Assembly (NCBI RefSeq): GCF_000328705.1
Contig: NC_019673.1
Location: forward strand, 2,914,001-2,978,000
Direction: 5' to 3'
Length of the DNA stretch: 64,000 nt
DNA from: Saccharothrix espanaensis DSM 44229
GTDB taxonomy: Bacteria; Actinomycetota; Actinomycetes; Mycobacteriales; Pseudonocardiaceae
Shown: one piece after another, positions 1 to 64,000 of the stretch
Layout of the letters: every line of letters starts with the position of its first letter
Position numbering within the stretch: the stretch's first letter is position 1
Translations under genes and position numbers: made by a program
The notes under the pieces: model-generated
Database searches by the model: none
What the model saw: the letters and a program-made list of their open reading frames with translations, nothing else
Told to the model about the DNA's origin: nothing

Positions 1-2295
1 TCCCTCACGTCCACTCTGTGGTGCGCGAACCTCGCGGGCTACCTCGCGACGACCGTGCTGCTGGTGCTGTTCGGGCCCGCGGCGGAACGCGAGTTCGGGT
101 CGCTGCGCGCCGCCGGGCTGCTCGTCTCGACCCACGTGCTCGGCGTCCTCGCCGGCAGCGGCCTGGTGCAGGTCGGCGCGGCGGCAGGGTGGAGCTGGCT
201 GGACTACCTGGGCTACGACCTCGCGGTCGGCCCGTCGCCCGGCATCGTCGGCATGGCGCTCGCGCTGAGCTTCCGGCTGCCGCCCCTGTGGCGTCGGCGG
301 GTGCGGCTGCTGCTCGTGCTCACGCTGCTGGTGCTCGCCCTGTACTCGGGGTACCTCCAGGACGTGCTGCGGCTGTGCGGCGGCATCGCCGGGCTGGTGA
401 TCGGTGCAGTCGCCGTGCGTGGACGCCCCGCGCCCGCGCCGCCGTCCCGCGAAGAGACCCGTGTGCTGGTCGCGCTGCTGATCGCCGCGTCCGCGCTGGG
501 GCCGATCCTCGTGCTGATGTCGCCGTACTCCAACGGGCCGCTGTCGTGGTTCGCGGACGTGCTCGCCGTGCCCCAGGCCGACGCGGAGACGTTGGCGTCC
601 TACTGCGCCGATCCCGACATGGTCGACCTGTGCCACACGCTGTCGATGCAGGCCGTGTACGACAGGCTGCCCGCGCTGTTGATGTCCGTCATGCCGGCCC
701 TGCTGCTGCTCGTGCTCGCCGAGGGTCTGCGGCGCGGTCGCCGGTTCGCGTGGTGGGCCGCGTTCGTGGTCAACGTGGCCATGACCGGGCTGATCGGCTG
801 GTACCTGTGGGAGGCCGTGCTGCTCACCGGCACCACCGTGACGCCGAGCGTGCTGGTCGAGTACTGCATCCCGTTCCTGCTGCCGCTGGGCACCGCGGTC
901 GTGCTGCTGTTCACCCGACCGCACTTCCCGCTGGCCACGCCCGTGCGGCGGTTCTGGAAGACCACCGGCATCGGGCTGGTCGGGCTCAGCGCCGTGTACC
1001 TGATCGGCGGGTGGCCGGCGCGAGCGCAGTTCACGCCGGAGCCCGCCTTCCTCGACCTGCTGGCCGACCTGCCCGCGCGGTTCCTGCCGCCGGGGTACCT
1101 CGGTCTGGTGTCGACGCCGTTCCGGCCGGACGACTTCCTCGCGGCCGTGCTGTTCGAGTACATCGGCGCGGTGTTCTGGCTGATCGTGCTCGTCGCCATC
1201 CTCCAGGCGTCGTGGAACGCGCGCCGCGTCGAAGACGGGGACGCCGCCGCGCGCGCCCGTGAGCTGATGGTCGAGCACGGCGGGACGTCCCTGTCCTACA
1301 TGACGACGTGGCGTGGCAACCGCTACTGGTTCACGCCTGACGGGCGTGCGGTCGTCGCGTACCGGGTGGTCGCCACGATCGCCCTTACGGTCGGCGACCC
1401 CATCGGGCCGCCTGACGCGTGCCGTGAGGCCGTGCGAGGGTTCGCGTCGTTCTGCGCGCACGAGGGCTGGACGCCGTGCCTGTACAGCATCAGCGAGGAG
1501 CTGCGCGACGAAGTGGCCCCGTTGGGCTGGCACGCCGTGCAGGTCGCCGAGGACACCGTCATCCCGTTGTCGGAGCTCCAGTTCACCGGCAAGAAGTGGC
1601 AGGACGTGCGCACGGCGCTCAACAAGGCCGCCAAGGAGGGCGTCACCGCCGAGTGGGTGCGCTACGCCGACGCGCCGCCCGCGCTCACCGACCAGATCAG
1701 GTCGATCTCGGCCGCGTGGGTGGCCGACAAGGGGCTGCCCGAGATGGGGTTCACGCTGGGCGGGCTGGAGGAGCTCTCCGGCGACGGCGTGCGGTGCCTG
1801 ATCGCGGTCGACGCGGACCGGACCGTGCACGGCGTGACCAGTTGGCTGCCGGTGTACGTCAACGGGCAGGTCGTGGGGTGGACGCTGGACTTCATGCGGC
1901 GGCGGGCCAACGCGTTCGCCGGGTCCATGGAGTTCCTGATCGCGTCGGCGGCCATGACGTTGAAGGAGGAGGGCGCGGGGTTCCTCAGCCTGTCCGGCGC
2001 GCCGCTGGCCCGGCTGGACCGGGGCGTGCGGGCGTGCGGGGTGCAGCGGGTGCTGGACTTCGCCGGCCAGGTGTTGGAGCCGGTCTACGGCTTCCGGTCG
2101 CTGTTCGCGTTCAAGGCGAAGTTCCAGCCGGTGTACCGCCCGATGTTCATGGCCTACCCGGACCCCGCCGCGCTGCCCCGGATCGCCAACGCCGTCGGCC
2201 GCGCCTACCTGCCCGGCATGAACATCCGCCAGGGCGTCCGGCTGGCCCGGCTGCTCGCCTCCCGCCGCACCCGCCGCCCGTCCCCGGCCCGCTGA
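1..2295 (+). CDS. MprF-like lysylphosphatidylglycerol synthetase/flippase-type membrane protein (5' partial)
   Basis: The reading frame is open from the first base, so the true start lies upstream; 764 residues are visible. The first ~390 residues are a series of hydrophobic helices, beginning with a rhomboid-like stretch (EREFGSLRAAG). The last ~340 residues look like the soluble DUF2156 / LPG-synthetase C-terminal domain, including LSYMTTWRGNRYWFTPDG and the substrate-binding region around FMRRRANAFAGSMEFLI. Family knowledge: these enzymes transfer an aminoacyl group to phosphatidylglycerol, or carry a GNAT-fold domain of unknown acceptor, in the plasma membrane, giving resistance to cationic peptides. 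The substrate cannot be read from sequence. The rhomboid-like N-terminus differs from classical MprF flippase domains, so a DUF2156 protein of other specificity is possible. Confidence 0.75.
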   Translation, partial: SLTSTLWCANLAGYLATTVLLVLFGPAAEREFGSLRAAGLLVSTHVLGVLAGSGLVQVGAAAGWSWLDYLGYDLAVGPSPGIVGMALALSFRLPPLWRRRVRLLLVLTLLVLALYSGYLQDVLRLCGGIAGLVIGAVAVRGRPAPAPPSREETRVLVALLIAASALGPILVLMSPYSNGPLSWFADVLAVPQADAETLASYCADPDMVDLCHTLSMQAVYDRLPALLMSVMPALLLLVLAEGLRRGRRFAWWAAFVVNVAMTGLIGWYLWEAVLLTGTTVTPSVLVEYCIPFLLPLGTAVVLLFTRPHFPLATPVRRFWKTTGIGLVGLSAVYLIGGWPARAQFTPEPAFLDLLADLPARFLPPGYLGLVSTPFRPDDFLAAVLFEYIGAVFWLIVLVAILQASWNARRVEDGDAAARARELMVEHGGTSLSYMTTWRGNRYWFTPDGRAVVAYRVVATIALTVGDPIGPPDACREAVRGFASFCAHEGWTPCLYSISEELRDEVAPLGWHAVQVAEDTVIPLSELQFTGKKWQDVRTALNKAAKEGVTAEWVRYADAPPALTDQIRSISAAWVADKGLPEMGFTLGGLEELSGDGVRCLIAVDADRTVHGVTSWLPVYVNGQVVGWTLDFMRRRANAFAGSMEFLIASAAMTLKEEGAGFLSLSGAPLARLDRGVRACGVQRVLDFAGQVLEPVYGFRSLFAFKAKFQPVYRPMFMAYPDPAALPRIANAVGRAYLPGMNIRQGVRLARLLASRRTRRPSPAR

Positions 2296-2300
2296 CCCCG

Positions 2301-2336
2301 CTTGCCGGCCTTGCCTTGCCGGCCTTGCCGGCCCTG
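2301..2336. repeat. short CTTGCCGGC-type repeats
   Basis: Four overlapping TTGCC / GCCGGCC words lie between the convergent ends of the membrane protein gene and the TetR gene. The words contain the self-complementary core GCCGGC and may fold, but no clean terminator stem is visible. Confidence 0.4.
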
Positions 2337-2377
2337 CCTGCTGAGCCCGCCCATGGGTCGCACCGGTCCCGGTCGGG

Positions 2378-3076
2378 TCACCCGGTGGCGAGCCGGCGCA
2401 GCCAGTCCTTCAGCAGCGCGGCTTCCGCCGGGCTCAACGGGTGCGACTGCCGGTTGAGCGTCATGTCCAGGGCCAGCGCGCGGGCCGAGAGCGAGGCGTC
2501 CAGCTCGGGCTGGTCGTCGGTGGTGATCGAGGCCAGCACGATCTCCCGGGTGTGCGCCGACAGGTCGGGGTCGCCGTCCCCGGACGGATCGGCGATCAGG
2601 CTCAGCGTCACGCCCGTGCCGGCCGCCTGGACGATGCTCGCCGCGGTCTCCGGCGGCACCCGCAGCCGGCCGGCCTCGGCCACCCGCTCCACGGTCGAGA
2701 GCAGGATCCGGTACGCCTCGGTTGCCGCGGCGGGCCGCCTGCCGGGCTGCGGAGTGCCGTACATCAGCACGTAGAAGGCCGGGTGGGTGAGCCCGAACTC
2801 GACGTGGCTGTCCCAGCCGCGCCGCAGGTCCCGCGCCGGGTCGCCGTCGCTCGGCGTGGCGAGCTTGGTCTCCAGGTACCGCTCGAACCCGTGCGCGGCC
2901 ACCGCGTCGAGCAGCCCCTGCTTGTCCCCGAACAGCCGGTACAGCGCGGGTGCCTGCACCCCGGCCGCCGCCGCGACGGCCCGCGTCGACACCGCGTCGA
3001 TCCCGCCCTCGGTCAGCAGCCCGGCCGCCGCCGCGATGATCCGCTCCCGGGGTGTGCCGGCCGCGCCCTCAGTCAT
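2378..3076 (-). CDS. TetR/AcrR-family transcriptional regulator
   Basis: A 232-residue protein starting at ATG 3076. The N-terminal helix-turn-helix runs over about residues 8-57 (RERIIAAAAGLLTEGG, then TRAVAAAAGVQAPALYRLF), typical of TetR repressors. The C-terminal ligand-binding part is unassigned but resembles the TetR_C groups found in actinomycetes. It is divergently transcribed from an aldo/keto reductase with a 93-bp gap holding three related copies of a GGTAGC-AGTGGT-like word. By arrangement it probably represses itself and the reductase. The ligand is unknown. Confidence 0.9.
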   Translation of the reverse strand: MTEGAAGTPRERIIAAAAGLLTEGGIDAVSTRAVAAAAGVQAPALYRLFGDKQGLLDAVAAHGFERYLETKLATPSDGDPARDLRRGWDSHVEFGLTHPAFYVLMYGTPQPGRRPAAATEAYRILLSTVERVAEAGRLRVPPETAASIVQAAGTGVTLSLIADPSGDGDPDLSAHTREIVLASITTDDQPELDASLSARALALDMTLNRQSHPLSPAEAALLKDWLRRLATG

Positions 3077-3100
3077 GAGAACAACGTTAACACGATAGTG

Positions 3101-3152
3101 GGTAGCGCTGATACAGAACCACTGCTAACGTGAACTCGATACCACTGCTACC
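3101..3152. promoter_or_regulatory. candidate TetR operators between divergent genes
   Basis: ACCACTGCTA occurs twice as a direct repeat at 3118-3127 and 3141-3150. A related word in the opposite orientation, GGTAGCGCTGATAC, lies at 3101-3114. Three related sites in the short divergent promoter region suggest binding sites for the adjacent TetR protein. Assignment is by position only. Confidence 0.4.
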
Positions 3153-3169
3153 AACCCCAAGGAGTTCCG

Positions 3170-4198
3170 ATGTCAACCCTTTCCGCAGTTCCCGCTGTCC
3201 CTACTCGCACCCTCGGCAAGACGGGCCCGCGGGTCTCCGCCCTCGGCCTGGGCCTGATGGGCATGTCCGACCTCTACGGCCCGGCCGACGAGGCGGAGAG
3301 CACCGCCACCATCCACGCCGCCCTGGACGCCGGCCTGACCCTGCTCGACACCGGCGACTTCTACGGCATGGGCCACAACGAACTGCTCCTGCGTGATGCC
3401 CTGCGCTCCTCGTCGCGCTACCGCGAGGAGGTCGTGATCAGCGTCAAGTTCGGCGCCCTGCGCGACCCGGACGGTGGCTGGTCGGGCTACGACAGCAGGC
3501 CCGAGGCGGTCAAGAACTTCGCCGCCTACAGCCTGCGCAGGCTCGGCACCGACCACATCGACATCTACCGCCCGGCCCGCCTCGACCCGGCAGTCCCGAT
3601 CGAGGGCACCGTCGGGGCCATCGCGGAGCTGGTGGAAGCGGGCCACGTCCGCCACATAGGGCTGTCCGAGGTGGGAGCCGAGACCCTGCGCCGGGCGCAC
3701 GCCGTGCACCCGATCTCCGACCTCCAGATCGAGTACAGCCTGCTCTCCCGGGGGATCGAGGCCGACATCCTCCCGACGGCCCGGGAGTTGGGCATCGGCA
3801 TCACCGCCTACGGGGTCCTGGCGAGGGGCCTGCTCTCCGGCCACTGGACAGCGGACCGGGACCTGCCCGGCCAGGACTTCCGCACCATCAGCCCCAGGTT
3901 CCAAGGCGACAACCTGACCCGGAACCTGAAACTGGTCGAGGCCCTGCGAACAGTGGCGGAAGCCAAGGACGCCACCGTCGCCCAAGTAGCCATCGCCTGG
4001 GCCCTACACCAAGGCGACGACATCGTCCCCTTGGTAGGAGCCCGCACCAGGCCCCGCCTGGCCGAAGCCCAAGCAGCCACAACCCTGACCCTCACCCAAG
4101 CCGACCTGTCCGCCATCGAACAAGCCATCCCCGCAGGCGCCGCAGCAGGCTCCCGCTACGCAACCCCCTTGATGCGCGACCTGGACAGCGAACGCTGA
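3170..4198 (+). CDS. aldo/keto reductase
   Basis: A 342-residue (alpha/beta)8 NADPH-dependent oxidoreductase, with a good Shine-Dalgarno (AAGGAG at 3159-3164) before ATG 3170. Family motifs are present: LGKTGPRVSALGLGLMGMS at the N-terminus, the Asp and Tyr of LLDTGDFYG (about residues 57-66), and the Lys of SVKFG. The segment that normally carries the catalytic His (YQHR-type) reads IYRPARLDP here, so the usual His is not evident. The cofactor end (VPLVGARTRPRLAEA) is intact. It forms a divergent pair with the TetR regulator, suggesting induction by a reactive carbonyl or related ligand. The substrate is unknown. Confidence 0.92.
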   Translation: MSTLSAVPAVPTRTLGKTGPRVSALGLGLMGMSDLYGPADEAESTATIHAALDAGLTLLDTGDFYGMGHNELLLRDALRSSSRYREEVVISVKFGALRDPDGGWSGYDSRPEAVKNFAAYSLRRLGTDHIDIYRPARLDPAVPIEGTVGAIAELVEAGHVRHIGLSEVGAETLRRAHAVHPISDLQIEYSLLSRGIEADILPTARELGIGITAYGVLARGLLSGHWTADRDLPGQDFRTISPRFQGDNLTRNLKLVEALRTVAEAKDATVAQVAIAWALHQGDDIVPLVGARTRPRLAEAQAATTLTLTQADLSAIEQAIPAGAAAGSRYATPLMRDLDSER

Positions 4199-4236
4199 CC
4201 CACGCGCGCCGCCGGCTCCGCCGCCCGCCGGCCCTG

Positions 4237-4269
4237 CTGGCCCTGCCCCTGCCGCCCTCGCCGGGCCAG
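4237..4269. terminator. possible terminator between convergent genes
   Basis: CTGGCCC at 4237-4243 pairs with GGGCCAG at 4263-4269 around a 19-nt loop. There is no T tract. It sits between the aldo/keto reductase and the convergent IclR gene. Confidence 0.25.
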
Positions 4270-4432
4270 TCATCTAGGAGGCCAGCCCGCAGACCCGCCG
4301 ACGACACGAAGCTACGACCCATGGCCACATCGGCTACGCCTTCGCCCGACCAGAACCGGCGCCAACCGAACTCCGAATGCGGCGGACCCGCCTCGCGCCG
4401 CCCGCGCCGGACACATCGGGCACCGTCAACCG

Positions 4433-5242
4433 CTATCGGGCACCGTTTCGAGGCCCGGCCAAGTCCTGTTCGATCGCGGTGCAGGCGGCCAACAGCGGGG
4501 GCAGCATCTCGTGGCGCAGCCGTTCCACCGTCGTGCGGCTGGCGTGGGTGGACACGTTCACCGCCGCCACCACCCGGCCCGCCCGGTCTCGTACCGGGGC
4601 GGCGATCGATCGGAGTCCTTCTTCCAGTTCCTGGTCGACCAACGCCCAGCCCTGGTCGCGGACCTGTGCCAGTTCGGTCCGCAGTCGGTCCGGCGAGGTG
4701 ATGGTGTGCGACGTCAACGCTTCCAACCGCACGCCGCCCAGGTACGCCGTCAGCTCACCCACCGACAACCCGGCCAACAGAACGTGCCCCATGGACGTCG
4801 CGTACGCCGGGAACCGGGTGCCCACCGTGATCGACACCGCCATGATCCGCGACACCGCGAACCTGGCCACGTACACCACGTCCGTCCCGTCCAACACCGA
4901 GGCTGAAGTGGACTCCCGCACGTCCACCGACAACCGCTCCAGGTGGGGTTGCGCCACCTCCGGCAACGCCGCGCTCGACAAGAACGCGTACCCGAGTTCC
5001 AACACCCGCGCCGTCAACGAGAAGAGTTTGCCATCCGTACGCACATACCCGAGGTCCACCAACGTCAACAGGAAGCGCCGCGCCCCGGCCCGGGTCAGCC
5101 CGGTCCGCTTGGCGACGTCCGTCAGCGTCAAAGCGGGACTGTCTGCGGTGAACGCGCGGATCACCGCCAAGCCGCGTTCCAGCGACTGCACGTAATGCGC
5201 GCCGCGCTCCGGCGGTGCTTCCTGCTCCGTCATGGTGGCCAT
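4433..5242 (-). CDS. IclR-family regulator, probably of the beta-ketoadipate genes
   Basis: A 269-residue protein with an N-terminal winged helix (YVQSLERGLAVIRAF, then LTLTDVAKRTGLTRAGARRFL) and an IclR effector domain (FPAYATSMGHVLLAG, DQELEEGLRSIAAPV). I chose ATG 5242 (ATG 5233 is an alternative 3 codons in). The frame stays open upstream to 5335, but that extension is the translation of an 18-bp tandem repeat and lacks family similarity. The sequence resembles PcaR/PobR-type regulators. The genes transcribed towards it on the same strand are thiolase and CoA-transferase genes, so it likely senses protocatechuate or beta-ketoadipate and acts at the dyads upstream of catI. Target and ligand are inferred. 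Confidence 0.88.
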   Translation of the reverse strand: MATMTEQEAPPERGAHYVQSLERGLAVIRAFTADSPALTLTDVAKRTGLTRAGARRFLLTLVDLGYVRTDGKLFSLTARVLELGYAFLSSAALPEVAQPHLERLSVDVRESTSASVLDGTDVVYVARFAVSRIMAVSITVGTRFPAYATSMGHVLLAGLSVGELTAYLGGVRLEALTSHTITSPDRLRTELAQVRDQGWALVDQELEEGLRSIAAPVRDRAGRVVAAVNVSTHASRTTVERLRHEMLPPLLAACTAIEQDLAGPRNGAR

Positions 5243-5274
5243 CACCCTATCCGCCGCACACCTCAACCCACCGC

Positions 5275-5418
5275 GCGACAATCCCTCGACGTGCGACAAC
5301 TGCTCGACGTGCGTCGATCTCTCGACGTGCGACAACTGCTCGACGGGTTGTGGCGGCTCGTCGTGCGGTGGCTGGTCGTCGTGCGGTGGCGGCTCGTCGT
5401 GTGGTGGCGGCCGGTGGA
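5275..5418. repeat. 18-bp tandem repeat, about eight units
   Basis: Eight consecutive 18-bp units lie between the stop of the thiolase gene and the start of the IclR gene. Units 1-4 (5275-5346) follow GCGACAACTGCTCGACGT; units 2 and 4 differ at one base. Units 5-8 (5347-5418) are a diverged version following GCGGTGGCGGCTCGTCGT. The period is a multiple of three, so every frame is repetitive. On the + strand it spells Cys-rich hexapeptides (STCDNC, SSCGGG); in the IclR frame it spells SHVEQL-like hexapeptides. It may be a minisatellite or a multi-site binding array. Confidence 0.85.
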
Positions 5419-5512
5419 CGTGCCGTCCGCCGAACAGGTGCTGTCCGCCGGAGGTGCGCGAGCCGGCCGCCTTCCGACCGCTGCTACCCGACCACCGCCC
5501 AACCGTCCGTCG

Positions 5513-6688
5513 CTAGGCCTCCAGCACGACCGCCAAGCCCTGGCCCACGCCGATGCACAGCGCCGCCAAGCCCCACCCGCCGCCGCGTCGCCGCAACTCG
5601 TGTGCCAACTGGAGCACCACCCGCCCGCCGGACGCGCCCAGCGGGTGGCCGATGGCGATCGCGCCGCCGTTGACGTTGACGATCTCCGGGTCCAGTTCCG
5701 GCCAATCGGTCAGGCACGCCAGCGACTGGGCGGCGAAGGCCTCGTTCAGTTCCACCACCGCGAGGTCGCCCCACCCGATCCCGGCCCGCCGCAATGCGAT
5801 CTCGGCGGCCTGCACCGGGCCGAGGCCGAACGCATGCGGGTCGACGCCGGCCGCGCCCCGGCCCGCGATCCGGGCCAAGGGCACCAGGCCCGCGCTGTCG
5901 GCCGCCTGCTTCGAGCCGAGCAAGAGCGCCGCCGCGCCGTCGTTGAGCGGGGAGGCGTTGCCCGCCGTGACCGTCCCCTGTGGACGGAACGCGGGCTTGA
6001 GGCCGGCCAGCTTCTCCAGGCTGGTGTCGGCGCGGATCCCTTCGTCCCGCGTCGCTGCCACACCGGGCGGGGGCACGACGTGGCCGTCGTAGAAGCCGTT
6101 GTCCCACGCCTTGGCGGCGAGCTGGTGGCTGCGCAGGGCGAACTCGTCCTGCCGCTCCCGCGTCACGCCGTACCGCTCGGCCAGTTGCTCGGTCGCCTCG
6201 CCGAGCGACACGGTCCACTCCGCCGGCAGGTCGGGGTTGGTCATCCGCCAGCCCAGCGTGGTCGAGTGCAGGGTCTCGTGGCCGACCGGGAAACCCTTGC
6301 CGGGCTTGAGCAGCACCCACGGCGCACGACTCATCGACTCGACGCCGCCCGCTACGACCAGCGACGCGTCGCCGACCGCGATGGTCCGCGACGCCTGCAT
6401 GACGGCGTCCATCCCGGAGCCGCACAGGCGGTTGACCGTCGTCCCCGGCACGGACGTGGGCCAGCCGGCCAGCAGGGTCGCCATCCGGGCGACGTTGCGG
6501 TTGTCCTCGCCGACCTGGTTGGCGTCGCCGAACACGACCTCGTCCACGGTCGCCGGGTCGAGGTCGGTGCGGTCGCCGAGGGTTCGCAGGACGTGCGCGG
6601 CGAGATCGTCCGGGCGCACGCCGGACAGCGCCCCGCCGTAGCGGCCGAACGGGGTGCGCACGCCGTCGAGCACGAACACGTCGGTCAC
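5513..6688 (-). CDS. pcaF: 3-oxoadipyl-CoA / acetyl-CoA acyltransferase (thiolase)
   Basis: A 391-residue thiolase with GTG start 6688 overlapping the catJ stop (GTGA). All thiolase signatures are visible: the acylated Cys in NRLCGSGMDA (about residue 90), GGVESMSRAPW, the catalytic His in GGAIAIGHPLGASG, and the second Cys in ALCIGVGQG near the C-terminus. It would cleave beta-ketoadipyl-CoA to succinyl-CoA and acetyl-CoA. Assignment to PcaF rather than a general acetyl-CoA acetyltransferase rests on translational coupling to the CatI/CatJ-type CoA-transferase immediately upstream. Confidence 0.9.
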   Translation of the reverse strand: MTDVFVLDGVRTPFGRYGGALSGVRPDDLAAHVLRTLGDRTDLDPATVDEVVFGDANQVGEDNRNVARMATLLAGWPTSVPGTTVNRLCGSGMDAVMQASRTIAVGDASLVVAGGVESMSRAPWVLLKPGKGFPVGHETLHSTTLGWRMTNPDLPAEWTVSLGEATEQLAERYGVTRERQDEFALRSHQLAAKAWDNGFYDGHVVPPPGVAATRDEGIRADTSLEKLAGLKPAFRPQGTVTAGNASPLNDGAAALLLGSKQAADSAGLVPLARIAGRGAAGVDPHAFGLGPVQAAEIALRRAGIGWGDLAVVELNEAFAAQSLACLTDWPELDPEIVNVNGGAIAIGHPLGASGGRVVLQLAHELRRRGGGWGLAALCIGVGQGLAVVLEA

Positions 6689-7473
6689 TTCGAGGCCTCC
6701 TTGAGCGCCCGCAGCGCGGCCAGCTCCTGGTCGGTGGGCGGGGGAGTGCGGTCCAGGTCCGGTGCCACCTTCAGGTCCCAGCCCGTGGCGGCGCGGACGT
6801 CGTCCACCGTCACGCCTTCGTGCACGGCGGTGAGCACCAGCTCGGCGGTCTCCGGGTCCGGGCGGAACACGCCGAGGTCGGTGATCACCAGGGTCGGGCC
6901 CGCTCCGCGCAGGCCCAGCCGCTCGCGGTCGCCCTTGCCCCGGCCGTGGCCGAACGAGGTGACGAAGTCGACCCGGTCCACGAACGACCGGCTGCTCTGC
7001 CGCACCACGACGTACACCTCGCGGCAGGACGCGGCGATCTCCGGCGCGCCGCCCGCGCCGGGCAGGCGCACCTTGGGGTGGTGGTAGTCACTGCCGATGA
7101 CGGTGGTGTTGATGTTGCCGAACCGGTCCAACTGGGCCGCGCCGAGGAAACCGACGTCGATCCGGCCGGGCTGCAACCAGTAGTTGAACACTTCCGGGAC
7201 GCTGATCACCGCGTCGGCGGTCTCGGCCAGCACGCCGTCGCCGATGGACGCGGGCAGCCGGTCCGGTTTGGACCCGAGCGTCCCGGACTCGTACACCAGC
7301 ACCAGGTCCGGCGCGTGGGTGCGGCGGGCCAGGTTGGCGGCGGTGGACGGCAGGCCGATGCCGACGAACACCCGTTGCCGCCCGGAGAGCGCGCGGGCGG
7401 CGGCGACCGCCATCACCTCGTCCGACGTGGGGCCGGTGTCCGAGGCGGGTCCGGTGTCCTGTGCGGGGCTCAT
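6685..7473 (-). CDS. catJ: 3-oxoadipate CoA-transferase subunit B (CatJ/PcaJ type)
   Basis: A 262-residue beta subunit. The start is ATG 7473, overlapping the catI stop by ATGA; longer upstream openings are only shadows of catI. FVGIGLPSTAANLAR, the catalytic glutamate region LVYESGTLG, VGFLGAAQLDRFGNINTTVIG and PGAGGAPEIAA closely match CatJ of the Pseudomonas knackmussii catechol pathway as I recall it, more than the shorter classical PcaJ. With CatI it should transfer CoA from succinyl-CoA to beta-ketoadipate in the cytosol. It is transcribed as catI-catJ-pcaF. IpdB-like steroid CoA-hydrolase subunits are related but less similar. Confidence 0.88.
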   Translation of the reverse strand: MSPAQDTGPASDTGPTSDEVMAVAAARALSGRQRVFVGIGLPSTAANLARRTHAPDLVLVYESGTLGSKPDRLPASIGDGVLAETADAVISVPEVFNYWLQPGRIDVGFLGAAQLDRFGNINTTVIGSDYHHPKVRLPGAGGAPEIAASCREVYVVVRQSSRSFVDRVDFVTSFGHGRGKGDRERLGLRGAGPTLVITDLGVFRPDPETAELVLTAVHEGVTVDDVRAATGWDLKVAPDLDRTPPPTDQELAALRALKEASK

Positions 7474-8279
7474 GCCGCTGCCTCCTTGACCTGCTCCAGC
7501 CACCGGCCGAACTCGTCGCGGTCCCGGCTGATCGGGTCCCACGCGGCGTAGTAGGCGTTGTCCCGCTCCGAGTAGCCCTGCGCGTACGAGGGGTGTGCGC
7601 CGCCGGGCACCTCGGCGACCCGGGTGACCGCCCACGACGGCAGCACGATCGCCCCCGGCACGGGGGACAGCTCGTCGACGATCTCCTCGACCGTCACCAG
7701 GCTGCGCCGCGCGGCCAGCACCGCTTCCTTCTGCACCCCGAGCAGTCCCCAGAGCTGCACGTTGCCGTTCCGGTCGGCGCGCTGGGCGTGCACGATCGCG
7801 ACGTCCGGGTTCAGCGCGGGCACGGCGGTGAGTTCTTCGCCGGTGAACGGGCAGGTGATGGGCTTGATGGTGGTGGTCACCGACGGCAGATCGGTGCCGA
7901 CGTACCCGCGCAGCACCGCGAACGGCAGGCCGGACGCGCCGGCGACGTACCGGTTGGCCATGCCCGCGTGGCTGTGCTCCTCGATCTCCAGCGGCACCGG
8001 CCACGAGTTCTGCACGGCGTCGCGGAACCGGTGCAGCGACCCCACCCCGGGGTTGCCGCCCCACGAGAACACCAGCTTGCGCGCGCAGCCCGCGCCGATG
8101 AGCTGGTCGTAGACGATGTCGGGCGTCATCCGCACCAGGGTCAGGTCGCGCCGCCCCTGTCGGATGATCTCCTGCCCGGCCGCCGTCGGGATCAGGTGGG
8201 TGAACCCTTCAAGGGCCACCACGTCCCCGTCGCCGACGAGGTCGCCGATCGCCTCCGCCAATGTTCCGATCTCCGCCAC
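7470..8279 (-). CDS. catI: 3-oxoadipate CoA-transferase subunit A (CatI/PcaI type)
   Basis: A 269-residue alpha subunit with ALEGFTHLIPTAAGQEI, RMTPDIVYDQLIGAGCARKL, FSWGGNPGVGSLHR and VPGGAHPSYAQGY. These line up with CatI of P. knackmussii throughout. The frame extends to a TTG at 8309, but I place the start at GTG 8279 (V-A-E-I-G-T-L): it aligns with the family N-terminus, has GAGG about 8 nt upstream, and leaves the two GTTC-N7-GAAC dyads outside the gene. First gene of the catI-catJ-pcaF operon. IpdA-type steroid enzymes are a more distant alternative. Confidence 0.88.
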   Translation of the reverse strand: MAEIGTLAEAIGDLVGDGDVVALEGFTHLIPTAAGQEIIRQGRRDLTLVRMTPDIVYDQLIGAGCARKLVFSWGGNPGVGSLHRFRDAVQNSWPVPLEIEEHSHAGMANRYVAGASGLPFAVLRGYVGTDLPSVTTTIKPITCPFTGEELTAVPALNPDVAIVHAQRADRNGNVQLWGLLGVQKEAVLAARRSLVTVEEIVDELSPVPGAIVLPSWAVTRVAEVPGGAHPSYAQGYSERDNAYYAAWDPISRDRDEFGRWLEQVKEAAA

Positions 8280-8291
8280 GGCACCCTCACG

Positions 8292-8326
8292 TGTTCGTAT
8301 ACCGAACAAAAGTTCTACATACGAAC
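8292..8326. promoter_or_regulatory. twin GTTC-N7-GAAC operators upstream of catI
   Basis: Two inverted repeats with the same geometry lie just upstream of the chosen catI start. One is TGTTCGTATACCGAACA at 8292-8308 (perfect 6-bp arms); the other is GTTCTACATACGAAC at 8312-8326. Their centres are 19 bp apart, about two helical turns. The AT-rich, dyad-symmetric layout fits cooperative binding of a dimeric IclR-family regulator such as the one encoded at 4433-5242. The protein-site link is inferred. Confidence 0.65.
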
Positions 8327-8410
8327 ATACGAGGATGTGCGGGTCCGGTCAACCCCGAGGGGTGTCGCAAAGGCCTTCCAGCGGGCCCTACCGGTCAGTA
8401 GATTCACGTC

Positions 8411-8896
8411 GTGGACAAGCCCGACGCGAGTGGCAGCATCGATGTGGACGCCCCGGCCGACCTGGTGTACCGCCTGGTCAGCGACCTGCCGGGAATGGCG
8501 GACCTGGCTACCGAGTACTCGGGCGGCCGGTGGTTGAACGCCGACGGCCCACGGGTCGGTGCGCGTTTCCGGGGCACCAACAAGCGCGGGGTGCGCTTCT
8601 GGTCGACCGTCTCGACCGTGACGAACGCCGAGCCGGGCAAGTTCGCGTTCGAGGTCAGGTCGCTGGGGCTCGCGGTGTCGCGCTGGCAGTACGACATCGA
8701 GCCGAACGCGGAGGGCTGCCGGGTCACCGAAAGCACCTGGGACCGCCGCCCGGGGTGGTTCCGCCCGGTGACCGTCCTGGCCACGGGCGTCCGCGACCGC
8801 GTGCAGGAGAACCAACGCAACATCGAAGCCACGCTGGCCCGCCTCAAGCAAGCCGCCGAAGCGACCAAAGCCGCTGACGCCGCCGAGCGCCCCTGA
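8411..8896 (+). CDS. SRPBCC-family (polyketide cyclase/START-like) protein
   Basis: A 161-residue protein with the usual SRPBCC opening (SIDVDAPADLVYRLVSDL) and the conserved middle GARFRGTNKRGVRFWSTV, followed by a charged helical C-terminus rich in Ala/Lys. These domains form a hydrophobic pocket; ligands vary and cannot be assigned. The GTG start at 8411 has no Shine-Dalgarno. TAGATT at 8399-8404 ends six bases before the GTG, so the transcript is probably leaderless. It is divergent from catI but shares no obvious pathway role. Confidence 0.8.
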   Translation: MDKPDASGSIDVDAPADLVYRLVSDLPGMADLATEYSGGRWLNADGPRVGARFRGTNKRGVRFWSTVSTVTNAEPGKFAFEVRSLGLAVSRWQYDIEPNAEGCRVTESTWDRRPGWFRPVTVLATGVRDRVQENQRNIEATLARLKQAAEATKAADAAERP

Positions 8897-8979
8897 CGAC
8901 CGGGCGTCCGTGGCGGCCGAGATGTCGGTGGTGGACCGAGCGGCCGACAGCCTGAGGGCCCTGGCTCGGCACCTCGGCC

Positions 8980-9001
8980 CCCGGGAACCGTCGGTCCCGG
9001 G
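8980..9001. terminator. possible hairpin terminator
   Basis: CCCGGGA at 8980-8986 pairs with TCCCGGG at 8995-9001 around an 8-nt loop, about 85 bp after the SRPBCC stop and before the convergent XRE gene. No T tract. Confidence 0.35.
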
Positions 9002-9045
9002 AGCCTTCGACTTCGAAGCGCCTGCTCCGTGCTTGACGTTCCTTC

Positions 9046-9075
9046 GGCCCTGGCCCTGGCCCTGGCCGTGGCCGG
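9046..9075. repeat. hexanucleotide GGCCCT tandem repeat
   Basis: Five consecutive 6-bp units (GGCCCT three times, then GGCCGT and GGCCGG) lie just downstream of the XRE gene stop. This is simple sequence and no function is evident. Confidence 0.6.
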
Positions 9076-9083
9076 GGGAGGGG

Positions 9084-9422
9084 TTACGAGTGCTTGAGGC
9101 GGCGCTTGAGTTCGGCGATCAGTTCCTCGTTGCTCACCTCGGCCGGGTTGGGGCGGGTGTGCCGCAGCTGCGCCTCCTCCGGGGTCAGCAGCTCGGCGGC
9201 GACCAGGACCTCCAGCGGGCTCACCTCGAACAGCTTCGCGATGGCGCGCGCCGTCTCGATGCTGATCGACTTGCCGCGCCGCCAGTCGGTGAACCGGCTG
9301 CGGTGCACGCCGGTGGCGCGTGCCAGGTCACCCGTGTTCAGGCCACGGTTCTCCAGGTTGGTCTCGATGTAGGTCCACAGGGGCGACGGCGTGATGTTCT
9401 GCTCTGAGCTCACGTCGGACAT
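9084..9422 (-). CDS. XRE-family helix-turn-helix regulator
   Basis: A 112-residue protein with a Cro/C1-type helix-turn-helix in the first ~70 residues (LENRGLNTGDLARATGVHR, SRFTDWRRGKSISIETARA) and a short charged tail (NEELIAELKRRLKHS). ATG 9422 is preferred; the frame continues upstream with no family-like sequence. There is no Shine-Dalgarno, and a GTTGCG-CGTA-CGCAAC dyad begins five bases upstream, so it probably represses itself from a site on its own promoter. It is divergent from the epoxide hydrolase at 9516, a plausible second target. Confidence 0.82.
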   Translation of the reverse strand: MSDVSSEQNITPSPLWTYIETNLENRGLNTGDLARATGVHRSRFTDWRRGKSISIETARAIAKLFEVSPLEVLVAAELLTPEEAQLRHTRPNPAEVSNEELIAELKRRLKHS

Positions 9423-9426
9423 AGTA

Positions 9427-9462
9427 GTTGCGCGTACGCAACGCTCAACCGTTGCGTACGCA
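9427..9462. promoter_or_regulatory. two GCGTACGCA operators for the XRE regulator
   Basis: GTTGCG-CGTA-CGCAAC at 9427-9442 has perfect 6-bp arms. TGCGTACGCA at 9453-9462 is a perfect 10-bp palindrome. Both contain GCGTACGCA and both lie between the XRE start (9422) and the epoxide hydrolase start (9516). Confidence 0.5.
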
Positions 9463-9515
9463 CGTCCCCCGGTCCGGTGATCTCGTGACACGAACGGGGG
9501 TGCGAGACTGGGCGC

Positions 9516-10763
9516 GTGGTCGACGAACCCGAACCGACGTCCCGCAGCGCGTTCCCGTTGGCACCAACGCCGATCCACGTGTCGGACGACGTGCTGGCCG
9601 ATTTGCGGACCCGACTCGAACTGACCCGCTGGCCCGATGACGCCGGCAACGAAGATTCACACTACGGGGTGAATCGCGGCTACCTGCGCGAGCTGGTCGA
9701 CTACTGGCTCACCGAGTACGACTGGCGCGCGGCGGAGACCGCGATCAACGCCTACGAACACTACCGCGTGGCCGTGGACGGCGTGCCGGTGCACTTCATG
9801 CGCAAGCCCGGCGTCGGTCCCGCGCCCGTGCCACTGATCCTCACGCACGGCTGGCCGTGGACGTTCTGGCACTGGTCCAAGGTGGTGGACCCGCTCGCCG
9901 ACCCCGGCGCGCACGGCGGCGACCCGGCCGAGGCGTTCGACGTGATCGTCCCGTCGTTCCCCGGGTTCGGGTTCTCCACACCGCTGCCGGACCACCCGGA
10001 CCTGAACTTCTGGAAGGTCGCCGACGTGTGGCACCGGCTGATGACCGACACGCTCGGCCACGCCCGGTACGCCGCCGCCGGGTGTGATGTGGGCGCGCTG
10101 GTCACCGGCCAGCTCGGGCACAAGTACGCCGACTCGCTGTACGGCATCCACATCGGCTCGGGTTTGCTGCTGACCTTCTTCAACGGCGACCGGGGGTGGG
10201 ACTTCACCGGTGGCCGACCCATCCCGGACGGGCTGGCCCCCGACGTCCGGGCGCGGCTGATCGAGCTGGAGCACCGGTTCGCCGGGCACCTGGCGGCGCA
10301 CGTGCTCGCGCCCAGCACGCTCGCGTACGGGCTGTCCGACTCGCCGGCGGGCATGCTGGCGTGGATCCTCGAACGGTGGATCAAGTGGAGCGACTGCGGC
10401 GGTGACGTCGAGTCCGTGTTCTCGAAGGACGACCTGCTCACCCACGCGATGATCTTCTGGGTGAACAACGCGATCTCCACGTCGATCCGCACCTACGCCA
10501 ACAACAACCGGTACCCGTGGCAGCCGTCGCACGACCGGGTGCCCGTGATCGAAGCGCCGACCGGGATCACGTTCGTGGGCTACGAGAACCCGCCCGGCGT
10601 CACCACCGACCAGCGGGTGCGGAGCTTCCTCGACAGCGAGCGGGCCGACTGGTATCACCACGTCAACCTGACCGTGCACGACCGCGGCGGCCACTTCATC
10701 CCGTGGGAGATCCCCGACCTGTGGGTGGACGACCTGCGCCGCACGTTCCGCGGCCGCCGCTGA
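9516..10763 (+). CDS. epoxide hydrolase (EHN + alpha/beta hydrolase)
   Basis: A 415-residue protein. The N-terminal EHN lid region contains TRWPDDAGNED and YGVNRGYLRELVDYW. The hydrolase core has the oxyanion motif HGWPWTFWHW (about residue 110) and the nucleophile Asp in AAGCDVGALVTGQLG (about residue 190). A late catalytic His is likely in DRGGHFIPWE. The family hydrolyses epoxides to diols in the cytosol. The start is GTG 9516, and the gene may be controlled by the divergent XRE protein. The substrate is unknown. Confidence 0.88.
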   Translation: MVDEPEPTSRSAFPLAPTPIHVSDDVLADLRTRLELTRWPDDAGNEDSHYGVNRGYLRELVDYWLTEYDWRAAETAINAYEHYRVAVDGVPVHFMRKPGVGPAPVPLILTHGWPWTFWHWSKVVDPLADPGAHGGDPAEAFDVIVPSFPGFGFSTPLPDHPDLNFWKVADVWHRLMTDTLGHARYAAAGCDVGALVTGQLGHKYADSLYGIHIGSGLLLTFFNGDRGWDFTGGRPIPDGLAPDVRARLIELEHRFAGHLAAHVLAPSTLAYGLSDSPAGMLAWILERWIKWSDCGGDVESVFSKDDLLTHAMIFWVNNAISTSIRTYANNNRYPWQPSHDRVPVIEAPTGITFVGYENPPGVTTDQRVRSFLDSERADWYHHVNLTVHDRGGHFIPWEIPDLWVDDLRRTFRGRR

Positions 10764-10789
10764 ACCGTGCGGGGCGGACGGTGTGCGCG

Positions 10790-11992
10790 TCAGGACTTCA
10801 GGAAGCGTTCGAGGGCGGTGAGCAGGCGTTCCACCTCGGCATCGGTCGAGTACGGCGCCAGGCCGACCCGTAGACCCCCGGCATCACCCAGGTCCAGCCA
10901 ACGGGACGTTTCGACCGCGTAGAACGAGCCGGCCGGGGCGTTGACGTCCTGGTCGGCCAGGAAGCGGTAGGCGTCGGTCGGGTCGTGGTCGGTGAACGTC
11001 GCCAGCAGGGTCGGGGTCCGGGATTCGGCGCGCGACCACACCGTCACGCCGGGCAGGTCCCGCAGACCTGCCTCCACGGCCGCGCGCAGCCGGTCCTCGT
11101 GCGCTTCGACGGCCTCCCACGACGTGACGAGCCGCGTCCGGCGGTCGCCCGCACCGGGTGCGATACCGGCGATGAAGTCCACGGCGGCGGTGGTGCCCGC
11201 CAGCAGCTCGTAGGGCAGGGTGCCCAGTTCGAACCGCTCGGGCACCGCGTCGGAGGAGGGCAGCAGCTTGTCCGGGTCCAGCGTGGCCAGGAGGTCCGGG
11301 GCGGCCGCCAAGACGCCGCAGTGCGGGCCGAAGAACTTGTACGGGGAGCACACGAAGAAGTCCGCGCCGAACGCCGTCACGTCCACCGCGTTGTGCGCCG
11401 TGAGGTGCACGCCGTCCACGAAGAACAGCGCGCCGCGCTCGTGCACCAGTTCGGCGATGGCGGCCAGCGGCGGGCGGGTGCCGATCAGGTTGGACGCCCC
11501 CGTCACCGCGACCAGCCTGGTGCGCGGCGACAGCACGGCGGCCACGTCGTCGGGGGTCAGCTCGCCGGACGCCGGGTCGAACCCGATCCACCGCACCACC
11601 GCGCCCACCTGCGCCGCCACCTGCACCCACGGCCTGATGTTCGCGTCGTGGTCGAGCCTGCTCACCACGACCTCGTCGCCCGGCCGCCACGTCTTGGCCA
11701 GCGTGCGGGCGAACTCGTAGGTCAGCTGGGTGGCGCTGCGCCCGAACACGATCGCGGCCGGGTCCGCCGCCAGCAGGTCGGCCGCGGCCCGGCGCGCGGC
11801 GAGCACCACGTGGTCCGCGGCGCGCTCGGCCGCCGTGGTCCGGCCCCGGTTGGAGATCGAGGACACCATCACGTCGCGCACGGCGTCCGCGACCACCGAG
11901 GGCACCTGCGACCCTCCCGGACCGTCGAAGTGCGCGGTTCCGGTGGCCAGGGACGGGAAGTGGGCGCGGACCGCCTCGACGTCGTAGCTCAT
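10790..11992 (-). CDS. PLP-dependent cysteine-desulfurase-like protein (aminotransferase class V)
   Basis: A 400-residue protein with start ATG 11992. It has the opening FPSLATGTAHFDGPGGSQVP, a PLP phosphate/ring-binding region (DHDANIRPWV, ALFFVDGVHLTAHNAVDV) and the Schiff-base lysine in FVCSPYKFFGPHCGVL. This matches the VC1184-type 'cysteine desulfurase-like' subfamily, which resembles SufS/CsdA but lacks a proven sulfur role. No suf or isc genes are nearby. It is convergent with the epoxide hydrolase. Activity could be desulfurase, selenocysteine lyase or another beta-elimination. Confidence 0.85.
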   Translation of the reverse strand: MSYDVEAVRAHFPSLATGTAHFDGPGGSQVPSVVADAVRDVMVSSISNRGRTTAAERAADHVVLAARRAAADLLAADPAAIVFGRSATQLTYEFARTLAKTWRPGDEVVVSRLDHDANIRPWVQVAAQVGAVVRWIGFDPASGELTPDDVAAVLSPRTRLVAVTGASNLIGTRPPLAAIAELVHERGALFFVDGVHLTAHNAVDVTAFGADFFVCSPYKFFGPHCGVLAAAPDLLATLDPDKLLPSSDAVPERFELGTLPYELLAGTTAAVDFIAGIAPGAGDRRTRLVTSWEAVEAHEDRLRAAVEAGLRDLPGVTVWSRAESRTPTLLATFTDHDPTDAYRFLADQDVNAPAGSFYAVETSRWLDLGDAGGLRVGLAPYSTDAEVERLLTALERFLKS

Positions 11993-12594
11993 GTGCCCAC
12001 TCTGGCAGTTCGCGCCGGCTCGCGGCACGGTGCGGTGGCGCGCAGAATCGGCCGTCATGGACAGGCACCGCGCGTGGAGCGACCTGGCCCGCCGGGCTCC
12101 GACCGCCGTGAACGGCTCGAAGCGGCGCTGGGCGCTGCTCATCGCGGTGAACTTCGTCGGCCCGCCGGCCTACTTGCGCCGGGCCGTCGCAGGTGACCCC
12201 GCCAGGAGGCCGGAGAGCGGCCGCCAGGCCGCCGGACCGGCGAAGTGTCCGGCGGCCGCGGCTGCGCGCCCGGGGCGCGGTACGTGGCGAGGACGCGCAC
12301 CCGACGTGCACCGGGTGACGCGTCCAGCCGGCGACCGGCGGACGGCCTGGGGGAGCCGTCCACGGTCGCCCGGGGCGGGAGTGGCGTCCCGATCGCCACT
12401 CCGGGTCCGGGGCCTGCCCGGGGTCCGACCAGGTCGGAGTGGGCGGCTTCGGGGTCCACGGTGCCATCGGGGGCCGGGTGCGGCGCAGAGTCGGAAGTCC
12501 TCGGTGAACAGGGACCCCGGCACTGACCTCCGGCCCTGGGCGGTGCGGGCGGGAGCGGGCCAGGGTGGGGTGCGACACGAGGGAGGTCGACCGG
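11993..12594. other. 600-bp stretch with no clear intact gene
   Basis: All frames here have atypical, Arg/Pro/Gly-rich translations. The only recognisable piece is a PLDc_N-like fragment near 12057. Most likely degraded coding sequence. Confidence 0.5.
12057..12179 (+). pseudogene. possible PLDc_N-type membrane protein remnant
   Basis: From ATG 12057 the translation reads WSDLARRAPTAVNGSKRRW, then ALLIAVNFVGPPAYLRR. This is the signature of small actinobacterial PLDc_N (phospholipase D nuclease N-terminal) membrane proteins, which usually end shortly after a PxAYFLFGR motif. The first transmembrane helix expected upstream is absent. The frame then runs on into unrelated Arg/Gly-rich sequence overlapping the next gene, so this looks like a decayed fragment. 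Low confidence. Confidence 0.3.
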
Positions 12595-12927
12595 ATGGAC
12601 ACCTGGATCGCGCGGTCGGTGCGGCGGGCGCTGCCCGGGAACAACCCGCTGGCCCGGCCCGGTGACCGGGTCGAGGGGACGCTGCTGGTCGCGACCGCCG
12701 CGGTGGTGCTGCTCAGCCTGCCGGTCGCGGCGGCGATCGGGTCCGAGGTGCGCGTGACCAGCGGTGCGGGCACCGCCGTCCTGGTCGGGTTGGGGGTGTG
12801 GGCCGGCGCGAGCGGCGTGATGGTGCTGGCGTGCTTGCTGGTGCGCTCGACGCACAACCGGATCCGCGCCCGGCATTGGGAGCAGGACTGGAAGGCGTTC
12901 GAACCGGTCTGGCGCAAGTCGGCCTAG
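12595..12927 (+). CDS. Rv1733c-like small membrane protein
   Basis: A 110-residue protein with GGGAGG before ATG 12595. NPLARPGDRVEGTLLVATA and the two hydrophobic helices (about residues 30-50 and 65-85) resemble the N- and C-terminal helices of the Rv1733c family. Members are usually near 200 residues with an extended extracytoplasmic loop, so this is a short version. Function is unknown; the family is known mainly from mycobacterial dormancy regulons. Its stop overlaps the end of the convergent gene. Confidence 0.65.
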   Translation: MDTWIARSVRRALPGNNPLARPGDRVEGTLLVATAAVVLLSLPVAAAIGSEVRVTSGAGTAVLVGLGVWAGASGVMVLACLLVRSTHNRIRARHWEQDWKAFEPVWRKSA

Positions 12928-13511
12928 CCGGGCAACGGGCCCGCGCCGGTGACCTCCGGCCCGGGGGTGTCGGCGGGCCAGGTGTCGCACAGGTAGTGGC
13001 GCAGGAGCGCGGCGTGCGAGAGCGGGGTCGACAGGTCGGTCACGTCGCCGTTCGTCGTGTGGTCCAGCAGCACCACGTCGCCGCCGTTGGCTGGCTCGCG
13101 CAGCGCGGCGACCTCGTCGACCGCCCTGTTCTCCAGCACCCACCGGTAGACCGGCAGGTAGATGCGCCGCCGGGCGTCCTCGTAGGACAGCAGGTCCGCG
13201 CCGGCCCGGTGGCCGAGCACCTCGCCGAACCGGCGGACGGTCCGCTTGAGCCCGGTCATCCCGGTGACCCGGAGCTTGGCCAGGTCGACGTCGGCCTCCC
13301 GGAACACCTTGAGCGCCTGCCAGATGCCCTCCACGGACGCGCCCGTCAGGTGCGGGGTGAACGGCACCGGGATGCCGCCGTGCGGGTAGAACGGGCTCAG
13401 CCGCACCCACGGCTCCGGCCCGCGTGAGGTCACGTCGACCACCATCGCGCCGGGATGCGCCTTCTCGACCGACACCGCGCCGCGCCGTCGACTCACCACG
13501 TGCACCGCCAC
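12924..13511 (-). CDS. conserved hypothetical protein (DUF6939-like)
   Basis: A 195-residue cytosolic-looking protein. The motif-rich centre (VVDVTSRGPEPWVRLSPFYP, HGGIPVPF, SVEGIWQALKVF, RRIYLPVYRWVLEN) is like actinobacterial hypothetical proteins I associate with DUF6939; that family name is from memory and needs a domain search. The C-terminus (DHTTNGDVTDLSTPLSHAAL) looks like a nucleotide- or metal-binding acidic region. The start at ATG 13511 is tentative; ATG 13445 (MVVDVTS) is an internal alternative. It is convergent with the Rv1733c-like gene and divergent from csoR. Confidence 0.65.
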   Translation of the reverse strand: MAVHVVSRRRGAVSVEKAHPGAMVVDVTSRGPEPWVRLSPFYPHGGIPVPFTPHLTGASVEGIWQALKVFREADVDLAKLRVTGMTGLKRTVRRFGEVLGHRAGADLLSYEDARRRIYLPVYRWVLENRAVDEVAALREPANGGDVVLLDHTTNGDVTDLSTPLSHAALLRHYLCDTWPADTPGPEVTGAGPLPG

Positions 13512-13617
13512 GTACCCACCCCCAGTTCGGCCGCCACGACCCCGTCACCGTAGCGACGGGGTACGACAACAGCGCCCGCGTGCGACGGCCGGTCGGAGGG
13601 CGGATCGGCCGTTGAGG

Positions 13618-13690
13618 TATACCCCTACCGGGCATAGGTGTGTGCGGGGTCTCAGGACGTTGACACGGGGATACCCCATGGGGGTATAAA
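13618..13690 (+). promoter_or_regulatory. csoR promoter with CsoR operators
   Basis: The dyad ATACCCC-ATG-GGGGTAT at 13671-13687 is a textbook CsoR site (G/C-rich core flanked by TAT). A degenerate second copy, TATACCCCTACCGGGCATA, lies at 13618-13636. TTGACA at 13660-13665 and TATAAA at 13685-13690 form a promoter with a 19-bp spacer, with the main dyad inside and overlapping the -10. Copper-free CsoR should block it; Cu(I) should release it. Confidence 0.75.
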
Positions 13691-13714
13691 TGTGGTGGCT
13701 GAGAGGAGCGGGAC

Positions 13715-13996
13715 ATGCGGGGCTACAGCACCGGCAAGGACGACTACCTGGCGCGGCTGCGCCGGGTGGAGGGGCAGGTCCGGGGGTTGCAGCGGATGGT
13801 CGAGGGGGACAAGTACTGCATCGACGTGCTCACCCAGATCGCCGCCGCGACCAAGGCGCTGCAGGCGGTCTCGCTCGGCCTGCTCGACGAGCACCTCAAG
13901 CACTGCGTGGCCGACGCGCTGGCGCAGGGCGGCGACGGTGCCGACGAGAAGATCCGCGAGGCCGGCGAGGCGATCGCCCGCCTGGTCCGCTCCTGA
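13715..13996 (+). CDS. csoR: copper-sensing repressor CsoR
   Basis: A 93-residue all-helical metal-sensing repressor (DUF156). The Cu(I) ligands Cys35, His60 and Cys64 are all present (KYCIDV, DEHLKHC), with the conserved LRRVEGQVRGLQRMV start. The three-ligand pattern is that of copper CsoR rather than RcnR/FrmR. It is the first gene of the copper island, directly after a promoter containing a CsoR-type dyad, so it autoregulates and controls the downstream copZ and copA. Confidence 0.95.
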   Translation: MRGYSTGKDDYLARLRRVEGQVRGLQRMVEGDKYCIDVLTQIAAATKALQAVSLGLLDEHLKHCVADALAQGGDGADEKIREAGEAIARLVRS

Positions 13997-14030
13997 ACGG
14001 CTCCGGCACTCACGAGGAGGAACGTTTCCG

Positions 14031-14237
14031 ATGGCAGAGACCACTTTCACCGTCACCGGCATGACCTGCGGGCACTGCGCGTCGTCGGTGACCGAGGAGG
14101 TCACCCGGATCGCCGGGGTCACCGACGTGGCCGTCGACGTCCCCACCGGCGCGGTCAAGGTCACCAGCGCCGAACCGGTCGCGCGGGCCGACGTGCGCGC
14201 CGCGGTCGAGGAAGCGGGCTACGCGCTCGCCGAATAG
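14031..14237 (+). CDS. copZ: copper chaperone / heavy-metal-associated domain protein
   Basis: A 68-residue single HMA domain with the metal-binding motif MTCGHC (residues 11-16) and a ferredoxin-like pattern to AVEEAGYALAE. AGGAGG precedes ATG 14031. It should carry Cu(I) in the cytosol to the CopA ATPase encoded 1 kb downstream. It follows csoR by 34 bp and is separated from the next gene by a strong hairpin, so it may be produced in excess over the membrane components. Confidence 0.9.
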   Translation: MAETTFTVTGMTCGHCASSVTEEVTRIAGVTDVAVDVPTGAVKVTSAEPVARADVRAAVEEAGYALAE

Positions 14238-14248
14238 CAGGACCCACC

Positions 14249-14275
14249 GGAGCCCGCCCGCGCGGGGCGGGCTCC
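14249..14275 (+). terminator. intra-operon hairpin after copZ
   Basis: GGAGCCCGCCC (14249-14259) and GGGCGGGCTCC (14265-14275) form an 11-bp perfect stem with a 5-nt loop, without a T tract. Placed between copZ and the secreted-protein gene, it could be a partial terminator or an mRNA stabiliser setting relative expression. Confidence 0.55.
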
Positions 14276-14299
14276 CCGGTTTCACCGAGGAACACCACC

Positions 14300-15205
14300 A
14301 TGAGCACAACAGCGAAGCTCTCCGCCTACGGTGTGGCGCTCGTCCTGGTCGCGGGAGCGGCCTGGGCGGTCGGGAGCGCTGTCGGTCCCCTTCCCGCCGA
14401 TTCCGCCGAGCGCGGTCACGGCGGCACGCACGGCGGCGAGGACGCCGGGCACGGGGACGACCACAGCGCCACCGTCGCGGGGGCCGAGCAGGACCAGCCC
14501 GCCGGGTTGGCGTCGTCCAGGGGCGGCTACACCCTCACGCCCACCGACCCGACGCCCGCCGCGGGATCACCCTTCACCTTCCGGATCTCCGACCGCGAGG
14601 GCCGTGCGGTCACCGCGTTCGAGGTCGAGCACGACAAGCGGCTGCACCTGATCGTGGTCCGCCGCGACACCGCCGGCTTCCGGCACGTGCACCCGGAGAT
14701 GGCACCGGACGGCACCTGGTCGGTGCCGCTCGACCTGCCCGACGCGGGCACCTACCGGGTGTTCGCCGACTTCACCCCGACCGGCGGCCAGGCCCTCACG
14801 CTGGGCGCGGACGTGTCCGTGCCCGGTCTGTTCGAGCCGCGCGCGTACTCGCCGTCGCGGGTCGCCGAGGTCGACGGCTACCAGGTCCGGCTCGACGGCG
14901 ACCTGGTGCCCGGCAAGGCGTCGCCGCTCAGGGTGACCGTCTCGCGGGACGGCGCACCGGTCACCGACCTCCAGCCCTACCTCGCGGCCTACGGCCACCT
15001 GGTGGCGTTGCGCCACAGCGACCTCGCCTACCTGCACGTGCACCCGGAAGGCGCGCCCGACGACGGGAAGACCGCGCCGGGACCGGAGATCTCGTTCGTC
15101 GCCGAGGTGCCGACCGCCGGGACCTACCGGCTGTTCCTGGACTTCCGGCACGCGGGCGCGGTGCGCACCGCCGAGTTCACCGTGGAGGCGGGTCATGGCC
15201 ACTGA
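14300..15205 (+). CDS. secreted/membrane-anchored His-rich protein of the copper operon
   Basis: A 301-residue protein. An N-terminal hydrophobic helix (about residues 8-30) is followed by a His/Gly/Asp-rich linker ([18 protein letters not shown]), which looks metal-binding. Two Ig-like/CopC-like beta domains follow; one carries the repeated HVHPE motif in each half ([10 protein letters not shown] and [10 protein letters not shown]) and ends in GHGH. Its location between copZ and copA with an 11-bp overlap into copA argues for extracytoplasmic copper handling. No named domain was recognised with certainty. Confidence 0.75.
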
Positions 15206-17459
15206 CCTCGAACTGTCGATCACCGGCATGACCTGCGCCTCGTGCGCGGCCCGGATCGAGCGCAAGCTGAACAAGCTCGACGGCGTGACCGCGACGGTCA
15301 ACTACGCCACCGAGAAGGCCAAGGTCACCTTCCCCGAGGGGCTCGACCCGGCGGCGCTGGTCGAGCAGGTCGAGGCCGCCGGGTACAGGGCGCGGCTGCC
15401 GCAGGCGGAGGCCGAGGCCGTGGCGGAGGAAGACCCGACGGCGGCGCTGCGGCAGCGGCTGGTCGTGTCGGCGGTGCTGTCGGTGCCGGTGATCGCGTTG
15501 GCGATGGTGCCCGCGCTCCAGTTCACCTACTGGCAGTGGATCTCGCTGGCGCTCGCGGCCCCGGTGCTGGTGTGGGGCGCGCTGCCGTTCCACCGGGCGG
15601 CGTGGACGAACCTGCGGCACGGCGCGGCCACCATGGACACGCTGATCTCGATGGGCACGCTCGCCGCGTTCGCCTGGTCGTTGTACGCGCTGCTGTTCGG
15701 CACGGCCGGCACCCCCGGCATGACCCACGCGTTCGAGCTGACCATCGCGCCGACCGACGGCGCGGGCTCGATCTACCTGGAGGTCGCCGCCGGCGTCACC
15801 ACGTTCATCCTGGCGGGCCGGTACTTCGAGGCGCGGTCCAAGCGGCGGGCTGGCGCGGCGCTCACGGCGCTGCTGGAGCTGGGCGCGAAGGACGTGGCGG
15901 TGCTGCGGGACGGGCGCGAGACCCGGATCCCGGTCGCGGACCTCGCGGTGGGCGACCGGTTCGTGGTGCGGCCGGGGGAGAAGATCGCCACCGACGGCGT
16001 GGTGGAGGACGGCAGTTCGGCGGTCGACGCGAGCATGGTCACCGGCGAGTCGGTGCCGGTCGAGGTCGGCCCCGGTGACGCGGTGGTCGGCGCGACGGTC
16101 AACGCCGGCGGCCGGCTCGTGGTGCGGGCCACCAGGGTCGGCGGGGACACCCAGCTCGCGCGGATGGCGAAGCTCGTCGAGGACGCGCAGAACGGCAAGG
16201 CGCAGGCGCAGCGGCTGGCCGACCGGGTGTCGGCGGTGTTCGTGCCGATCGTGATCGCGCTGGCCGTCGGGACGCTCGCGTTCTGGCTGGGCAGCGGGCA
16301 CGGGGTCGCGGCGGCGTTCACCGCCGGGGTCGCGGTGCTGATCATCGCCTGCCCGTGCGCCCTGGGCCTGGCCACGCCGACCGCGCTGCTGGTCGGCACG
16401 GGCCGGGGCGCGCAGCTGGGCATCCTGATCAAGGGGCCGGAGGTGCTGGAGTCGACCCGCCGGGTGGACACCGTGGTGCTGGACAAGACCGGCACCGTCA
16501 CCACCGGTCGGATGAGCCTGGTCGAGGTGCACGCCCACGGTGCCGACGAGGACGTCCTGCGGCTCGCGGGTGCGCTGGAGAACGCCTCGGAGCACCCGAT
16601 CGCCAAGGCGGTCGCGGCCGGCGCGCAGGCGCGGGTCGGCGAGCTGCCCGCCGTGGAGGAATTCCAGAACCTGGCCGGGCTGGGCGTCCAGGGCGTGGTC
16701 GACGGGCACGCGGTGATCGTCGGCCGGGAGCGCCTGCTCGCCGAGTGGAGCGTGCACCTGGACGAGGACCTGGCGCGGGCCAAGCGGGACGCCGAACGGC
16801 AGGGCCGCACGGCCGTGCTGGTGGCGTGGGACGGTGTGGCGCGGGCGGTCCTGGTGGTCGCCGACGCGGTGAAGCCCACGTCGGCCGAGGCGGTCCGCCG
16901 GCTGCGCGGCCTGGGCCTGACGCCCGTGCTGCTGACCGGCGACAACGAGGCCGCCGCGCGGGCGGTGGCCGCCGATGTGGGCATCGACGAGGTGTTCGCC
17001 GAGGTGCTGCCGCAGGACAAGGTGGACGTGGTGGCCCGGCTCCAGGCGGCGGGCAAGGTCGTCGCGATGGTCGGCGACGGGGTGAACGACGCTGCGGCGC
17101 TGGCCAAGGCCGACCTCGGGCTGGCCATGGGCACCGGGACCGACGCGGCGATCGAGGCGAGCGACCTGACGCTGGTCCGGGGCGACCTGATGGCCGCCGT
17201 GGACGCGATCCGGCTGTCGCGGCGGACGTTGGCCACGATCAAGGGCAACCTGTTCTGGGCGTTCGCCTACAACGTGGCGGCGCTGCCGCTGGCCGCGGCG
17301 GGGCTGCTCAACCCGATGATCGCGGGTGCGGCGATGGCGTTCTCGTCGGTGTTCGTGGTGTCGAACAGCCTGCGGTTGCGCGGGTTCCGCGGCACCGCGC
17401 CGACGGCCGCCCCGGTCGCCGGCGCGACCCGGCCGAAGGCGCCCGCCCCGGTCGGCTGA
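15195..17459 (+). CDS. copA: Cu(I)-exporting P1B-type ATPase
   Basis: A 754-residue ATPase. It has one N-terminal HMA domain (GMTCASC, residues 11-17), transmembrane segments from about residue 90, the actuator motif MVTGES, the intramembrane CPC (about residue 386), phosphorylation site DKTGT (about 430), the nucleotide-domain motif SEHPIAKA and hinge [10 protein letters not shown] (about 626). CPC plus the CsoR context makes Cu(I) export across the plasma membrane the expected job. It starts inside the end of the previous gene. A hairpin at 17473-17503 ends the operon. Confidence 0.95.
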
Positions 17460-17472
17460 CCACCCGCGACCC

Positions 17473-17503
17473 GATGGCCCGGAGCCGCCCGCTCCGGGCC
17501 ATC
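17473..17503. terminator. bidirectional terminator after copA
   Basis: GATGGCCCGGAGC (17473-17485) is perfectly complementary to GCTCCGGGCCATC (17491-17503) around a 5-nt loop. It lies between copA and the convergent small membrane protein gene, whose stop it overlaps. Confidence 0.8.
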
Positions 17504-17726
17504 ACCCGTTGCGGCGGCCGAGGGCCTTGGCCTTGTCGTGGGCCCACCCCGCCAGCACCGCTCCCGCTGCGGTGGCGACCAGGTAGCCGGCCAGTTGCGC
17601 GCCGAACCCGCCGGGGACCCAGCCCAGCAGGCCGCTGTCGGCGTGGTCGAGGAGCAGCCGGACGGCCCCCTGCCCGCCGAGCACCAGCAGGATCGCGCCG
17701 GCGATCTGAAAGACGTCGTACTTCAC
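17502..17726 (-). CDS. small two-helix membrane protein
   Basis: A 74-residue protein starting at GTG 17726 (GAGGGGGAG upstream). It contains two hydrophobic helices (FQIAGAILLVLGGQGAVRLL and QLAGYLVATAAGAVLAGWA) and a basic C-terminus (HDKAKALGRRNG). No family recognised. It is divergent from a TetR gene with two mirrored operator-like sites in between, so its expression is probably TetR-controlled. Confidence 0.7.
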   Translation of the reverse strand: MKYDVFQIAGAILLVLGGQGAVRLLLDHADSGLLGWVPGGFGAQLAGYLVATAAGAVLAGWAHDKAKALGRRNG

Positions 17727-17746
17727 GGTTCTCCCCCTCGCAGCCG

Positions 17747-17807
17747 TTCCAATGCATCTGCACTGTAATAGGATGGACGGGGCTGACGCAATGCGGTTGC
17801 ATGGGAA
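17747..17807. promoter_or_regulatory. mirrored TetR operator pair
   Basis: TTCCAATGCATCTGCACTG (17747-17765) and the reverse complement of 17789-17807 (TTCCCATGCAACCGCATTG) match at 15 of 19 positions. The centres are 42 bp apart, four helical turns. One copy flanks each divergent gene start. This suggests two binding sites for the TetR protein encoded next door. Confidence 0.55.
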
Positions 17808-17819
17808 AAAGGGGTGCGG

Positions 17820-18401
17820 GTGCCGAAGGTCGTGGACCACGAGGAACGCCGGGGACGGCTGGCCGAGGCGGTGTGGGCGCTCGCGGTCCGGGGTGGGCTG
17901 GAAGGTGTCACGCTGCGCGGGGTCGCGGCCGAGGCCGGCGTGTCGATGGGGCAGGTGCAGCACTACTTCCCGACGATGGAGGCGCTGGTCCGCGACGCGC
18001 TGGAGCGCGCCGTCCGCGAGCTGAACGCCCGGATCGAGCGGTCGATCCTCGCCATCGCCGACGCCGGGGCCGCCGTGGTGCTGCGGGAGTGCCTGCACGC
18101 GCTGATCCGCCCGGACGAGGAGAGCACCCGGCTGCTGCGCTTCTCGGTCGCCGTGCTCGGCCGGACCATCTCGGACCCGACCCTGGCCCGCGTGCTCGCG
18201 CCCGGCGACGACGAGCTGCTCTCGTTCACCGCCGGGCTCATCGCCACCGCCCGGCGCGGCACCGGCGACGACCGGCTCGACGCCGACATCTGCTGGTCGC
18301 TGGCGACGAGCCTGGGCGTGGACGTGGCGATCGGGCACCGCACGCCCGAGGACGCCCGCGCGGTGCTCGACTACCAGATCGACCGGGTGCTGCGGCCCTG
18401 A
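17820..18401 (+). CDS. TetR-family transcriptional regulator
   Basis: A 193-residue protein with the TetR helix-turn-helix at about residues 8-55 (RRGRLAEAVWALAVRGGLEG, LRGVAAEAGVSMGQVQHYF). The C-terminal half resembles TetR_C_6/BetI-like effector domains. GTG 17820 is preferred because AAGGGG lies just upstream; GTG 17814 is two codons earlier. It is divergent from the two-helix membrane protein and convergent with the alpha/beta hydrolase (4 bp gap). The ligand is unknown. Confidence 0.88.
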   Translation: MPKVVDHEERRGRLAEAVWALAVRGGLEGVTLRGVAAEAGVSMGQVQHYFPTMEALVRDALERAVRELNARIERSILAIADAGAAVVLRECLHALIRPDEESTRLLRFSVAVLGRTISDPTLARVLAPGDDELLSFTAGLIATARRGTGDDRLDADICWSLATSLGVDVAIGHRTPEDARAVLDYQIDRVLRP

Positions 18402-18405
18402 CCGC

Positions 18406-19272
18406 TCAGCGCGCGAACAGGCTCCGCAGTGCCCGCACCACGTCGGCCGGCGCTTCTTCGGCCATGAAGTGCCCGCACGTCACGGTCTCGTGCACCAGGT
18501 CGTCGGCCCACGCACGCCACCGGCCCGCCGCGTCGAACCCCAGCGCCGCGCCCCAGTCCTGTTGCAGCACGGTCACCGGCATCCGCAGCCGGTTGCCCGC
18601 CCGGCGGTCCTCCTCGTCGTCCGCCACGTCCACCCCCGCCGACGCCCGGTAGTCCGCCACGATCGAGCCGATCGCCGCGCGGGACGCCGCCAGGTAGGTC
18701 TCGCGCACGTCGGCGAGCGCCTCGGGCCGGGTCGTCCACGCGTCGAGGAAGTGCCCGAAGAACGCGTCCGGAGCACCCGCGATGAGCTGTTCGGGCAGGT
18801 CCGGTGCCTGCGCCATGAGGTACAGGTGGAAACCGACGGCGGCCGAACGGCCCTGCATGACCTCCCACATGTCCAAGGTCGGCAGCACGTCGAGCGACGC
18901 CAGGTGGGTGACCGCGTCCGGGTGGTCCAGGCCGGTGCGGATGGCGACCAGCGCGCCCCGGTCGTGGCCCGCCAGCGCGAAGCGGTCGAAGCCGAACGCC
19001 TTCGCGACGGCCACCACGTCGGCGGCCATGGTGCGCTTGGCGTAGGTGCGGCCGGTGTCGGCCGGCTGGTCGCTGGCGCCGTAGCCGCGCAGGTCGGGGC
19101 AGATCACGGTGTGGTCTGCCGCCAGGTCGGCGGCGACGTGCCGCCACATCAGGTGGGTCTGCGGGAAGCCGTGCAGCAGCACGACGGGGCTCCCCGACCC
19201 GCCCACGGCCACGTTGAGGCGCACGCCGTCGGCGACGGTGACGTGCTGCTGGTCGAATCCTGCGATGGTCAT
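18406..19272 (-). CDS. alpha/beta hydrolase (haloacetate dehalogenase / epoxide hydrolase-like)
   Basis: A 288-residue enzyme starting at ATG 19272 (GGAGGAA upstream). It has HGFPQTHLMWR (oxyanion), DLRGYGASDQP, and an Asp nucleophile in LAGHDRGALVAIR (about residue 103); a late catalytic His is likely in TCGHFMAEEAP. An Asp nucleophile with GYGASD is typical of fluoroacetate dehalogenases and soluble epoxide hydrolases rather than esterases. The substrate cannot be decided. It is monocistronic between a TetR gene and the divergent BTAD regulator. Confidence 0.85.
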   Translation of the reverse strand: MTIAGFDQQHVTVADGVRLNVAVGGSGSPVVLLHGFPQTHLMWRHVAADLAADHTVICPDLRGYGASDQPADTGRTYAKRTMAADVVAVAKAFGFDRFALAGHDRGALVAIRTGLDHPDAVTHLASLDVLPTLDMWEVMQGRSAAVGFHLYLMAQAPDLPEQLIAGAPDAFFGHFLDAWTTRPEALADVRETYLAASRAAIGSIVADYRASAGVDVADDEEDRRAGNRLRMPVTVLQQDWGAALGFDAAGRWRAWADDLVHETVTCGHFMAEEAPADVVRALRSLFAR

Positions 19273-19371
19273 CTGCGATTCCTCCCGGAGTGGTGCCACC
19301 AGGCTGTCCGGGCCCGATCAGCATCCGGTCAGCGTCCGGTTCACGCGGGGTTGACCAGCGAAGATGCCTGC

Positions 19372-19390
19372 CCCGGTTAGGCTGACCGGG
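19372..19390 (+). promoter_or_regulatory. dyad / leaderless promoter of the BTAD regulator
   Basis: CCCGGT-TAGGCTG-ACCGGG is an inverted repeat with 6-bp arms whose last base is the G of the GTG start. TAGGCT (19378-19383) inside it is a good actinobacterial -10, placing transcription start at or next to the initiation codon. No Shine-Dalgarno is present. Confidence 0.45.
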
Positions 19391-19392
19391 TG

Positions 19393-22300
19393 ATGGAGTT
19401 CGGGGTGCTCGGCCCGCTCACCGCGAGCGGACCCGGTGGTCCGGTCGACCTCAAGGGGCCCCGGCACCGGGCGGTGCTGGCCCGGCTGCTGGTCGCCAAG
19501 GGCCGGGTGGTGCCGGTCGCCCGGCTGGTCGACGACCTGTGGCCGGACCCGCCCGAGGGCGCGGTCGGCGCGGTGCAGAGCTTCGTGTTCACGCTGCGCC
19601 GCGCGCTGGAACCCGACCGGCCCGCCCGCAACCCGCCCCGGCTGCTGGTGACCGCCGCGCCCGGCTACGCGCTGGTCACCGACGAGGTCGACGCCGTGCG
19701 GTTCGAGGCCGCCGTGCACGAGTCGCGCGACCGGCTCGCCGCAGGCGACCCCCGGGCCGCGCTCGCGTCCGCCGAGGCGGGGCTCGCGCTGTGGCGGGGA
19801 CCGGCCTACCCGGAGTTCGCCGACGAGCCGTGGGCGCGCGGCGAGGTGTCCCGGCTGGACGAGCTGCGCCTGCTGGCCGTGGAGCGGCGGGTCGAGGCGG
19901 TGCTGGCGCTGGGCCGGCCCGCCGAGGCGGTGGCCGAGCTGGAAGCGCACCTGGCCGGGCTGCCGTGGCGGGAGAACGCCTGGCGGCTGCTGGCGCTGGC
20001 GCTCTACCGGGCCGGGCGGCAGGCCGACGCGCTGGGCGCGCTGCGCCGGGCCCGGCGGTCGCTGGCCGACGAGCTGGGCGTGGACCCCGGTCCGGAGCTG
20101 CGCCGGCTGGAGACCGACATCCTCGACCACGCGCCGCACCTGGCCGCCGCGCCCGCGCCGGTCGTGCCCGCCGGCGGGACGGTCGCCGGCAGGGCGTTCG
20201 TCGGCAGGGACGCGGAGCTGGCCCGGCTGCTCGGCGCGGCCGCCGAGGCCGGCGCGCGGCGGCGGCTCGGGGTGGCGCTGGTCTCCGGCGACGCGGGCGC
20301 GGGCAAGACCGCGCTGGCCGGGGAGCTCGCCGCCCGGCTGGCCGGCTGGCGCACCGAGTGGAGCCGGCAGCACGAGCAGGGCGGCGGGCGGCTGCTGCCC
20401 GACGACGCCCGACCGGACCGGCGGCGCGCCCTGGTCGAGCACCTGTCCGCCGCGCCCGGCCCGCTGCTGCTCGTGGTGGACGACCTGCACTGGGCGGGGG
20501 AGGACGTGCTGGCGCTGCTGGCGGCGCTGGTCGCCGAGCCGGTCGACCTGCCGGTGCTGGTGGTCGGCACCTACCGGAGCACGGAGATCTCCGCCGCGCT
20601 GGGCGAGGCGCTCGCGCGGCTGGCCCGGGTCGAGCCGGTGCGGGTGTACCTGGGCGGCCTGCCCGAGCCGGACCTGGCGCGGCTGGTGCGCGCGACCGCC
20701 CACCGGGACGTGGACGACGCCACGGCCCGCGCCATCCACCGGCGCAGCGGCGGCAACCCGTTCTTCGCCCGCGAACTGGCCCGGCTGCTGGACGACGAAG
20801 GCGCGGAGGTGCTCTCCGCCGTCCCCGAGGGCGTGCGGGACGTCCTGCGCCGCCGCGTCGACGGGTTGCCACCCGCGCGGCGGCAGGTGCTGCGGCAGGC
20901 CGCGGTGATCGGCCGCGAGGTCGACCTGGACGTGCTGGTCGCGGTGGCGGGCGACGAGGACGTGGTGCTGGACGCGGTGGAATCCGCGCAGTTGCTGGGT
21001 TTCGTCACCGAACGCGGCCCGGACGCGGTGCGGTTCGCGCACGACCTGGTGCGTGACACGCTCTACGCCGACATCCCGTCGTCGCGGCGGTCGCGCTGGC
21101 ACACCGCCGTCGCGCAGGCCGTCGAACGGGACCGGCCCGACGACGTCGAGACCGTGGCGCACCACTACGTCCGGGCCGAAAGCCGTGCCACGGCGGGGAA
21201 AGCGGCGCACTACGCCGGTGCGGCGGCCGAACGCGCCGAACGCCGGTTCGCCCCGCACGAGGCCGTCCGGTGGCGGCGCGACGCCGTCGCCGCCCACGAC
21301 CGGGCCCACGACCGAGCCCACGATCGGGCCCCGGACGGCGAGCGGGTGCGGCTGGCGGCGGTGATGGGGTACGTGCGGGCGCTGGCCGTGACCGGGGAGC
21401 TGGCGTCGGCGCGGCGGTTGCGGGGCGAGGCGTTGAGCGCCGCCGAACGGGTCGGCGACCCGGAGCTGACCGCGGCCGTGCTCGGGTCGTTCGACGTGCC
21501 CGCGATCTGGACCGGCAACGACGACCAGGACCTGTCCGACCAGGTGGTCGCCGTCGCGGAGCGGACGCTGGCGGTGCTCCCGCCGGACCGGCCCGCCGAG
21601 CGGGCCCGGCTGCTCACCGCGATGGCGCTGGAGCTGCGCGGCACCGCCGAGGACCGGGGACGGGCGGCGGCCCGGGAAGCCGAGGCGATCGCCCGCCGGC
21701 TGGACGACCCGGCGCTGCTCGCCTACGCGCTCAACGGCCGGTTCATGCAGTCCTTCGAACGCGCGGGACTCGCGGCTGACCGCGTCCGGATCGGCCGGGA
21801 CCTGCTCTCGGTGTCGACCCGGCACGGGCTCGTGGCGTTCGAGGTGCTGGCCCACCTCGTGCTGCTGCAAGCACAGTCGGCGCTGGCCGAGTTCGAGGCC
21901 GCCGACGACCACGCGGCGACCGTCGACCGGATCGCCGCACGCCACGAGCTGCCGCTGGTCGGCGTGTTCACCGGGTGGTACGCCGCGCTGCGGGCCTCGG
22001 TGTCGGGCCGGGACGCGCGGGCCGCCTACCGCACCGCCGCCGCCCGGTTGGGTGGCACCGGGATGGCCGGGCTGGAGGCCGGGATCCGCCCGTTCGCCCT
22101 GCTGTGCCACGGGATCCAGGCCGGCGGACCGGTCGCCGTGGACCTCGCCGAGGACTGGGGGCCGTACCGGCCGTGGGCGCTCGCGCTGCACGAACTCGAC
22201 GCGGGCCGGCCGGCGCGGGCGCGCGCCGCCGTGCGGGAGTCGCCGCGCGACCTGCTCTACGAGGCGCGGACGTGGCTGACCGGGTTGGTCGCGCTCGGTC

Positions 22301-22554
22301 TCGACGACCGCGACCTGATGGGTGAGGTGTACGCGGCCCTGCGTCCGGCGGCCGGGGAGCTGGCCGGGGCGGGCAGCGGGCTGCTCGTGCTCGGGCCGGT
22401 GGCCGGGCTGCTCGGCCGGCTCGCCGGGGCGCTGGGCCGTCCGGGGGACGCCGAGGACCATTTCCGGCAGGCCCGCGACCTGGCCCGCAAAGCCGGTGCG
22501 GCGCACTGGGAAAACGAGCTCGGGGCCCGATCGCCGGGGCGGTCGCGGCGCTGA
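19393..22554 (+). CDS. BTAD/SARP-type regulator with AAA ATPase and helical repeats
   Basis: A 1053-residue protein. In order: an OmpR-type winged helix (about 1-95, EFGVLGPL, VARLVDDLWPDPPEG), the BTAD domain (about 97-243), an AAA/STAND ATPase with Walker A GDAGAGKTAL (about 300) and Walker B LLLVVDDLHW (about 360), then ~600 residues of TPR-like helices. This is the AfsR/large SARP architecture; such proteins activate secondary metabolism or stress genes. An in-frame 12-bp repeat gives AHDRAHDRAHDR near residue 635. ATG 19393 or GTG 19390 is the start, without ribosome binding site. No biosynthetic cluster is visible nearby, so targets are unknown. Confidence 0.88.
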   Translation: MEFGVLGPLTASGPGGPVDLKGPRHRAVLARLLVAKGRVVPVARLVDDLWPDPPEGAVGAVQSFVFTLRRALEPDRPARNPPRLLVTAAPGYALVTDEVDAVRFEAAVHESRDRLAAGDPRAALASAEAGLALWRGPAYPEFADEPWARGEVSRLDELRLLAVERRVEAVLALGRPAEAVAELEAHLAGLPWRENAWRLLALALYRAGRQADALGALRRARRSLADELGVDPGPELRRLETDILDHAPHLAAAPAPVVPAGGTVAGRAFVGRDAELARLLGAAAEAGARRRLGVALVSGDAGAGKTALAGELAARLAGWRTEWSRQHEQGGGRLLPDDARPDRRRALVEHLSAAPGPLLLVVDDLHWAGEDVLALLAALVAEPVDLPVLVVGTYRSTEISAALGEALARLARVEPVRVYLGGLPEPDLARLVRATAHRDVDDATARAIHRRSGGNPFFARELARLLDDEGAEVLSAVPEGVRDVLRRRVDGLPPARRQVLRQAAVIGREVDLDVLVAVAGDEDVVLDAVESAQLLGFVTERGPDAVRFAHDLVRDTLYADIPSSRRSRWHTAVAQAVERDRPDDVETVAHHYVRAESRATAGKAAHYAGAAAERAERRFAPHEAVRWRRDAVAAHDRAHDRAHDRAPDGERVRLAAVMGYVRALAVTGELASARRLRGEALSAAERVGDPELTAAVLGSFDVPAIWTGNDDQDLSDQVVAVAERTLAVLPPDRPAERARLLTAMALELRGTAEDRGRAAAREAEAIARRLDDPALLAYALNGRFMQSFERAGLAADRVRIGRDLLSVSTRHGLVAFEVLAHLVLLQAQSALAEFEAADDHAATVDRIAARHELPLVGVFTGWYAALRASVSGRDARAAYRTAAARLGGTGMAGLEAGIRPFALLCHGIQAGGPVAVDLAEDWGPYRPWALALHELDAGRPARARAAVRESPRDLLYEARTWLTGLVALGLDDRDLMGEVYAALRPAAGELAGAGSGLLVLGPVAGLLGRLAGALGRPGDAEDHFRQARDLARKAGAAHWENELGARSPGRSRR

Positions 22555-22568
22555 TCGGCGATTCGCGC

Positions 22569-22604
22569 CGAATCGCGGAGGCGGTGGTGCGCCCCCGCGA
22601 TTCG
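22569..22604. terminator. terminator between convergent genes
   Basis: CGAATCGCG (22569-22577) pairs with CGCGATTCG (22596-22604), with an inner GGCG/CGCC stem, between the BTAD gene and the DUF1540 gene. Confidence 0.65.
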
Positions 22605-22624
22605 CTATTGCGCGCGAGGCGCGG

Positions 22625-22924
22625 TCAGACCTGGGTGTAGGTCAGGCAGTTGGCCGCGTGGTCGCCCGACCCGGGGCCGACCCGCACGTCGGACGCGGTG
22701 CACTCCAGGTTGGCGTTGTGCACGCAGTCCGTCCGCGAGCAGGCTCCCACCTGCGCTACGACCTTGTCCAAGCCGCCCTTGCGGGACAGCGGGACGAAGG
22801 TGCCGCAGTCGGCGGTGCCGTTGACGCCGTTGACCGTGATCGCGAACGCGTGGCAGCCGTCGTGGTTGTACGAACAGCCCGCGACGGTGCACGAGCTGAC
22901 CGCGGGCATTTCGGTGGTGGTCAT
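22625..22924 (-). CDS. DUF1540 cysteine-rich protein
   Basis: A 99-residue protein carrying two copies of the DUF1540 Cys pattern: CTVAGCSYNHDGCHAFAITV with ADCGTF, and later ACSRTDCVHNANLECTASDV with NCLTY. There are eight or more cysteines and no signal peptide, suggesting a small cytosolic metal-binding protein, probably zinc or iron. The function of DUF1540 is not established. GAGGAG precedes ATG 22924. An IdeR/DtxR-type iron box lies about 72 bp upstream, which points to de-repression under iron limitation. Confidence 0.88.
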   Translation of the reverse strand: MTTTEMPAVSSCTVAGCSYNHDGCHAFAITVNGVNGTADCGTFVPLSRKGGLDKVVAQVGACSRTDCVHNANLECTASDVRVGPGSGDHAANCLTYTQV

Positions 22925-22995
22925 GGTTGCTCCTCATGCCGGTTCGGTGTTGTGGACATTGCCACCGGCATTACAAGGTCGCAACACGGGAATGA

Positions 22996-23014
22996 TTAGG
23001 TAAGGCTAACCACG
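22996..23014 (-). promoter_or_regulatory. IdeR/DtxR-type iron box
   Basis: TTAGGTAAGGCTAACCACG matches the 19-bp iron-box consensus TTAGGTTAGGCTAACCTAA at 15 of 19 positions, including the full GGCTAACC half. It sits 72 bp upstream of the DUF1540 start and about 195 bp before the divergent kinase gene. Iron-loaded IdeR would repress here. Confidence 0.7.
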
Positions 23015-23208
23015 GTCTATTTTTGCTGTCCCGCACCTATTTCCAGGGGTTTCCGGGTGCCCCGGCCGGGAGTGCCCCGGCGCGACACACCACCGGGCGC
23101 TCGCCGATCAGGTGACGCTTGGCCGGCATCGTGGTCGGGTACACACGTTCGAAGGTCGCTCGATCGGGTCATGAGTGCTCGACGCGCGCCGCGGGAATGG
23201 GAGCAGTG

Positions 23209-25074
<1,866 letters not shown>

Positions 25075-25322
25075 GCGCCGCACGATGTCCGGTGTCCTGA
25101 CCGCCGCGCCGTGCCTTTTGCGCTAATGCGGCTCGCACAACGGAAGCGTTCGCGCGCGGCGGGGCGGAGTTAGGCTGTGAGGCCCGCCGGGGGCGGTGTC
25201 GACGCCGGTCGGGGCGGCGTTTCACCAGGTGGGCGCCGTGTGGACGGGTGGTGTCCACATGATGGAATCACGAACGGGTGAAGGGCGTCCGAAGTTGATC
25301 TTTCGGTATGCTGGGCGGCCTG

Positions 25323-25392
25323 GGAGCGAGAGGCGCTGCAACGGATGCGAATCCGCCACGCTCGCCCCGGGGACCACCGGACAAGGGCGCCT
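25323..25392 (+). ncRNA. S-adenosylhomocysteine (SAH) riboswitch candidate
   Basis: P1: GGAGCGAG (25323-25330) pairs with CTCGCCCC (25361-25368), seven of eight positions. Immediately after, AGGCGCTGCAAC carries the SAH-element signature GAGGCGCTGCAAC. P2: CGGAT/ATCCG (25342-25355) closes a GCGA tetraloop. Pseudoknot: AGGCGC (25331-25336) with GCGCCT (25387-25392). A further CCGG/CCGG stem lies between. It ends 12 nt before the metH Shine-Dalgarno. SAH riboswitches switch on methyl-cycle genes when SAH accumulates, which fits metH. Confidence 0.75.
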
Positions 25393-25416
25393 TCCATGTC
25401 AATGGGAGGTGTCCGG

Positions 25417-29037
<3,621 letters not shown>

Positions 29038-29074
29038 GCCCGGCGTAACGGGCCGTCCGGCCGGGGCGATGCAC

Positions 29075-29101
29075 GGTCGACGCCGAGTTCCGGCGTCGAC
29101 C
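29075..29101 (+). terminator. terminator after metH
   Basis: GGTCGACGCCG (29075-29085) and CGGCGTCGACC (29091-29101) form a perfect 11-bp stem with loop AGTTC. Confidence 0.65.
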
Positions 29102-29122
29102 GCCACCGCCGAACGGGACCCG

Positions 29123-29695
29123 ATGCTGGACGACGCCATTCGCAAGGCCGCCGCCGAAGCCGACCGCCGGGACGCGGCCCTCAAAGCCAGGCAGGACCGG
29201 GCGGACGCGGTGGCCGAGGTCGCCGTGCCGAAGATCCTGGCGCTGCTGGCCGATGGCCGCGACCGGCTGCGCGCGGCGGGCGTGCGGCCGGTGCAGGTCA
29301 TCGCGCCGCGCAAGTCGACGCTGTTCCGCCCGGCGGGCTACGCCCCGCGCGCCGCGGTCTGGCAGGTGGGCGAGGTCGCCATCAGCCTCGACGACCAGGT
29401 GTTCCGGCTCAGCACCACCCTGCACGCGGTGCGGGACCGGCGTGCCGCCCGGGACCGGGGCCTGGCCGTGGGCGACGTGTACGCGGTGCTCGGGTCCCCG
29501 CTGTTCCTGCGGGGGTCGGCCGGGGCCGAGGAGGTCGCGCTGCGCGACTGCGTGTCGGTCGGGCGCGGCGGCTCCGGGCTGTTCCACGCCGGTCTGACCG
29601 GCGGCATCACCGTGCACACCTCGTCCGAGCCGGACGTGTACACGCCGCTGGAGGACGTCATCGCGGCGCAGGTGGTGGCGGCCACCCGGCGGTGA
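29123..29695 (+). CDS. hypothetical protein
   Basis: A 190-residue soluble-looking protein. An N-terminal charged helix (LDDAIRKAAAEADRRDAALK) is followed by an alpha/beta region (PRAAVWQVGEVAISLDDQVF, HAVRDRRAARDRGLAVGDVY, GSPLFLRG). No signal peptide or membrane segment, and I do not recognise a family. ATG 29123 is chosen because the upstream frame overlaps the metH terminator. It is convergent with the 72-residue three-helix gene. Confidence 0.7.
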   Translation: MLDDAIRKAAAEADRRDAALKARQDRADAVAEVAVPKILALLADGRDRLRAAGVRPVQVIAPRKSTLFRPAGYAPRAAVWQVGEVAISLDDQVFRLSTTLHAVRDRRAARDRGLAVGDVYAVLGSPLFLRGSAGAEEVALRDCVSVGRGGSGLFHAGLTGGITVHTSSEPDVYTPLEDVIAAQVVAATRR

Positions 29696-29715
29696 CCGGG
29701 TGGCCGCCGGGTGGG

Positions 29716-29934
29716 TCAGAGCCCGCCGGCGAGGCGTCGGCGGGTGGCGCGTTCGACCAGGATCGCCGCGAACGACGTGATCCGGGAGCCCGCCAAGCGG
29801 GAGGACTCCTCACGGCGCAGGCGGCGGATCTCCTCGGCGGGGACGGTGGGGTGGTGGTCGATCAGGCGGGCGTCCACGGCGGCCAGGTGGTCGTCGGGGT
29901 GTTCGGCGGCGAAGTCGTCGGCGGTCTTGCTCAA
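29716..29934 (-). CDS. small three-helix-bundle protein
   Basis: A 72-residue acidic/basic helical protein (DARLIDHHPTVPAEEIRRLR, LAGSRITSFAAILVERATRR) like actinobacterial small 'three-helix bundle dimerization domain' proteins. I place the start at TTG 29934 because AGGAGG lies six bases upstream; the GTG at 29952 would put that AGGAGG inside the gene. No catalytic motif. Role unknown. Confidence 0.65.
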   Translation of the reverse strand: MSKTADDFAAEHPDDHLAAVDARLIDHHPTVPAEEIRRLRREESSRLAGSRITSFAAILVERATRRRLAGGL

Positions 29935-30151
29935 CGGGTGCCTCCTGTTCACGGCGGGCCCCCTCGGAGTAACCAGACCAGGTAAATTCCGGAGAAACGC
30001 AGGATGAACCGACGGTGGGTCCCGTGGTTGCTTCGACCGGGCGCGGGGGACTTCGCGGACGGACCGCCGAACTGCGGGTGAACGGGTGTGCGAGTCGACG
30101 CCGAACCGGGCGCGGCGTGGACTAGCGTCCGGCCGTCGAGAGGAGACCGTC

Positions 30152-31468
30152 GTGACTGACCGCGGCGACCGCATCGTGGCCGTGCTCCAGGACGCGTTCG
30201 CGGACCTGATGTCGGCCGACCCGGCCGCCTTCCGCCACAAGTTCCGCAAGATGGCGGCCGAGCCGTTCACCTTCTACCGGGGCAGCGCCTGCCTGTTCTA
30301 CGCCGACATGGCCGACGAGCCCGACGAGTGGGCCGACGAGCGCACCGGCCGGGTGTGGATCCAGGGCGACCTGCACGCGCAGAACTTCGGCACCTACATG
30401 GACGCCGAGGGCCGGCTGGTGTTCGACGTCAACGACTTCGACGAGGCCTACCTCGGGTCGTTCACCTGGGACGTCCGCCGGTTCGCGGCCAGCCTCGCGC
30501 TGCTGGGCTGGCGCAAGGCGCTGCCCGACCACACCATCGCCGACCTGGTGCGCGCCTACGTCTCGGCCTACGTCCGCCAGGTGCGCGCGTTCGCCGAGCA
30601 CCCCGGTGACGAGCTGTTCGGCCTGCGGCTGGACAGCACGGACGGCGTCCTGCACCGGGTGCTGCTGCGCGCCCGGCTGGCCACCCGCGTCGGCCTGCTG
30701 GACCAGAAGACCGCGGTGGTCGACTACGAGCGCCGCTTTCGCCGCGACCGCGAGGGGATCCGCGAGCTCGACGACGCCGAGCGGGCCAGGGCGGTGACGG
30801 CGTTCGAGGCGTACCTGGACACCATCCCGAGCGGCAAGCGGGCCGCGAGCAGCCTCAGCTACGCGGTCAAGGACGTGGTGGGGCGCTTCGGGTTCGGCAT
30901 CGGGTCGGCCGGGCTCTCGGCGTACAACGTGCTGGTGGAGGGCCGCACCCAGGCGTTGGAGAACGACGTCGTGCTGTCGATGAAGCAGGCGAGCGTGGCC
31001 GCGCCCAGCCGGATCGTGGCCGACGAGCGGATCCGCCGCTACTTCACCCACCACGGCCACCGCACCGCCGTGTCGCAGCGGGCGTTGCAGGCGCACGCGG
31101 ACCCGTGGCTGGGGCACACCACGATCGACGGCGTCGGGTACGTGGTGGCCGAGCTCTCGCCGTACGAGTCCGACCTGGACTGGTCGGACCTGACCGAGCC
31201 GGCCGACATGCTGCCGGTGCTGGAGTACCTGGGGCGGGCGACCGCGAAGATGCACTGCGTGGCCGACTCGGACTCCGACCAGACCCTGGTCGACTTCCAG
31301 GTCGAGGAGGCCATCGCGCACGTGGTCGGCGACCGGGAGGCGGAGTTCACCGAGTCCATGGTGGAGTTCGCGCTGCGCTACGCCCAGCGCACCCGCGAGG
31401 ACCACCGGCTGTTCGTGGAGGCGTTCCGCGACGGCCGGATCAAGGGCGTGGAGTCGACCGCGCGCTGA
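30152..31468 (+). CDS. DUF2252 family protein
   Basis: A 438-residue protein with the DUF2252 hallmarks: EPFTFYRGSACLFYADM, WIQGDLHAQNFGTYMDAEG, FDVNDFDEAYLGSFTWDVRR and HTTIDGVGYVVAELSPYESD. The layout recalls an aminoglycoside-phosphotransferase/kinase-like fold (GDLHxxNFG and the D of NDFDE as catalytic loop and metal ligand), but no substrate is known. AGGAG precedes GTG 30152. Monocistronic. Confidence 0.9.
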   Translation: MTDRGDRIVAVLQDAFADLMSADPAAFRHKFRKMAAEPFTFYRGSACLFYADMADEPDEWADERTGRVWIQGDLHAQNFGTYMDAEGRLVFDVNDFDEAYLGSFTWDVRRFAASLALLGWRKALPDHTIADLVRAYVSAYVRQVRAFAEHPGDELFGLRLDSTDGVLHRVLLRARLATRVGLLDQKTAVVDYERRFRRDREGIRELDDAERARAVTAFEAYLDTIPSGKRAASSLSYAVKDVVGRFGFGIGSAGLSAYNVLVEGRTQALENDVVLSMKQASVAAPSRIVADERIRRYFTHHGHRTAVSQRALQAHADPWLGHTTIDGVGYVVAELSPYESDLDWSDLTEPADMLPVLEYLGRATAKMHCVADSDSDQTLVDFQVEEAIAHVVGDREAEFTESMVEFALRYAQRTREDHRLFVEAFRDGRIKGVESTAR

Positions 31469-31587
31469 CCCCGCGTGACCGGCGTTCAGCCCACCGGGTC
31501 GGGGTGTCGCCGTGCGGGAGGCGGGGGTCGTGGTCCACGTTGGACGGACGGGGCCCCGCCCCACCGCCGAACCAGGGATGACACCAC

Positions 31588-31890
31588 ATGACTCGACGTC
31601 TCACCGCCCGGATCACCGTTCTGGCCACCACCGCGGCACTCGCCCTGGCGATCGCCGCCGCGCCGGCGTCGGCCGCCGAGGGCGTGCTCCTGCTGTCCGG
31701 TCGCGCCATCGAAGACCCGCGCGGCTGCTACGACGTGTACGGCTACGAGGAGATCCGGAACCTGACCGACGAGAACGTCCTCGTCTTCGACGACCGCGAC
31801 TGCGAAGGCCGGCTGGTGCAGATCATCGGGCCGGACGGTGTGGGCGACGACCTCGTCCGCGACCGTGGCCGCAGCGTCTTCGTCGCCTGA
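31588..31890 (+). CDS. small secreted protein, paralogue of the one at 52291-52584
   Basis: A 100-residue protein with a clear Sec signal peptide (basic MTRRLTAR, hydrophobic core, cleavage near ASA-AEG, residue 30). The mature ~70 residues contain two cysteines (GCYDVYGY and DRDCEGRLVQIIGPDG). The pattern GCY - NLTD - V.VF.D..C.G - GP matches the mature part of the protein at 52291-52584, so the two are paralogues. The compact disulfide-linked fold may be protease-inhibitor or crystallin-like, but that is a guess. Confidence 0.75.
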   Translation: MTRRLTARITVLATTAALALAIAAAPASAAEGVLLLSGRAIEDPRGCYDVYGYEEIRNLTDENVLVFDDRDCEGRLVQIIGPDGVGDDLVRDRGRSVFVA

Positions 31891-31895
31891 CCACG

Positions 31896-31935
31896 ACGGG
31901 CGGCGGCACGGTCCACCGACCGGACCGCCGCCCGT
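31896..31935. terminator. terminator between convergent genes
   Basis: ACGGGCGGCGG (31896-31906) is perfectly complementary to CCGCCGCCCGT (31925-31935). It separates the secreted protein gene from the convergent amidohydrolase. Confidence 0.7.
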
Positions 31936-31942
31936 TCGGGTG

Positions 31943-33415
31943 CTACGCGGGCTCGCCGCGCAGCGGACGGCCAGGGAGGGCGTCGACCTGCACGTCCCCG
32001 TCGCGCACCACGAAGGTGCCGGCCACCAGCAGGTGCCGGACGCCCACCGACGGCCGGACGGGGTCGAGGTAGGTGGCGGTGTCGGTGATCCGCTCCGGGT
32101 CGAGCACGACGATGTCGGCGTCCGCGCCCACCCCGAGGTGGCCCTTGGCCACCGCGCCGGGCGCGATCGGGTCGAGCACCCGGGCGGGCAGCCAGGAGCA
32201 CCGCCGGAACGCCTCCAGCCACGACCACGTGCCGGTCTCGCGGACCATCAGGCGCAGCGACTTGGCGAACGTGCCCGCCGTGCGCGGGTGGGTGCGGCCC
32301 TTCGGCGGCAACGGCCACTCGCGGCGTTCGTGGGTGCCGTCCGGCCACAGGACCGGCATGGCGTCGCTGGCCACGATCGAGTCCGGGAAGGCCAGCGCGC
32401 GGTGCAGCATCGCCGCGTCGGCCGGGTTCTCCTCGTCGACGAAGGACACCACGCACAGCGCGCCGGGATCGGTCTCCCGCAACTGCCTCAGCCGGCCCAC
32501 GTCGGCGACCCGCTCACCGGTCTCGACCATCATGATGTCGCCCGGCGTGATGTCCCACGCCGCCAGCCGTTCGGGCGCGAGGAAGAACGCGCCGATGCCG
32601 GTGCTGCCCGCGCCGTACGGGTAGGCCTCCACGGTCACCCGCGACCCCTCCGCGCGGGTCTTCTCCAGCAGGCCCAGCACCCGGTCGACGTGCCGCCGGG
32701 ACGTGCTGTTGACGTGGCAGTGGTGCATCGACGCGCCGGTCTCGACGGCGGCCCGGACCACCTCGAACGACCCGTCCACCGGGGTGTCCGGGTTCGACTC
32801 GACCAGTTCGCGCACGTGGGTGTAGATCGGCGCGTTGGCCCGCGCCGCCATCGCGGCCACCGCCAGGTACTCGGCCGGGTCGGTGTCGGGCGCGTAGCCG
32901 AGCAGCACGCCGACGCCGAGCGCGCCCGCGCCGATCTCGCGCTCCAGCACCGCCACCCACGCCGCCAGCTCCGCCGGGCTGGAGGACCGCTGCCAGCGGG
33001 GGTCGCCGAGCAGGTGCAGGCCGCTGCGGAAGTCGGCGTCGGGCTCCAGCCCCATCAGCACCTGCGCGCGGGCCGCGCCCCACGACGCGGAGAAGCCGTA
33101 GTTGAGCGGCCGGCCCTCCCAGGCGGCCCGCGCGTAGGCGCGGCCGATCGGGGTCAGGCCCGCCTCCAAGTCCAGCGCGGTGGTCACGCCGTCCAGTCCT
33201 TGGAGGCGGTGGCCCGCGATGCTGTGCACGTGGCTGTGCAGGTCGACGAACCCGGGCCCGACGACCAGCCCGGTGACGTCCACGACCGGCACGCCGCCGG
33301 GGGCGGGCAGCGACGGCCCGACCGCGGCCACCTTCCCGTCCCGCACCAGCACGTCCGCGACCCGGTCGACACCTGTGCCGGGATCGAGCACCCGGCCGCC
33401 ACGCAGCAGCACCAT
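31943..33415 (-). CDS. N-acyl-D-amino-acid deacylase-like amidohydrolase
   Basis: A 490-residue metal-dependent hydrolase of the D-aminoacylase/dihydroorotase superfamily. It has GLVVGPGFVDLHSHVHS (metal His pair), a conserved TTALDLEAG bridge region, HVRE and MHHCHVNSTSRR (further metal His residues), DAMPVLWPDG (catalytic Asp) and a C-terminal beta-sandwich return (LGVGADADIVVLDPERI). The start is ATG 33415. It stands alone on the minus strand, divergent from a broken serine hydrolase and a dipeptide ABC operon, so N-acyl-D-amino acids or D-dipeptides are plausible substrates. Exact specificity is unproved. Confidence 0.82.
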   Translation of the reverse strand: MVLLRGGRVLDPGTGVDRVADVLVRDGKVAAVGPSLPAPGGVPVVDVTGLVVGPGFVDLHSHVHSIAGHRLQGLDGVTTALDLEAGLTPIGRAYARAAWEGRPLNYGFSASWGAARAQVLMGLEPDADFRSGLHLLGDPRWQRSSSPAELAAWVAVLEREIGAGALGVGVLLGYAPDTDPAEYLAVAAMAARANAPIYTHVRELVESNPDTPVDGSFEVVRAAVETGASMHHCHVNSTSRRHVDRVLGLLEKTRAEGSRVTVEAYPYGAGSTGIGAFFLAPERLAAWDITPGDIMMVETGERVADVGRLRQLRETDPGALCVVSFVDEENPADAAMLHRALAFPDSIVASDAMPVLWPDGTHERREWPLPPKGRTHPRTAGTFAKSLRLMVRETGTWSWLEAFRRCSWLPARVLDPIAPGAVAKGHLGVGADADIVVLDPERITDTATYLDPVRPSVGVRHLLVAGTFVVRDGDVQVDALPGRPLRGEPA

Positions 33416-33560
33416 GCCGCCAGTCCACCACGCGGCGGTCCGCCGGCACGTCGTCGCGACCGACAAGCCGGCGAGGTCGGGTTGGTGCGTTCCCCCGATG
33501 ACCCGGCTCGCCGGGGAGCGGGACGCTCGACCAAAGATCCGCGCACGAGAGGAACCCCGC

Positions 33561-34043
33561 ATGGCGGACGCCACCGTGCTCGCCGGTGCCGACTGGCAGG
33601 CCCGGCTCGACGACCTCGCCGCACGCCACCGGGTGCCCGGCTTCCAGGTGGGCCTGCTGACCCCGGAGGGCGGGGTGCGGGTGCCGGCGGCGGGCCTCGC
33701 CGACCCCGACCACGGCCCGGAGATCACCGTCCGGCACCTGCTCACCCACACCAGCGGCATCGACGGCGACCTGCTCCGGTTCGCCGCGCACCTGCGCGAC
33801 GACGTCGGGCTCACCGGCGAGCGGATCCTGTCCGCCGAGTCGGCCCGGCTGGGGCGGCACGGCGGCCGCGCACCACAACGGCAGCACCAGCGGCCGGCTC
33901 GCCGAACTGGTCTCGTTCCCCGAACCGGGGTGGCGCTGTGCGTGCTCACCGCCCGCAACGGCGCGCGGCGCGAATTCGCCCTGCTCACCCACCTGGGTGT
34001 CGATCACGTGTTCGCCGGTCGGCTGTTCGGGCGCACCGGCTGA
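33561..34043 (+). pseudogene. broken serine hydrolase (beta-lactamase/D-aminopeptidase family) remnant
   Basis: Read end to end this gives 160 residues, but only pieces align with the intact paralogue at 40546-41952. WQARLDDLAARHRVPGFQVG matches its N-terminus and EITVRHLLTHTSGIDGD its middle. LLRFAAHLRDDVGLTGERIL matches a region about 180 residues further on. The blocks carrying the catalytic SxxK and the YxN motif are missing. After RHGGR the true frame shifts by one: HNGSTSGRLAELVSFPEP appears in the neighbouring frame, then VALCVLT returns. Multiple deletions plus two compensating shifts make this a pseudogene. Confidence 0.8.
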
Positions 34044-34085
34044 CGGCGGTGTTGTCCGATCCCACTACCCGGCGGTGGAAGTTCG

Positions 34086-34100
34086 GTCGGATCGTCCGAC
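34086..34100. promoter_or_regulatory. dyad upstream of the ABC importer operon
   Basis: GTCGGA-TCG-TCCGAC is a perfect inverted repeat 35 bp before the first permease gene, with a partial copy (TTGTCCGATCCCA) at 34052-34064. Likely an operator; the regulator is unknown. Confidence 0.4.
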
Positions 34101-34134
34101 GAAGTGATCTGGGTCGCAAACGCAGGATTGCCGC

Positions 34135-35148
34135 ATGTCCACCCCAACACTCGACGTCGACGCCGGGGCCCCACCGGGGGAGCGGGTGCCCGACGCGGTC
34201 CGACACCCGCTGGCGCGCTACCTGGCCCGCCGGCTCGGCCGGCTCGTGGCGTCGGTGGTCGTGCTGGTCACCGCCGCCTACCTGATGGTCCGGCTGCTGC
34301 CCGGCGACCCGGCGCGGCTGTCGCTGGGCGCGGAGGCGACCGCGGAGCAGGTGGCGCGCCGGCGCACGGAGCTGGGGCTGGACGAGTCGATCCTCACCCA
34401 GTACGCGCGGTTCTGGGCCGACCTGTTCCAGGGCGACCTGGGGCTGTCCTACAGCAAGCGGCTGCCGGTCTCGGAGGTCATCGCGCAGCGGATGCCCGCC
34501 ACGCTGGAGCTCTCGCTGCTGGCCATCGTGGTGATCCTGGTGGTGGGGGTGCCGCTGGGGATGTTCGCCGCCGAGGCCGTCCGGGGTGGGCGGAACAAGG
34601 CGTTCGACGCGGTGTTCTCCGCGGTGACCGGGTTCGTGACGGTCGTGCCGGTGTTCGTGGTGGCCGCGGTGCTGATCCTGGTGCTGTCGGTGAACGCCCG
34701 GCTGCTGCCGGTGGCCGGGCAGTCCGGGCCGGACTCGTACGTGCTGCCGGTCGCCGCGCTCGCGTTCGGCGCGGTGTGCGCGCTGGCCCGGATCGTGCGG
34801 GCGGCGACGCTGACCGTGCTGGACACCGACTACGTGCGCACCGCCCGCGCCAAGCGGATGAGCCGGACCCGGCTGTACCTGCGGCACGTGCTGCCCAACC
34901 TGCTCGCGCCCACGCTCACCACGGCCGGCCTGGTGCTCGGCTCGCTGGTGGCGGGCAGCGTGTTCGTGGAGACGGTGTTCGCCTGGCCCGGCATCGGGCA
35001 GGTGGTGGTCGGCTCCATCACCCAGCGGGACTACCCGCTGGTGCAGGGGATCGTGCTGGTCTACGGCGCGCTCATCCTGGTGGTCAACCTCGTGGTGGAC
35101 CTGCTGATCGGGTTGTTCGACCCGCGCTCCCGCATCGCTACGGTCTAG
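34135..35148 (+). CDS. dipeptide/oligopeptide ABC importer permease (DppB type)
   Basis: A 337-residue inner-membrane subunit. The N-terminal helix (LARRLGRLVASVVVLVTAAY), the family motif LPGDPARLSLG, six predicted helices and the EAA-type loop (YVRTARAKRMSRTRLYLRHV) are all visible, ending FDPRSRIATV. It pairs with the permease half of the next gene. First gene of a five- to seven-gene operon dedicated to peptide uptake and hydrolysis. Confidence 0.92.
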   Translation: MSTPTLDVDAGAPPGERVPDAVRHPLARYLARRLGRLVASVVVLVTAAYLMVRLLPGDPARLSLGAEATAEQVARRRTELGLDESILTQYARFWADLFQGDLGLSYSKRLPVSEVIAQRMPATLELSLLAIVVILVVGVPLGMFAAEAVRGGRNKAFDAVFSAVTGFVTVVPVFVVAAVLILVLSVNARLLPVAGQSGPDSYVLPVAALAFGAVCALARIVRAATLTVLDTDYVRTARAKRMSRTRLYLRHVLPNLLAPTLTTAGLVLGSLVAGSVFVETVFAWPGIGQVVVGSITQRDYPLVQGIVLVYGALILVVNLVVDLLIGLFDPRSRIATV

Positions 35149-35158
35149 GGCGGCACGC

Positions 35159-36931
35159 ATGTCCACACTCCCCGGCGCGGCCGTGCGCCGTTCCCGCCCG
35201 GTGCTGCGGCACCTGGCGAGCCCGACCGCAGTCATCGGCGTCGTCGGAACCCTCATCTTCGTCGGCCTGGCGGTGCTGGCCCCCGTGCTGTGGGGTGACG
35301 CCGCGGCGCAGGAGGACCTGGCCGCGATCGGGCGCGGCGCGTCCGCCGAGCACTGGCTGGGCACCGACGCGTCCGGCCGCGACATCCTCCTGCGCACCCT
35401 GGTCGCCACCAGGACGTCGCTGTTCTACGGCCTCCTGGCCACCGTCATCGGCGTCGTGCTGGGTGTGGTCGTCGGCTGCCTGCCCTACGTCCTGCCGGTG
35501 TGGCTCGGGCGGCTCGTGGTGTCCACGGTGAACATGCTGGTGGCGTTCCCGGCGCTGCTGCTCGTGCTGTTCCTGGCGGTGTTCTTCGGCCAGGGCACGG
35601 TCGGCGCGGTGTTCGCGCTCGGCCTGGCCATCGCGCCCACCGTCGCCCGGCTGTGCCAGACCATGGCCGCGAGCGTGGCGGGCATGGAGTACATCAGCGC
35701 GGCCCGGGTGCTCGGCGTGTCCCGCTCCAAGGTGCTGTTCCGGCACGTCATCCCGAACATCGGGGACGTCGTGCTGGTCAACGCGACCGCTGCGGCGGCC
35801 AACAGCCTGACCGCGTTCGCCGGGCTGTCGTTCCTCGGCCTGGGCGTGCAGGCCCCCGACTACGACTGGGGCCGGCTGCTCGCCGAGGGCCTGTCCCGGA
35901 TGTACCTCCAGCCCGCCGCCGCGCTGGGCCCGGCGGCGGCCGTGGTGCTGGCCGGGATCGCGCTGACCATGCTGGGCGACGCGGTCGGCCGGGCGGTGGG
36001 CATCACCCCGGTGCTGTCGCTGCGCCGGCTCGGGTCCCGGCCGACCCGGACGGCCCCGGCCGCCGAGCCGGACCGGTCGGCCGTGCTGTCGGTGCGTGAC
36101 CTGTGGGTGCGGTTCCCGACCGAGGACGGCTGGCGGTCGCCGGTGCGCGGCGTGAGCTTCGACGTGGCGGCCGGCGAGCGGGTCGGCATCGTGGGCGAGT
36201 CCGGGTCCGGCAAGAGCCTCACCGCGCTGTCGGTGGCGCAGCTGGTAGACGGTCCGGGCGTGGTGGACGCCGGGTCGATCCGGTTCGACGGCTTCGAGTA
36301 CGCCGGGCTGACCCGCAAGCAGGTCAAGGCCCGGGGCGACCACCTGGGCACCGCGCTGTCGATGGTCTTCCAGGACCCGATGTCCTCGCTCAACCCGTCA
36401 CTGCGGGTCGGCGCGCAGGTCGCCGAGGTCGCCCTGCTGCACGGCGGGACCGGTGCTGCTCGGGCACGTGAGCGGGCGGTGGCCCGGCTCGCCGAGGTGG
36501 GCATCCCCGACCCGGCGGCCCGCGCCGAGCAGTACCCGTTCCAGTTCTCCGGCGGGATGCGGCAGCGGGCGATGATCGCGATGGGCCTGATGGGCCGCCC
36601 CCGGCTGATCATCGCCGACGAGCCGACCACCGCGCTGGACACCACCGTGCAGCGGGAGGTGCTGCGGCTGCTGGACCGGGTGGCCGCCGAGCACGCCGCC
36701 GCGGTCGTGTTCATCTCGCACGACATCGCGCTGGTGACCGGGTTCTGCGACCGGGTGCTGGTGATGTACCAGGGCGAGGTCGTCGAGGACATCACCACCG
36801 CCGACCTGGTCGCGGGCCGGGCCGCGCACCCCTACAGCCGGGCGTTGATGGCCTCCATCCCGACCCTGACCACCGACAAGTCCGCGCCGCTGCCCACCGT
36901 CGGCGACTTCGTGAAGGGAGCGGGGGAATGA
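35159..36931 (+). CDS. ABC importer permease-ATPase fusion (DppC-DppD type)
   Basis: A 590-residue natural fusion. Residues ~1-290 are a DppC-like permease (HWLGTDASGRDILLRTLVAT, EAA loop EYISAARVLGVSRSK). Residues ~310-590 are a DppD-like ATPase with Walker A GESGSGKSL, signature FSGGMRQRAMIAM, Walker B RLIIADEPTTALD, switch His in FISHDIALV and the oligopeptide-family C-terminal HPYSRALMASIP. Such fusions are known in actinomycetes. The stop overlaps the next start (ATGA). Confidence 0.92.
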   Translation: MSTLPGAAVRRSRPVLRHLASPTAVIGVVGTLIFVGLAVLAPVLWGDAAAQEDLAAIGRGASAEHWLGTDASGRDILLRTLVATRTSLFYGLLATVIGVVLGVVVGCLPYVLPVWLGRLVVSTVNMLVAFPALLLVLFLAVFFGQGTVGAVFALGLAIAPTVARLCQTMAASVAGMEYISAARVLGVSRSKVLFRHVIPNIGDVVLVNATAAAANSLTAFAGLSFLGLGVQAPDYDWGRLLAEGLSRMYLQPAAALGPAAAVVLAGIALTMLGDAVGRAVGITPVLSLRRLGSRPTRTAPAAEPDRSAVLSVRDLWVRFPTEDGWRSPVRGVSFDVAAGERVGIVGESGSGKSLTALSVAQLVDGPGVVDAGSIRFDGFEYAGLTRKQVKARGDHLGTALSMVFQDPMSSLNPSLRVGAQVAEVALLHGGTGAARARERAVARLAEVGIPDPAARAEQYPFQFSGGMRQRAMIAMGLMGRPRLIIADEPTTALDTTVQREVLRLLDRVAAEHAAAVVFISHDIALVTGFCDRVLVMYQGEVVEDITTADLVAGRAAHPYSRALMASIPTLTTDKSAPLPTVGDFVKGAGE

Positions 36932-37710
36932 CCGCCTTCGAGGTTCGCGACCTGGTCGTCGGCTACGGCCGGGGCGCCCGCCGGGTGCGGGCCGTGCGCG
37001 GGGTCGGCTTCGCGGTGCCCGCCGGCACCACGCTCGGGCTGCTCGGCGAGTCCGGCTCGGGCAAGTCGACCATCGCCCGGGTCGCGGTCGGGCTGGAGCA
37101 GGCCACCTCCGGCGACGTGCTGGTGGACGGCGAGTCGGTGCTCGGCCCGGCCGGGCGCCGGGCGCGCTCCCGCGTGCAGATGGTGTTCCAGGACCCCTAC
37201 TCGTCGCTCGACCCCCGGATGACCGTGGGGCGGTCGATCGCCGAGGGCGTCCACGCCGGCCGGCGGCAGCCGAAGGTCGACGGGTCACTGCCCGACGACC
37301 CGGCCGGGCTGCTGGAACTGGTCGGCCTGGACCCGTCGTTCGCCCGCCGGCTGCCGCACCAGCTCTCCGGCGGCCAGCGGCAGCGGGTGGCGCTGGCCCG
37401 CGCCCTGGGTGCCCGGCCGGCCGTGCTGCTGGCCGACGAGATCACCTCCGCGCTGGACGTCTCGGTGCAGGGCACCGTGCTCAACCTGTTCCGGCGCATC
37501 CAGCGGGACCTGGGCCTGTCCTCGGTGTTCATCTCGCACAACCTGGCCGTGGTCCGGTACGTGTGCGACCAGGTCGCCGTGCTCGACCGCGGTGAGCTGG
37601 TCGAGATGGGGCCGGTCGAGAAGGTGCTTTCCGAGCCCGAGCACCCCGCCACCCGGGCCTTGGTCGCCGCGGTGCCGCAGATCGGTGTCCCGCTGTTCAC
37701 CCGCGTCTGA
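36928..37710 (+). CDS. ABC importer ATPase (DppF/OppF type)
   Basis: A 260-residue ATPase with Walker A GESGSGKSTIARV, Q-loop FQDPYSSLDP, signature LSGGQRQRVALARAL, Walker B LLADEITSALDVS and FISHNLAVV. Second nucleotide-binding subunit of the peptide importer. Slightly short, as the extended oligopeptide C-terminus ends at IGVPLFTRV. Translationally coupled to the fusion gene. Confidence 0.92.
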   Translation: MTAFEVRDLVVGYGRGARRVRAVRGVGFAVPAGTTLGLLGESGSGKSTIARVAVGLEQATSGDVLVDGESVLGPAGRRARSRVQMVFQDPYSSLDPRMTVGRSIAEGVHAGRRQPKVDGSLPDDPAGLLELVGLDPSFARRLPHQLSGGQRQRVALARALGARPAVLLADEITSALDVSVQGTVLNLFRRIQRDLGLSSVFISHNLAVVRYVCDQVAVLDRGELVEMGPVEKVLSEPEHPATRALVAAVPQIGVPLFTRV

Positions 37711-37723
37711 GAACGGAAACGCC

Positions 37724-38884
37724 ATGCCCCGCACGTGCGCCATCGACGACCTGTGGGCCGACCGGGTCCCCTCCCACCCCGCGATCTCCGCCGACGGGAC
37801 GCGCGCCGTGTTCGTCCGGGGCAGCCTGGACCGCGATGGCGACCGCGTCGTGCTGGGCGGCGCGTGGTCGCCGGACGGCAAGCGGCTGGCCGTGGTCACG
37901 CTCGGCGCGTACCCGGACCCGACCGCGCCGCTGGTGGTGGACACCGCGTTCCACAAGGCAGACGGGCTGGGCCGGTTCGGCGGCCTGCGGCTGGACCTGG
38001 TGGTGCTGGACGTGGTGGTGCTGGACGTGGCGTTCGGCGAGCTGACCCGGCCGGTGACCGGCCTGCCGGTGATCGACGGCGTCACCTGGTCGCCGGATGG
38101 CACCACGATCGCCTACGTCACCCACCGCGACGACCGGTGGGACACCACCTTCACCGGAGCCGTGGAGACCGTCGAGGTGGCCGCGCCGGAGCTGGACCGC
38201 GGCGTCCACGCGGGCCCCGGCGGGGCGGCGGACCAAGCCGTGCCGCTGCGGTTCACCCCGGACGGCCGCACGCTGTACTTCGCCGTGCGCGACCAGGGGC
38301 TGACCCACCTGCACGCGGTCGACTGGTCCACTCCGGACGCTCCCGCCCGGCGCGTGTTCGGCTCCACCACCGAGAGCCTGAACGGCCTGGCGGTGGCGGG
38401 CACCGGCCGACCGGCCACCATACTGTCCACTGTGGACAGCTTTCCGGAGGTCGTGCTGCTCGACGGCACGCGGGTCGTGCACCGGACCGCGCTGAGCGGC
38501 AACGGCCCGGCGCGGCTGATCCCGTGGGGGTACAGCTACGGCGGCTACGCCACCTGCTACCTCACCTCGCACCACCCGGAGGTGTTCGCGGCGGCGGTCG
38601 CGGGCGGGGTGGTCTCCGACCTGGCCGCGCTGCGGGCCGCGTCACCGATCGCCAAGGTCCGCGAGGTCACCGCGCCGACCCTCCTGCTGCACGCCGCCGA
38701 CGACCAGCGCTGCCCGGTCGGCCAGTCCGAGCAGTGGTTCGTCGGCCCGCGCGAGACCGGCGTGCCGACCCGGCTCGTGCTCTACCCCGGGGCGTCGCAC
38801 CTGTTCGTCCTCCTCGGCCGTCCCTCCCAGCGCGTCGACTACCGGCACCGCCTGCTCGCCCGGCTCGCCCAGCACGTGCGCTGA
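37724..38884 (+). CDS. S9-type prolyl oligopeptidase-like protein with large internal loss
   Basis: A 386-residue protein, whereas S9 acylaminoacyl peptidases are usually 600-690 residues. The N-terminal part has remnants of beta-propeller blades (WSPDGKRLAVVT, TWSPDGTTIAYVT, RFTPDGRTLYFAV). The catalytic Ser (GYSYGGYAT, about 268), Asp (HAADDQRCP, about 323) and His (PGASHLF, about 357) remain. Between SGNGPARLIPW and GYSYGG about 150 residues are missing, including the HGGP oxyanion segment and the first half of the hydrolase core. The frame stays open. Also odd is a local VVLDVVVLDV duplication. Probably inactive or repurposed; membership in the peptide operon suggests an ancestral intracellular peptidase. 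Confidence 0.72.
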   Translation: MPRTCAIDDLWADRVPSHPAISADGTRAVFVRGSLDRDGDRVVLGGAWSPDGKRLAVVTLGAYPDPTAPLVVDTAFHKADGLGRFGGLRLDLVVLDVVVLDVAFGELTRPVTGLPVIDGVTWSPDGTTIAYVTHRDDRWDTTFTGAVETVEVAAPELDRGVHAGPGGAADQAVPLRFTPDGRTLYFAVRDQGLTHLHAVDWSTPDAPARRVFGSTTESLNGLAVAGTGRPATILSTVDSFPEVVLLDGTRVVHRTALSGNGPARLIPWGYSYGGYATCYLTSHHPEVFAAAVAGGVVSDLAALRAASPIAKVREVTAPTLLLHAADDQRCPVGQSEQWFVGPRETGVPTRLVLYPGASHLFVLLGRPSQRVDYRHRLLARLAQHVR

Positions 38885-38942
38885 GCCCCCGCACTCCCCG
38901 GTCGCCGCGAGACCGGCCCAACCCCCGAAGGACATCCTCCGC

Positions 38943-40517
38943 ATGAACACTCGGTCGAAGACAACCGCGGTGGCCGCCACCGCCGCGCTCGCGCTCGCCG
39001 CCTGCTCGTCCGGCACCTCCGCGGGCGGCTCCGGCGAGCCCCTGGTGGACGGGACGCTCAAGCTCGCCCTCCAGGCCGACCCCGGCTCGCTGTTCCCGCA
39101 CACCACCGCCGACAGCTACAGCCGGCAGGTCATCGCGTTCGGCTACGAGAGCCTGGTGACCATCGCCCCGGAGGGCGAGGTCCGGCCGTGGCTGGCCGAG
39201 AAGTGGGAGACCTCGACCACCGCGACGACGTTCACCGTCCGCGAGGGCGTCAAGTGCGCCGACGGCAGCCCGCTCACCGCGAAGACCGTCGCCGCGAACT
39301 TCGACTGGCTCGCCGAGCCGAAGAACGGCTCGCCGCTGCTCGGCGTGTTCGTCCCGCCGGGGCTGACCACCACCGTGGACGAGGCCGCGCGGACCGTGAC
39401 GCTCACCGCGTCCGGACCCGCCCCGTTCCTGCTGGAGAGCCTGGGCCAGGCGTTCATCGCCTGCGACGCCGCGCTGAAGGCGCCCACCGACCACGCGGCC
39501 AAGTTCAACGGCACCGGGCCGTACGAGCTGACCGAGGTCAAGGCGGGCAACAGCTACACGCTGACCCGCCGCGAGGACTACGCGTGGGGCCCGATGGGGA
39601 CCACCGCGAAGACGCCGGGCCTGCCCAAGACCGTGGTGGTGACCGTGGTCGGCGACAACACCACCCGGGCCAACCTGCTGCTCTCGCGCGAGACCAACGG
39701 CGCCGGCGTGGAAGGCCCGGAGGCCAAGCGGGTCGCGGGCGCGGATCTGCCCTCGCTGGACTTCAACCTCCCGTCGACCGCGGTGTTCCTCAACCACGCC
39801 GCCACCCGCCCGACCGCCGACCCGGCGGTGCGCAAGGCGCTGGTGCAGGCCACCAACACCAGGGCGGTGGCGGACATCCTCGGTGGCGGTGACGGCGGCG
39901 AGGCGCTGTCGTTCATGGCCGGCGACCCGAAGGTGTGCCAGCCGGGCAAGATCCACGAGGCCGCGCCGAAGTACTCGGTGGACGAGGCCAAGCGCACCCT
40001 CGACGCCGCCGGCTGGACCGCGGCCGGCGACGGCACGCGGACCAAGGACGGCCGCGAGCTGGCGCTCGTCGTCGTGGTGCGCAGCGACGCCCAGCGGGTC
40101 GCCGGCTTCGAGTACCTGGTCAAGGAGTGGCAGAAGATCGGGGTGAAGGCCACCCTGAAGACCACCGACCCGGCGGGCGCGAGCGCCATCCTGTTCGACC
40201 CCGTCGCCGGCGACTGGGACGTCGCCGACTGGGGGCTGGCCGCCCCGTTCCCGAACATGCTGGTCCCGTTCTTCAGCGGCGCGGGCCCGGGGAACTTCTC
40301 CAAGATCGCCAACCCGGCCTACGACGAGAAGGTGGCGGCGGCCTCCGGCAAGCTCGGCGCGCAGGGCTGCGCCGACTGGGTGGCCGCCGAGACCGCGCTG
40401 GTCGCCGCCGCCGACATCCTGCCGATCGGCTGGACCCAGGTCTCCTACTTCTACCAGGGCTTCAAGTCCGACCGCTCGCTCCAGATCGAGCCGTGGTCGC
40501 TGCGCCAGTCGTCCTGA
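38943..40517 (+). CDS. peptide ABC importer substrate-binding lipoprotein (SBP family 5)
   Basis: A 524-residue lipoprotein: signal peptide with lipobox LALAACSSG (lipidated Cys21), then the family 5 fold (GTLKLALQADPGSLFPHTTA, SYSRQVIAFGYESLVT, GEVRPWLAEKWETS, FNGTGPYELTE). It binds peptides or related solutes outside the membrane and delivers them to the permeases encoded upstream. GAAGGA precedes ATG 38943. It lies between the truncated peptidase and the intact serine hydrolase, so it belongs to the same uptake-and-hydrolysis operon. Confidence 0.92.
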   Translation: MNTRSKTTAVAATAALALAACSSGTSAGGSGEPLVDGTLKLALQADPGSLFPHTTADSYSRQVIAFGYESLVTIAPEGEVRPWLAEKWETSTTATTFTVREGVKCADGSPLTAKTVAANFDWLAEPKNGSPLLGVFVPPGLTTTVDEAARTVTLTASGPAPFLLESLGQAFIACDAALKAPTDHAAKFNGTGPYELTEVKAGNSYTLTRREDYAWGPMGTTAKTPGLPKTVVVTVVGDNTTRANLLLSRETNGAGVEGPEAKRVAGADLPSLDFNLPSTAVFLNHAATRPTADPAVRKALVQATNTRAVADILGGGDGGEALSFMAGDPKVCQPGKIHEAAPKYSVDEAKRTLDAAGWTAAGDGTRTKDGRELALVVVVRSDAQRVAGFEYLVKEWQKIGVKATLKTTDPAGASAILFDPVAGDWDVADWGLAAPFPNMLVPFFSGAGPGNFSKIANPAYDEKVAAASGKLGAQGCADWVAAETALVAAADILPIGWTQVSYFYQGFKSDRSLQIEPWSLRQSS

Positions 40518-40545
40518 CCACCGACGTCGAACCCGAGAGGACACC

Positions 40546-41952
40546 ATGAACCACGCACTGCTCGCCTCGCCCGAGTGGCAGGAACGCCTGGACGTGCTCG
40601 CCACCGCGCACGACGTGCCGGGCGTCCAAGTGGGCGTGCTGGAGCTCGACGCCGACGGCAACGCGGAGGTCCGCGTGCTCGTCTCCGGCGTCACCAGCCT
40701 GGACACCGGCGTGACGGTCACCGAGGACACCCTGTTCCAGTACGGCTCGATCAGCAAGGTGTGGACCACGACCCTGCTGATGCAGCTCGTCGACGAGGGT
40801 CTGCTGACCCTGGACACCCCGGTCGTCGACGTCCTGCCGGAGTTCCGGCTGGCCGACCCCGAGCACGCCCCGAAGGTGACCGTCCGGCAGCTGGTCACCC
40901 ACACCAGCGGCATCGACGGCGACATCTTCCTGGACACCGGCGACGGTGACGACTGCGTCGAGAAGTACGTGGCCGCGCTGGCCGAGACCCTCCCGTACAC
41001 CCGGCCGGGCGGCCCGCTGAGCTACTGCAACGCCGGGTTCGTGCTGGCCGGGCGGATCATCGAGGTGCTGCGCGGGACGTCCTGGGACGACGCCGTCGCC
41101 CAGCACCTCGCGCGGCCCCTCGGGCTGACCCACGTCATCACCCGGGCCAAGGAAGCGCCGCTGTTCCGCACCGCCGTGGGGCACCAGGACAACCCCGACC
41201 AGGACAACCCCGACCCGGACGCCGCCGGCAAGGTCGTGCCCGCCAAGGTGTGGATGCTGCCGCGCTCGGTCGGGCCGGCCGGCCTGATCACCGGCACGGC
41301 CGACGCCCTGCTCCGGTTCGGCGCGCTGCACCTGCGCGACGGCGTCGGCCTCAACGGCGAGCGGGTGCTCTCCGCCGAGTCCGCCCAAGCCATGCGAACC
41401 CTCCAGGTCGACCTGTCGGGCGTGTCCACAGTGGACCGGGGCTGGGGGCTGGGCTGGATCCTGAGCGACTGGGGCCGCGCGGACGGCGCCCCGGTGACCG
41501 CCTCCCAGCACGGCGGCCACACCATCGGGCAGGTCGCCCGGCTGGTCACGTTCCCCGAGATCGGCGTGGCGGTCTGCGTGCTCACCAACGCCGACCGGGG
41601 CCTGGGCCTGTCCGACGAGCTGCTGGACCTGATCGGCGCCGAACTCGGCCTCAGCGCGCCCAAGCCGCTGGTGGAGGAGGGTGCGGACCTCGACGACCTG
41701 CTCGGCACGTACGAGACGGTGATGGTGCGCCAGACGATCGGCCGCGACGAGGACGGCCGGTACTACACGGACCTGGAGACCAAGACGCCCGGCATCGAGG
41801 ACGCCGTCCAGCCGCGCCGGGAGGTCGTCCCGTCCGGCAAGGGCCGGTTCCTGACCGACGTGAACGGCGCGCAGACCGAGTTCACCCACGTGGTCGACGG
41901 GGAGGACGAGTACCTGTACATGTTCCGGCTGTTCAAGCGCGTCGACCGGTGA
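40546..41952 (+). CDS. serine hydrolase, D-aminopeptidase / D,D-peptidase-like
   Basis: A 468-residue cytoplasmic (no signal peptide) class C beta-lactamase-fold enzyme. Catalytic Ser-x-x-Lys is in YGSISKVWT (about residues 68-71), Tyr-x-Asn in LSYCNAGFVLAG (about 160), and the third motif in QHGGHT (about 322). A ~90-residue C-terminal beta region (LGTYETVMVRQTIGRD onwards) recalls the lipocalin-like domain of D-aminopeptidases. Relatives cleave D-Ala peptides, D-amino acid amides or esters. The next gene starts inside its stop codon (GTGA). The broken gene at 33561-34043 is its paralogue. Confidence 0.85.
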   Translation: MNHALLASPEWQERLDVLATAHDVPGVQVGVLELDADGNAEVRVLVSGVTSLDTGVTVTEDTLFQYGSISKVWTTTLLMQLVDEGLLTLDTPVVDVLPEFRLADPEHAPKVTVRQLVTHTSGIDGDIFLDTGDGDDCVEKYVAALAETLPYTRPGGPLSYCNAGFVLAGRIIEVLRGTSWDDAVAQHLARPLGLTHVITRAKEAPLFRTAVGHQDNPDQDNPDPDAAGKVVPAKVWMLPRSVGPAGLITGTADALLRFGALHLRDGVGLNGERVLSAESAQAMRTLQVDLSGVSTVDRGWGLGWILSDWGRADGAPVTASQHGGHTIGQVARLVTFPEIGVAVCVLTNADRGLGLSDELLDLIGAELGLSAPKPLVEEGADLDDLLGTYETVMVRQTIGRDEDGRYYTDLETKTPGIEDAVQPRREVVPSGKGRFLTDVNGAQTEFTHVVDGEDEYLYMFRLFKRVDR

Positions 41953-43073
41953 ACTACCGGGACGCCGCCCGCGATCGGCTCGACCTGCTGATCGACCACG
42001 CGCTGCGGCTGGTGGCCTGCGAGTCCCCGTCCGGGGACCCGGGGGCGCTGGAGCGCTCCGCCGGGCTGGTGGCGATGATCGGCGCGGCGTACTTCGGGGT
42101 GCGCGGCGAGGTCGTGACGCGCGACGGCGTCCCGCACGTGCGGTGGCGGCTGGGCCACGGGCCGCGCCGCGTGCTGGTGCTCGGCCACCACGACACGGTG
42201 TGGCCGGTGGGCAGCCTGCAGCGGCTGCCCGCCGTGGCCGACGGCGGCGCGCTGCGCGGTCCGGGCAGCTACGACATGAAAACCGGCCTGGTGCAGGCGT
42301 TCCTGGCGTGCGCGCTGGTCCGGGAGCGGCCCGGCGGGCTGGCCGGGGTGAGCGTGCTGGTCACCGGCGACGGCGAAGCCGGGTCGGCGACGGCCCGCGC
42401 GCTGATCGAGCGCGAGTCCGCCGGGTGCGCCGCCGTGCTGGTGCCCGAGGGCGCCGGGCCCGGCGGCGAGCTGCTCACCGCGCGCAAGGGCGTGGCGCGC
42501 TACCGGCTGGAGGTCGTCGGCCGGGCCGCGCACCCCGGGCTGGAGCCGGAGCGCGGCGTCAACGCCGGGCTGGAGCTGGCCGCGCAGATCCCGGTGGTCG
42601 CCGGGCTCGGCGACGCCTCGGTGGGCACGACCGTCGTGCCCACCGCCGGGTCGATCGGCACGTCGGTGAACACCGTGCCGGACACCGCGCGGGTCGCGGT
42701 GGACGTGCGGGCGCGCACGGACGCCGAACTGGCCCGGGTGGACGCCGCCCTGCGCGGCCTGACCCCCCGGACGCCGGGCGCGCGGCTGGTCCTGCACGGC
42801 GGCGTCACGCACCCGCCGATGCCCCCGTCGGCGGACCTGTTCGCGCTGGCCGCGGCGTCGGCGGCGGCACTGGGCCTGGACCCGCCGGCCGACCTCGCGG
42901 TGGGCGCGGCGTCGGACGGCAACTTCACCGCCGCCGCGGGCGTGCCCACGTTGGACGGGCTGGGCGCGGTCGGCGGCGGCGCGCACACGCCCGACGAGCA
43001 CGTGCTGATCGCCCCGATCGCGGACCGGGTGGCGCTGTTCGCGCACCTGCTGGACCGGTTGCTGGCCGGCTGA
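41949..43073 (+). CDS. M20-family hydrolase (carboxypeptidase G2-like) with altered catalytic motif
   Basis: A 374-residue protein starting at GTG 41949. M20 metal ligands are visible: GHHDTVWP (His, about 80), GSYDMKTG (bridging Asp, about 108), VLVPEGAG (Glu) and GGGAHTPDEH (His, about 346). The usual TDEE motif, whose first Glu is the general base and second a metal ligand, reads GDGEAGS (about 140-146), so the base position is Gly. Either another residue serves or the enzyme is impaired. Family roles include removal of N-acyl groups from amino acids and C-terminal amino acids from peptides. In an N-succinyl-amino acid route this would be the desuccinylase. Confidence 0.82.
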   Translation: MNYRDAARDRLDLLIDHALRLVACESPSGDPGALERSAGLVAMIGAAYFGVRGEVVTRDGVPHVRWRLGHGPRRVLVLGHHDTVWPVGSLQRLPAVADGGALRGPGSYDMKTGLVQAFLACALVRERPGGLAGVSVLVTGDGEAGSATARALIERESAGCAAVLVPEGAGPGGELLTARKGVARYRLEVVGRAAHPGLEPERGVNAGLELAAQIPVVAGLGDASVGTTVVPTAGSIGTSVNTVPDTARVAVDVRARTDAELARVDAALRGLTPRTPGARLVLHGGVTHPPMPPSADLFALAAASAAALGLDPPADLAVGAASDGNFTAAAGVPTLDGLGAVGGGAHTPDEHVLIAPIADRVALFAHLLDRLLAG

Positions 43074-43074
43074 C

Positions 43075-43090
43075 TGCGCCAAAAGGCGCA
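43075..43090. promoter_or_regulatory. PucR-gene operator dyad
   Basis: TGCGCC-AAAA-GGCGCA is a perfect dyad starting two bases after the M20 stop. TAGAGT at 43092-43097 directly downstream is a good -10, so the dyad covers the promoter spacer, an operator position. Lack of a T tract argues against a terminator. Confidence 0.5.
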
Positions 43091-43135
43091 TTAGAGTGAA
43101 TCGGGGGATCGGTTCGGCGAGGAACGAGGACGGCG

Positions 43136-44740
43136 ATGACGCAGACAGGCACCGGGGCACCGCTCGCGCCGCTGATCCAGGCGGTCGGCGCGACGCTGCT
43201 CAGCGTGCTGGCGGGCGACGTGGCCGGGGCCCGCCGGGTCGGCGGCATCGCCATCCACGACCCGCACGACACCGCCGCGCGGCCGGAGCGGGCCGTGGTG
43301 CTCGGCGTCGGCGTCGCGGGGGAGCGGCAGATCGCGGACGTGGTGTGGACGTGCCTGTCGGCCGGGGCGTGCGCGCTGGTGCTGCGCGACGACACCGGCC
43401 TGCCCGAGGCGGTCGCGGCCGAGGCGGCGACCGGCGGCCTGGTGCTGCTGCGGATCGCGCCCGGAATCTCGTGGAGCCAGCTGTCCGTGGCGCTGTCCAC
43501 CGCGCTGGACCGGGAGACCGCGCGCGGCCGGCGGTGGGGCGAGCCGGAGCGGGTGAACAAGGAGCGGTCGCTGTCGGACCTGGCCAACGCGCTGGCCGCG
43601 ACGATGCACGCGCCGGTCACCATCGAGGACCTCAGTTCCCAGGTGCTCGGCTACTCGGACAACCAGAACCTGGGCGACGCGCAGCGGCACGAGACCATCC
43701 TGGGCCGGGTCGTGCCGCCGAAGTACACCGAGAAGCTGCGCCGCGCCGGGATCTTCGAACGCCTCTACGCCCACGACGAGCCGGTGCTGGTGGACCTGGC
43801 GGTGATGCCGGAGCTGGACGTGCCCCGGGTGGCCATCCGGATCGCCAACGGCCAGTACGTGATCGGCTCGATCTGGGTGGCCACCGCGACGCCGATCGCC
43901 GAGATCGACACGTCGGTCCTGCGGGCGGCGGCCGAGCGGGCGGGCGAGCTGATCGACAGCGGCACCCACGACCAGGACCGGCGGCGGCGCTACGTCGGCG
44001 CGCTGGTCGGCGAGGACGAGCTGGAGGCCGCGCGCAGCGCGCAGGAGCTGGAGATCGACACCGAGTTCATCTACCTGGTGGTGGCCGAGCCGGTGCGGTC
44101 GGGCCTGGACCTGTCGGCGCGCGGCCTGGATCGGCACGCCGACATCCTGCACCTCCAGCTCACCGGCGTGAGCAGCCGCGCCATCGCCGCCGCGGTCGGC
44201 GGTCGGGTGGTGGGCGTGCTGCCGGTGGAAGCGCCCGAGACGGGCGGCCGGCGGGCCGTGGCGGCGGCCGAGAGGTTCGCCCAGACCGTGCCCGCGCACG
44301 TCGTGGTGGGCTCGGCGGTGAAGGGCGCGGGCGGGGTGTTCGGGGCGTGGAGCGACGCGCTGAAAGCCCTGGCGTCGGTGAACCGGAGCCCGGCCACGGC
44401 GAACCGCGCGACGGTGGTGCGGGTGGAGGACGCGTACTTCGACGTCCTGCTGCACGAAGTGGGGGAGAAGCTGCTGGCCCGAGACCCGGCCCTGCCGACC
44501 CCGGTGTCCCGGCTGCTGGACTACGACGCGGAACACCACACGGACTTCGCGGAGTCGCTGGTGGTGTACCTGCGCGAGTTCGGCTCGGTGCACGACGCGG
44601 CCCAGGCCCTGCACATCCACGCGAACACCATGCGCTACCGCCTGCGCCGCCTGTCGGACATCTGCGGCATCGACCTGACCAACCACGACGCCCGCTTCAA
44701 AGCAATGCTGGAACTCCGCATCCGCAACCTACTCGCCTAA
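43136..44740 (+). CDS. PucR-family transcriptional regulator
   Basis: A 534-residue regulator. The N-terminal and central GAF/GGDEF-like regions (ERSLSDLANALAATMHAPVT, VLRAAAERAGELID) precede the C-terminal PucR helix-turn-helix (TDFAESLVVYLREFGSVHDA, LHIHANTMRYRLRRLSDICG). PucR/CdaR relatives activate catabolic genes in response to the pathway substrate. It is placed between the peptide-uptake operon and the acyltransferase-racemase pair, with its own dyad operator. Likely the local regulator; effector unknown. Confidence 0.9.
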   Translation: MTQTGTGAPLAPLIQAVGATLLSVLAGDVAGARRVGGIAIHDPHDTAARPERAVVLGVGVAGERQIADVVWTCLSAGACALVLRDDTGLPEAVAAEAATGGLVLLRIAPGISWSQLSVALSTALDRETARGRRWGEPERVNKERSLSDLANALAATMHAPVTIEDLSSQVLGYSDNQNLGDAQRHETILGRVVPPKYTEKLRRAGIFERLYAHDEPVLVDLAVMPELDVPRVAIRIANGQYVIGSIWVATATPIAEIDTSVLRAAAERAGELIDSGTHDQDRRRRYVGALVGEDELEAARSAQELEIDTEFIYLVVAEPVRSGLDLSARGLDRHADILHLQLTGVSSRAIAAAVGGRVVGVLPVEAPETGGRRAVAAAERFAQTVPAHVVVGSAVKGAGGVFGAWSDALKALASVNRSPATANRATVVRVEDAYFDVLLHEVGEKLLARDPALPTPVSRLLDYDAEHHTDFAESLVVYLREFGSVHDAAQALHIHANTMRYRLRRLSDICGIDLTNHDARFKAMLELRIRNLLA

Positions 44741-45020
44741 CCCGCCACTCTTGCCGCTCCTCTCCCGCCCCGTTCCCGCTGCCCGTCGACTTCTCGGCTC
44801 CCGCCACCGTTCCCGCTGCCCGCCGTCCCCGCCGCTCCTGCTGCTCTGCCGCTCCCCGCCGCCTTGCCTCTCCGCTGCTCCATCGTCAGCGCTCCCCACC
44901 CGGACCGCATCCGTCTTCTCCCGCCCGCCTTTCGCCCGCGCTCGCGTTCCGCCTCGACCACCTTCCGCCCCGGCCGCTGTCAGTCAGGCGCTCCGTCCAG
45001 GAGATCCACTAACCTTCCTC

Positions 45021-45146
45021 GCGCCTCGCGCCTCGCGCCTCGCGCCTCGCGCCTCGCGCCTCGCGCCTCGCGCCTCGCGCCTCGCGCCTCGCGCCTCGCG
45101 CCTCGCGCCTCGCGCCTCGCGCCTCGCGCCCCGCGCCCCGCGCCCC
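45021..45146. repeat. 7-bp tandem repeat (GCGCCTC)15 + (GCGCCCC)3
   Basis: Fifteen perfect head-to-tail GCGCCTC units at 45021-45125 are followed by three GCGCCCC variants at 45126-45146. A 7-bp period cycles through all frames, giving heptapeptide shadows (ASRLAPR on +, GARREAR on -). Perfect copies imply recent slippage expansion, so length is probably variable between strains. Confidence 0.95.
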
Positions 45147-45394
45147 GGGCGGCGGGCCAGAGGCGGCGCGCGGCGGGTGGAGGCGGCGGGTGAGGCATCG
45201 CTGGTGCGGGGCGGTGATGGTGCGGCCAAGGTGTGGTTAAGCGTTGTTTGGTGGCGTTGGCACGACGCCATGGTCGTGGGGCTGGGTGGCGGGTCGGCTC
45301 GGAAGTGTGAACAGCGGCGCGTTTCGCCGCCCGGCCGGGTGGTCTTGCTCGTCACGGCGGGTGACGGGTCGGGGGCGTGGTGGGATTCCACGAA

Positions 45395-45411
45395 TGCCCC
45401 GGCGGCATTAG
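45395..45411. promoter_or_regulatory. possible second PucR-type site upstream of the acyltransferase
   Basis: TGCCCCGGCGGCATTAG is an imperfect dyad (TGCC-N5-GGCA) followed by ATTAG, as in TGCGCC-AAAA-GGCGCATTAG before the PucR gene. It is weak and offered only because the same regulator could use both. Confidence 0.25.
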
Positions 45412-45461
45412 GTGGCCTCGGACAAAGACCGGGGGTGGGGTCGCTCCGCAGTATTGGCGGC

Positions 45462-46313
45462 ATGACGGATCTCCTTGCGCGCGACGCCTCGGCGTTGGTC
45501 GGGCAGTCCCGACAGGACGCGCTCGCCGCGGCGGACCGGGCCGGCGTCGCCATCCGGGCGCTCGACACGCTCCCCGAGCTGAGCGCGGCGTACGAGCTGT
45601 ACCGGCGGATCTGGCGGCCCGACGCCGAGCACGTCGCGCTCTCCGTCGAGATTCTGCGCGGACTGTCCAAAGCGGGCGGCTACGTCGTCGGGGCGTACGC
45701 CGGTGAGCAGCTCGTGGGCGTCTCGGTGGGGCTCAACGGGGTGCCCGCGAGCGGTCGGCTGCACAGCCACATGGCCGGTGTCGCGCCGGAGGCGCAAGGG
45801 CGCAGCGTCGGGTCGGCGATCAAGCTGCACCAGCGGGCGTGGGCGTTGGCGAGCGGCATCTCCACCGTCGCCTGGACGTTCGACCCGCTGGTGCGCCGCA
45901 ACGCCTACTTCAACCTGGCCAAGCTCGGCGCGCGACCCGAGGCGTACCTGACCGACTTCTACGGCCCGATGACCGACGGCATCAACGGCGGCGACGCCTC
46001 CGACCGGCTGCTGGTCGGCTGGGACCTGGCCGTGCCGTTCCCGCCAGCCGGCGCGGCCGACGACGGCGGCGTGCCCGCCCTGATCCGGTGCACGGACGAG
46101 GGCGTTCCGCACGTCGTGGCGTCGTCGGCGGGCTTGGTAGCGGTGCCGACGCCGCCCGACGTCGAGTCGTTGCGGCAGACCGAGCCGCGGGTCGCCGCCG
46201 CGTGGCGGCACGCGGTCCGGGAGGCGCTGGCGGGCGAGCTGTCGACCGGGTCGACCGTCACCGGTTTCTCCCGGACCGGCTCCTACCTGGTGGCACGGAA
46301 GGACAACGCGTGA
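45462..46313 (+). CDS. GNAT-like N-acyltransferase (COG3375 type), racemase partner
   Basis: A 283-residue protein starting at ATG 45462 with no clear ribosome site. ELSAAYELYRRIWRPDAEHV, GGYVVGAYAGEQLVGVSVGL, RLHSHMAGVAPEAQGRSVGS and STVAWTFDPLVRRNAYFNLA follow the COG3375 pattern. The GNAT acyl-CoA loop is AQGRSVG. Family knowledge: in Geobacillus a homologue next to the NSAR/OSBS gene is a succinyl-CoA:D-amino acid N-succinyltransferase, the first step of D-to-L amino acid conversion. Here the stop overlaps the racemase-like gene start (GTGA), arguing for the same pairing. Confidence 0.75.
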   Translation: MTDLLARDASALVGQSRQDALAAADRAGVAIRALDTLPELSAAYELYRRIWRPDAEHVALSVEILRGLSKAGGYVVGAYAGEQLVGVSVGLNGVPASGRLHSHMAGVAPEAQGRSVGSAIKLHQRAWALASGISTVAWTFDPLVRRNAYFNLAKLGARPEAYLTDFYGPMTDGINGGDASDRLLVGWDLAVPFPPAGAADDGGVPALIRCTDEGVPHVVASSAGLVAVPTPPDVESLRQTEPRVAAAWRHAVREALAGELSTGSTVTGFSRTGSYLVARKDNA

Positions 46314-47416
46314 AACTCGACGGCTTCGAACTGATCACGACCACGCTCCCGCTGGTCTCCCCGTTCCGCACGTCGTTCGGCGTGGAGACCGAGCGGGGCG
46401 TGCTGCTGGTGCGCGCGGTGACCGACGAGGGGGAGGGCTGGGGCGAGTGCTCGACCCTGCTCGACCCGCTGTACTCGTCGGAGTACCTGGCGGGCGTGCT
46501 CGACGTGCTGCGCCGCTACCTGGTGCCCGCGCTGGCCGACCTGCCGGCCGTCGAGGCGCACCGGGTCGGGCCGGCGCTGGCCCGGTTCGCCGGGCACCGG
46601 ATGGCCAAGGCGGTGCTGGAGATGGCGGTGCTGGACGCCGAGCTGCGGCACCGGGGCGTGTCGTTCGGGCGCGAGCTGGGCGCGGTGCACGACAGCGTCC
46701 CGTGCGGGGTGTCGGTCGGCATCATGGACAGCGTGCCGCAGCTGCTCGACGCGGTCGCCGAGTACCTGGAGCAGGGGTACGCGCGGATCAAGCTGAAGAT
46801 CGAACCCGGTTGGGACGTCGAGCCGGTGCGCGCGGTGCGCGAGCGGTTCGGCGACGACCTGCTCCTCCAGGTCGACGCGAACACCGCGTACACGCTCAAG
46901 GACGCCGGTCAGCTCGCCCGGCTCGACCCGTTCGGCCTGCTGCTGGTCGAGCAGCCGCTGCCGGAGGAGGACATCCGGGGGCACGCCGAGCTGCAGCGCC
47001 GGATCGCCACGCCGGTGTGCCTGGACGAGTCGATCGTCTCGGCGCGGGCGGCGGCCGACGCGATCAGCCTGGGCGCGTGCCAGGTGGTGAACATCAAGCC
47101 CGGCCGGGTCGGCGGGTACCTGGAGGCGCGGCGGATCCACGACGTGTGCGCGGCCCACGACGTGCCGGTGTGGTGCGGCGGGATGCTGGAGAGCGGCATC
47201 GGCCGGGCGGCGAACCTGGCGCTGGCGGCGCTGCCGAACTTCACCCTGCCCGGCGACACCTCGGCGTCGAGCCGGTACTTCCACCAGGACCTCACCCCGC
47301 CGTTCGAGCTGGTCGACGGCCGGATGGCGGTGCCGACCGGGCCGGGGCTGGGCGTCGAGCCGATCCCGGAGCTGCTGGCCGGGGCACGCCGGGAGTGGGT
47401 CCCGGTGCGCGGGTAG
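46310..47416 (+). CDS. menC: o-succinylbenzoate synthase / N-succinylamino acid racemase (enolase superfamily)
   Basis: A 368-residue MenC-family enzyme with start GTG 46310. Catalytic residues are visible: the KxK motif RIKLKIEPG (about 160), Asp of VDANTAY (about 188), Glu of LVEQPLPEED (about 213), Asp of CLDESIVSA (about 238) and the second catalytic Lys of NIKPGRVGG (about 263); then GGMLESGIGRA. This subgroup (like Amycolatopsis N-acylamino acid racemase) can do both OSBS and racemase chemistry. No other men genes are here; coupling to the COG3375 acyltransferase favours N-succinylamino acid racemase. The symbol reflects the family only. Confidence 0.85.
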   Translation: MKLDGFELITTTLPLVSPFRTSFGVETERGVLLVRAVTDEGEGWGECSTLLDPLYSSEYLAGVLDVLRRYLVPALADLPAVEAHRVGPALARFAGHRMAKAVLEMAVLDAELRHRGVSFGRELGAVHDSVPCGVSVGIMDSVPQLLDAVAEYLEQGYARIKLKIEPGWDVEPVRAVRERFGDDLLLQVDANTAYTLKDAGQLARLDPFGLLLVEQPLPEEDIRGHAELQRRIATPVCLDESIVSARAAADAISLGACQVVNIKPGRVGGYLEARRIHDVCAAHDVPVWCGGMLESGIGRAANLALAALPNFTLPGDTSASSRYFHQDLTPPFELVDGRMAVPTGPGLGVEPIPELLAGARREWVPVRG

Positions 47417-47519
47417 TTCACCTGGTGGAACGCCCCGCGCGGGCACCGCGCACGCTGGGAGTATCGGGTACGTCGGCGCGCGGTCACCGGAGCGCGCCGC
47501 GGACCGCTGGAGGGGTGCC

Positions 47520-48539
47520 GTGCCGCTGCCCGACGAACCGTTGCGGAAGCTGGGTTTTCTCATCATCGGGCTGTTCGACGGCGACGACCCGAGGACCGGC
47601 CACGAGTCCACACTGGACATCATCCGGTTCGGCGAGGACCTGGGCTTCGACAGCGCGTGGGTGCGCCACCGGCACCTCCAGTACGGCATCTCGTCGCCGG
47701 TCGCGGTGCTGGCGGCGGCCTCCCAGCGGACCAGCCGGATCGACCTGGGCACCGCCGTCATCCCGCTCGGCTGGGAGAACCCGCTGCGCCTGGCCGAGGA
47801 CCTGGCGACGGTCGACGTGCTCTCCGGCGGCCGGCTCAACCCCGGCGTCAGCGTCGGCCCGCCGACGCACTACGACCGGGTCCGCGAGGCGCTCTACCCG
47901 GACACCGCCGACCAGGAGGACTTCAGCCACGACCGGGTGAAACGGCTGCTGGGCTTCGTCCGGGGCGAGCGGGCGACCGGGTTCAGCGGCACCGAGGGCA
48001 TCGAGGTGTTCTCCGACCGGGTGCAGCCGCACGCGAAGGGCCTGGCGGAACGGCTGTGGTACGGCGGCGGCAGCACCCGGTCGGCGCGGTGGGCCGGCGA
48101 GAACCGGATGAACTACCTGACCAGCAGCGTGGTGAAGGCCGACGGCGACGCGGGGTTCGAGCAGCTCCAGCTCGCCCAGGTCCGGGAGTTCCGCGCGCAC
48201 CACCCGGACGGCGAGAAGGCCCGCGTCTCCCAGGGCCTGGTGGTGATCCCGACCGACACGGCGACGGCGGAGCAGAAGGCGAAGTACCACGACTACGCCG
48301 CGAAACGCCTGCCGCGCACCGCGTCGCCGCAAGGCCCGGCCCGGCTGCTGTTCGCGCCGGACCTGGTGGGGCACTCGTCCGAGATCGCCGCGCGGCTGCA
48401 CGCGCACGCGGTGTTCCGGGAGGTGGCCGAGGTGGCGTTCGCCCTGCCGTTCACGTTCGAGCACGCCGACTACGTCCAGATCCTGACCGACATCGCCACC
48501 GGCCTGGGCCCCGCACTCGGCTGGCGCCCCGCCACCTGA
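47520..48539 (+). CDS. LLM-class flavin-dependent oxidoreductase
   Basis: A 339-residue luciferase-like monooxygenase: LGFLIIGLFDGDDPRTGHES, GFDSAWVRHRHLQYG, SRIDLGTAVIPLGWENPLRL, ATVDVLSGGRLNPGVSVG and RLWYGGGSTRSARWAG. These enzymes use FMNH2 or F420 to oxidise small molecules or open N-heterocycles. GGAGGGG precedes GTG 47520. It lies 103 bp after the racemase-like gene on the same strand, so a link to that locus is possible. Substrate unknown. Confidence 0.88.
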   Translation: MPLPDEPLRKLGFLIIGLFDGDDPRTGHESTLDIIRFGEDLGFDSAWVRHRHLQYGISSPVAVLAAASQRTSRIDLGTAVIPLGWENPLRLAEDLATVDVLSGGRLNPGVSVGPPTHYDRVREALYPDTADQEDFSHDRVKRLLGFVRGERATGFSGTEGIEVFSDRVQPHAKGLAERLWYGGGSTRSARWAGENRMNYLTSSVVKADGDAGFEQLQLAQVREFRAHHPDGEKARVSQGLVVIPTDTATAEQKAKYHDYAAKRLPRTASPQGPARLLFAPDLVGHSSEIAARLHAHAVFREVAEVAFALPFTFEHADYVQILTDIATGLGPALGWRPAT

Positions 48540-48670
48540 AGCCCCATCACCTGAAGCACCGTCACCTGACGACCGGGTCCGGAGTCTCCTGGCCCGTCGC
48601 CGTGGATCCTCCCCGTGCCGCATCCCGGGCCTCCGGTGGACGGGTGCGCGGTCGAGTCAGACGCGAGGAG

Positions 48671-49123
48671 TCAGGCGCGGGGGCGCCAGCGCTTCCACAG
48701 GGCGGTCGCCTCGGCGCGCGTCTTTCCGTCCCACACCAGTGACACGTCGACGGTCATCTGCGCCTCGGACGCCTCGGTCACCGTCGCCCGCAGCTCCACC
48801 GGGTCGTGCAACGGCGACGGGCGCAGGTAGCGGACGTCCAGCCCGGCCGTGACGTAGGACAGCGCGGCGTCGCCGAGCGGCGGCCACCCGCGCTTGTCGG
48901 CCTCCTGCATGACGGCGGCGGCGCTGTGGCAGTCCAGGACGGTGCAGATGATGCCGCCGTTGAGGAAGCCCAGACCGTTGTCGTGCGCGGGCCACGGCGT
49001 GAAAGTCGCGGTCACCACGCCGTCGTCGGCGGAGTAGCTGCGCAACTTCAGGCCGTCGGCGTTGGCGTGGCCGCACCCGAAGCACGGGAGGTCCGGGTAC
49101 AGGCGTTCCTGGATGCTGGTCAC
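48671..49123 (-). CDS. PaaI-type hotdog thioesterase
   Basis: A 150-residue single hotdog domain with CFGCGHANADGLKLRSYS, GLGFLNGGIICTVLDCHSA (catalytic-region GG-x-x-x-x-x-L-D) and VTAGLDVRYLRPSPL. Relatives hydrolyse acyl-CoA thioesters in the cytosol. I place the start at GTG 49123 (TSIQERLYPDL); the frame stays open further upstream without similarity. Monocistronic and divergent from the Spo0M gene. Confidence 0.82.
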   Translation of the reverse strand: MTSIQERLYPDLPCFGCGHANADGLKLRSYSADDGVVTATFTPWPAHDNGLGFLNGGIICTVLDCHSAAAVMQEADKRGWPPLGDAALSYVTAGLDVRYLRPSPLHDPVELRATVTEASEAQMTVDVSLVWDGKTRAEATALWKRWRPRA

Positions 49124-49334
49124 CGGTCCACAGTAGGCACGGGGTCGGCCCGCGACGGCGGCCGGGCACCACCCGTCACCAGGTGCGGCCATCCGGGTAC
49201 GTCGGGTAAACCGTACAGCGGCACGTGCTAGTGTGACCTGTGCCCGACGCGCCCACCCGGTACGGCTGGAGCTGTCGGCCGGGCGCGCGCGGGACCAGTG
49301 GCTCGGCAACCCAGTCCCCGGAGGATGTCTTCCC

Positions 49335-50348
49335 ATGTTCAAGCGGATGCTCAGCGCCTTCGGCGTCGGCGGACCGTCCGTCGACACCGTTCTCGACTCA
49401 CCGCACGCCACGCCCGGCCAGGTGATCACCGGCCAGGTGCGCATCCAGGGTGGCAGCGGCGACGCCAACATCGACCAGATCGTGCTCTCGCTGGTGACCA
49501 GGGTCGAGGTCGAGCACGGCGACCACGAGTTCGCCGGGGTGTCGGAGTTCCTGCGGATCCCGGTCGCCCAGGGCGTCCGGGTCGCGGCGAACCAGCCGCT
49601 CACCGTGCCGTTCCAGCTCCCGATCCCGTGGGAGACCCCGATCACCGCCGTCGGCGGGCACCCGCTGCCCGGCATGACGGTCGGCGTGCGCACCGAACTG
49701 GTCATCTCGGGCGCGCCGGACAAGGGCGACCTCGACCCGGTCGTGGTCTCGCCGCTGCCGTCGCAGGACCGCGTGCTCGACGCGTTCGGGCAGCTCGGCT
49801 TCCAGTTCCGCAGCGCGGACGTGGAGGCCGGCCGGATCCACGGCGTGCACCAGGAACTGGGCTTCTACCAGGAGATCGAGTTCTTCCCGCCGGCGCAGTA
49901 CGCGGGCCGGCTCAACCAGGTGGAGCTCACCTTCGTCACCAGCCCGCACGAACTCGTCGTGGTGCTGGAGGCGGACAAGCGCGGCGGGCTGTTCAGCTCC
50001 GGCGGCGACTCGTTCGGCCGGTTCCACGCCTCGCACCAGGACGCGCAGCACACCGACTGGGCGTCGGCGATCAACGGGTGGCTCGCGCAGATCGTCGAGC
50101 GCGGTGGCCACGCCGCCCACGGCCAGTCGGCCTTCGGTCAGTCCGCCTTCGGCCAGCCCGGCCACCCGCAGGCCGGCTACCAGCAGCACGGGCACTACGA
50201 CCAGCACGGCCACCACGGGCGGCGCGGTCCCGGCGTGGGCGGTGTCGTCGCGGGCGCGGCGGCCGGTGTCGTCGGCGGGATGATCCTCGGCGAGGTCGTG
50301 GAAGACGTCTTCGAGGGCGACGGCGGAGACTTCGCCTCCGAGGAGTGA
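49335..50348 (+). CDS. SpoOM (sporulation-control) family protein
   Basis: A 337-residue protein with GGAGG before ATG 49335. The arrestin-like SpoOM domain is clear (MFKRMLSAFGVGGPSVDTVL, PGQVITGQVRIQGG, PFQLPIPWETPIT, LGFQFRSADVEAGRI). The C-terminus is a His/Gln/Gly-rich tail (QQHGHYDQHGHHGRRGPG) and then a Gly/Ala/Val helix with an acidic end (GVVGGMILGEVVEDVFEGD), as in many actinobacterial members. It affects sporulation timing in Bacillus; the role in actinomycetes is unsettled. Followed by a strong terminator. Confidence 0.9.
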   Translation: MFKRMLSAFGVGGPSVDTVLDSPHATPGQVITGQVRIQGGSGDANIDQIVLSLVTRVEVEHGDHEFAGVSEFLRIPVAQGVRVAANQPLTVPFQLPIPWETPITAVGGHPLPGMTVGVRTELVISGAPDKGDLDPVVVSPLPSQDRVLDAFGQLGFQFRSADVEAGRIHGVHQELGFYQEIEFFPPAQYAGRLNQVELTFVTSPHELVVVLEADKRGGLFSSGGDSFGRFHASHQDAQHTDWASAINGWLAQIVERGGHAAHGQSAFGQSAFGQPGHPQAGYQQHGHYDQHGHHGRRGPGVGGVVAGAAAGVVGGMILGEVVEDVFEGDGGDFASEE

Positions 50349-50361
50349 GCGCGGTCCGGGG

Positions 50362-50396
50362 TGGGCCGCGGCGGATATCCGGTCGCGCGGCCCACT
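50362..50396 (+). terminator. terminator after the SpoOM gene
   Basis: GTGGGCCGCG (50362-50371) is perfectly complementary to CGCGGCCCAC (50387-50396). Confidence 0.65.
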
Positions 50397-50418
50397 CCCG
50401 GCCGGAGATCATCGGTTG

Positions 50419-50961
50419 ATGGGACAGAGGTCGGAACGGGCCGTCGTGCTCGTCACGGGGATCCAGGCGGCGGGCAAGTCCACGGTCGCGCAGTCGCTGG
50501 CCGAACGGCTGCCGCGCTCGGTGCACGTCCGCGGTGACGTGTTCCGGCGCATGGTCGTCGGCGGGCGTGCGGAGATGGGGCCGGAGCCGTCCGAGGAAGC
50601 GTTGCGGCAGTTGAGGTTGCGCCACGACCTGGCGGCGTCCACCGCGGACGCGTACTACGAGGCCGGCTTCACCGCCGTGGTGCAGGACGTGGTGCTCGGC
50701 GAGTTCCTGCCGTACCTGGTCGACCGGGTCCGCAGCCGCCCGTTGCTGGTCGTGGTGCTGGCGCCGACGCCGGCGGCGATCACCGTGCGCGAGGCGGGCC
50801 GCGCCAAACGCGCCTACGACGAGTGGACCGTGAACGCCCTCGACCGCGTGCTGCGCGAGGAGACCCCGCGCCTGGGCCTGTGGCTGGACACCTCGGAGCA
50901 AACAGCGGACGAAACCGTCACCGAGATCCTGGCCCGATGGTCGGAGGCCGTGGTCGAGTAG
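50419..50961 (+). CDS. P-loop kinase-like (AAA_33 / zeta-toxin-like) protein
   Basis: A 180-residue nucleotide-binding protein: Walker A GIQAAGKST near residue 15, HVRGDVFRRMV (substrate Asp), VVQDVVLGEFLPYL, and lid arginines around REAGRAKRAYDEW. This resembles chloramphenicol-phosphotransferase/shikimate-kinase-like small-molecule kinases. ATG 50419 is preferred to TTG 50416. It is a lone gene, with no antitoxin-like partner beside it, so a small-molecule kinase is more likely than a toxin. Substrate unknown. Confidence 0.8.
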   Translation: MGQRSERAVVLVTGIQAAGKSTVAQSLAERLPRSVHVRGDVFRRMVVGGRAEMGPEPSEEALRQLRLRHDLAASTADAYYEAGFTAVVQDVVLGEFLPYLVDRVRSRPLLVVVLAPTPAAITVREAGRAKRAYDEWTVNALDRVLREETPRLGLWLDTSEQTADETVTEILARWSEAVVE

Positions 50962-51018
50962 TCCGCACGTTCGTGCGCGCGGCCGGGGGCGTGTCGGCGG
51001 ATCAGCCTCGGCCGAGCG

Positions 51019-52044
51019 TCACGCGGTCCTCCTGCGCCGGCCCACCACGACCGCGCCCAGCCCGGCGGCGAGCAGGGTCAGCGCGGCGAGCGACTGCCAC
51101 AGCAGGCCGCCGAACCCGGTCTTGGCCAGCGACGAGTCACCCGAATCGCCCGAGCCGGCACCGGGCAGCGAACCACCGGGCACCACCGCGCCGGGTGACG
51201 TCGTGGTCGCGCCGGTCCCGCTGGTCCCGCCGGTGGTGTGGGTCGTCGTGGTCGGGGCCGTCGTCGTGGTCTGGTCGGTGGTCGTCGCGCCGGTGGTCGG
51301 CGAGGTCGGGGTACTGGGGCTTGTGGTCACGTCGGGGGCGCAGTTCGCGGCCACCTCGCCCAGCCGGACGGACGCGATCGGGCCTTCGTGCTTGCCCGCG
51401 AACGACCCCGCGATGGTGATGTCGAGCCACGCGCGGGCGGTGTCCTGGCGGGACTGCGCGGCCGGGTCCTGGTGCGGCGTCACGGTCACGGTCAGCGTGC
51501 CGGACCCGAGGTCGGCCACGCCGAGGTCCGCGCCGGTCACCGGGAGCGCGGTGACCCCGGCCCCGACCCGGTGGCCGAGCACGGTGATCTCGCCGCTGTC
51601 GGACCGGTTGTAGGCCAGCGCCCACGGGCCGACCGGCGGCGGCACGCACTCGGCGTAGGAGTCCAGCGACGCGACGGCCAGCAGGTCGCGCCCGTTGTAC
51701 GGCAGCGTCAGCGCGGTGAGCTGGGCCTGGGCGTAGTTCTTGCCGTCGGACGACGCGGTGCGGGTGGTCCTGGTGGCGATCCCGACCCGGTCGAGCACGC
51801 CGTCCGGGTCGCTGAAGTCGCCGGGGTTCTCGCCGTGGCCGGTGCTGACCGCGGACCCGTAGTCGCCGGTGTACGCGCCGAGGCCGAGCGCCGGGACGTC
51901 CGCGACGGTCAGCCGCACGAGGCTCGCGCGCGCCGCCTCGGACTCGGCCGCGGCGACGGACGGCGCGAGCAGCCCCGCGCCGGCGGCGAGCAGCAGCGTG
52001 GAGGCCACGAGCGAACCTGATCTGACTGGTGAAAAGTTGCGCAC
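51019..52044 (-). CDS. LAKTG cell-wall-anchored surface protein (class E sortase substrate)
   Basis: A 341-residue secreted protein: signal peptide (about 1-32, cleavage near VAAAES), a ~200-residue beta-rich domain of the choice-of-anchor/SCO1860-like type, and a Thr/Pro/Gly-rich wall-spanning stretch (TTTTAPTTTTHTTGGTSGTG). The C-terminal sorting signal consists of LAKTG (residues 306-310), a hydrophobic helix and RRRR. LAxTG is the class E sortase motif of GC-rich actinobacteria. GTG 52044 lacks a ribosome site, but TACATA ends seven bases before it, again suggesting a leaderless message. Confidence 0.8.
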   Translation of the reverse strand: MRNFSPVRSGSLVASTLLLAAGAGLLAPSVAAAESEAARASLVRLTVADVPALGLGAYTGDYGSAVSTGHGENPGDFSDPDGVLDRVGIATRTTRTASSDGKNYAQAQLTALTLPYNGRDLLAVASLDSYAECVPPPVGPWALAYNRSDSGEITVLGHRVGAGVTALPVTGADLGVADLGSGTLTVTVTPHQDPAAQSRQDTARAWLDITIAGSFAGKHEGPIASVRLGEVAANCAPDVTTSPSTPTSPTTGATTTDQTTTTAPTTTTHTTGGTSGTGATTTSPGAVVPGGSLPGAGSGDSGDSSLAKTGFGGLLWQSLAALTLLAAGLGAVVVGRRRRTA

Positions 52045-52253
52045 CGTGCATATGTACGCCTGAATGGGTGTATTTCATAGCCCGAACAGGTCACACTGAC
52101 GGCGGCTGCTTGCTTTGCCCGAGGTCGTAGGGGCCAAAGGAGGGCGCCGGCCGACCGGTCGTGTCGATTGTCACGGAGCCACGCGGGCCGCGGGGCCCAG
52201 GAGGTGTGGCCCAGGAGATGTGGCCCAGTGGCCCTAAGAGGGCGGCCGGGTCT

Positions 52254-52285
52254 GATGGCTGCCCGGAGGTCACCGGGCAGCCATC
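52254..52285 (-). terminator. terminator of the small secreted protein gene
   Basis: GATGGCTGCCCGG (52254-52266) and CCGGGCAGCCATC (52273-52285) form a perfect 13-bp stem with a 6-nt loop, 6 bp past the stop of the gene at 52291. Confidence 0.8.
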
Positions 52286-52290
52286 CGGGG

Positions 52291-52584
52291 TCACGGGACG
52301 TGGACGCTCCCGCCGAACTCGCTCACCGCGAGACTGCCCGGCCCGACCAACCCGACGCGCTCGCCGGCGCAGCGCGAGTCGTGGAAGATCACCACCACCT
52401 GGTCGGTGCGGTTCTCGACCCTGAGCGGGGTCGTGGTGTTGCGGTAGCAGCCGCTCGGGTTGCGGTACTCGCGGTCGCCCACCTTGAGCACGCCTTGCGC
52501 GGCCGACGCCGCCGGAGCCGCGACCAACCCCACCGCCACCGCCGCGGCCACGCCGACCGCGGCGGCCAGTTGTCGTGTCACCAT
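52291..52584 (-). CDS. small secreted protein, paralogue of the one at 31588-31890
   Basis: A 97-residue protein: signal peptide with cleavage near ASA-AQG (residue 28), then ~69 residues with two cysteines (SGCYRNTTTPLRVENRTDQV and HDSRCAGERVGLVGPGSL). The order GCY - N.TD - V.VF.D..C.G..V.. GP matches the 31588 protein closely after the signal, with the same spacing between cysteines. The upstream in-frame extension to 52686 is rejected because the signal peptide begins at ATG 52584. Confidence 0.75.
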   Translation of the reverse strand: MVTRQLAAAVGVAAAVAVGLVAAPAASAAQGVLKVGDREYRNPSGCYRNTTTPLRVENRTDQVVVIFHDSRCAGERVGLVGPGSLAVSEFGGSVHVP

Positions 52585-52836
52585 CGCGGAGAACTCCCTT
52601 CCGGTCCGAATGCCGCACAGCATCCGCACCATCCGGACCTCGCGCGCGCGAATCGACCCCAGGTCCCACGACGGAACAGCATCCAACTCGAACCGGTGAT
52701 GTGCGCCGGGCGTGCGTGACGCGCGGTCACCGGGCTTCGAGGGCGGTCCGACCCCGACCCGTCAACGGACCGCCGCACGGCTCGGGCGGGTGTGGTGCTG
52801 TACTGACCGCTGATCCGTCGCAGGGGGAGGTCGTCA

Positions 52837-53292
52837 GTGGCTCAGATCCAGGTGCGTTCCGGTGTCAACCCGGACGAACCGGAGGTGCCGGTCGTGGTCG
52901 TGGTGATCGACCCCGAGGGGCCGCCGGCCGAGCAGGTCCTGAACAACCTGTCGAGCTACTGCTACGAGGGCGACGGCGTCCTCTACTTCGCGCAGACCGA
53001 CGGCTGGGCGGAGTCCGCGCTCGCGGGCGACCGGCTCACCGTCGACATCGTGGCCCACCCGGCCGCGCTCAAGCAGGTCGACGTCGACCCGGAGCGGTTC
53101 CCGGTGCGGTCGGCGACCGACCCGGAGGCCGTGGTCGTGCTGCGGGTGGAGACCCGGGTCGACCCGCAGGTGTTCGCACGGGCGGAGCCGGGTGCGGCGG
53201 TGTTCGCGCTGGGCCCGGACGAGACGCTGGAGGACGCCCTCGCCGACGAGGAGTCGTGGCCGATCGTGGTCGCGCCCCCGCCCGAGCGCTGA
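52837..53292 (+). CDS. conserved hypothetical protein
   Basis: A 151-residue acidic protein with GGGGGAGG before GTG 52837. It is an alpha/beta pattern with VEVPVVVVVIDPEGPP-like strands, SSYCYEGDGVLYFAQTDGWA, a central DVDPERFPVRS, and a C-terminal GPDETLEDALADEESW. No signal peptide, no membrane segment, no recognised family. Monocistronic and convergent with the M4 protease gene across a strong terminator. Confidence 0.65.
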   Translation: MAQIQVRSGVNPDEPEVPVVVVVIDPEGPPAEQVLNNLSSYCYEGDGVLYFAQTDGWAESALAGDRLTVDIVAHPAALKQVDVDPERFPVRSATDPEAVVVLRVETRVDPQVFARAEPGAAVFALGPDETLEDALADEESWPIVVAPPPER

Positions 53293-53320
53293 CCCGCGTA
53301 GCGCCGGAGGGCTCACCGCC

Positions 53321-53350
53321 GGGCGGCCGGGGGTCGCCCCCCGGCCGCCC
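53321..53350. terminator. bidirectional terminator
   Basis: GGGCGGCCGGGGG (53321-53333) pairs fully with CCCCCGGCCGCCC (53338-53350) around a 4-nt loop, between the hypothetical gene and the convergent M4 metallopeptidase gene. Confidence 0.85.
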
Positions 53351-53357
53351 GTGCGGG

Positions 53358-55889
53358 TCAGCAGCCGCGACGGGCCGGGGCTTCGCGGGTCACCAGGTCG
53401 GTGCCGCCCGCAGTGCCGTCCAGCCACACCACGCGCCGGTTCCGGTCGGCCGCGAACGACGCCTGGTCGCCCCGGTTGCACGAGACGCGCTCCGGCGTGC
53501 CGCCCCGGACCGGGACCTGCACGAGCTTGGGCAGGCCGGCGTTGGTGCCGGCCGCGCCGACCCGCGTGCTGAACGTCAGCCACTGGTCGCTCGCGTCCAG
53601 CGCCGGGTACATCGGGGCGTGCTCGCCGTCCTCGGCGACGACCGCGCGCACCCGCCGGCCGTCGTGGTCGGCCGCCAGGACGCCCGAACGGCCGTCGATG
53701 CCGACGTCCTGGATCCACGCCACTCCGCTCGCGGTGAGCACGACGTCCTTGACGAACACCGAGCCGGTCGGCGACGGGACCACCGTGCGGGTGCCGGTGC
53801 GCAGGTTCTCCACGACGGCGTTGTAGTACCAGCCGGTGCCGTCCCGCCGGACCTGCGTGTAGGACAGCAGGTGCCCGCGCAGGAACGGCCGGTTGCCCTG
53901 CACGCCGGGCTCGGGCGTGAGGTTGCGGGCGGGGCCGTCGCCGACGCGCACCCACACGTCGGTCTCGAACGCGCCGGCGAAGTCGAAGTGCTGCCACGCC
54001 ACGACGTCACCGGAGACCACCGGCACGGACAGCTCGGCGTCGGTGCCGCCGTCGACGACCGTCCGGAGGGGACCGCCGTCGAGCGTGCGGGCCAGGATCC
54101 GGCTGCCGGCCCGGGACCGGTTGCTCCACACCGCCGTGGTGCCGTCGGTGTTGGTCTGGGCGTTGCTCGTGCCGTCCTTCGCCGACAGCCGCACGGGCGG
54201 CGTGGCGCGGTCGGTGCGCCCGGCGAACACCTCGGCGGCCTGCTCGCCGCGCGGGTCGGACAGCAGCACCACGTACCGGCCGTTCGCGGCGGACGGGAAC
54301 GGCGACACCGACGTCACGCCGGGGACCAGCGTGGTGCTGTCGGTGCCGAGCCTCTGCTCCCAGCCGGGCACGATGCCGTGGTCGTCGAACGCCCTGGCGA
54401 TCGTCGCCTGCTGCCGCGCGGTGAGCTTGAGCGCCGCCGCCGCGCCGAGCACGGCCGTGCGGCCGTCCACGAACGTGTCCAGCGGAGTCAGGTACTCGGT
54501 GAGCGCGGTGTAGACGACCTTGTCGGCCAAGGCCGGGTCGAGGCGCTCGCGGATGTCCCACAGCGCGCCGCCGAAGATGGTGGAGTTCAGGTGCACGCCG
54601 CCGTTGTCGGTGTTGTTGGTGACGCCGAGGTAGTCGTGCACGGTGGTGCGGCCGTCGTTGAGGTCGCGGATCGCGCACTCCTCGGGCGCGGTGGTGCGGC
54701 ACAGGTCCTCGCCGAGCAGGCCGGCGTTCGGGTCGGTCATCGGCGTGCCGGTCACGGTCACATCGATGGCGTTGCCGAGGTAGTCCGAGACGGCCTCGTT
54801 GATCGCGCCGGACTGTCCAAGGTAGACCAGGCCCGCGGTGTGCTCGGTGATGCCGTGGGTCATCTCGTGGCCGACGACGTCGAGGTCGGCGGAGAGCGGC
54901 AGCCGCTCGCCGGTCGCCCAGCCGTAGACCATCTTCCGCCCGTCCCAGAAGGCGTTGAGGAACGGCCGGCCGCGGTTGGTGACGCCCGCGACGGACACGC
55001 TGGAGCCGCCCTTGCCGTCGATGCCCTCGCGGCCCAGGCGCTGCCGGTAGAACTCGTAGACCTGGCCGGCCGACCAGTGCGCGTCCACGCCGCCGGTCTC
55101 GGCCGCCGCGCCGTCGAACCGCGTGGTGTCGGCGGCGAACAGCTTGGTCTCGGGCGGGAACTCGCCGAGGAAGTCGTAGTAGTCGCGCTTCTCGGCGTCG
55201 TAGGTGAGGATCTCGCCGCCGGTCGCCGGGAACATCGCGCGGCTGCGGTCGCGCAGCTCGAACCGGCCGTCCGCGCGCTCGTAGACGGCCAGCGGTTTGG
55301 TCTTGCCGTTGGCCGCGACGCCCTCGCCGGTCGCCGGGCCTTCGGCGAAGTGCAGGTTGTCGTACTCCAGCGCGACGGCACCGGTGTGCGCGTCGACGTA
55401 GACCTCGCGCCGCATGGGCTGCCCCTTGGGCACGTCCTCGCCGCGCACGGTCAGGTGCCAGGTGAGCACGCCGGGACCGTTGGGCAGCACGACCAGGCCG
55501 TGCCGCTCGGTCTTGGCCCGGGACCGGGTCTGCGGGTCCAGCGCCGCCAGCGCGCCGCCGACGGCCCGGTCCTCGGACACGGTCGGGGTGGTGTCGACGG
55601 TCAGGCCGCGCGCGGTCCGGTCGGTGGTGGCCCGCACGGTCCGCTCCGCCGCCGGACCGGCCAGGTGCACGAGCGTCTGCGCGCCGAAGACCGGCACGCC
55701 CCGGTGGCGCTGGCCGAACCGGACGGTGGACCGGTCGCCGGAGTCGGTGGTGGACAGCGGGGCGAGTTCGACGCCGCCGGTCGCGGCGCGGGCCAGGGTG
55801 AGGTCGTCGGCGTGGGCTGCCGGTCCGCCCGGTAAGACGGTGGCGGCGAGCGCGGCCAGGACCGCGGCCCCCGCGAGAGACTTCCGCAT
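53358..55889 (-). CDS. secreted M4-family (thermolysin-like) metallopeptidase
   Basis: An 843-residue protein. It has a signal peptide (about 1-27), an FTP/PepSY propeptide (TVRFGQRHRGVPVFGAQTL, EDVPKGQPMRREVYVDAHTG), then the catalytic domain with zinc motif VVGHEMTHGITEHTAG (about residue 338) and third ligand INEAVSDYLGNAID (about 363). The active-site His is probably in DNGGVHLNSTIFGG. A ~330-residue C-terminal extension has repeating DPRG/FDFAGAFETDVWVRVG/TFSTRVG blades like TolB/beta-propeller sensors. Extracellular protein degradation is expected. GGAGGAT precedes ATG 55889. Confidence 0.92.
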   Translation of the reverse strand: MRKSLAGAAVLAALAATVLPGGPAAHADDLTLARAATGGVELAPLSTTDSGDRSTVRFGQRHRGVPVFGAQTLVHLAGPAAERTVRATTDRTARGLTVDTTPTVSEDRAVGGALAALDPQTRSRAKTERHGLVVLPNGPGVLTWHLTVRGEDVPKGQPMRREVYVDAHTGAVALEYDNLHFAEGPATGEGVAANGKTKPLAVYERADGRFELRDRSRAMFPATGGEILTYDAEKRDYYDFLGEFPPETKLFAADTTRFDGAAAETGGVDAHWSAGQVYEFYRQRLGREGIDGKGGSSVSVAGVTNRGRPFLNAFWDGRKMVYGWATGERLPLSADLDVVGHEMTHGITEHTAGLVYLGQSGAINEAVSDYLGNAIDVTVTGTPMTDPNAGLLGEDLCRTTAPEECAIRDLNDGRTTVHDYLGVTNNTDNGGVHLNSTIFGGALWDIRERLDPALADKVVYTALTEYLTPLDTFVDGRTAVLGAAAALKLTARQQATIARAFDDHGIVPGWEQRLGTDSTTLVPGVTSVSPFPSAANGRYVVLLSDPRGEQAAEVFAGRTDRATPPVRLSAKDGTSNAQTNTDGTTAVWSNRSRAGSRILARTLDGGPLRTVVDGGTDAELSVPVVSGDVVAWQHFDFAGAFETDVWVRVGDGPARNLTPEPGVQGNRPFLRGHLLSYTQVRRDGTGWYYNAVVENLRTGTRTVVPSPTGSVFVKDVVLTASGVAWIQDVGIDGRSGVLAADHDGRRVRAVVAEDGEHAPMYPALDASDQWLTFSTRVGAAGTNAGLPKLVQVPVRGGTPERVSCNRGDQASFAADRNRRVVWLDGTAGGTDLVTREAPARRGC

Positions 55890-56113
55890 GGAGATCCTCC
55901 TCGCCCGTGCGTCGGCAGGGATGTCGCGGCACGGGTGCGGCCATGGTCGCGCTGTCGAGTGGTGCGGACCTATCCGGCGTTGATCGTCAACAGTTGGCAG
56001 TTCGAGCCCGATCAGCCGCCGGGTCTGGGCCGGGTGTCCCAGGGGTTCACCGGGTCGGCCCAGCGCGGCGCGCTCCCGACGAACGCCGCCACCCCCTCCG
56101 CCGCCGAGCCGCC

Positions 56114-56803
56114 CTACCCGCCGGCCACCGGGACGCCTGCGGTCAGCCGGCCGTCGTGGACCTCCACGAACCGGTCGGCGGTGGTCAGGTGGGTGCGGTC
56201 GTGGGTGACCAGGACGGTGGCCGTCGCCTGGCGGTGGGTCAGGCGGGTGATCAGGTCGAGCACGGCCGCGCCGCGTTCGTGGTCCAGAGCGCTGGTCGGC
56301 TCGTCCACCAGCAGCACCTTCGGGTCGTTCACGAGCGCGCGGGCGATGTTGACGCGTTGCCGTTGGCCTCCGGACAGCTGGTGCGGCCGGCGGCCGGCCA
56401 GGTCCGCCAGGCCGACGGCGGCCAGCAGCTCCAGCGCGCGGGGTCGGGCGGCGGTGGGGGAGCGGCCGTCCAAGTGGGCCATGACCTGGAGCTGTTCGAC
56501 CGCGGTCAGCGACGGCAGCAGGTTCGGCTGCTGGAACACCGTGCCGATGGACCGCCGGCGCAGCGCGGCCAGCTCGCCCCGGCTCAGGCCGGTGGTGGTG
56601 ACGCCGTCCACCGCGACCGTGCCGGAGTCCGGGGTGACCAGGGTGGCGGCGACGGCGAGCAGGCTGGACTTGCCGGAGCCGGACGGGCCCACCAGGGCTG
56701 TCAGCGTGCCCGCCGGGACGGCGAGGGTCACCTGGTCGAGCGCGGTCAGGCGACCGTCGCCGTCCGGGTAGGTGAGGGTGATGTCGTGCAGTTCGAGGCT
56801 CAT
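56114..56803 (-). CDS. ABC exporter ATPase (MacB/LolD type)
   Basis: A 229-residue ATPase: Walker A GPSGSGKSSL (about 40), Q-loop VFQQPNLLPSL, signature LSGGQRQRVNIARAL, Walker B VLLVDEPTSALD and VTHDRTHL. It starts inside the stop of the permease gene (ATGA), forming one exporter with it. The divergent kinase/response regulator pair likely controls both, a common arrangement for antimicrobial-peptide or lipid exporters. Confidence 0.92.
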   Translation of the reverse strand: MSLELHDITLTYPDGDGRLTALDQVTLAVPAGTLTALVGPSGSGKSSLLAVAATLVTPDSGTVAVDGVTTTGLSRGELAALRRRSIGTVFQQPNLLPSLTAVEQLQVMAHLDGRSPTAARPRALELLAAVGLADLAGRRPHQLSGGQRQRVNIARALVNDPKVLLVDEPTSALDHERGAAVLDLITRLTHRQATATVLVTHDRTHLTTADRFVEVHDGRLTAGVPVAGG

Positions 56804-57852
56804 CGGGCGGCTCCCAGGGCGGTCAGCGGGTCCACGGACGTGATGCGGCGGACGGCCAGCGCCGCGCCGGCGGCACCCAACAGCACCGTCACCGCCGCCG
56901 GCGGCAGGACCGTCGCGGGGGTGAGCAGGAACGGGATCGCCGAGCCGGCCAGGGCGGCACCCGCCGCGACCGCCAAGCCGGTGCCGAGCAGGGTTCCACC
57001 GGTCAGCACGACGACCGCCTGGCCCAGGGCGTCACGCAGGAGGCCGGCGGTGGACGCGCCCAACGCCTTCAGCACGGCGACGTCGCCGGCCCGCTGGATC
57101 GTCCACACGGTGAAGAACGCGCCGATCACCAGCGCCGAGATGGCGAACAGGAAGCCGCGCATCAGCTGGAGCGAACCGTTCTCCGAGGTGTAGGAGCCGA
57201 TGCCCGCCAAGGCGTCGCCGGTCGGCACGGTCCGGGTGCCGGCGGCGGCGTCGATCGCGGCGGTGTCCGTGCCGTCGGTGGTCAGGGCGAGGACGGTGGC
57301 GGCCTGGGTGCCCGGTGGCGCGATGTGCCGCCACGTGTCCACAGTGGTCCAGACGACCGGGGTGTGGCTGTACCAGGTGTCGCCCTGCACGGCTGTGACG
57401 GTCAGCGTGCGCCCGGCCAGGGTGATCGTGTCGCCGAGGGCGGCGGCCAGATCGGCGGCGGCGGCGGTGGACAGCACCGTGGAGCGGTCGTCCCCCACCG
57501 GGGCGAACGACGACCCCGGACCGACGCCGAACACCGTGACCGGGGCGTTGCGGCCACCCGCCGAGGCTTTGCTGGTGGTGATGCCCAGCGGCTCGGCGGA
57601 CCGGACACCCGGCGCGCCCGCCCACCGCCGCACCTGCTCGTCGGTCACGGTGGACTCGGCGAACGACACCTCCGTCCCGCCGAAGGCGATCCGGTCCGCG
57701 GGCAGGTCCGCGATCCCCGAGGTGTTCTGCCGCCCCAGCCCGGCGGTCAGCCCGGACAGCAACCCCACCAGCAGGGTGATGAGCACGATGACGCTCCCCA
57801 TGAGCGCGAAGCGCCCCTTGGCGAACCTGAGGTCCCTCCAGCCGACGTACAT
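56800..57852 (-). CDS. FtsX-type ABC exporter permease
   Basis: A 350-residue protein: first helix after MYVGWRDLRFAKGRFALMGS, a MacB-like periplasmic-side domain (residues ~50-230), then three more helices in the FtsX pattern (RGFLFAISALVIGAFFTVWT, the coupling segment GDVAVLKALGASTAGLLRDA, and a C-terminal RRITSVDPLTALGAAR). ATG 57852 is chosen for AAGGACGGG just upstream. Partner of the ATPase next to it; substrate unknown. Confidence 0.88.
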   Translation of the reverse strand: MYVGWRDLRFAKGRFALMGSVIVLITLLVGLLSGLTAGLGRQNTSGIADLPADRIAFGGTEVSFAESTVTDEQVRRWAGAPGVRSAEPLGITTSKASAGGRNAPVTVFGVGPGSSFAPVGDDRSTVLSTAAAADLAAALGDTITLAGRTLTVTAVQGDTWYSHTPVVWTTVDTWRHIAPPGTQAATVLALTTDGTDTAAIDAAAGTRTVPTGDALAGIGSYTSENGSLQLMRGFLFAISALVIGAFFTVWTIQRAGDVAVLKALGASTAGLLRDALGQAVVVLTGGTLLGTGLAVAAGAALAGSAIPFLLTPATVLPPAAVTVLLGAAGAALAVRRITSVDPLTALGAAR

Positions 57853-58021
57853 CCCGTCCTTCTTCCCCGGAGCCTCCGACAGCCCCGGTGCGCTTCCCAC
57901 CGTCTCCCGGGGCGGGGGCCGGGGCATCGCGCGGGAGAACGGACTTCCCGCGCCGTCCGGCGGCCGCGGACCTCGAACTTTCGGTTGATGCCGGCTTCGG
58001 GCAGGTCACCTACCCTGGACG

Positions 58022-59215
58022 GTGCTCATGGAGAACACCCTCACCACCCGCGCCGCTCTCGCCTGGTGCCTGCACCTGCTGGTGGTCGGCCTGATCGCGC
58101 TGGCCGCCCTCCGCACGGCCGCGAACGCACCCGCGATCGCCGACGGGACCGCGTCGCGGACGGCCGTTGTCGCGGCGCTGCTGGCCGTCGTGTACGCGGT
58201 GGGTGTGGTGGTGCCGGGCGTCAGCCGGTCGCGACGGTCCGCCAGGTGGTGGCTCGCCGCCGTGTGCGCGGTGTGGGTCGCGCTGCTCGTGCTCACGGCC
58301 GACGCGGTGTGGGTGGCGTTCCCGTTGTACTTCCTCCAACTGCACCTGCTGCCACGCCGCGCGGGCGTCGCCGCGGTCGCCGTCACGGCGCTCGCCGCCG
58401 TCACCGCGTTCGCCGTGCACCAGGGCTTCACCCCGGCCGCCGTGCTCGGCCCGGTGCTCGGCGCGGCCGTCGCGGTCGCCGTCGTGTGGGGTTACCAGGT
58501 CCTCTACCGCGAGAGCGAACGCCGCCGGCGGCTCATCGAGGAGCTGACCGCCACCCGCGCCGACCTGTCCGAAGCCCAGCACGCGGCCGGGGTGCTCGCC
58601 GAGCGGGAACGCCTGGCCCGCGAGATCCACGACACCCTCGCGCAGGGCCTGTCGAGCATCCAACTGCTGCTGCGCGCCGCCGAGCGCATCCTGCCCGACC
58701 GCCCCGAGGACGCCGCCCGCCACATCGCGCAGGCCCGCCGCACGGCCGTGGACAACCTCGCCGAAGCCCGCCGGTTCGTGGCCGCGCTCAGCCCGCCCGC
58801 CCTGGACGGCACGACCCTCGCCGGCGCGCTGGAACGCCTGTGCGCCACCACGCGATCGCCGACGGCCCGCTTCCACCTCGTCGGCCGGCCCGTGCCGCTG
58901 CCCACCGCGCACGACGTGGCACTGCTGCGGATCGCGCAGTCGGCGCTGGCCAACACCACCCGCCACGCCCGCGCCGGCACCGCCGAGGTCACCCTCGACT
59001 ACCGGGACGACGAGATCGCGCTGGAGGTCGCCGACGACGGCGAGGGCTTCGACCCGGCGGCGCTGCCCGCGCCCGACCCGGCCGCCGGCGGGTTCGGCCT
59101 GGCCGCGATGGCCGCCCGGGTGCGCTCGCTCGGCGGCACCCTCACCGTCGAGTCGGCACCCGGCCGGGGCACCACCCTGGCCGCCCGGCTCCCGATCCCC
59201 GAGGCCGCCCGGTGA
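58022..59215 (+). CDS. sensor histidine kinase (HisKA_3 type)
   Basis: A 397-residue membrane kinase: about five hydrophobic helices (residues 12-160), the phosphoacceptor His in REIHDTLAQGLSSIQLLLRA (about 206), and an HATPase with VADDGEGFDP, GGFGLAAMAARVRSLGG and GRGTTLAARLP. The N-box reads QSALANTTRHA rather than the usual QEALxN. Start GTG 58022 or ATG 58028. Overlaps the response regulator start (GTGA). Its divergent neighbour is an ABC exporter. Confidence 0.9.
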   Translation: MLMENTLTTRAALAWCLHLLVVGLIALAALRTAANAPAIADGTASRTAVVAALLAVVYAVGVVVPGVSRSRRSARWWLAAVCAVWVALLVLTADAVWVAFPLYFLQLHLLPRRAGVAAVAVTALAAVTAFAVHQGFTPAAVLGPVLGAAVAVAVVWGYQVLYRESERRRRLIEELTATRADLSEAQHAAGVLAERERLAREIHDTLAQGLSSIQLLLRAAERILPDRPEDAARHIAQARRTAVDNLAEARRFVAALSPPALDGTTLAGALERLCATTRSPTARFHLVGRPVPLPTAHDVALLRIAQSALANTTRHARAGTAEVTLDYRDDEIALEVADDGEGFDPAALPAPDPAAGGFGLAAMAARVRSLGGTLTVESAPGRGTTLAARLPIPEAAR

Positions 59216-59841
59216 CCCCGATCCGACTGCTGCTGGCCGACGACCACCCGGTGGTCCGGGCGGGCCTGCGGGCCGTGCTGGAGACCGAGCCGGACCTCGT
59301 GGTGGTGGCCGAGGCCGCGACCGCCGAGCAGGCCGTGGCGCTGGCCGCCGAGCTGGACGTCGACGTCGTGCTGATGGACCTCCAGTTCGGCGAGGGCATG
59401 AACGGCTCCCAGGCCACCGCCGCGATCAGCGCCCTGCCCGACGCGCCGCGCGTCCTGGTCGTCACCACCTACGACACCGACGCCGACACGCTGCCCGCGA
59501 TCGAGGCGGGCGCCACCGGCTACCTGCTCAAGGACGCCCCGCCGGAGGAGCTGGCCGCCGCCGTCCGCACCGCCGCCGCGGGCCGCACGGCGCTGGCCCC
59601 GGCCGTGGCCGACCGGCTGATGAACCGGCTGCGCACCCCCGGGACCGCGCTCACCAGGCGGGAGACCGAGGTGCTGTCGCTGGTCGCCGAGGGCCTGTCC
59701 AACCACGCCATCGGCGCCCGCCTGGACCTCACCCTGGCCACCGTGAAGTCGCACCTGGTGCACATCTACGCGAAGCTGGCCGTCGACTCCCGCACCGCCG
59801 CGGTGGCCGCCGCCACCGCCCGCGGCCTGATCCGCCGCTGA
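59212..59841 (+). CDS. NarL/LuxR-family response regulator
   Basis: A 209-residue protein: receiver domain with acidic pair DD (10-11), phosphoacceptor Asp56 in VLMDLQFGEG, and Lys in YLLKDAPPEEL. The C-terminal LuxR helix-turn-helix contains LTRRETEVLSLVAEGLSNHA and LATVKSHLVHIYAKL. Partner of the kinase directly upstream; a probable target is the divergent exporter promoter in 57853-58021. Confidence 0.93.
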   Translation: MTPIRLLLADDHPVVRAGLRAVLETEPDLVVVAEAATAEQAVALAAELDVDVVLMDLQFGEGMNGSQATAAISALPDAPRVLVVTTYDTDADTLPAIEAGATGYLLKDAPPEELAAAVRTAAAGRTALAPAVADRLMNRLRTPGTALTRRETEVLSLVAEGLSNHAIGARLDLTLATVKSHLVHIYAKLAVDSRTAAVAAATARGLIRR

Positions 59842-59842
59842 C

Positions 59843-59863
59843 GACCGTCCTCTCGCGACGGTC
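59843..59863 (+). terminator. possible terminator after the response regulator
   Basis: GACCGT (59843-59848) pairs with ACGGTC (59858-59863); a short stem without T tract. Confidence 0.3.
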
Positions 59864-59959
59864 ACCCGGTCGTGGCGGACGTTTCGCCCGGCATCGGCGA
59901 AAACACCGTGTCAGGATCCGGGCGTCGTCGCGTGGGTCGAGCAACACGGTGGAGGCACG

Positions 59960-62900
59960 ATGTCGTTGTTCGCCCGGCTGGGTCGGGGACGCGGGGTGGT
60001 CGCCCGACTCGTGGCGGTGGCGATCGCGGCGACGCTGGTGACCGCGCCGGCGGCCGCCGCCGCTACCTGGGAGGTCGAGGGCGAGAACGACCCGTCCACC
60101 TTCGACTGCGACCACCTGTACTACAGCAACTACCTGTCCGGGATGCAGTTCGAGAACGACGCGTCCGGCGAGCCGACCATCGACAACACGGTGATCAGCA
60201 AGCGGGTCGGGTCCGGGTTGCCGGCCTACTGGTCGACCAGCATGGCGCTGGGCAAAGATCCGGACAGCGGGAACGTGGCGGCGTTCTACGCGAACTACAC
60301 CACCTCGAACCTGACGCTGTACAAGCACGTCTCGGGCACCAACACGGTGACCGACGAGATCGCCGGCGGCCAGGGGCGCCAACTGCCCGGCGGGACGAAC
60401 TGGGGCGGCATCGCCGCGGACCCCGCGGCCGGCGCGCTGTACGGGGCGCAGAACGGCGGCGTGCCCAAGCTGTTCCGGATGGACCTCGCGACCGGTGCGA
60501 CGCAGGAGTGGACGCGCGGGGTCAACCTGACGTCCGTGCCGCCCGACGACCCGGTGTTCACCGGCGGGTCGATGGTGCCGGACATGTTCGTGGACAGCAA
60601 CGGCGGCGCGTACTACGGCATCTCCTACGGCGGCTCGTCCTACGTGTACCGGCTGGACCCGGCGACGGGGACGACGACCCAGGCCGTGCACGTCACCGGG
60701 CCCGCGTCCGCCAACGGCTTCAACAACTACGGCATGGCGTACGCGCACAACGCCATCTACCTCGGCCTGTACTCCGGCGCGCTCTACAAGGTCGACCCGG
60801 TGACGGGGGTGTCGGAGCAGGTCGCGGGCGGCAACGCGCACCAGAACCAGGTCGGGCGGATCGAATCCGAGCCCGGTGGCACGTGGCCGATCACCGACCT
60901 CGCCGCGTGCCGAATCGCGCCGGACTTGACGAAGAAGATCGTGGTCGCCAAGACCGCGGACCAGACCGATGCCCGACCGGGTGACAAGGTCACGTACACG
61001 GTGACCGTCCGCAACACCGGCACCGGTCCGGCGTCCGGCGTGTCCGTGGTGGACGACCTGACCGGCGTCCTGGACGACGCGACGTACAACAACGACGCCG
61101 TCGCCGTCGGCCCGTCCACCCAGCCGGTCTACGACGGCACGGCGCAGAACCTCACGTGGACGGGCGACATCGACGCCGGAGCCACCGTCACCATCACGTA
61201 CTCGGTGACCGTGGGCACCCCGCCCGGCGGCGACAAGACGCTCCGCAACACCGTCACCTCACCGGACGGCAACTGCTCGGCGGGCTGCTCCACCGAGGTG
61301 CCGATCGCGTTGCTGCGCCTGAAGAAGGCCAGCGCCCCGGCCGACCCGAAGCCCGGCTCGACCATCACCTACACGGTGACCGCGACGAACGACGGCACCG
61401 CGCCGTGGACCGGGGCGACGTTCACCGACGACCTGACCGGCGTGCTGGACGACGCCGCCTACAACAACGACGCCACCGCGAGTTCCGGCGCGGTCGGCTA
61501 CGACGCGGCCGGCCGGAAGCTCACCTGGACGGGCGACGTACCAGCCGGCAGCACGGTGACGGTCACGTACTCGGTGACCGTGGGCAGCCCACCCGCCGGC
61601 GACAAACGCCTGACCAACGCCGTCGTCGGCCCGGACGGGACGAACTGCTCGCGGGGCTCCACCGACCCCGACTGCCGCACCGACGAGCCCATCACCGGCC
61701 TGGTGATCCGCAAGACCGCCGCGCCCGCGACCGTCAAGCCCGGTGACACCGTCACGTTCACCATCACCGCCGAGAACGTCGGTGGCGCGGCGGTGACGGG
61801 CGCGACGCTCACCGACGACCTGACCGGCGTGCTGGACGACGCCGACTACCAGGCCGACGCCGTGGCCCGCGTCGGCGGCACGAACGCGCCCACCCAGCCG
61901 ACCTTCGACGCCGGCACCCGCAAGCTCACCTGGACCGGTGACGTCGGCGTCGGCCAGACCGTCACCATCACCTACACCGCCACGGTCAAAGCACCGCCCA
62001 CCGGCGACTTCTCGCTGGTCAACACCGTGACCGGGCCGGACGGCTCGACCTGCCCGCCGGGATCGACCGACCCGGCGTGCGGCAGCGTGACCCCGGTCGG
62101 CGCGGTCACCGTCCGCAAGACCGCCGACAAGGCGACCGCCACACCCGGCGAACGCGTCACCTACACCGTGACGGTCGTGAACACCGGCCAGGCGGACTAC
62201 CCCGGCGCGACCTTCGCCGACGACCTGACCGGCGTGCTGGACGACGCCACGTGGGACGACCAAATCACCGCCGACATCGGCACGGCCACGTTCGACGCGG
62301 GTGCGAAGCGCTTGACGTGGACCGGCGACGTCGCCAAGGGCGCGACCGCGACCATCACCTACTCGGTGACGGTGGGGAACCCGCCTGCTGGCGACAAGAG
62401 GTTGCGCAATGTGGTGACGGGGCCGAACTGTCCGGCGGGTTCGACTGATCCGGCGTGTGGGACGGAGACGTTGGTCAGGTCGGTGAAGTTGGTGAAGACG
62501 GGCAGCCCGGCCAATCCGAAGGTCGGTGACGTCGTCACGTACACGGTTGTGGTGACCAACACCGGCACTGCTGCCTACGGTGGGGCGTCGTTCGTCGATG
62601 ACCTCAGTGACGTGTTGGATGACGCCACCTGGGACGGCAACACCACGGCGACGGTGGGTGCGGTTGTTTTCGACGCGGCGGGTCAGAAGCTGACGTGGAC
62701 TGGTGATCTGGCGGTCGGTGCGACGGCGACCGTGACCTACACGGTGACGGTGACCAACGCTGGTGACCAGTTCCTGCGGAACGTCGTGAGCGGTGACGGT
62801 TCGAACTGTCCGCCGGGTTCGGACGATCCTGATTGCCAGGTCGTGCTTCCCAAGCCTCAGCTGGGAATCGTCAAGTCGGTGTCGGCTACCAGCGTGAAGC

Positions 62901-64000
62901 CTGGCGAGGTGGTCACGTACACGGTCACCGTCACGGAGACCAGCGGGAACGCCGGGTACCCGGGCGCGTCCTTCACCGATGATCTGGCCGGCGTCTTGGA
63001 CGACGCTTCGTGGAACGGTGATGCCACGGCGAGTTCGGGTTCCGTGACGTTCGACGCGGGTGCGAAGACCTTGGCGTGGCAGGGGGATGTCGCTGCCGGT
63101 GCCACGGTGACGATCACCTACAAGGTGACCGTCGGGACGCCACCGGGAGGTGACAAGAAACTGCGCAACGCCGTGACGGGGCCTGAGGACTCGACGTGTC
63201 CGCCGGGCGGGGACTGCGGCACGGACACCCCCGTCGCCCTGCTGGAGATCAAGAAGACGACCGCGCCGACGACCCCGAAGGCCGGTGACACCGTCACGTT
63301 CACCGTCGTGGTGAGCAATACCGGCGAGGCCGACTACCTGGGCGCGTCCTTCTCCGACGACCTGTCCGGCGTGCTGGACGACGCGGTTTGGAACGGTGAC
63401 GCCACAGCGACCTCCGGCACCGCGACGCTCGACGCCGGAGCGAAAACCCTGGCGTGGAACGGAGACGTGGCCAAGGGCGGCACGGTCACCGTCACCTACT
63501 CGGTCACGGTCGGCCGCCCGCCGGGCGGGGACCGCCAGTTGCGCAACGCGGTGACCGGGCCGGACGGGGCGACGTGCCCGCCGGGCTCGACGGACCCCGA
63601 CTGTTCGACCGTGACACCGTTGGCGTTGCTGGAACTGGCCAAGACAGCGTCCCCGGCGACCGCGAAGCCGGGGGAGAAGGTCACCTACACGGTCACCGTC
63701 CGCAACCCCGGTACGGCGACCTACGTCGGCGCGACCTTCAGCGACGACCTGACCGGCGTCCTCGATGACGCGACCTACAACGGCGACGCCACCGCCGGGG
63801 CGGGCAGCGTCACGTACGCCGCGCCGAACCTGACGTGGCGGCACGACCTGCCCGCCGGCACGACGGTCACCGTCACCTACTCGGTCACGGTCGCCTCGCC
63901 GCCCGCCGGGGACGGCGAGCTGCGCAACGCCGTGACCGGACCGACCGACTCCACGTGCCAAGGCGACTGCGGCACCGTCACACCGGTTGCCGCGCTGCGC
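59960..64000 (+). CDS. very long secreted protein with DUF11-type repeats (3' partial)
   Basis: The frame is open from ATG 59960 (GGAGG five bases upstream) to the window end, 1347 residues so far. A signal peptide (about 1-35, cleavage near AAAAAT) is followed by a ~290-residue propeller-like N-domain (GGIAADPAAGALYGAQNGG, YGISYGGSSYVYRLDPATG). Eight repeats of ~110-125 residues follow, with the period marked by PGDxVTYTVTVxNTG, DDLTGVLDDATxN, LTWTGDVxxGATVTITYSVTV and LRNxVTGPDGxxCPPGSTDP. Many Cys pairs lie in the repeat linkers. This is the conserved-repeat/DUF11 adhesin-like architecture of cell-surface proteins. No anchor is visible because the 3' end is missing. Repeats 5-6 (about 62390-63120) use many T-ending codons unlike the rest. 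Confidence 0.88.
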   Translation, partial: MSLFARLGRGRGVVARLVAVAIAATLVTAPAAAAATWEVEGENDPSTFDCDHLYYSNYLSGMQFENDASGEPTIDNTVISKRVGSGLPAYWSTSMALGKDPDSGNVAAFYANYTTSNLTLYKHVSGTNTVTDEIAGGQGRQLPGGTNWGGIAADPAAGALYGAQNGGVPKLFRMDLATGATQEWTRGVNLTSVPPDDPVFTGGSMVPDMFVDSNGGAYYGISYGGSSYVYRLDPATGTTTQAVHVTGPASANGFNNYGMAYAHNAIYLGLYSGALYKVDPVTGVSEQVAGGNAHQNQVGRIESEPGGTWPITDLAACRIAPDLTKKIVVAKTADQTDARPGDKVTYTVTVRNTGTGPASGVSVVDDLTGVLDDATYNNDAVAVGPSTQPVYDGTAQNLTWTGDIDAGATVTITYSVTVGTPPGGDKTLRNTVTSPDGNCSAGCSTEVPIALLRLKKASAPADPKPGSTITYTVTATNDGTAPWTGATFTDDLTGVLDDAAYNNDATASSGAVGYDAAGRKLTWTGDVPAGSTVTVTYSVTVGSPPAGDKRLTNAVVGPDGTNCSRGSTDPDCRTDEPITGLVIRKTAAPATVKPGDTVTFTITAENVGGAAVTGATLTDDLTGVLDDADYQADAVARVGGTNAPTQPTFDAGTRKLTWTGDVGVGQTVTITYTATVKAPPTGDFSLVNTVTGPDGSTCPPGSTDPACGSVTPVGAVTVRKTADKATATPGERVTYTVTVVNTGQADYPGATFADDLTGVLDDATWDDQITADIGTATFDAGAKRLTWTGDVAKGATATITYSVTVGNPPAGDKRLRNVVTGPNCPAGSTDPACGTETLVRSVKLVKTGSPANPKVGDVVTYTVVVTNTGTAAYGGASFVDDLSDVLDDATWDGNTTATVGAVVFDAAGQKLTWTGDLAVGATATVTYTVTVTNAGDQFLRNVVSGDGSNCPPGSDDPDCQVVLPKPQLGIVKSVSATSVKPGEVVTYTVTVTETSGNAGYPGASFTDDLAGVLDDASWNGDATASSGSVTFDAGAKTLAWQGDVAAGATVTITYKVTVGTPPGGDKKLRNAVTGPEDSTCPPGGDCGTDTPVALLEIKKTTAPTTPKAGDTVTFTVVVSNTGEADYLGASFSDDLSGVLDDAVWNGDATATSGTATLDAGAKTLAWNGDVAKGGTVTVTYSVTVGRPPGGDRQLRNAVTGPDGATCPPGSTDPDCSTVTPLALLELAKTASPATAKPGEKVTYTVTVRNPGTATYVGATFSDDLTGVLDDATYNGDATAGAGSVTYAAPNLTWRHDLPAGTTVTVTYSVTVASPPAGDGELRNAVTGPTDSTCQGDCGTVTPVAALR

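Follow-up and report, generated by a model that had tools for sequence, protein, structure and literature searches.

An apparently private 18-bp tandem array between pcaF and pcaR of Saccharothrix espanaensis and its probable origin as a minisatellite

Gene setting and structure of the array

We analysed a 64,000-nucleotide stretch of the S. espanaensis DSM 44229 genome, hereafter the window, whose positions are used throughout. Genes on the minus strand run in the order pcaI- and pcaJ-type CoA-transferase subunits, pcaF-type thiolase, a gap and an IclR-type regulator, which places the array in the gap that precedes the regulator gene of an operon for the degradation of aromatic compounds. The regulator product, scanned from the upstream start at 5242, scored 338.5 bits against TIGR02431 (PcaR/PcaU/PobR), above the cut-off of 284.75. 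The thiolase passes the broad model TIGR01930 and misses the cut-off of the pcaF model TIGR02430, and the product of pcaI misses that of TIGR02429; pcaI, pcaJ and pcaF are thus putative names based on context and best match. The features of the junction are as follows:

4433–5233, minus strand: pcaR, IclR-type regulator of the PcaR/PcaU/PobR family (TIGR02431), with probable start ATG 5233 and alternative ATG 5242
5232–5516, plus strand: open frame of 94 codons spelling Cys-rich hexapeptides, not regarded as a gene
5244–5249, minus strand: TAGGGT box, −10-like, 10 nt before the pcaR ATG, putative promoter element
5274–5345, no strand: four A-type units of 18 bp, TGCGACAACTGCTCGACG type; the units at 5292 and 5328 are identical
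5346–5417, no strand: four B-type units of 18 bp, TGCGGTGGCGGCTCGTCG type; the first and last are the most divergent
5513–6688, minus strand: pcaF-type thiolase, whose stop codon supplies the TAG of the plus-strand frame through a CTAG palindrome

Phased to the Cys-rich frame, the eight units (four A and four B) span 5274–5417, with starts at 5274, 5292 and so on to 5400. Apart from the one identical pair, A units share 13–14 of 18 positions with each other, B units match each other at 12–16 of 18 and A units match B units at 5–12 of 18. Tandem Repeats Finder returned 18-bp rows at 5275–5335, 5285–5345 and 5350–5411 (scores of 80, 92 and 103) and a 36-bp row at 5285–5401 (score of 109). The latter score was reached by none of 300 dinucleotide shuffles of the 270-bp gap (5243–5512; shuffle maximum 90), and 20 shuffles of the whole window gave maxima of 45–88, all below 109; the array is therefore a head-to-tail repeat exceeding chance. 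An earlier note on this DNA had described eight units in two subfamilies between pcaF and the IclR gene, abutting the regulator start. The repeat rows and unit comparison bear out the units and subfamilies, and the location between the two genes, both on the minus strand, also holds; the array does not abut the regulator, whose probable start codon at 5233 is ~40 bp away.

The array lies upstream of the TAGGGT box, about 25 bp away, and the box is intact. A TAGG[GC]T box precedes the regulator ATG by 9–10 nt in seven of eight orthologous loci (TAGGCT in one of the seven), with no obvious ribosome-binding site between box and ATG in these seven. The box may be the −10 element of a near-leaderless transcript, although a consensus scan of 5180–5560 found neither a sigma-70 promoter nor a terminator. 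At the eighth locus (L070, genome G195), the box is absent and the regulator starts at the pcaF stop, which suggests that this regulator depends on the pca operon promoter. Folding of the gap RNA was modest on both strands (minus, z = −1.01, with 33 of 200 shuffles as good; plus, z = −2.13, with 7 of 200 as good) and, with no terminator consensus in 5180–5560, a structured RNA or terminator was rejected.

Distribution of the array among relatives and within the genome

With one genome per species in the comparison, an orthologous regulator was found at E ≤ 1e-100 in 8 of 25 same-genus genomes, S. espanaensis included, and pcaF lies directly upstream in all seven other loci. Their pcaF–pcaR gaps measure 12, 22, 51, 57, 77, 95 and 179 bp versus 274 bp here, expressed as the distance between aligned codons, such that the true gap is shorter in L067, L068 and L070, where the alignment begins or ends inside a protein. 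The earlier note had proposed looking for the array in orthologous loci; it is missing from all seven of these gaps and present in one locus of eight. A repeat scan of the five longer gaps gave best scores of 0, 0, 0, 45 and 50, while the gaps of 12 and 22 bp were left unscanned, being too short to contain the array. In L066, which is the same gene as L037, there are 11 bp between the pcaF stop and the box, and the DNA occupied by the array is therefore dispensable there.

The wider comparison covered 89 loci including the window, 15 of which have pcaF on the same strand between −50 and 800 bp upstream. These 15 comprise the window, three duplicates (L088–L090, with values identical to L066, L069 and L068) and 11 others, namely the seven congeneric loci and four more distant ones (L114, L126, L144 and L158). 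The four more distant loci lack the array, two of them by scanning and two by being too short. Gaps of ≤40 bp (L066, L070, L144 and L158) cannot hold the array and were left out of the repeat scan, and none of the seven scanned gaps among the 11 contains an 18-bp array. For the other 74 loci, 17 have no pcaF match in the stretch compared, two have pcaF on the opposite strand and the rest have it farther off or downstream among the matches listed. A DNA search of 200 family genomes gave matches to the pcaR flank in G172 and G184 that stop at window positions 5256 and 5270, short of the array. The array is thus private to its own genome among the loci compared.

Equally strong arrays are common in S. 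espanaensis. Within a sample of 20 stretches totalling 400 kb, we found 13 separate tandem loci scoring at least 100, two of which belong to a single CRISPR-like locus, and rows with an 18-bp period at 24 loci. The array is therefore of an ordinary kind for this genome. A whole-genome search found no second place with the A unit in tandem. Allowing up to three mismatches, the A unit had 10 matches versus four for a reversed-pattern control (two of the 10 within the array) and the B unit had 17 versus 34 (three of the 17 within the array), and a dispersed repeat family was rejected on these counts. Other repeats encountered were a near-perfect 7-bp tandem array elsewhere in the window (45017–45144; CCTCGCG × 18.3, 99% matches) and, in L172 (6353–8826), a CRISPR-like array in which a repeat of ~28 bp recurs with a 61-bp period.

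Regulator-binding and peptide readings

The earlier note had suggested that the units could be regulator-binding sites. Such sites might serve PcaR, in autoregulation of pcaR, or another regulator. Fixed-unit direct repeats are a plausible operator layout, and the array lies directly upstream of the regulator gene and close to the box. PcaR of Rhodococcus opacus represses pca promoters and sits inside its own target operon (PMC9582017). Two conserved sites upstream of pcaI provide a reference:

8293–8307, minus strand: operator-like palindrome of 15 bp, conserved, PcaR type, GTTCGGTATACGAAC, upstream of pcaI
8312–8326, minus strand: second conserved operator-like site, GTTCGTATGTAGAAC, upstream of pcaI

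Spaced 19 bp apart, these 15-bp sites (GTTCG-N5-[CA]GAAC) are found upstream of pcaI in all nine loci compared (S. espanaensis and eight others), with a one-base departure in each of the two sites of L071. The Pseudomonas PcaR operator of the beta-ketoadipate pathway, given in PMC12455658 as GTTCGATAATCGCAC, has the same 15-bp GTTCG-N5 layout as the sites at 8293–8326, a motif that is missing from the 18-bp array. We built an operator matrix from the 18 pcaI-upstream sites of the nine loci, own included, gathered by a pattern written after the alignment had been seen. Both window operators score 23.8, whereas the gap peaks at −1.5, a position ranked 138th in the window, against a background at 500 random places with a median best-of-256 of −2.1 and a 95% point of 5.7. 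No array unit matches the PcaR operator above background, and a PcaR-binding array was rejected on this matrix, which covers PcaR-type motifs only and leaves other regulators outside its scope. As far as the neighbouring regulator is concerned, the binding proposal therefore fails on its motif and, with the array also missing from the seven orthologous gaps, a cluster of binding sites for PcaR or another regulator is very unlikely.

Slightly less plausible still are readings in which the array encodes protein. Four of the six frames run through the gap without a stop (shuffles average 1.77; 4.1% reach four and 91% have at least one), and the earlier note had pointed to a plus-strand frame at 5232–5516 that could encode a Cys-rich repeat peptide. 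The frame exists, and its 94 open codons speak for an expressed peptide, perhaps kin to the Cys/Ser/Gly tails of TIGR04222 proteins. Such Cys-rich membrane-protein tails are proposed substrates of MNIO enzymes (PMC12452194), and their SSCGGG hexapeptides also appear in one reading of the B units here. Three of four array matches examined, in L002 (own genome) and in L005 and L019 (family members), are Cys/Ser/Gly tails of TIGR04222-type proteins in the same frame sense; L003, the fourth match (E = 6e-4), falls inside a large unrelated ORF that looks like a polyketide synthase. Unlike those tails, the frame is antisense to the operon and has no relative in congeners: the only one of 25 congeneric genomes to carry it is its own, and it matches no Pfam or NCBIfam model, including TIGR04222.

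For this peptide, codon usage points both ways. The synonymous-codon score of the array in the Cys frame is mildly positive (0.40, somewhat under the lowest of the genes at 0.51–0.89), but the full codon score is −0.45 per codon, far under the +0.39 to +0.62 of nine window genes on which the codon table was also trained, and coding was rejected for all six array frames, each scoring below the nine genes on this measure. Pairwise differences between units number 22, 14 and 11 at codon positions 1, 2 and 3, so that 36 of 47 fall at the first two positions, the reverse of purifying selection. The frame's start and stop are palindromic images of its neighbours' codons, the ATG arising from CATG at the regulator start and the TAG from CTAG at the pcaF stop. 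As the frame is not conserved, shows no sign of selection and borrows its start and stop codons, the Cys-rich peptide of the earlier note is very improbable.

A minus-strand counterpart, in which the units form an N-terminal PcaR extension with hexapeptide repeats, is no more credible. No stop interrupts the regulator frame as far back as the end of pcaF, and the only start codons in or near the array are TTG, but the aligned PcaR start is ATG 5233 with the conserved box just before it, and the array scores −0.35 in this frame. In five of the seven congeneric orthologues (L036–L040), an in-frame stop occurs 4–11 codons before the regulator ATG, and in L037 this stop is that of pcaF itself. The most speculative proposal, which we consider the least probable of all, is that the gap captured, or grew independently, a TIGR04222-like Cys-rich hexapeptide repeat, making the plus-strand frame a newborn orphan peptide gene antisense to the pcaF–pcaR junction.

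The array and the L002 tail are identical at 35 of 39 bases. When the shared 13-residue peptide was re-encoded at random from local codon usage, the mean was 30.5 and 6% of 2,000 draws reached 35. Codon bias alone can thus yield the shared SSCGGG reading, and derivation from the L002 tail was rejected as copying is not needed. A copied origin of the B half from a TIGR04222 tail is still conceivable, given that the L002 tail contains two B-unit matches spaced by 18 bp. The L002 region (642–2446, at about 1.94 Mb of the S. espanaensis genome) contains adjoining TIGR04222-type proteins, one above the model cut-off and one below, the former with a Cys/Ser/Gly-rich tail carrying SSCGGG repeats. In L005 (661–2018) and L019 (673–2366), TIGR04222-type Cys-tail proteins are directly followed by an MNIO-type gene that scores below the equivalog cut-offs; the L005 protein itself scores 42.3 against a cut-off of 43.

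Probable origin and significance

We consider the array to be a lineage-private, slippage-grown minisatellite without dedicated function that merely lengthens the gap (probability about 0.87). The unconserved DNA that separates pcaF from the promoter-proximal part of pcaR would have contained an 18-bp stretch that was duplicated several times, probably via replication slippage or unequal recombination, after which the copies would have drifted into the A and B subfamilies. The exact unit pair suggests a later duplication or conversion, and the array probably leaves pcaR expression little or not affected. If recently gained, a private array could still affect that expression.

The earlier note had offered a growing minisatellite as an alternative to binding sites, and the identical A pair, the imperfect remaining units, the unconserved gap and the private presence fit this description, although growth itself was not observed. 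Two results count against the minisatellite: four open frames of six are more than most shuffles have, and the plus strand folds slightly better than expected. Strain-to-strain length variation is the hallmark of an active minisatellite. The array resembles bacterial intergenic minisatellites and variable-number tandem repeats in its short tandem units, its mix of imperfect and exact copies, its unconserved intergenic location and its restriction to one lineage; it differs in that, with one genome per species, it is known from a single length. A literature search for tandem repeats in actinobacterial intergenic DNA returned nothing on the topic.

By itself the array is of little importance. 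It illustrates cleanly how repeat expansion in a GC-rich gap produces open frames with striking peptides and the look of an operator cluster, and its analysis had a useful by-product in the two conserved PcaR-type operators that precede pcaI.
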